Part shown: positions 1 through 22,948 of the stretch, one piece after another | Numbering within the stretch: position 1 is the stretch's first letter | How the letters are laid out: the number at the start of each line of letters is the position of its first letter | DNA from: a virus | Strand: one strand, 5' to 3' | Length of the DNA: 22,948 nucleotides | IMG/VR virus record: IMGVR_UViG_3300005833_000020 | Coordinates: 1 to 22,948 of that record | Notes under the pieces: generated by a model | Databases searched by the model: none | Told to the model about the DNA's origin: nothing | What the model saw: the letters and a program-made list of their open reading frames with translations, nothing else | Made by a program: the position numbers and the translations under genes

Positions 1-846
1 CCAGAAGATATTGCACATTACAAGCCAATTCCTCTACCTGGTAATCAGTGGAAAGGTCAGTCTTGGATTTCTGCATGTTTGCCAGACATCGAAGCTGATA
101 ACCAGATTACGGCACACAAGTCTTCTACTATCAACAATGGTGCTAATCTTACACATGTCATTTCACTAGACCCTAACCTTGGTCCAGAAGAGTTTGATCT
201 CTTTGTTGAGAAATTCAATGAGAAGCACAAGGGTCCGCAGCAGTCTGGTAAGACTCTGTTTATCCAGGGTGGAACTGATGTTAAAACTGTTGGGCAATCC
301 TGGGAGTCTCTATCTTTGCGTGCAACACAAGGCGCCGGTGAAACTCGTGTAGCTGCTGCCGCTGGTACGCATCCCGTGATTCTTGGTCTATCAGAAGGAC
401 TTTCAGGGTCCGCATTGAACGCTGGTAACTATGCCGCAGCAAAGCGTAACTTTGTTGATGGCACTATGTGTCCATTGTGGGGAGCGTTCGTCGGTGCATT
501 CTCTTCTCTAGTCAAGTCTCCTGGAAGAGATGCTAGATTGTGGTACGACGCAAGAGATATTCCATTCTTGCGTGAAGACATTACTGACCTTGCTGCGGTT
601 CTCAGTCAAAACGCTACAGTTATCAACATTCTTGTGACTGCTGGTTTCGATCCAGATTCAGTAGTTGAAGCTGTTTATGCAGGAGATGTTTCTAACCTCA
701 TTGGTAAGCACAATGGCTTGCCATCTGTTCAGCAGCAACAGGTTCCACCGGATAATTCTCAGGATTCAGAAGATGCTCCATCATCGGAAGACACTGCACC
801 ACCACAACGCGCGCATGACTTGCCAAGAATTCTTAGCGCTATCTGA
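1..846 (+). CDS. Portal protein, HK97 type (5'-truncated by window edge)
   Basis: The frame is open from base 1, so this is the C-terminal 281 residues of a gene that begins upstream. A TTG at 79 lies inside it and is not a likely start. The portal is the dodecameric ring at one head vertex through which DNA enters and leaves. The sequence fits the HK97-type portal family: an early 'HYKPIPLP' stretch, a 'TLFIQGGTDVK' strand, a long middle containing 'THPVILGLSEGLSGSALN' and 'AAKRNFVDGTMCPLWG', and a low-complexity acidic, Pro- and Gln-rich tail over about the last 45 residues. The protease and capsid genes follow directly, which is the usual portal-protease-capsid order. It ends with TGA, 12 bases before the protease start. 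The call rests on sequence pattern plus gene order. Confidence 0.9.
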   Translation, partial: PEDIAHYKPIPLPGNQWKGQSWISACLPDIEADNQITAHKSSTINNGANLTHVISLDPNLGPEEFDLFVEKFNEKHKGPQQSGKTLFIQGGTDVKTVGQSWESLSLRATQGAGETRVAAAAGTHPVILGLSEGLSGSALNAGNYAAAKRNFVDGTMCPLWGAFVGAFSSLVKSPGRDARLWYDARDIPFLREDITDLAAVLSQNATVINILVTAGFDPDSVVEAVYAGDVSNLIGKHNGLPSVQQQQVPPDNSQDSEDAPSSEDTAPPQRAHDLPRILSAI

Positions 847-858
847 AAGGACTTAGTA

Positions 859-1833
859 ATGACCACAACTTCTACAGTAGCGCCGAGAGCTACAATTCCC
901 ATGTTTTTTGAGCGTGACATCCCATTTGAGTTGCGTGCTGCTGATGAAAATGGTGATGGTCTCACTCTAGAAGGTGTTGCTATTGTCTTTGGTCAGCGTG
1001 CCACAATTGAATCGTGGGAAGGCACCTTTGAGGAGAGCATCCGAAAGGGCTCCTGTACCAAGACGTTTCGTGAGCGTACTCCCGTAATCCAGTTCGATCA
1101 CGGTCGTCACCCTGTTGTTGGTTCCATCCCGATTGCCTCATTTTCTTCCGGTTTTCCACGTGAAACTGATAACGGTGTAGAGGTTAGAGCGCGAATCTTC
1201 GATAACTGGATGATGTTGCCGGTACGGGAAGCAATTGCTTCTGGCGCAATTCACGGAATGTCGTTCAGATTCGAAGTTGTTCGTGATGAATGGACAGACA
1301 AGAAAGGCGCAAAGCTTAGCCGTCAAGAAGTTTCAGATTTGCTCTGGACTCCTAATGCTTCTCGTTGCCCACTTCACCGCGAGTTGATCGAGCTTAAGGT
1401 GCCAGAAATGGGACCTGTTGTTTTTCCAGCTTACGAAGGTACATCGGTTAGTGTTCGTGCAAGTGATATCGCTTACCTGATTCGCAGTAATCCTGACTAC
1501 ATTCTTAACTTGCAACATACTCTAGGTTCATTAGCTCGCGCTGCTTTTGCTGAAACCGAACCTGTTATCGAAGACACTGAAATCCCTTCCGAGGCATCGG
1601 AAGTGGCACGCGCACTGTTGTTTAACTTGAATCCGGTAAAAGATTCAGGTTCAGAGGACTTGCCTGACGATGAGGTTCGGGTAGAGAATGACGACGCCAC
1701 GCCGCGCGAAAGCGCACCTGGCGACAATGAAAATGTTGCGCCGCCCGTTGAGGCACCCAACACTCCTGATGCTAGGCGAAAGTATGCCCGCCTAAACTAC
1801 GTGACTCTGAATAGAGTTGGAAAGGTCAAATAA
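859..1833 (+). CDS. Prohead maturation protease (HK97 / U35-type serine protease)
   Basis: This 324-residue protein probably cleaves the scaffolding region of the capsid protein and itself during prohead maturation. Family marks are visible: an N-terminal 'LEGVAIVFGQ' strand, a candidate catalytic His in 'FDHGRHPVVGS' (His81, with His84 nearby), the candidate catalytic Ser in 'GMSFRFEV' (Ser135), and the late 'PVVFPAYEGTSVSVR' segment at about residues 187-202 that closes the protease fold. The last 110 or so residues are acidic and low in complexity and may be a scaffold-like or self-cleaved extension. The ATG at 859 has an AAAGG Shine-Dalgarno at 846-850. Its stop overlaps the capsid start by one base (TAATG), which suggests translational coupling. 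The residue roles are inferred from family pattern. Confidence 0.92.
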   Translation: MTTTSTVAPRATIPMFFERDIPFELRAADENGDGLTLEGVAIVFGQRATIESWEGTFEESIRKGSCTKTFRERTPVIQFDHGRHPVVGSIPIASFSSGFPRETDNGVEVRARIFDNWMMLPVREAIASGAIHGMSFRFEVVRDEWTDKKGAKLSRQEVSDLLWTPNASRCPLHRELIELKVPEMGPVVFPAYEGTSVSVRASDIAYLIRSNPDYILNLQHTLGSLARAAFAETEPVIEDTEIPSEASEVARALLFNLNPVKDSGSEDLPDDEVRVENDDATPRESAPGDNENVAPPVEAPNTPDARRKYARLNYVTLNRVGKVK

Positions 1834-3269
1834 TGGGTGCCGACGAAAAGTTTGATCCTAAGAATTCTAAGCTTGTTGAACTGCGTACTCAACTTGAAGA
1901 GTTGGATGCGCAGATTCTCGACCTTGCTTCTCGGGATCACCTTGATGATGAGCAGGAAGCGCAGTGGGAAGACTTTACTGCTCAGCGCGATACGATTTTC
2001 CCGGAATACAAGAAGCTTGAGGAACGTGCCGCGCGAGTTGCACAGATTCGTTCTAACACTTTCCGAAAGATTAGCGGACTTCCCGACGCACGTAAGGCAT
2101 CCGAAGAGACTTTCGGTATGGATGTTCGCCCGATGGATTGGCGTACTGCGCGTGATGGCGCGCTTCGCATTCTTGAGGATCGGGAGTCGAATTACCCGCT
2201 TTCCGCTAGTGCGCTTGACACTCTCGACAAGAACATTCGCAATGCGCGAATGACTGAACTGGCACGACGCATCATTGTTACCGAGAATGATGGTTACCGT
2301 AACGCATTCTATAAGATGATGACTCGCTCTAATGCGGTTCTTACCGATGATGAGCGTATTGCCATGCTGCGTTATGAGGAGTATCGAGCCGCTGCGGAAG
2401 GCACTACTACCACAGGCGGTTTCGCAATTCCTGTGTTCATCGACCCCTCTGTGATTCTTACGGACCAGGAAACTGACAACCCGTTCCTTTCGCTTGCGCG
2501 ACAGGTTGATGTGAACACTAACGCTTGGAAGGGCGTTAGTGCTGCTGGTGTTTCGTGGTCGTTCGATTCAGAAGGCACTGCGGTTTCTGATGACGCAATT
2601 ACGATTGCGCAGCCCAGCGTTACCGTGTTCACTGCGCGCGGCTTCATTCCGTATTCCATTGAGGTTGGGCAGGACTGGCCCGATTTCCAGGGAGAGATGG
2701 CGCGACTTCTCTCTGTCGGTTATGACGAGCTTCTGATTGACAAGTTCAGTCGAGGCAATGGAACGTCTGAACCGCGAGGACTTCTCACCGCAATTAACGC
2801 TGTTACTGCTTCTCGTGTTGTTGCTACTACGAATGGTTCTTTCGGGTTCCAAGATGTGTACAACACGTGGAAGGCGTTGCCGCAGAAGTACCGTCGGCGC
2901 GCATCCTTCATGATGAGTGTCGGTGTCAACAATGCTATCCGGCAGTTTGGTGCGGCTAACGTTTACCACGCTGCAACTGTTACGCTTCCGGCTGGTGCTG
3001 CTGAAGTTCTGTTCAACCGGCCCGTTATGGAGAATCCGTACTTCCCTGACTTCACTGGTACTACTGCTGCTGAGACCCGTTTCGTGGTGGGCGATTTCAG
3101 CAACTATGTTGTTGCGCGTCGGCAGGGTATGAACGTTGAACTTGTTCCGACTCTGTTTGATGTGACCAATAACAGGCCAACCGGACAAAGAGGCTGGTTC
3201 GCATATGCCCGCATCGGGGGAAACAGTGTGAATGACACTGCTTTCCGTGTGCAGACGAACACCGCGTAA
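1833..3269 (+). CDS. Major capsid protein, HK97 fold with N-terminal delta (scaffold) domain
   Basis: At 478 residues this has the usual size for an HK97-type capsid protein fused to its own scaffold. Residues 1 to about 85 are highly charged and predicted coiled coil ('LVELRTQLEELDAQIL', 'YKKLEERAARVAQIR'), matching a delta domain removed by the protease upstream. The body begins near 'GTTTTGGFAIPVFID', the classic start of the mature fold, followed by 'ARGFIPYSIEVGQDWPDF' (E-loop and spine region) and 'RGNGTSEPRGLLTA', and late 'VGDFSNYVVARRQGMNVEL' and 'RGWFAYARIGG' strands. The codons are visibly richer in C- and G-ending forms (TTC, GCG, CGC) than those of the later tail genes, as expected for the most highly expressed product. 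No cleavage site can be assigned by eye. Confidence 0.95.
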   Translation: MGADEKFDPKNSKLVELRTQLEELDAQILDLASRDHLDDEQEAQWEDFTAQRDTIFPEYKKLEERAARVAQIRSNTFRKISGLPDARKASEETFGMDVRPMDWRTARDGALRILEDRESNYPLSASALDTLDKNIRNARMTELARRIIVTENDGYRNAFYKMMTRSNAVLTDDERIAMLRYEEYRAAAEGTTTTGGFAIPVFIDPSVILTDQETDNPFLSLARQVDVNTNAWKGVSAAGVSWSFDSEGTAVSDDAITIAQPSVTVFTARGFIPYSIEVGQDWPDFQGEMARLLSVGYDELLIDKFSRGNGTSEPRGLLTAINAVTASRVVATTNGSFGFQDVYNTWKALPQKYRRRASFMMSVGVNNAIRQFGAANVYHAATVTLPAGAAEVLFNRPVMENPYFPDFTGTTAAETRFVVGDFSNYVVARRQGMNVELVPTLFDVTNNRPTGQRGWFAYARIGGNSVNDTAFRVQTNTA

Positions 3270-3278
3270 CAGGTTGTA

Positions 3279-3382
3279 CGGCAAGGACTTCCGCGAGTCC
3301 TAACGTGCATAACGTGTCCGGGGTAAGTTTCGAGGGAAACTTGCCGAAGTAGTCTGAAAGACTTACCCCGGACACTATGCAC
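3279..3382 (+). other. Candidate structured RNA element downstream of the capsid gene
   Basis: This fills the 133-base gap between the capsid stop and the next gene. Arms read directly: hairpin A 3284-3289 with 3296-3301 (6 bp); outer stem 3305-3310 with 3377-3382 (6 bp); main stem 3314-3328 with 3361-3375 (15 bp, perfect, GTGTCCGGGG at its outer end). Inside the main loop are two further hairpins, 3325-3331 with 3336-3342 (7 bp, GAGG loop) and 3351-3355 with 3359-3363 (5 bp, GAA loop). Both compete with the inner end of the main stem, so a three-way junction is possible. Bases 3279-3285 are also perfectly complementary to 3340-3346 (7 bp), a possible pseudoknot or switch. No T-run follows the stem, so it does not look like an intrinsic terminator. 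Function is unknown. RNA processing, stability of the capsid message, or control of downstream translation are possible. Confidence 0.7.
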
Positions 3383-3402
3383 CTAAAACAAGAGAGAACA
3401 GA

Positions 3403-3687
3403 ATGTCTGAGAATGTAGTCTTTGCAACGTTCAGCACGTGGGTAACGCCTACGATTGCAATCAATCGCGGTGAGCCATGGGACATTAACGATCCCGTTGT
3501 GCAGTCTCATCCTGATTGGTTCCAGGCGGAACCGATAGACGTTCGCACGTCTCGTGCACCAGAAGCGGGAGACACGCTTCCGTGGGCGAAAGCTGTTGCT
3601 ACGCCTACAGTTAAGGCCAATGTTGAGGCAGCTACTGCCAATCCTGGTGAAAAGCGTTCTGTGACAACGGTTCACGGCAAGGCTTAG
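3403..3687 (+). CDS. Small protein of unknown function, probably head-associated
   Basis: This 94-residue protein has no family I can name. It contains 'INRGEPWDINDPVVQSHPDWF' split around residues 22-43, a pattern (G..W...DP.V..HP..F) seen in small uncharacterised proteins next to phage capsid and connector genes. The second half is Ala-, Thr- and Lys-rich and looks flexible. There is no signal peptide or membrane segment. The ATG lies just after the structured element and has a modest AGAGAG upstream. The next gene, the glycosyltransferase, begins 8 bases beyond its stop. Location right after the capsid gene suggests a head or head-completion role, but this is inference from position only. 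Confidence 0.8.
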   Translation: MSENVVFATFSTWVTPTIAINRGEPWDINDPVVQSHPDWFQAEPIDVRTSRAPEAGDTLPWAKAVATPTVKANVEAATANPGEKRSVTTVHGKA

Positions 3688-3694
3688 GCGAAGC

Positions 3695-4558
3695 ATGGAA
3701 ACTGAGACTGCAACAGTGATTCCTGTTGAGGATTCTGCGGAAACGCTTGTGCAGGAGTCGGATGCAGTGACCGTGGCGTATGTCCATGGAAACCATGAGT
3801 ACGGGGATTTGGTTACTCATTCATGGCACATGTCGCTAACTGAGTTGGTGGCATGGGACTTGCAGCATGAGGCACGAGTTATTCGTGGTGGTTGGATTGC
3901 AGTCCGTTGTGGCACAGACGGTTTGCCTGACTCGCGCAACTCGGCAATTCAACAGTTTCTAGAGAACAGGGATTCTCAGTGGCTATGTTGGATTGATACT
4001 GACATGGGCTTTCAGCCGGACATGATTGATCGTTTGGTGGAAGCTGCTGATCCTAAAACTCGGCCCGTCATCGGTGCATTGTGTTTCTCTTGGAAAGAAA
4101 CTGGCATTGATGGAATGGGTGGATTCCGTTGTGAGCCACGGCCAACCATTTTTGATTGGAAGACAATCGGAGATGAGACTGGTTTTGTAGGAAGGGCATC
4201 GTATCCACCGAACATGCTAATCCGTTGTGGCGCAACGGGTTCTGCTGCGATTCTGATTCATCGTAGTGTGCTTGAAAGAATGCGTGAGCAGTACGGCCAG
4301 AACTGGTATTCAAGGATTCCTAACCCGTCAACTGGTGGGAATCTAATTGGTGAAGACCTGTCTTTCTGTGTTCGTCTCGGAGCAATGAACTATCCTTTGC
4401 ATGTTCATAGCGGAATTCCGACGAGTCATCACAAGTCAGCATGGATTAGTGAACTTGACTTCTATGCTTATACGGCAGGAAAGGCTGCGCTCAAGGAGCA
4501 GATGGAAACTAGTGCAGAAGCAGAAGCGATTACAGTTTCTGAGGAGGTAAAGCCTTGA
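3695..4558 (+). CDS. Glycosyltransferase, GT-A-like, in the head gene cluster
   Basis: This 287-residue protein probably transfers a sugar from a nucleotide-sugar donor. It has a GT-A layout. About 40 residues of acidic lead precede 'VTVAYVHGNHE'. Then come a 'DSRNSAIQQFLENRDSQWL' helix and strand, the metal-binding DxD motif in 'WIDTDMGF' (Asp101, Asp103), and 'PVIGALCFSW'. A later acidic 'GEDLSFCVR' (Glu220-Asp221) fits the catalytic-base region, and 'VHSGIPTSHH' could supply a metal- or substrate-binding His. There is no signal peptide or membrane segment, so it should act in the cytoplasm. Glycosyltransferases within virion gene clusters of actinophages have been linked to glycosylation of capsid or tail proteins. 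Lying between the capsid gene and small structural genes, this one may modify one of them. The substrate cannot be read from sequence. Confidence 0.85.
   Translation: METETATVIPVEDSAETLVQESDAVTVAYVHGNHEYGDLVTHSWHMSLTELVAWDLQHEARVIRGGWIAVRCGTDGLPDSRNSAIQQFLENRDSQWLCWIDTDMGFQPDMIDRLVEAADPKTRPVIGALCFSWKETGIDGMGGFRCEPRPTIFDWKTIGDETGFVGRASYPPNMLIRCGATGSAAILIHRSVLERMREQYGQNWYSRIPNPSTGGNLIGEDLSFCVRLGAMNYPLHVHSGIPTSHHKSAWISELDFYAYTAGKAALKEQMETSAEAEAITVSEEVKP
4541..4548 (+). promoter_or_regulatory. Strong Shine-Dalgarno that sets a TTG start
   Basis: GAGGAGGT lies 6 bases before the TTG at 4555. It is an almost perfect match to the anti-Shine-Dalgarno sequence at ideal spacing. It sits inside the last codons of the glycosyltransferase gene (coding for part of 'SEEVKP') and has no other start codon it could serve. 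This is the main evidence that the short frame at 4555 is translated. Confidence 0.8.
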
Positions 4559-4680
4559 GTGACAACGGTTTTGAGAACGAACTAAATGTCATTGCCACGG
4601 CAGAAGTAACACATAACGATCCGTGTGTTCCTGAATGTCCTGTGTGTTACCCAGTGAGCTACCCAGAAGGAGTAAGTTAA
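4555..4680 (+). CDS. 41-residue Cys-containing mini-protein (TTG start)
   Basis: A frame of 41 codons plus TAA starts at TTG 4555 and overlaps the glycosyltransferase stop (TTGA). It ends directly before the ATG of the next gene, so it fills a gap that would otherwise be empty in a tightly packed operon. It is preceded by GAGGAGGT at 6 bases. The first half is acidic and polar ('SDNGFENELNVIATAE'). The second half has three cysteines in C-x3-C-x2-C spacing ('PCVPECPVCYPV'), with one His eight residues earlier than the middle Cys, which could bind a metal. Similarity to any family is not recognised. It may assist the adjacent glycosyltransferase or be a minor structural part; both are guesses. 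Its own last codons carry the AAGGAG Shine-Dalgarno (4667-4672) for the next gene. Confidence 0.7.
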   Translation: MSDNGFENELNVIATAEVTHNDPCVPECPVCYPVSYPEGVS

Positions 4681-5064
4681 ATGACTGTCGGACTAGCCGC
4701 TGCTGCTGCTAACAACATTCTGAATGTCTACCGAAACGTCACTTATACGCAGTTGGTTGTATGGGTAAAGCTGCACACAAATGTTGGTGATCCTGGTGCT
4801 GCTGGAACGTCTAACCCTTCTGCGGTTCTCACGCGAAACCAGGCAACATGGAATGCTGCTTCTGGTGGAAGTATGACGATTAATACTCTTGCTGCATGGA
4901 CAATGACCACTACTGAAACGATTGCTCACATTTCTATGTGGGATGCTTCTACTGCGGGTAACTTCTTGCAGAGCGCTTCTCTTACAACGCCACAGGCAGT
5001 TGTGAACACGAACACTCTTACCCTTACCACTCTTACGCTTTCGTATACGCCAATCGCTGCTTAA
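4681..5064 (+). CDS. Small probable virion structural protein (fibre/decoration type)
   Basis: This 127-residue, Ala- and Thr-rich protein has no charged core. It follows a widespread phage pattern: an N-terminal Ala-rich helix, 'VKLHTNVGDPGAAGTSNP', 'LTRNQATWNAASGGSMT', 'TIAHISMWDASTAGNFLQ', and a closing run of Thr/Leu beta strands ('NTLTLTTLTLSYTPIAA'). Proteins with this 'LHT..DPG.. / WNAASGGS / W.A..AG.F' layout are usually annotated as tail-fibre or minor structural proteins. Here it lies among head genes, so head decoration is equally possible. It has an AAGGAG Shine-Dalgarno at 4667-4672. The final TAA is followed by a 16-base gap to the next gene. Confidence 0.85.
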   Translation: MTVGLAAAAANNILNVYRNVTYTQLVVWVKLHTNVGDPGAAGTSNPSAVLTRNQATWNAASGGSMTINTLAAWTMTTTETIAHISMWDASTAGNFLQSASLTTPQAVVNTNTLTLTTLTLSYTPIAA

Positions 5065-5080
5065 TCTTTGGGGGAACGTT

Positions 5081-5350
5081 GTGGCTGTTCTAGCTGCTGA
5101 CCAGATTACATTGCACTTTGCCGACTCTAGAACAGATACGTTTGCAGTGTTTGCTATCAGAAAGTGCAATACTGCTGATACTGTTGACGTTTCGGCATGG
5201 TTCAAGGATGCAAAGCTAGCTGTTGTACTTTGGACAACGACAGCTAAGAAAGATGCTTTGGCTAATCCTGCTGCCAATGTCGTCACTCTTGGTACTACGG
5301 GTTTGGCGAATGATTCCGGCTGGTTGATGGTTTGGGGAAGTGCGGCCTAA
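5081..5350 (+). CDS. Small protein of unknown function (GTG start)
   Basis: This 89-residue protein starts at GTG 5081 after a G-rich TTTGGGGG stretch that can act as a Shine-Dalgarno. Its opening 'MAVLAADQITLHFADSRTDTFAVFAI' is a pair of predicted beta strands, followed by 'DTVDVSAWFKDAKLAVVLW' and a Gly/Asn-rich end. The fold looks all-beta and soluble. There is no signal peptide or membrane segment. It lies between two probable structural genes and is spaced like them, so it is most likely a minor virion component. I do not recognise a family. ATG is absent near the start, and GTG is the first start codon in the open frame. Confidence 0.75.
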   Translation: MAVLAADQITLHFADSRTDTFAVFAIRKCNTADTVDVSAWFKDAKLAVVLWTTTAKKDALANPAANVVTLGTTGLANDSGWLMVWGSAA

Positions 5351-5351
5351 A

Positions 5352-5930
5352 ATGCCTGGTTACCAGAGCACACTCGTTGAAGCACAGATTGACGGTACGG
5401 CATTCAGCACGTCAACTGCTGAAACGACTTTGCTTCCGGCAGTTACAAAGATTGTGCTTCCATCTGGATACATTAACCGCATTGGTAAGCGGTTTATCCT
5501 TCGGGCGTCGGGGCGCGTGTCGAACATTGTAACGACGCCAGGAACATTGACGTTTCGTTTCAAGTTGGGACCTACTGCAAACATCGCTGTTGCAACGAGT
5601 CAGGCAATTCAGCTTAACGCTGTTGCTAAAACGAACGTGGGTTGGTTTCTCGATGTGGGTTTGACTGTGAGAGCTATTGGTTCTGGTACTTCTGCAAACA
5701 TTATGGCGCAGGGAACTTGGCAGTCGGAATCCGTTGTGGGGTCTGGTGTTCCGAGTGCTGGCGGCGCAGGATCAGCAATGTGGCAGGCTGCAACTCCTGT
5801 TGTTGGAACAGGTTTCGATTCGTCTGTCGCTAATCAAATTGATTTGACTGCACAGTTCTCAATTTCTAACGCTGGTAATGGAATCCAGTTGCACACTTTC
5901 GCTCTTGAGGACTTGACCACCACTCCGTAG
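5352..5930 (+). CDS. Probable virion structural protein, all-beta
   Basis: I chose the ATG at 5352, giving 192 residues and starting one base after the previous stop. A GTG at 5340 would add four residues but overlaps the upstream gene and lacks a clear Shine-Dalgarno, whereas GGGGAAG lies before 5352. The protein is beta-rich with few charges: 'LLPAVTKIVLPSGYI', 'FILRASGRVSNIVTTPGTLT' (early strands), 'VGWFLDVGLTVRAIGSGTSA', 'GTWQSESVVGSG' and a final 'QFSISNAGNGIQLHTFALED'. This 'TPGTL.F...LG / W.L...LTVR..GSGTSA' layout is common in uncharacterised structural proteins of actinophages and prophages. A jelly-roll decoration or fibre role is plausible but unproven. Confidence 0.82.
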   Translation: MPGYQSTLVEAQIDGTAFSTSTAETTLLPAVTKIVLPSGYINRIGKRFILRASGRVSNIVTTPGTLTFRFKLGPTANIAVATSQAIQLNAVAKTNVGWFLDVGLTVRAIGSGTSANIMAQGTWQSESVVGSGVPSAGGAGSAMWQAATPVVGTGFDSSVANQIDLTAQFSISNAGNGIQLHTFALEDLTTTP

Positions 5931-5955
5931 TAAATAGGTAGGTGGTGAAAACGGC

Positions 5956-7887
5956 GTGACGATTACTCTGCCTAGCACTAGCAATGTCTTAGGGCTAGGC
6001 TTTCCGCCGTTTATTGATCCTTTAGCTAGTGGTAATGTTGACAATATTCATCGAGTATTCGTCATTCAAGCATGTGCCTTTGCAGGTTCAAGTAGTAATA
6101 CAGCTACTAGTAGCTCATTCATTCCTGCAAAGAATGAGCTACTAGTAGCTTGTGTATCTTTAGATTCTAGCGCTTCTACAGACCCTCTTTCGACATGTTC
6201 TGATTCTCTTGGTGGAACATGGACTAGAAATAGAAATTGTGCTTCTGGTGATGGCGACACCCCGAGCGCTAGTGGTGCTGCTAGTGTTTTTACCAGACCA
6301 GTTGGTATCAATGATGTTACTGCCATGACGGTAACTGCTAGTGGTGATGTTGCTCTATGTGGTGCAATTTCCTTTGTGGTATATAGGGTTTCAACACGTG
6401 ATGGATCACTTCCCCTAACTGGTGCTACTGGTCACGGAACATCAAGTGCAAACAAGTTTACTGCTGCCTTAACGTCAACCTTTGATTACTCTACATTATT
6501 ATTGGCCGCTCTTGACTGGGGAGCGTTAGGCGCTCCTTCATCTCCTGAACTTACTTATATTAGTGGTACTCAAGGCGGTTTCATTTCATGGATTCAAGGC
6601 TATAGATACTTGGGTCCAAAGGGTGCGCAGTCTGTAACAATAGATGGCTTTGGTACTTCTACGACCGAATGGCGCTGGGCTGCTCTTGAAATTTATGCAG
6701 GTCAAAGTGTAGAACAAACAGTTATAGCAAACGTTATTGTCGATGGAATTGTTGGTTCTGGTGGTCCTTCTAGCGATGTAACCGCTACTGTTACAGCCGG
6801 TTCCAGTGTCATTGGTGTGAGTGGTGATATTGGAGCCGTAACCCAAGCAATCACAGCCGGTTCCAACGTCATTGGCGTGAGCGGTGACGTTGGAACTGTA
6901 ACTCAAGCAATCACAGTCGGTTCCAGTGTCGTTGGTGTAAGCGGTGACGTTGGAACTGTAACTCAAGCAGTCACAGTCGGTTTCAGTGTTATTGGTGTCG
7001 TTGGCACGATTGGTGTTGTAACTGCTACTGAGACAGCGACTCACAGTGTTGTTGGTTCTATCGGTGGTGCGCAGCCTCAAGGTCAAATTACTCAAACGCT
7101 AACTGCTGCAAGCACTGTTGTGGGAACAGTGCAGACGTTCGGTGCAGTAACCCAAGCAATCACAGTCGGTTCTAGTGTCGTTGGGATTGTTGCCAAGACA
7201 GGTGTTGTAACCGCTACTGAGACAGCGGCTCACAGCGTTGTTGGTTCCGTTATCTCTGGTGTAACGGGTTCCGTAACTGCAGTAGAGACAGCAGCGAGTA
7301 CGATTGTCGGCGCTGTTGCAGCGTTTGGTGCAGTGACTCAAACGCTAACTGCTGCAAGCACTGTTGTTGGAGTTGTTGCTAAGAGCGGTGTTGTAACTGC
7401 TACTGAGACAGCGGGTTACAACGTTGTTGGGTCTACGACCGCAGGTGTGATCGGCCAGGTCACACAAACGATCATTGCTGGCGCTTCGGTCGCTGGCCTG
7501 TGTGGTGCCCTCGGAAACGCCTCTCCTGCAATCGCTGCGGGCGCAACGGTGACGGCCCGGACCGATGGCACGGGGAGCGTGATCGCTAGCGTTGCAAGCG
7601 TGTACACGGTAGTAGCGCAGCGTGCCATCTCGACTCCGGTCAGTGCTCCTATCTCTATTAGCGCTATTGTCATTGCTTACGTTGTTGGTACGTATGGTTA
7701 TAGTCGAATCGGTACAGATTCACCCGGAATCGCTTATGCCGCAGTCGGTTCCAGTAATGGTCCTTACGGGACAGCAGATTCTAAAACAGATGCGCCACAT
7801 GGCCATGATGGAACAGGTATTCTTTCAGAAGGCTATGTAGGATCAACAGACATGCCACACGGCACTATCGGAGAAGGTGTTAGCTAA
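5956..7887 (+). CDS. Large repeat-containing virion protein (beta-sandwich plus 20-residue repeats)
   Basis: This 643-residue protein starts at GTG 5956 with an AGGTGGTG Shine-Dalgarno at 5940-5947. Residues 1 to about 250 form a lectin-like beta-sandwich ('SFIPAKNELLVACVSLD', 'DSLGGTWTRNRN', 'RWAALEIYAG'). Residues 275-562 are about 14 tandem repeats of 20 residues, some with 2-3 residue insertions, of the type V-T-Q-A-I-T-x-G-S-x-V-V-G-V. The C-terminal 80 residues are Gly-, Ser- and Asp-rich ('DAPHGHDGTGILSEGYVG'). Lack of Lys/Arg and alternating hydrophobic residues suggest an extended beta-solenoid or stalk. It ends with a TAATG overlap into the head-tail adaptor, so it is probably a head fibre or spike. 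The same repeat occurs in the distal-tail-like protein at 14421. The receptor or ligand cannot be read from the sequence. Confidence 0.85.
   Translation: MTITLPSTSNVLGLGFPPFIDPLASGNVDNIHRVFVIQACAFAGSSSNTATSSSFIPAKNELLVACVSLDSSASTDPLSTCSDSLGGTWTRNRNCASGDGDTPSASGAASVFTRPVGINDVTAMTVTASGDVALCGAISFVVYRVSTRDGSLPLTGATGHGTSSANKFTAALTSTFDYSTLLLAALDWGALGAPSSPELTYISGTQGGFISWIQGYRYLGPKGAQSVTIDGFGTSTTEWRWAALEIYAGQSVEQTVIANVIVDGIVGSGGPSSDVTATVTAGSSVIGVSGDIGAVTQAITAGSNVIGVSGDVGTVTQAITVGSSVVGVSGDVGTVTQAVTVGFSVIGVVGTIGVVTATETATHSVVGSIGGAQPQGQITQTLTAASTVVGTVQTFGAVTQAITVGSSVVGIVAKTGVVTATETAAHSVVGSVISGVTGSVTAVETAASTIVGAVAAFGAVTQTLTAASTVVGVVAKSGVVTATETAGYNVVGSTTAGVIGQVTQTIIAGASVAGLCGALGNASPAIAAGATVTARTDGTGSVIASVASVYTVVAQRAISTPVSAPISISAIVIAYVVGTYGYSRIGTDSPGIAYAAVGSSNGPYGTADSKTDAPHGHDGTGILSEGYVGSTDMPHGTIGEGVS
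6078..6150. repeat. 19-bp inverted repeat whose loop is complementary to upstream DNA
   Basis: Arms 6102-6120 and 6132-6150 are perfect inverted repeats of 19 bp around an 11-base loop. Each arm also contains the same 14-base perfect palindrome (AGCTACTAGTAGCT at 6102-6115 and 6137-6150). In addition, 6124-6132, which is mostly loop, is perfectly complementary over 9 bp to 6078-6086 (CTTTGCAGG), so the RNA could form a pseudoknot. The whole lies inside the coding sequence of the repeat-containing virion protein. The structure is directly visible; a role in frameshifting, pausing or recombination is not established. Confidence 0.85.
6778..7641 (+). repeat. Tandem 60-base coding repeat, about 14 units
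   Basis: Units begin with a Val codon and step by exactly 60 bases at 6778, 6838, 6898 and 6958, and continue with 60-, 66- or 69-base spacing to about 7641. Neighbouring units at 6838 and 6898 are nearly identical in DNA, indicating recent duplication or gene conversion. Two alternating subtypes are visible (VTQAIT/VTQTLT and VTATETA). The VTATETA subtype carries the longer linkers. Units after about 7440 are degenerate and GC-rich. The array is translated and lacks spacers, so it is not a CRISPR. Confidence 0.9.
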
Positions 7888-8714
7888 TGGTTCAGGTCGG
7901 TGGCTTGTATCGAATCACTTACGATGTTTTCGATGGAAACGGTGCTCCTGTAACTCCATCGACAATCACCCTTGCCATCCTTCTTCCTGATGGAAGTAGC
8001 GCTGGCACAACGAATTTCGGCTCTCCTGATTCCGTCGGTAAGTACCACTATGACTTTGCGTGCACTGTAGCTGGTAGGCATACAGGGGTCGTATCCACAA
8101 CTAATCCGGTAACGGTTAAAGGTTTTAGTTTCGACGTTGATTCTCTTCCGACGACTGGAATTGTTTCGCTAGCTGCCGCTAAGACTTTCTTGAATCTAGA
8201 ATTTGTCGAAACGAATATCGACAATGAATTGAGTAATTATATCTTGGTTGTTACTGATATTGTCGAGGGTCTCATCGGGCCTGTTGTGAGACAGGCAGTT
8301 TCAGAGTCTCATTCTAGCGGGCCTAGCTTGTGGTTGCGTAAACGTCCAGTAATCTCTCTTACTTCCATCGTTCCTTATCTTACTGCTGGTGTATCGTATG
8401 CAGTGAATACCCTTAAGCTTGATAAAGAAACTGGCCGTGTTCAAAGGCTTGACGGTGGCGAGTTTTCAGGTGGCCCATTCAACGTGACTTTCGTTGCCGG
8501 AAGGGAATCGGTCCCATCGAACATTCGTCATGCCTCCCTAGAAATGTTGTCTCACATATGGGAGACTCAGCGTGGGCCACGTCCGTCGTTCTTCAATATT
8601 GGTCCGGGAGTAGAGGAATCAAACGTATTCACTGTTAGCGGCAGGGAGTACTCAGTACCACGTAGGGTATTGGAGCTATTGCAGCCCACTAAACAAGGAC
8701 CATTGGTAGCATGA
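7887..8714 (+). CDS. Head-tail connector (adaptor), with an N-terminal Ig-like extension
   Basis: This 275-residue protein begins in a TAATG overlap. Residues 1 to about 88 look like an immunoglobulin-like beta domain ('YRITYDVFDGNGAPVTPS', 'GKYHYDFACTVAGRHTG'). From about residue 91 it matches the gp6/adaptor pattern: 'IVSLAAAKTFLNLE', a helix with 'NYILVVTDIVEGLIGPVV', a central beta region ('RKRPVISLTSIVPY'), 'GGPFNVTFVAGRESVP' and a C-terminal helix with 'ASLEMLSHIWETQRGP'. Adaptors dock under the portal and connect it to the tail. The usual family size is about 100-200 residues, so the extra N-terminal domain explains the length. It overlaps the next gene by ATGA. No separate stopper protein is recognised nearby. 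Confidence 0.82.
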   Translation: MVQVGGLYRITYDVFDGNGAPVTPSTITLAILLPDGSSAGTTNFGSPDSVGKYHYDFACTVAGRHTGVVSTTNPVTVKGFSFDVDSLPTTGIVSLAAAKTFLNLEFVETNIDNELSNYILVVTDIVEGLIGPVVRQAVSESHSSGPSLWLRKRPVISLTSIVPYLTAGVSYAVNTLKLDKETGRVQRLDGGEFSGGPFNVTFVAGRESVPSNIRHASLEMLSHIWETQRGPRPSFFNIGPGVEESNVFTVSGREYSVPRRVLELLQPTKQGPLVA

Positions 8715-9175
8715 GTTACATTAATGACACGTTGAATGCGCTTGCCGCTGCGGCAGAAGCATCCGTGGCGTTGACAGGTGTTACTATTTACAATGGTCCT
8801 AAGCCTTCTGGTGAATCTGACTTTGATCGCTTGTTCATCGGGACTGATTTAGATGTAACTAGTCAGCTTGCTATTGAAGGTCAGATTGATCCTAGCGGAA
8901 GTAGTGGATTCGTCACTGTTGAAAGATTCACAATTCTGTGTGTTGCGGAAGCGTGGGGTGGGACTGATGTAAACGCCTTGCGTATCAGGGTGTTTAATTA
9001 TAGAGACGCAGTACGTGAATTGCTAAGGCCTACTGTCGCAGGTGTTTTCTTGACCGTGAACGCCTTGTCTTCTGTGAACTTGGGAGCGTGGTCACTTTTC
9101 CAGACTCTGACTTCTAAGGGTCCGTATGTCGGAATGTCGCTACGTGTCGAATGCATTGCAAAGCCTACTACGTAA
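8711..9175 (+). CDS. Probable tail terminator / tail completion protein
   Basis: This 154-residue protein starts in an ATGA overlap with the adaptor. The layout fits tail terminator proteins: an N-terminal helix ('YINDTLNALAAAAEAS'), 'VTIYNGPKPSGESDFDRLFIG' (split here by family gaps), a beta strand 'FTILCVAEAWGG', a helix with 'RDAVRELLRP', and late beta strands ending in 'GMSLRVECIAK'. Terminators form a hexameric ring that caps the tail tube and lets it join the head. Its place just after the adaptor and before the major tail protein is the usual one. A stopper or other connector protein is an alternative. Confidence 0.72.
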   Translation: MSYINDTLNALAAAAEASVALTGVTIYNGPKPSGESDFDRLFIGTDLDVTSQLAIEGQIDPSGSSGFVTVERFTILCVAEAWGGTDVNALRIRVFNYRDAVRELLRPTVAGVFLTVNALSSVNLGAWSLFQTLTSKGPYVGMSLRVECIAKPTT

Positions 9176-9187
9176 GGAGATACGGTA

Positions 9188-9496
9188 ATGGTTAGTAAGA
9201 AGCTGGCGGAATTCAAAGCAGAGCTAGAAGAAGAATGGTATACATACGTTGCGACAGAGGTCATTTACATTGGTGAGGCTCGAGCTTTCAATCCTGGTGA
9301 TCCTGTTCCGGTGAGTCATGTAAACCGTGGGATTGTTAAGTCTTCTCAGGTTGTCCGTCGAGAGGATGCTCCTCCTGACTTGGAAGTTGTTGTGCCAGTT
9401 AGGGTTACGCCTCCTCCTGGTGCTACTGACATGGCAAGTCCAGAAGACATTGCAGCGGCAGAGGCTGCTAATCGTGCTGCGGGAGTGATTGAGTAA
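9188..9496 (+). CDS. Small protein of unknown function in the connector region
   Basis: This 102-residue protein has a strong AAGGAG Shine-Dalgarno (9174-9179) overlapping the previous stop. The N-terminus is a charged helix ('KKLAEFKAELEEEW'), then 'ATEVIYIGEARAFNPGDPVP' with 'SHVNRGIV', a pattern also seen in small phage proteins near connector genes. Then come a basic stretch and a Pro/Ala-rich C-terminal helix ('SPEDIAAAEAANRAAG'). I cannot assign a function. It is coupled to the next gene by TAATG. A neck or minor structural role is inferred from position only. Confidence 0.78.
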   Translation: MVSKKLAEFKAELEEEWYTYVATEVIYIGEARAFNPGDPVPVSHVNRGIVKSSQVVRREDAPPDLEVVVPVRVTPPPGATDMASPEDIAAAEAANRAAGVIE

Positions 9497-9831
9497 TGGC
9501 AACATATACGTCTGCACAGGCGATTCCAAAGACTGGACTTAACGCAACTTACAATGCAATTGCTGCAACTGACCGCGTTCCGCCAGGATGCATTCTTCAC
9601 GTAAAGAATGCAGGAGGTTCTACTACGGTTGTAACGTTGGTTACGTTGGATACTGCTGATGGCGATTTGGCTATTACGGATAGGGCCCAGGCTACTATCG
9701 CTGCAACTACTGGAATGCAGTTTATCCGTGTTCCTAACACATGGCCTTATGTTGATCCTGCTGATGGGCTTGTTGGAATCTCAACTACACCAATCACTTC
9801 CGTGACTTTCGCAATCATTTCGCTTGGCTAA
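9496..9831 (+). CDS. Small beta-rich probable structural protein
   Basis: This 111-residue protein overlaps the preceding stop by one base. It has the look of small beta-sandwich virion proteins: 'GCILHVKNAGGSTTVVTLVT' as paired strands, a Gly/Asp turn ('DTADGDLAI'), 'FIRVPNTWPYVDPADGLVGI' and a closing 'SVTFAIISLG'. Proteins with this 'L.VKN.GGS..VVT / P..W.YVDPADG.VGI' pattern accompany major tail or decoration genes in phages. Whether it decorates tail or head is unclear; lying 12 bases before the major tail protein favours the tail. There is no signal peptide or membrane segment. Confidence 0.78.
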   Translation: MATYTSAQAIPKTGLNATYNAIAATDRVPPGCILHVKNAGGSTTVVTLVTLDTADGDLAITDRAQATIAATTGMQFIRVPNTWPYVDPADGLVGISTTPITSVTFAIISLG

Positions 9832-9843
9832 GGGAGAGTAACA

Positions 9844-10425
9844 ATGCCTGGTACTACTGCAACTCCAAACATTCTTGTCGATGCGGGCTATCTGTTCTGG
9901 GCTCCGTTGGCAACGTCCATTCCTACTAATACTGTTTCCGGTTCCGTGTTCACGGATAGCTGGGCTGGACCGTGGGTTTCGCTTGGGGCAACCCAGGATG
10001 GCAGTACTTTCGAGTATGAATCTACTGTTGCTCCTATTACTGTTGCTGAATTCCTAGACCCTATTAGGTTTGCAACGACTGACCGCTCTGGTTCGTTTGC
10101 ATTCAACCTTGCTAGCTACACGCTGTCTAATCTTGCCAAGGCGCTGAATGGTTCTGCTCCTACTGTTGTAAGTGGTTCTGGTGCAACGACTTTGAGTAGG
10201 GTTCGCCCTCCCGTTCCTGGAACTGAAGTTCGTGCAATGCTTGGTTGGGAATCTCTTGACAATACTGTGCGAGCTATCTTCTACCAGACAATGAGTTCTG
10301 GCCGTATCTCGTCTGCCTACAAGAAGTCTCCTGATTTCGCTGTCATCCCATGCACTTTCAACTTTGAGGTTCCTGTTTCTGGCATTCCGTGGGAGTACTA
10401 CGGCGCCGGGGTGGCGCGCGGCTAA
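9844..10425 (+). CDS. Major tail protein (tail tube)
   Basis: This 193-residue protein would stack as rings to form the tail tube. Position supports it: after the terminator region and before the tail assembly chaperone and tape measure genes. Visible features are 'AGYLFWAPLAT', 'WVSLGATQDGSTFEYESTV' (the loop between early strands typical of tail tube folds), 'DRSGSFAFNLASYTLSNLAK' as the central strand and helix, and 'DFAVIPCTFNFEVPVSG' near the C-terminus. It has an AGGGAG Shine-Dalgarno at 9831-9836. Its stop is followed one base later by the ATG of the DUF397 gene. The call rests on gene order and fold pattern. Confidence 0.88.
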   Translation: MPGTTATPNILVDAGYLFWAPLATSIPTNTVSGSVFTDSWAGPWVSLGATQDGSTFEYESTVAPITVAEFLDPIRFATTDRSGSFAFNLASYTLSNLAKALNGSAPTVVSGSGATTLSRVRPPVPGTEVRAMLGWESLDNTVRAIFYQTMSSGRISSAYKKSPDFAVIPCTFNFEVPVSGIPWEYYGAGVARG

Positions 10426-10426
10426 G

Positions 10427-10675
10427 ATGGACGAGAATTGGTTCAAGTCGAGTTTCAGTCTTACAAGGGATTGTGTAGAGGTGAGGATTGTAATGGGTGA
10501 AGATTGGCGTATTTCTAGTTTTTGTTCCAAAAATACCTGTGTAGCTATGAGAAGCGATCTTGATGTGATTGAGATTAGGGATACAAAATCACCTGACATT
10601 CCTCCTCTGAGATTTACCCGTGATGAATGGGAAGCTTTTCTAAAGGGAGTTAGGGCAGGGGAGTTTAATGCCTAA
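10427..10675 (+). CDS. DUF397-domain protein in the tail operon
   Basis: This 82-residue protein contains the DUF397 pattern: 'DWRISSF' and 'NTCVAM' (W-x-x-SS, C-V), 'VIEIRDTKSPD' (the RD-S/T-K motif), then 'LRFTRDEWEAFLKGVRAGEF', the hallmark C-terminal helix. A partial extra copy of the N-terminal motif precedes it ('NWFKSSFS', 'DCVEV'), which supports translation from the ATG at 10427. An alternative ATG at 10493 has a better-looking AGAGGTGAGG upstream (10477-10486), but those bases also encode the conserved CVEV motif, and that start would give a plain single-domain protein of 60 residues. DUF397 proteins in actinobacterial chromosomes lie next to helix-turn-helix regulators; no such regulator is here. 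It overlaps the chaperone gene by 8 bases. Function in the phage is unknown. Confidence 0.85.
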   Translation: MDENWFKSSFSLTRDCVEVRIVMGEDWRISSFCSKNTCVAMRSDLDVIEIRDTKSPDIPPLRFTRDEWEAFLKGVRAGEFNA

Positions 10676-11132
10676 GCGTAAGCGTAGGGTTTATACTTCT
10701 CCAAAGCCAGAAGTAATGCCGGACCCTGTTGAGTTTGAACTTGATGGCATCGTGTACACGTGTCGTGAATTGGGTCCGCTGGAAATTTCAGAGATTGCCA
10801 GAATGCAAGGATTGCCAACAACCGATCCTCGCTCAATGGCTTTCATGGCGGAACTGTTTGAAACCCTTTTGGGAGTAGCGCAATATAAGACGTTCAGATT
10901 CAATGCTGGACAGTTTGAAACTCGTCCAGAGGTTTTCGTTGATATCATTCAGGGCATCTTTGAGGACTTGACGACTCGAAACCCTACCGTGCCATCCGAC
11001 TCCTCGGATGGGTTGGACACAGGCGAGATGAATTCAATGGACGACTCTTACTCGCGGGCCTTGGCACAATTGGAAGGTCGGCCAGATTTGCAGATGGCAG
11101 TGTTGCGTTCGCAAGAGGCACGGCAGAGTTAA
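10668..11132 (+). CDS. Tail assembly chaperone, upstream frame
   Basis: This 154-residue protein between the major tail gene and the tape measure has the pattern of a tail assembly chaperone: 'FELDGIVYTCRELGPLEISE' followed by helices with 'MAFMAELFETLLG' and 'EVFVDIIQGIFEDLT', then an acidic, Ser-rich tail and a final amphipathic helix. Such proteins bind the tape measure during tail assembly and commonly exist as a short and a frameshifted long form. The start ATG lies within the end of the DUF397 gene and has GGCAGGGGAG at 10653-10662. The -1 frame is open from 10964 to 11365, as expected for the long form. The family call is good. The frameshift is discussed separately. Confidence 0.85.
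   Translation: MPKRKRRVYTSPKPEVMPDPVEFELDGIVYTCRELGPLEISEIARMQGLPTTDPRSMAFMAELFETLLGVAQYKTFRFNAGQFETRPEVFVDIIQGIFEDLTTRNPTVPSDSSDGLDTGEMNSMDDSYSRALAQLEGRPDLQMAVLRSQEARQS
10979..10985 (+). other. Candidate -1 slippery heptamer AAACCCT
   Basis: In the chaperone frame the bases read A-AAC-CCT, exactly the X-XXY-YYZ pattern for -1 slippage (AAC to AAA, CCT to CCC). A shift here yields a fusion of the first 106 residues and 126 residues from the -1 frame. Against it: the chaperone frame downstream still has phage-like codons (TTG, GCA, CAA), so a later non-canonical slip such as T-TTG at 11087-11090 is possible. No downstream stimulator was identified. Confidence 0.5.
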
Positions 11133-11365
11133 CAGTTAGCGATGTATGCGACATTGCATACGTGTTCTTACTTGAAGATTTGAGAGAAAGAATTCTTTCG
11201 GATCGGCAAGTAGTTGCATTGTATCAAGTCAACAGTGCCGAAGTTGAACTGCCAAACATAGACGCAGAAGTTGAAAGATTTGACAAGTTTCTAGACTCAG
11301 AGTTTGGCAGCGCTGTCGAGGACAAGCATGGGGAACTGTTGCAGGCATTGGGGTTACGGCCATAG
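10985..11365 (+). CDS. Tail assembly chaperone, -1-frame extension (made by frameshift)
   Basis: This frame lies in -1 register to the chaperone and ends just before the next gene. From about 11129 it reads as a convincing protein: 'LTVSDVCDIAYVFLLEDLRE', 'ILSDRQVVALYQVNSAEVEL' and 'EVERFDKFLDSEFG'. It has no ATG and no good Shine-Dalgarno; the only in-frame start nearby is a GTG at 11162 without one. Expression by ribosomal frameshifting from the upstream frame is therefore the best explanation, as for the lambda G/GT pair. The part between 10985 and about 11090 is less protein-like (many Arg, Leu and Gly in mixed order), so the real junction could lie later. Coordinates give the extension after the AAACCCT site. 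Confidence 0.65.
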   Translation, partial: YRAIRLLGWVGHRRDEFNGRLLLAGLGTIGRSARFADGSVAFARGTAELTVSDVCDIAYVFLLEDLRERILSDRQVVALYQVNSAEVELPNIDAEVERFDKFLDSEFGSAVEDKHGELLQALGLRP

Positions 11366-11374
11366 GGAGATGAG

Positions 11375-11866
11375 ATGCCTGTCAATCATTTACTTGAGTT
11401 AGAATTAACAGGACCAGCGGTTAAGCAGATTCCAGAACTTGCTAGAAAACTGAAAGAGCTTGACAAGAACGTTGCGAAAGAGTTTCGAAAAGCGTTGAAG
11501 AAAGGTACTGCTGGTGCTGTTGCTGGTGCTAAACAAGCTGCTTTGAATTTACCATCACAGAATAAGTCAAAGGGAGCATCGGGCTTGCGGAGAGGAATCG
11601 CTCGCTCTATCACATCCCAAATTTCTACGTCGAGTTCTCCGCGAATTGGTATCAGGGTTTCTAAAACATCGTTGGGCCCTAAGGGCAATCTACCTAAACT
11701 TATGAACAAAGGTTCATGGAGACATCCTGTTTGGGGTAAAGATGTTTGGGTAACTCAAACATCAAGAGCAGGTTGGTTTGATGATGAAATGAGAAAGCAT
11801 AAGGAAGAGGTAGAGAAAGAGCTTAAAGATACCCTTGACATGTTTGAGAAGAGGCTGAAAGTGTAA
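11375..11866 (+). CDS. HK97 gp10-like tail protein
   Basis: This 163-residue, strongly basic protein shows the layout of the HK97 gp10-like family: an N-terminal helix ('LARKLKELDKNVAKEFRKAL'), 'GAVAGAKQAALNLPS', 'GLRRGIARSI', 'PRIGIRVSKTSLG', then 'GSWRHPVWGKDVWVTQTS' with 'GWFDDEMRKH' and a C-terminal charged helix. In other phages gp10-like proteins serve in the neck or in tail completion and their genes lie before the major tail gene. Here it lies between chaperone and tape measure, which is unusual. It has a GGGAGA Shine-Dalgarno (11366-11371) and overlaps the tape measure start by one base (TAATG), so expression is coupled to it. Confidence 0.78.
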   Translation: MPVNHLLELELTGPAVKQIPELARKLKELDKNVAKEFRKALKKGTAGAVAGAKQAALNLPSQNKSKGASGLRRGIARSITSQISTSSSPRIGIRVSKTSLGPKGNLPKLMNKGSWRHPVWGKDVWVTQTSRAGWFDDEMRKHKEEVEKELKDTLDMFEKRLKV

Positions 11867-14421
11867 TGGAGAATAGCCTCGTATGGAACTTCATCGCTCA
11901 TGACAAAGCATCCAAAGTTGCCGAAGGTATTGGAGCCACGTTTAAAAAGATTGGCGAAGGTGCTTTACTTAGTTTGGGAGAGAAAGCAGCAGAAGGTGTT
12001 ATCAAGTTTGGTGAGGCACTTTTTGATGGAGTGAAGGCGGCAGATGAATATCAGAAACTCGGTAGAGCTACTGAGGCAGTAATCAAGTCAACAGGTAACG
12101 CTGCTGGCGTTTCTGTTAAAGGCGTTAGAGATATGGCAAGTAGTCTTGAAGGTATGGCTGCTGTCGATGAAGATTTGATTCAAAATAGTGAGAATGTTCT
12201 GCTGACCTTCACAAAGATTCAGAACAAGGTTGGTAGTGGTAATGATATTTTCAATCAGGCTACTAAAGCTGCACTTGATCTTTCATCGGCATTGCACACG
12301 GATTTGCAGACTTCTTCTATTCAGGTGGGAAAGGCTCTCAATGATCCAGTAAAGGGAATCACTGCTTTAAGCAAGGTGGGTGTTAGTTTTACTAAAGAGC
12401 AGAAGTACATGGCTGATGCTCTAGTCAATGGTGGAATTGTACAGGCATTGAAAGCTATGGGTAACACATCGCTTACTACTGCTGAATTCAATAAGGTGTT
12501 GAAAGAGCAACATGGCGACGTGAATAAAGCAGCAGCAGTAATCAATGGAGAATGGAATCCTGCGCTACAGAAGACGTTTGACCATCTATCAGAAGGTGGT
12601 CACACGATGGAAGCGCAGAAGATGATTCTAAAAGAATTGAGCGTTGAATTCGGTGGCGCAGCTAAGGCTGCGGGCGAAGGATTCGGTGGAGCCGTCTTTA
12701 GGCTGAAAGATAAGGTAAGTGATTTCTTTAGAGACTTGGGTCTGAAACTCTTGCCGAAATTGACCGAGTTTACAAACTGGTTGATAGACAAGGGTATTCC
12801 TGCTCTTGCTGACTTTGGTAATGAAATGGGGCCAAAACTTAAGCCTCTTGTTGATAGTCTAGTAGGTTCTTTCAAGTTGATGGTGAGTGTTGGCGGTGAT
12901 CTTCTCAACTTCTATAAAGATCACAAAACGCTTGTTGAATCAGTTGCGGTTGCAGTTGGCACTGCTATCGTTGTAATTAAAGCTATTACGACAGCGCAGG
13001 AAGTATGGACTGCCGCAACGAAACTTGCTGCTGGAGCTCAAGTTTTCTTGAAAACTACCATGGCAGCAGTAGGCGGACCTGTAGGTTTGATAATTATTGG
13101 GATAGCGGCTTTGGCTGCTGGTCTCATCTACGCTTACAAGCATTCTGAAACATTCCGTAATGTTGTAGATAAGGCAATGAACGGAGCTAAGATTGCCTTT
13201 GGCTGGGTATGGGATAAGGCCAAGGGATTCTTTGATTGGGTAAAGAGTAACTGGCCTACGTTGCTTATAATCCTTACTGGCCCAATAGGTTTGGCTGTTG
13301 TAGCTATTAGTAAAAATTGGGATACCATCAAGGCTGCTGCATTAGCAGTATGGAATTGGCTGAAAGACACGTGGCAGAGTGTCAAGAATTTCATAACTGG
13401 TCCTGTTGCCGATGCCGGTAAGAGTGTATCGAATACCTGGGATTCAATTAAAACTTCTGCAAAGAACACGCTTGATTCTGTCATCAAGTTCTTCAAGGAC
13501 CTACCTGGAAACATCACGTCAGCAGTTGGCAATCTTAAAACACTGCTGACTGATAAGGGCAAAGATGTCATTACTGGATTCTGGAATGGATTAAAAGAAA
13601 TCTGGGAAACCGTCAAGACATGGGTTGCTGGCATTGGAAACTGGATCAAAGATAACAAGGGTCCGGTATCTCTTGACAAAGGATTGCTTGTGCCAGCCGG
13701 TAAAGCAATCATGGAAGGATTCCTTACTGGCCTAAAGTCTGGCGCTGGTAAGGCATGGGACTTTGTGAAGTCTGTTGGTGGAAAGACGAAAGAGGCTGTT
13801 GCAGAAGTATACGGTTGGATTAAGGGACTTGGATGGAATCCTTTAGGCGGTAGTAATGCCGCTGGTGCAGGTGTTCAACGTTGGGCCGATGTAGCGTTAG
13901 CTGCATTGAAAGCCGCTGGTGCACCTAGTAGTTGGCTCGGTGACCTACTACGAAGAATGCAACAGGAGAGCGGAGGTGACCCTTACGCTATCAACCTTTG
14001 GGACATCAACGCTAAGAACGGTACCCCATCAAAGGGTTTGATGCAGGTTATCGGTCCGACGTTCGCTGCGTATGCTGGACAGTACTACAGTCGAGGAATC
14101 TACGATCCGTTCGCTAACATTTACGCTGCTATCCGATACACCATTGCACGTTATGGCTCTGGTCCGGCTGGCTGGAATAGGTCTGGTGGGTACGACCGTG
14201 GCGGAATGCTCAGGCCTGGATACACGTTGGCGTACAACGGAACTGGCGCTAATGAACATATTCTTACTGGTGAACAGTTTAACTCGATTGTGAATGGCAG
14301 TGGAGAAACTCAAGTCAATGTGTACCTAGATGGTGAGTTAGTGAGAGGCGTTGCGGCAGTAGAGGTTCGGCGTGGGTTAAGTAATGCTGCTCGTAACTAC
14401 TCTGGACGACGGAGTTACTAA
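11866..14421 (+). CDS. Tape measure protein with C-terminal lytic transglycosylase domain
   Basis: This 851-residue protein sets tail length; at about 0.15 nm per residue it implies a tail near 125-130 nm (inference). The N-terminal half is helical. Hydrophobic segments occur at about residues 402-424 ('VGLIIIGIAALAAGLIYAY') and 463-482, followed by Trp-rich repeats of the 'IKTSAKNTLDSVIKFF' type common in tape measures. Residues about 680-770 form a lysozyme-like transglycosylase domain: catalytic Glu701 in 'QQESGGDP', 'GLMQVIGPTF' at 724-733 and 'AIRYTIARYG' near 755. The C-terminus has the tape-measure signature 'YDRGGMLRPGYTLAYNG' and 'EHILTGEQF'. The enzyme domain probably cuts host peptidoglycan as DNA is injected. 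Both ends overlap neighbouring genes by one base. Confidence 0.95.
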   Translation: MENSLVWNFIAHDKASKVAEGIGATFKKIGEGALLSLGEKAAEGVIKFGEALFDGVKAADEYQKLGRATEAVIKSTGNAAGVSVKGVRDMASSLEGMAAVDEDLIQNSENVLLTFTKIQNKVGSGNDIFNQATKAALDLSSALHTDLQTSSIQVGKALNDPVKGITALSKVGVSFTKEQKYMADALVNGGIVQALKAMGNTSLTTAEFNKVLKEQHGDVNKAAAVINGEWNPALQKTFDHLSEGGHTMEAQKMILKELSVEFGGAAKAAGEGFGGAVFRLKDKVSDFFRDLGLKLLPKLTEFTNWLIDKGIPALADFGNEMGPKLKPLVDSLVGSFKLMVSVGGDLLNFYKDHKTLVESVAVAVGTAIVVIKAITTAQEVWTAATKLAAGAQVFLKTTMAAVGGPVGLIIIGIAALAAGLIYAYKHSETFRNVVDKAMNGAKIAFGWVWDKAKGFFDWVKSNWPTLLIILTGPIGLAVVAISKNWDTIKAAALAVWNWLKDTWQSVKNFITGPVADAGKSVSNTWDSIKTSAKNTLDSVIKFFKDLPGNITSAVGNLKTLLTDKGKDVITGFWNGLKEIWETVKTWVAGIGNWIKDNKGPVSLDKGLLVPAGKAIMEGFLTGLKSGAGKAWDFVKSVGGKTKEAVAEVYGWIKGLGWNPLGGSNAAGAGVQRWADVALAALKAAGAPSSWLGDLLRRMQQESGGDPYAINLWDINAKNGTPSKGLMQVIGPTFAAYAGQYYSRGIYDPFANIYAAIRYTIARYGSGPAGWNRSGGYDRGGMLRPGYTLAYNGTGANEHILTGEQFNSIVNGSGETQVNVYLDGELVRGVAAVEVRRGLSNAARNYSGRRSY

Positions 14422-16049
14422 TGGCTGTTTATCTAACAGAGCTATTCACAGGTACCGACAATGCTGCTTGGAATGCTAGCAACTGGACCAATGAGAATGT
14501 ATCTGCTGGTAGCAGTGCTTACATTTATGGTAACAAAGGTAGACTCAATATGGGCACCGTTACTGTTTACGGTGGCATCATGGGAGTTAGAGCACAAGGC
14601 GCAGGTTCGCGTACTGATACGGAATGCGATCTAACACTGACGTTTACGAATACGGTTGATGGCGCTTTAGAGATATGGGTAAGAACACCTAGTGCTGCGT
14701 CTTTGCAGAATGGTTACAACATTCTTCTTAACAAAGGTGGTAATGAATGGAAATTCGTTAGGGTTAACGATTGGTCTTATACAACTCTTGGTTCTGCTCA
14801 ATCATTTACTTTCACACAGGGTACAGCATATAAGGTCAAGTTTAAGGTAACAGGTACTGGCGCAACGGTTACGCTTGATGCAAAGGTCTGGGATTCAGGA
14901 GGCTCTGAACCTGGATCGTGGACAACAACAACCGATTCAACTGCTAGTAGAATCACTAGTGCTAATTATTGCATTGTGAATGGTAAGGGTGGGAATGCTT
15001 CTGGTGAGATCATTGACATTGATGACCTTACTGTTTCTGATGGTGCAGGTTCACTGTCAGGTTCTGTGACACAAGCGATTACGCGCAACGCCACGGTTGT
15101 TGGAGTAGCTGCTGCACCAGGTAAGCAAGGCCAGGTTACTTCTACGATCACTCGTAACGTTACTATTGTGCATGTTAAGGCAGGTACGTTAGGCGTATTC
15201 TCTTCTGCGCAAATTACACCAACTGCAATTGTTTCTGGATTCGGAGGTTCACCTGCTCCTGTTTTACAGTTAACGTCTTTGAATACTCCGTCTCCTGGTG
15301 TGAGAGTAACGGTTTCGTATGTTGCACCTGATGCTGACAAAATCACTATTTACCGTACCACTTCGCGGGGAACAGTTTCGTTGCGTGGTGCAACAGAAAA
15401 GATTTTAACTGGTCTCCCCTTTGTCGTTGATGATTACGAAGCTCCATTGAATGAGGTTCTTACCTATACTGCTATTACGAAAACTGTTCTCGCTGTTCCA
15501 TCTACAACCTCTGCTCTTTATACCATTCAGCTAGACAGCGTGTACACGTGGCTTACCGATCCTGTGGTCCCAACTAATGCAACTGCAGTTAGGGTGCATT
15601 CTTTCCCTGATCTTGTTCGGACTATTGACAATGCGATGCTGAATGTGATTGGAAGTCCTTCTCCTGTAATGGTTTCAGGACAGCGACTTACAGGAAGTGG
15701 AAGGCTTTCTCTTGTGACTTTGACACTTAATGAACTTGAGATATTGCGTTCGGTGCTTGATTCTACACCAGTTGTTTTATTGCGTGCACCTGCTTATACT
15801 TGGGATATCAGTGATGGTGGCGCTGCATTCTTTGGGATTGGCACTGTAACTGAGAAGAGGATTAATAGGCTGATTTCCGATCCTACTCGTTTGATTGAAA
15901 TGGATGTTACGGTTGTTTCTCAGCCACCGACAACCTTGACTGGTGCTTTGCATACGTATGCTGAAATAGCACTCAAGGGTTACATCTATAGGAATCTTTC
16001 TGATCCAAACCTTACTTACTTGCAGCTTTCGCAAAGAGGCGGTCTCTAA
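14421..16049 (+). CDS. Distal-tail-like minor tail protein with lectin-like and repeat domains
   Basis: This 542-residue protein is in the usual place for a distal tail protein, after the tape measure. Residues 1 to about 210 form a LamG/concanavalin-like beta-sandwich ('LTLTFTNTVDGALEIWVRT', 'GNEWKFVRVND', 'GTAYKVKFKVTG', 'IIDIDDLTVSD'). Residues 216-275 hold three copies of the V-T-x-x-I-T-x-x-x-x-V-V-x-V repeat also found in the 5956 gene. An FN3-like domain follows ('GVRVTVSYVAPDADKITIYR'). From about residue 375 the Dit-like part reads 'WLTDPVVPTNA', 'LTGSGRLSLVTLTLNELEIL' and 'RAPAYTWDISDGGAAFFGIG'. Distal tail proteins join the tube to the tip. The extra lectin-like domain may bind host-surface glycan. 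TAATG overlaps are present at both ends. Confidence 0.85.
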   Translation: MAVYLTELFTGTDNAAWNASNWTNENVSAGSSAYIYGNKGRLNMGTVTVYGGIMGVRAQGAGSRTDTECDLTLTFTNTVDGALEIWVRTPSAASLQNGYNILLNKGGNEWKFVRVNDWSYTTLGSAQSFTFTQGTAYKVKFKVTGTGATVTLDAKVWDSGGSEPGSWTTTTDSTASRITSANYCIVNGKGGNASGEIIDIDDLTVSDGAGSLSGSVTQAITRNATVVGVAAAPGKQGQVTSTITRNVTIVHVKAGTLGVFSSAQITPTAIVSGFGGSPAPVLQLTSLNTPSPGVRVTVSYVAPDADKITIYRTTSRGTVSLRGATEKILTGLPFVVDDYEAPLNEVLTYTAITKTVLAVPSTTSALYTIQLDSVYTWLTDPVVPTNATAVRVHSFPDLVRTIDNAMLNVIGSPSPVMVSGQRLTGSGRLSLVTLTLNELEILRSVLDSTPVVLLRAPAYTWDISDGGAAFFGIGTVTEKRINRLISDPTRLIEMDVTVVSQPPTTLTGALHTYAEIALKGYIYRNLSDPNLTYLQLSQRGGL

Positions 16050-17194
16050 TGAGGACTGCTGGAACCGCCACTCTCGCAGCGTTAGGCGGATCGTACGAAT
16101 TAGTTGTATGGGCGGATGTCTGGTACAACAATCAATTGGTGTTGTCGAATATTCCTGTTACTTCTGGTTCTATCACTTCTGACATTGGCCAAGATGTCGC
16201 ATCAAGATTGCAATTGACTATTGCTGATAGCACTGGAAAGCTTGCACCTTTGTATCCAACCGATCCCTTGGCATGTTATGGCCAAGAGATCAATATAAAT
16301 GTTGGTGTTGCTGGTGGTGCGGCAGAAGCGGAACCATTGTCGTTGGGATGGTTTAGAATTCAGGACATTGATATTCACCATGCATGGTTTCAAATCCCTT
16401 CTGGCGCATGGCGTTCAGGAGGATGTACGATTGAGATTACTGCTTTGGATCGTATGTCAATTCTCGCCGACGCTAGATTGTTAAGCGTTGACCAGCCTAA
16501 TCCTGGCGTTACAATCTTTAGTGAAGTTCGTCGTCTGCTCGGTGGCATGGTTCCAATGGGCACTATTGATCTAGAGCTAGTGAATGTTCAAGTTCCAACA
16601 AAGATTGTTTATGAAAGTGACAGAGTAAAAAACATTGCGGCTCTAGCAACTTCACTAGGCGCCATTGTGCAAATGGATGCTAATGGTTACTTGAATATCA
16701 AGAAAGCTACTGCTTATGGTGATACTCCTGTTTGGACTTTTACGGCTGGAACAGGTGGAACTATCATTGATTACACGATTCATGTTTCTAGGGATGGCGT
16801 TTACAATGCAGTGTTTGTAACTGGTGAAGCTAATGGAGATTTAGCTCCATGTATCTCTATCGCTTACGACCTTGATCCTGTTTCTCCTTCTCGGTGGGGA
16901 GGACCATTCGGTCAGGTACCATTGTTTTATTCTTCCCCTCTCATTGATAGTTATGCCGCAGCGGATAGGGCAGCAACTACTCGACTCAATGACATAATTC
17001 GTGGGAGAGATAGAGAATTCACTTTTTCCGTTGTTCCAAATCACCTGATAGAATTAGACGATCCAGTGCAGGTTATTCTTCCTGATAGAATCATTCCTGG
17101 AAGGGTAACAAAGATGACATTGCCATTAACACCTGGATCAATGAGCATTACGATTAGATCGCTAGATTCATCCATAGTAGTCATTGGAGACTGA
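16049..17194 (+). CDS. Tail hub / minor tail protein (DUF5047-like)
   Basis: This 381-residue protein has the pattern of actinophage tail-hub proteins often labelled DUF5047: 'GSYELVVWADVWYNNQLVLS' and 'VTSGSITSDIGQDVASRLQL' near the start, a beta-strand 'WFRIQDIDIH', 'IEITALDRMSILADARL', then 'RVKNIAALATSLGAIVQMDA' with 'LNIKKATAYGDTPVWTF', and a final 'HLIELDDPVQVILPDRIIPG'. It resembles the N-terminal hub part of Tal/gp27-type proteins, which form a trimer closing the tail tube. Position between the distal-tail-like gene and the large enzyme gene fits. It ends in TGA three bases before the next ATG start region. Confidence 0.82.
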   Translation: MRTAGTATLAALGGSYELVVWADVWYNNQLVLSNIPVTSGSITSDIGQDVASRLQLTIADSTGKLAPLYPTDPLACYGQEININVGVAGGAAEAEPLSLGWFRIQDIDIHHAWFQIPSGAWRSGGCTIEITALDRMSILADARLLSVDQPNPGVTIFSEVRRLLGGMVPMGTIDLELVNVQVPTKIVYESDRVKNIAALATSLGAIVQMDANGYLNIKKATAYGDTPVWTFTAGTGGTIIDYTIHVSRDGVYNAVFVTGEANGDLAPCISIAYDLDPVSPSRWGGPFGQVPLFYSSPLIDSYAAADRAATTRLNDIIRGRDREFTFSVVPNHLIELDDPVQVILPDRIIPGRVTKMTLPLTPGSMSITIRSLDSSIVVIGD

Positions 17195-17196
17195 CC

Positions 17197-20100
17197 ATGA
17201 CGCTAGAAATTGAGAATGTTCTGCCAATGTCAACAGGCGGAACTTACTACGTCATCGGTACATGTGTCGCAACGCCAATGAATTCAACGGTTGTCGTCAA
17301 CATTCATGGAACCGAAGTAACTCTGCCTCACTTGCGTGGCTATGTTCCTGCTGTCAATGATTCAGTGTTGGTTATGGTGCAAGGAACACAGCGCATTGTT
17401 GTTGATGCAGTTACTAATCCTAGCGATCCTATAGGAAATAGGGAAGGCGCACCTATCCCTACGCAACCGACTCCAACACAGCCAATTTCACCTATTTCAT
17501 TAGAGACTGTTTCTACTCGCACATTCGTGGCTTTGGCTACTGCTGATTATGCTAATGGTGCGTGGCGTACTGACACTCGGCAGCCACACCAAGGAGATTC
17601 TGGGAATGGATTGAATACTGGTGTTTGGTTTTATGGCCGCGGAATCAATACTGCGCTAAATGGTTCTACGGTGACTTCTGCAAAGATATATCTTAGGCGA
17701 ACTGCTGGCGGCGTGTACACGTCTATAGCTCCCACGGTGTATTTGGTGACACAGGCCACGAAACCTGATGTTGCACCTACGCTAATCGGTTCTCCTGTAA
17801 CACTTTCACCGATTCCTTATGACTCGGAAGGATGGATTGATTTACCTGTTGATTTCGTTCAGCAGTTAGCTAATGGCAATGCATTCGGCTTAGCTGTTTA
17901 CAGTCCTACTGCTAATCCTTATATGGCCTTCTCGTCATTGGCGGAACGCAGGCAAAGTGGAGCGCTCCAAATCACGTACAGAAGTGAAACCGATCCTGGT
18001 GGTGGAGGATCGTATAAGTACGGTCAGGTGTTCTCTCAAATCCGTTCTGCCCCAACGGTTAGCGTTGTCGGTTCTGTTTCTAGTAATGCGCAGATTGCTA
18101 CCTTCTCAACAGTTAAAGCTAGCACTATTATAACGAAACCTGTTGGAACAGTAGTAGGTGATGTGCTGATTGCTATTCACTATAATGATACTGATGGCGC
18201 ATTGGTGTCTATGACTGCACCTGCCGGTTGGACTTTGCAGGGTTCATCTTTTACTGGAACGTCTGGATTCTGCAAGATTTGGTACAAGGTAGCTACTGCA
18301 AGTGAGCCAGCAACATATGACTTTGGTGCAGCTTCTGGTTCTGAGAATGCAGTAATTCTTCTACGTGCAATTGGAATTAATCAAACTACGCCTTTCTTAG
18401 CAAATCCTTCTTTCATCTCTGCTACAGGACCGACTACATCTCACGATGCACCTTCTGTATCCGCTACTGCGGAAGGTGTTTTGGTGTGTTCTTGGCAGAC
18501 TCAAGTTCCAGTTGTAGCTAATAACTGGACAGTGCCAACAGACATGATTCCATTAGGCGACTTGAGTCAGCCTGCTGATTGGGTTACTGCTATTGCGGCA
18601 TACATGCGACTTTCAGCGAATGTTGCTTCTGGCGTTAGAACGGCAACAAGCACGTCAATGCCTGCGGGAACATTTGGAGACATTGGAGTTTCGTTCATTC
18701 TTAATCCTTCTGGTACAGGTGGAGGAGGGGGAGGAGGAGGAACTATTCCAGGTGCTTTTATGATGGGCGCTTCTGGTGTTGCTGTCGCTAATGGAGAAAT
18801 GGATGCTTGGCTAGTTAATGGTCCATTGCAGATTGGGGGGACATGGGCCGATACCCCCGCCGCTCAAACTGAACAGTATTCAACGACTCCTGGTAGTGGT
18901 GAATTCGGTTCATGGACAAGGGCTTTGGACATTGCTGTTGGTGCAATCTTCAAACAGAATGGCGAAACGTGGGCTAACGCTGCGGCTGGAAACTACGATT
19001 CTCGTTGGCAGACAATTGCTGACAAGTTGAAATCTAACCTTGGTTCTCGTGATCCTCGGTATTGGTTCGTAAACTTTGCACGTGAGATGAATGGTTCATG
19101 GTCCGATTGGAATGTTCAGCCGGGAGAAGAAGCTAACTTCCGTACGGCTTACGGACGATTCCAGAACATTCTTAAAGCAACCATTCCTGGAATCAAAACG
19201 ATTCTTGTCTACAATGATGGTAGTGATACGGGATGCGATACTGACGCAATCTGGCCTACGGCAACGCCTCCCGATGTACTTGGTGTAGATACGTACAACG
19301 CTTGGCCTCATGTTACGGATCAAACTGGCTGGAATACTAAGATCAATCTTACGGAAGGTGGAGGTAGGCCTGCCGGTATTGAAACATGGCGACAGAAGGC
19401 TCTAAGTCGTGGCGTACCAATTGCTTTCCCGGAATTTGGTAATCCAGGAGTGAATGATGGTGGAGGAGGAGGGGGAGGAGACGACCCATATTGGTTGCAG
19501 CAAATGCTCACCTATTGCCAATCTAAAGCTGGTACAGGTGCAGGCCAGGTAATGTATGCAATCTATTTCAACATCGGTGTCAATGGAGGCTATTCTCCTG
19601 ATTACATTCTGTTTGCTGGCTCGAGTGGTTATACGATTCACCAGCCCTTGAATAGGGAAGTTTTCCGAACGATTGCACGATCCATTGGCGCGGCTCCTCC
19701 TCCTCCACCGCCCCCTCCTCCACCGACAACAAGCGGATTCCCTTCTCCCGCAGTCGGTTTGTGGTATTTCAAGTGGAATACACCAACGCTTGGTGGATTT
19801 CCTAGCGATGTACAAACAACACTTAATTACGTGATGATGGCATTTGCTGAAACCACTAGTGCTGGAACGGGAAGCGTTGGATTCTCTGGTTATACAGGTT
19901 ATAGTTCAGATGCGCAGATTAAAGCTGATGTAGTTACAATGAAGGCACGTGGAATTAATGTAGCTATCTCTATTGGTGGTTCCGGTAGCAACGGACTTGT
20001 GAAGCTACAGAATTCTACCCACCGTTCACAGATGCTTGCGTCTGTTCAATCAATGGTGAATACGTTCGGGTTTAATGGTGTCGATTTTGACATGGAAGAC

Positions 20101-20571
20101 CCTAACGATTGGACACCAAGTGAAATGGCAGCCTTCTGTGGACAACTCAAAGGTTACTTTGGACAGAATTTTATCGTCGGAATGACGATGGGACTTTATG
20201 GAACACTAGGTGAAAATTGGCGTTCTGCTGCGGTTTCGGCTGGAAGCAATTGCGACTATTACGCTCCTATGTTGTACGACTTCCCAGAAGCGGGAGATAG
20301 CAGACTGACCGGAGTTGCACAAGATAAGATCGACTATCTTGCTGCTAGTGGATTGCCTAAGAGCAAGATTATTCTTGCATTCATGTTGCGAGTGAACGCA
20401 GAAAGCTATCCTAATGCCTCTCCATTGTCTGTCGCACAAACGGCATGGAACACTGCTAAGGCTAATAACCCAACTCTCCGTGGCGCTTTCCTTTGGGAAC
20501 ATGCGCGAGATGCTAGATCATCTCCTTCATGGCCTTTCGTTCGCAACATCGGAACTTCGATTAGAGGATAA
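17197..20571 (+). CDS. Large tail-tip protein with GH26-like and GH18-like glycosidase domains
   Basis: This 1124-residue protein is a string of domains. Residues 1 to about 75 resemble an OB-fold; a Pro/Thr/Gln linker spans 87-99; about 101-264 is a beta-sandwich; about 270-506 is a lectin-like sandwich ('GDVLIAIHYND', 'APAGWTLQGSS'). After a poly-Gly run (about 508-516) comes a GH26-like barrel: 'FVNFAREMNGSW' with acid/base Glu630, 'DVLGVDTYN', and nucleophile Glu746 in 'IAFPEFG'. It is interrupted by a second Gly run near 755. Ten prolines (834-843) lead to a GH18-like barrel: 'ISIGG' (Ser925-Gly928) and 'FNGVDFDMED' with Asp963, Asp965 and catalytic Glu967. GH18 enzymes cleave GlcNAc-containing glycans; GH26 enzymes cleave mannans or related polymers. 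It probably degrades host wall or surface glycan on arrival. The His usual before the GH26 acid/base is Arg here. Confidence 0.85.
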   Translation: MTLEIENVLPMSTGGTYYVIGTCVATPMNSTVVVNIHGTEVTLPHLRGYVPAVNDSVLVMVQGTQRIVVDAVTNPSDPIGNREGAPIPTQPTPTQPISPISLETVSTRTFVALATADYANGAWRTDTRQPHQGDSGNGLNTGVWFYGRGINTALNGSTVTSAKIYLRRTAGGVYTSIAPTVYLVTQATKPDVAPTLIGSPVTLSPIPYDSEGWIDLPVDFVQQLANGNAFGLAVYSPTANPYMAFSSLAERRQSGALQITYRSETDPGGGGSYKYGQVFSQIRSAPTVSVVGSVSSNAQIATFSTVKASTIITKPVGTVVGDVLIAIHYNDTDGALVSMTAPAGWTLQGSSFTGTSGFCKIWYKVATASEPATYDFGAASGSENAVILLRAIGINQTTPFLANPSFISATGPTTSHDAPSVSATAEGVLVCSWQTQVPVVANNWTVPTDMIPLGDLSQPADWVTAIAAYMRLSANVASGVRTATSTSMPAGTFGDIGVSFILNPSGTGGGGGGGGTIPGAFMMGASGVAVANGEMDAWLVNGPLQIGGTWADTPAAQTEQYSTTPGSGEFGSWTRALDIAVGAIFKQNGETWANAAAGNYDSRWQTIADKLKSNLGSRDPRYWFVNFAREMNGSWSDWNVQPGEEANFRTAYGRFQNILKATIPGIKTILVYNDGSDTGCDTDAIWPTATPPDVLGVDTYNAWPHVTDQTGWNTKINLTEGGGRPAGIETWRQKALSRGVPIAFPEFGNPGVNDGGGGGGGDDPYWLQQMLTYCQSKAGTGAGQVMYAIYFNIGVNGGYSPDYILFAGSSGYTIHQPLNREVFRTIARSIGAAPPPPPPPPPPTTSGFPSPAVGLWYFKWNTPTLGGFPSDVQTTLNYVMMAFAETTSAGTGSVGFSGYTGYSSDAQIKADVVTMKARGINVAISIGGSGSNGLVKLQNSTHRSQMLASVQSMVNTFGFNGVDFDMEDPNDWTPSEMAAFCGQLKGYFGQNFIVGMTMGLYGTLGENWRSAAVSAGSNCDYYAPMLYDFPEAGDSRLTGVAQDKIDYLAASGLPKSKIILAFMLRVNAESYPNASPLSVAQTAWNTAKANNPTLRGAFLWEHARDARSSPSWPFVRNIGTSIRG

Positions 20572-20574
20572 AAC

Positions 20575-21231
20575 ATGCCGACTACCAATGCTTATGGTTT
20601 CCAGATTCCTTCTATTGATGACCAGTTAGACATTCCTGGTGACTTGCGTAGACTGGCGGATTCCATTGGCCCATCTGTGATTCAGAGTTATGATTCTGTA
20701 GCTGATAGGAATGCCAAAGTCTTGTCGCCAGTTGAAGGCATGATGGCTTGGCTAAGAGACACCAACGTCATGACTAGATATAATGGTACGGCATGGTTCA
20801 TTGAATCGTATGGTAATGCACTCCCAACGTTTCAGATTAACTCGTATGATAGCAATACTAACAATATCACTGCGACAGCAGCATGGTCTGCAATGCCTAA
20901 CAGTCCTGGACTTTCGGTGGCTAATCCTAATCCTAATCAGGAGATGGAAGTTAGAGTAGACTATTGCGCATGGATGGTTTGCTCTGGTGGACAAGGAGTT
21001 AGGGCGCAGATTGTTGCTAGTGGTGGAGTCTACATTACACAGCTTCCATGGGGGAATGTGCTATATCTTGGGAATGTTGGAACGACCTGTCAGTGTTCGT
21101 CAACATTCACAACAATTATCACTAGGGCTAGTACGGCTGACTTCTCATGGCAAGCCTATCGTGACAATACTTCTGGAACCAACCAGGTCAATTATCCTGT
21201 GCTTTCCGTCACTCCATTGAGGTATGTCTAA
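20575..21231 (+). CDS. Minor tail / tail-tip protein (first of two paralogues)
   Basis: This 218-residue protein opens with 'TTNAYGFQIPSIDDQLDIPG' and 'LADSIGP', a start shared by actinophage tail-tip proteins. It then has 'AWLRDTNVMTRYNGTAWF', which resembles a small beta module, a central segment with 'NNITATAAWSAMP', and a beta-rich C-terminal region with 'DFSWQAYRDNTSG' and 'YPVLSVTPLRYV'. The next gene has the same order of motifs, so the two arose by duplication. It probably sits at the tail tip and may contact the host surface, but the receptor is not visible. An AGAGG Shine-Dalgarno lies at 20563-20567. Confidence 0.8.
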   Translation: MPTTNAYGFQIPSIDDQLDIPGDLRRLADSIGPSVIQSYDSVADRNAKVLSPVEGMMAWLRDTNVMTRYNGTAWFIESYGNALPTFQINSYDSNTNNITATAAWSAMPNSPGLSVANPNPNQEMEVRVDYCAWMVCSGGQGVRAQIVASGGVYITQLPWGNVLYLGNVGTTCQCSSTFTTIITRASTADFSWQAYRDNTSGTNQVNYPVLSVTPLRYV

Positions 21232-21893
21232 TGGCTACTAACGCTTACGGTTTCACGTATCCTCTTTCGGATGCGCAAGTTGACGTACCTAACGATGCTC
21301 TCCAGTTAGCAGATTCAATTGGTCCATACACTGTCGATTCTTTCACCAATGCTGGACAGAGAGATTCATTCATTACGCAACCACAAGAGGGACAATGGGT
21401 TTGGTTGCGAGACATCAAAATGACAACCTATTACAATGGTTCCGTCTGGATTGAGCATCGTAGTAAAGGCGCTGCTTTACCCGCCACGGCAGAGGGTTAC
21501 GGTAACGGGCAGAATAGTATTACAGCTACGTCGGCTCAAGTACTACCAAGTTTTCCTGCTGATGTCAGTATGGTTAATCCGCATCCTTCACGTTCCCTTA
21601 GATGTCAAGTAGTTTACGGATGTTGGCTTGTGGCTAACGGTGCAACGGTCCGTGGCGTGATGACTTCTTATGGTGTTTATTCTCTTCCGGTTCCTCCTAT
21701 TACAAACGTATGGGGACAGGTGCCATTAACAGGAGACATTGGGTCCGTTACGATTCAACGTAAGGGAACTGTCAATGTTGACTTGCCTCCTGGGACAACG
21801 ACTTTCCAATGGAAAGCCTACAGAGATGCTGCGATCGGCTCTCCAATGCTTAATTACGCAACCATCTCAGTGATTCCTCAATGCTATCTTTAG
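21231..21893 (+). CDS. Minor tail / tail-tip protein (second paralogue)
   Basis: This 220-residue protein starts with a one-base overlap (TAATG). It repeats the motif order of the preceding gene: 'TNAYGFTYPLSDAQVDVP' with 'LADSIGP', 'VWLRDIKMTTYYNGSVW', 'NSITATSAQVLPSFP', 'FQWKAYRDAAIGSP' and 'YATISVIPQCYL'. The ends are better conserved between the two than the middle, where 'SMVNPHPSRSLRCQVVYG' replaces a related but distinct stretch. That pattern suggests that the central surface diverged after duplication. A role in host recognition is inferred. It ends in TAG just before the endolysin, whose Shine-Dalgarno overlaps the stop. Confidence 0.8.
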   Translation: MATNAYGFTYPLSDAQVDVPNDALQLADSIGPYTVDSFTNAGQRDSFITQPQEGQWVWLRDIKMTTYYNGSVWIEHRSKGAALPATAEGYGNGQNSITATSAQVLPSFPADVSMVNPHPSRSLRCQVVYGCWLVANGATVRGVMTSYGVYSLPVPPITNVWGQVPLTGDIGSVTIQRKGTVNVDLPPGTTTFQWKAYRDAAIGSPMLNYATISVIPQCYL

Positions 21894-21903
21894 GAGTGAT
21901 GAG

Positions 21904-22773
21904 ATGAAAGGAAAGGTTGACAGGATTCTTTATCCTCCTGCCTTATGGCGCCCATTGTCATTGCGTCAAGATGAACCTAAGATAGTTCCACGTTTGTTAA
22001 TCACACATACCATGGTTGGCAGTTTGCGTGGCACTGAAACTATGTTTAAAGGTGGAGGTTACAAGGGAACTGAATCTCACTTTGGATTAGGTGGTCCTTC
22101 TGATGGTTCTAATCTAGATGGCGTACTCTACCAATGGCAATCGTTGGACCGACAAGCGGATGCCCAATATAAAGGCAATACTTACGCGACATCTATTGAG
22201 ACATCGGATGGTGGCAATCCATCGAATCCGTGGTCAGCTAAACAACTGGAAGCATTGATAGCGTTGCATGTTTGGTGGTGTCACGCCACGGGTAATCCAA
22301 CAGAAATAGCTGGCTCTTGGAATGGGTACGGTTGGGGATACCACGCGCTATATGAGGAATGGAATCCTAACGGACATTCATGTCCTGCTGGCGTTCGGAT
22401 CGCTCAACTAAAGAATGTTGTCTACCCTACTGCCACAAGGCTTTTCAAGGAGAAGATGCCTCCTGGTTCCCGTGGTGCTGGGCGCATTTCTGTGTCAGAC
22501 TTTCCTGTGTTTCCTCTAGGCGCAGGAGAGTACTTTGGCCCGGAATCTGGCCCAGCAGAGTCGGTTAGCGGCTTTCATGGTCATTCATCTGATCTAGCAT
22601 TGTGGCAGAGAAGAATGCAGGAAAGAGGATGGAAGATTAAAGACGATGGATTGTATGGATACTTCACTAAGAATGTAGTGATTGAGTTTCAACGGGATAA
22701 GGGTCTTACTCCTGATGGCTTGATTGGTAAAGCAACATGGGACGCCGCATGGTTAAGGGAAGTGACCAAATAG
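21904..22773 (+). CDS. Endolysin: N-acetylmuramoyl-L-alanine amidase with peptidoglycan-binding domain
   Basis: This 289-residue enzyme probably cuts the bond between muramic acid and the stem peptide to release progeny. The N-terminal about 180 residues match the Amidase_2/PGRP fold: 'LLITHTMVG' with candidate zinc ligand His35, 'ESHFGLGG' with His59, 'YATSIETSDGG', then 'WGYHALYEEWNPNGHSCP' with His147, His158 and Cys160 as further candidate ligands. A linker rich in Gly, Pro and Ser leads to a peptidoglycan-binding domain from about residue 230 ('LALWQRRMQERGWKI', 'GLYGYFTKNVVIEFQRDKGL', 'DGLIGKATWDAAW'). There is no signal peptide, so a holin should be needed for export. AGGAG lies at 21892-21896. 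Being next to a coiled-coil gene suggests a lysis cassette. Confidence 0.93.
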   Translation: MKGKVDRILYPPALWRPLSLRQDEPKIVPRLLITHTMVGSLRGTETMFKGGGYKGTESHFGLGGPSDGSNLDGVLYQWQSLDRQADAQYKGNTYATSIETSDGGNPSNPWSAKQLEALIALHVWWCHATGNPTEIAGSWNGYGWGYHALYEEWNPNGHSCPAGVRIAQLKNVVYPTATRLFKEKMPPGSRGAGRISVSDFPVFPLGAGEYFGPESGPAESVSGFHGHSSDLALWQRRMQERGWKIKDDGLYGYFTKNVVIEFQRDKGLTPDGLIGKATWDAAWLREVTK

Positions 22774-22794
22774 AAGCATGAAAGGATCGGGTAT

Positions 22795-22948
22795 ATGATA
22801 GAGGCAGGAAGTGTTCCGGTACCTGATCCTACAGAGCTAACAACGAAAGCCGTTGATAGAGCTAGTGAACAGTGGCGTCGTGAACTTGAATTGTTGAAAG
22901 AATACATTGAATGTCAGATTCGGTCATTGGATCGCAACGTCGAAACAC
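22795..22948 (+). CDS. Start of a coiled-coil lysis-cassette protein (truncated by window edge)
   Basis: A frame opens at ATG 22795, 21 bases after the endolysin stop, and is still open at the window end (51 codons seen). It begins 'MIEAGSVPVPDPTELTTKAV', followed by a charged helix ('EQWRRELELLKEYIECQIRS') likely to be coiled coil. Actinophage lysis cassettes often have a similar small protein with 'DPT.LTT' at the start and a membrane segment later, acting as or with a holin. The membrane part cannot be seen here, so the holin link is only inference. An AAAGGATC stretch upstream may serve as Shine-Dalgarno. Confidence 0.65.
   Translation, partial: MIEAGSVPVPDPTELTTKAVDRASEQWRRELELLKEYIECQIRSLDRNVET

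What the first reader, a model, noticed from the sequence alone, without database searches (positions are those of the whole stretch)
3279..3382. Multi-stem structured RNA candidate between capsid gene and head cassette
A perfect 15-bp stem (3314-3328 / 3361-3375) lies inside a 6-bp outer stem (3305-3310 / 3377-3382). The main loop carries two additional hairpins that compete with the inner end of the stem, a separate hairpin lies upstream (3284-3301), and there is a 7-base long-range match (3279-3285 with 3340-3346). It occupies nearly all of the only sizeable gap in an otherwise packed operon and has no T-run, so it does not look like a simple terminator. A switchable fold or processing element controlling capsid versus downstream expression would be new.
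Basis: partly seen in the sequence, partly recalled or inferred. Interest (0 to 1): 0.72.

Follow-up and report, generated by a model that had tools for sequence, protein, structure and literature searches.

The report
Hairpin closing the phage capsid gene
Just after the gene for the virus's main shell protein the RNA folds into a strong hairpin, and nearly all related viruses of actinobacteria have a differently spelled hairpin in the same place, so it probably marks the end of the abundant shell-protein message rather than acting as a new switch.

Summary
The hairpin is real: a perfect 15-bp stem (17 with G-U) 44 nt after the capsid stop, inside a 6-7 bp outer stem, gap z = -7.0. It is not unique to this phage. 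Of 20 related contigs (window included), 17 carry a 12-21 bp G+C-rich hairpin within 60 nt of the capsid stop, and two carry it after an inserted small ORF. Across 91 distinct post-capsid gaps, 84% hold a very strong hairpin, against 1.4% of 6,134 control windows from the same contigs. Sequences differ almost completely while pairing persists. Stem irregularities are mostly G-U rather than A-C (40 against 10), which points to sense-strand RNA. Gordonia, Mycobacterium and Rhodococcus phages, TM4 and phiC31 have it; seven Firmicutes phages with related capsids do not. Tails lack T-runs.

Most likely it is the 3'-end hairpin of the abundant capsid mRNA: a leaky U-less (phiC31-like, 'I-shaped') terminator and/or exonuclease block, with read-through supplying the head-tail genes. 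Termination itself is untested. The proposed switch is weak: an alternative inner hairpin exists and folds first, but loses by 3.7 kcal/mol and is absent from the closest relative. The element is a member of a known kind; its breadth looks under-described.

The parts
1833..3269 (+). major capsid gene (HK97-type)
   Evidence: Pfam Phage_capsid 1.1e-28, phrog_10 7e-37
3284..3301 (+). small upstream hairpin, 7 bp
   Evidence: pair probability 0.8-1.0; no homologue seen in the closest relative L004
3305..3310 (+). outer stem, 5' arm (pairs with 3377-3382)
   Evidence: pair probability 0.56-0.67
3314..3330 (+). main stem, 5' arm (17 bp, one G-U; 15 bp perfect)
   Evidence: retained with compensatory change in L004
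3322..3345 (+). alternative inner hairpin GGTAAGTTTC/GAAACTTGCC, predicted to form first during synthesis and be displaced by the full stem
   Evidence: -14.6 kcal/mol; prefix folding; p < 0.001; absent from L004
3351..3363 (+). second small loop hairpin AGTCT/AGACT, overlaps the inner end of the 3' arm
   Evidence: sequence; appears in the constrained three-way-junction fold at -39.9 kcal/mol
3359..3375 (+). main stem, 3' arm, tail TATGCACC without T-run
3377..3382 (+). outer stem, 3' arm
3403..3687 (+). next gene, head-tail connector-like
   Evidence: phrog_9538 1.5e-8; no consensus promoter between the hairpin and this gene

Best explanation
The element is the 3'-end hairpin of the capsid message: one instance of a widespread class of strong, U-less hairpins placed a median of about 11 nt after the major capsid gene of actinobacteriophages. 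As RNA polymerase leaves the capsid gene, the hairpin forms in the nascent RNA and ends or trims most transcripts there, either as a leaky U-less ('I-shaped') terminator or by stopping 3' exonucleases. This gives an abundant, stable capsid mRNA, while the minority of read-through transcripts supplies the low-copy head-tail genes. Shown here: the structure, its conservation as a structure across phages, its sense-strand RNA signature, its position and the missing U-tract. Inferred: termination and/or stabilisation, leakiness, and the effect on protein stoichiometry. The enlarged loop with a second copy of part of the 3' arm is a lineage-specific elaboration that may slow hairpin formation (inference).
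For: Gap folds at z = -7.0. 17 of 20 related contigs, window included, have a 12-21 bp hairpin within 60 nt of the capsid stop. In L007 and L015 it sits 5 and 40 nt after an inserted 98- or 86-aa ORF instead, so it tracks the end of the capsid unit. In 91 distinct gaps the mean hairpin score is 36 against 18 for shuffles; 84% score >=30 against 1.4% of 6,134 control windows. Compensatory changes: 17/17 pairs kept between window and L004 with one double change (two sequences only), and three double-changed pairs among L008/L010/L011. Stem mismatches are G-T 40, A-C 10. Present in Gordonia, Mycobacterium and Rhodococcus phages and absent from seven Firmicutes phages with related capsids; TM4 and phiC31 also have it. 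In Eyre and Xula it is the top-scoring hairpin of the scan. Major tail protein genes carry one too in Xula, Sbash, TM4 and Madeline. No consensus promoter follows the hairpin in the window, so read-through is expected.
Against: No transcript data. The review PMC12288462 cites Czyz 2014, whose title says mycobacterial RNAP requires a U-tract; that paper could not be read here. Hairpins at convergent gene ends of such phages carry somewhat more T than post-capsid ones, so the post-capsid type may not be primarily a terminator. A few relatives (for example L033, L089, L094) lack a strong one, and so does Giles.
Confidence: 0.72

Rival explanations
1. It does not terminate transcription at all; it is an RNA processing/stability element. 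The stem (24 bp including the outer stem) is cut by RNase III or simply blocks 3' exonucleases after endonucleolytic cleavage downstream, stabilising the capsid part of one long late transcript.
For: No U-tract: only 3 of 81 tails have 4 or more T in 8, and T is lower than at convergent gene ends of the same kind of phage. No promoter is visible for the downstream genes. The window's stem plus outer stem makes a 24-bp rod with a 2-nt bulge.
Against: Most relatives have stems of 12-18 bp, short for a classical RNase III substrate (own knowledge). U-less terminators are documented for an actinophage (Ingham 1995, cited in PMC8355165).
Confidence: 0.35
2. It is a switchable RNA: an early-forming inner hairpin (and a small second hairpin) competes with the main stem, so termination or processing depends on folding kinetics or a ligand/protein.
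For: The inner hairpin 3322-3331/3336-3345 is beyond chance, is the MFE of partial transcripts before the 3' arm is made, and the three-way junction containing it is only 3.7 kcal/mol less stable.
Against: Closest relative L004 has a simple hairpin. Most relatives have short loops (median 6 nt). Alternative pairs have equilibrium probability <0.01 and the long-range pair 0. No Rfam family matches.
Confidence: 0.08
3. It is a DNA-level palindrome (protein-binding, replication or recombination site) and its RNA fold is incidental.
For: Perfect inverted repeats can be DNA sites, and both strands fold.
Against: Stem irregularities are G-T (tolerated as G-U in sense RNA) rather than A-C, 40 to 10, p = 2e-5 before allowing for relatedness. 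Placement is tied to the capsid stop codon (median 11 nt). Sequences do not share a motif across phages.
Confidence: 0.04

Closest known systems
[quoted passage not shown] 1995, seen only as a citation in PMC8355165)
   Same: Strong hairpin without U-tract, actinophage. phiC31 itself has a 16-bp U-less hairpin after its capsid gene.
   Different: The title places the described ones in the early region; this one is inside the late operon, where downstream genes must still be transcribed. Termination not tested here.
I-shaped intrinsic terminators of mycobacteria (PMC12288462)
   Same: G+C-rich hairpin, no U-tail, within 50 nt of a stop codon.
   Different: In the middle of a co-directional virion operon rather than at an operon end.
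Phage T7 terminator T-phi after capsid gene 10 (own knowledge, not tested)
   Same: Hairpin directly after the major capsid gene, incomplete termination letting downstream virion genes be transcribed.
   Different: T-phi has a U-tract and acts on T7 RNA polymerase.
Mu-like gpT downstream element (structured RNA candidate after a capsid gene; recalled, not retrieved)
   Same: Position after a major capsid gene.
   Different: No Rfam family matched the window; the present class has no conserved sequence.

Membership tests
Canonical (L-shaped) Rho-independent terminator | G+C-rich hairpin near the gene end | tested here: met
Canonical (L-shaped) Rho-independent terminator | U-tract directly after the hairpin | tested here: not met
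   window tail TATGCACCTAAA; class mean 1.25 T in 8
U-less (I-shaped, phiC31-type) actinophage terminator | strong hairpin shortly after a stop codon, without U-run | tested here: met
   stem starts 44 nt after the capsid stop, no T-run
U-less (I-shaped, phiC31-type) actinophage terminator | actinobacterial host | tested here: inconclusive
   relatives include an Amycolatopsis prophage (L035) and Gordonia/Mycobacterium/Rhodococcus phages; the window itself has no host label
U-less (I-shaped, phiC31-type) actinophage terminator | transcription stops at the hairpin without Rho | not testable with these tools
   needs in vitro transcription or 3'-end mapping
Rfam structured RNA families | covariance-model score above gathering threshold | tested here: not met
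   no match in window; best sub-threshold hits are eukaryotic families, judged chance
RNA switch / riboswitch-like element | conserved mutually exclusive pairings across relatives | tested here: not met
   alternative inner hairpin absent in L004; simple hairpins elsewhere
RNase III processing site | about two helical turns of near-perfect dsRNA | tested here: inconclusive
   17+7 bp with 2-nt bulge in the window, but 12-18 bp in most relatives

The most novel reading that the evidence does not exclude
U-less hairpins after major capsid (and often major tail) genes are a dedicated, actinophage-wide class of RNA element that sets virion protein stoichiometry by a route other than ordinary intrinsic termination, with lineage-specific regulatory elaborations: a second competing 3' arm in the window, and a loop-to-downstream pairing at a constant 4-nt spacing in L008, L010, L011 and L015.
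Probability: 0.27. Interest if true: 0.6.

Novelty: new member of a known kind. Interest (0 to 1): 0.37.

Why it matters
A single hairpin turned out to be an instance of a near-universal feature of the sampled actinophage structural operons, kept by pairing rather than by sequence. If 3'-end mapping confirms a role, it explains how one late transcript can give very different amounts of capsid and connector proteins in G+C-rich hosts. It would also offer a natural panel of U-less hairpins to test whether actinobacterial RNA polymerase terminates without a U-tract, which the cited literature disputes.

Tried and rejected
DNA search of phage records with the gap: no match. Exact search for the 5' arm in viral contigs gave 8 contigs that were not followed up. 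Rfam at gathering and permissive thresholds: nothing credible. tRNA/tmRNA: none. Consensus terminators with T-run: none at this site. Long-range pair 3279-3285/3340-3346: rejected (probability 0). H-type pseudoknot for L008/L010/L011/L015: loop-downstream pairs are real as complementarity (p 0.0003-0.012), but a 4-nt connector across a 13-15 bp stem looks sterically tight, so left open. Literature searches found no description of a general post-capsid hairpin in actinophages; the library lacks most subscription papers, and Ingham 1995 and Czyz 2014 could not be read. A covariance model was not built because the stems share no alignable sequence.

Full report
What is there. The window is a 22,948-base IMG/VR virus record with a rightward head-tail operon: portal end, protease, HK97-type capsid (1833-3269), connector-like protein (3403-3687) and on to tail genes. 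The 133-nt gap after the capsid holds the described stem. The 15-bp perfect inverted repeat is exact and extends to 17 bp with one G-U. The region folds at z = -7.0, 0 of 200 shuffles. The outer stem and the small upstream hairpin exist; the 7-base long-range match does not form in the predicted ensemble. The gap is not the only sizeable one: 4559-4680 is 122 nt with no unusual fold.

Relatives. Capsid-based searches gave contigs with 56-93% capsid identity, including an Amycolatopsis prophage. Counting the window, 17 of 20 contigs with a complete capsid 3' end have a 12-21 bp G+C-rich hairpin within 60 nt of the stop; L031 and L034 share the same one. In L007 and L015 a 98-aa or 86-aa ORF has entered directly after the capsid and the hairpin lies just beyond it. 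L033 has only a weak one. Closest relative L004 keeps all 17 pairs, with one double change (A-U to G-C) and four single-sided changes; with two sequences the shuffle control cannot discriminate, but slid registers lose about half the pairs. L008/L010/L011 show three double-changed pairs of 13.

Breadth. Known phages with 29-35% capsid identity (Gordonia Madeline and Eyre; Mycobacterium Xula, Sbash, Mycofy1; Rhodococcus Shagrat and REQ1) have the hairpin directly after the capsid gene; Rhodococcus Madraxi has it after the small gene that follows the capsid. Seven Firmicutes phages with related capsids have short gaps without one. TM4 (26 bp) and phiC31 (16 bp) have it; Giles does not. A further 80 loci found with a distant alignment raise the set to 91 distinct gaps: mean score 36.3 against 17.8 for dinucleotide shuffles, 79 above all 20 shuffles. 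84% score 30 or more, against 1.4% of 6,134 windows elsewhere in the same loci. That search returned only its best 80 of 569 hits, so the sample leans towards Madeline-like capsids.

RNA or DNA. With a finder that treats G-T and A-C mismatches alike, stems of 77 hairpins contain 40 G-T and 10 A-C (p = 2e-5, relatedness not corrected). G-T on the sense strand is a legal G-U pair in the sense RNA, so selection appears to act on the sense transcript.

Terminator or not. Tails have no T-run (mean 1.25 T in 8; 3 of 81 with 4 or more) and are C-rich. Hairpins at convergent gene ends in Eyre, Xula, Sbash, Madeline and phiC31 carry more T (mean 3.1 against 1.8 in the best 8-nt window, p = 0.0009, only 16 strand-ends, several with no good hairpin). 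Post-capsid hairpins are therefore of the U-less type. [quoted passage not shown] No consensus promoter lies between hairpin and next gene, so some polymerases must pass. Strong hairpins after the major tail protein gene in Xula, Sbash, TM4 and Madeline fit a role at the ends of highly expressed virion genes. I therefore favour a leaky U-less terminator and/or 3'-exonuclease barrier. These two are not separated by sequence evidence.

The switch idea. The window differs from its relatives in having a 28-nt loop that contains a second partial copy of the 3' arm: GGTAAGTTTC can pair with GAAACTTGCC (p < 0.001) before the full stem is made (prefix folding). The three-way junction with that hairpin is 3.7 kcal/mol less stable than the full stem (-39.9 against -43.6). 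It may delay the main hairpin, but it is absent from L004 and from the class in general, so a conserved switch is not supported.

Caveats. Nothing here measures transcripts. Hairpin scores are a simple stem score. Host assignment of the window rests on relatives.

Noticed in passing
L008:4472-4517, L010:4452-4498, L011:4429-4478, L015:4755-4805: In four relatives the hairpin loop is complementary (6-8 bp) to a segment starting exactly 4 nt after the stem, with a T-A to C-G compensation in L011; a possible pseudoknot or alternative hairpin.
   Followed up: partly
window 6102-6150: 19-bp perfect hairpin (about 22 bp with a mismatch) lies inside the 643-aa ORF 5956-7887, the highest-scoring hairpin of the window; reason unknown.
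   Followed up: no
window 6798-6994: Series of 17-bp hairpins made by tandem coding repeats (VGVSGDVGTVTQAITVGSS-type) in the same ORF.
   Followed up: no
L009:4424-4484 (Amycolatopsis pretoriensis prophage, also L035): Post-capsid region has two mutually exclusive stems sharing GAGGGGG, an attenuator-like layout.
   Followed up: no
L064 (Xula) 9305-9347, L150 (Sbash) after 9249, L149 (TM4) after 6205, L151 (Madeline) after 8991: Strong U-less hairpins also follow the major tail protein gene in these phages, but none of comparable strength was found after the likely tail protein gene in the window.
   Followed up: partly
L010, L014, L033 downstream of the capsid hairpin: Extra sequence/ORFs seem to be inserted between the hairpin and the connector gene in these contigs; the gap looks like an insertion hot spot.
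   Followed up: no
window 17197-20571: 1124-aa tail-region protein carries a C-terminal glycosyl hydrolase family 18 domain.
   Followed up: no
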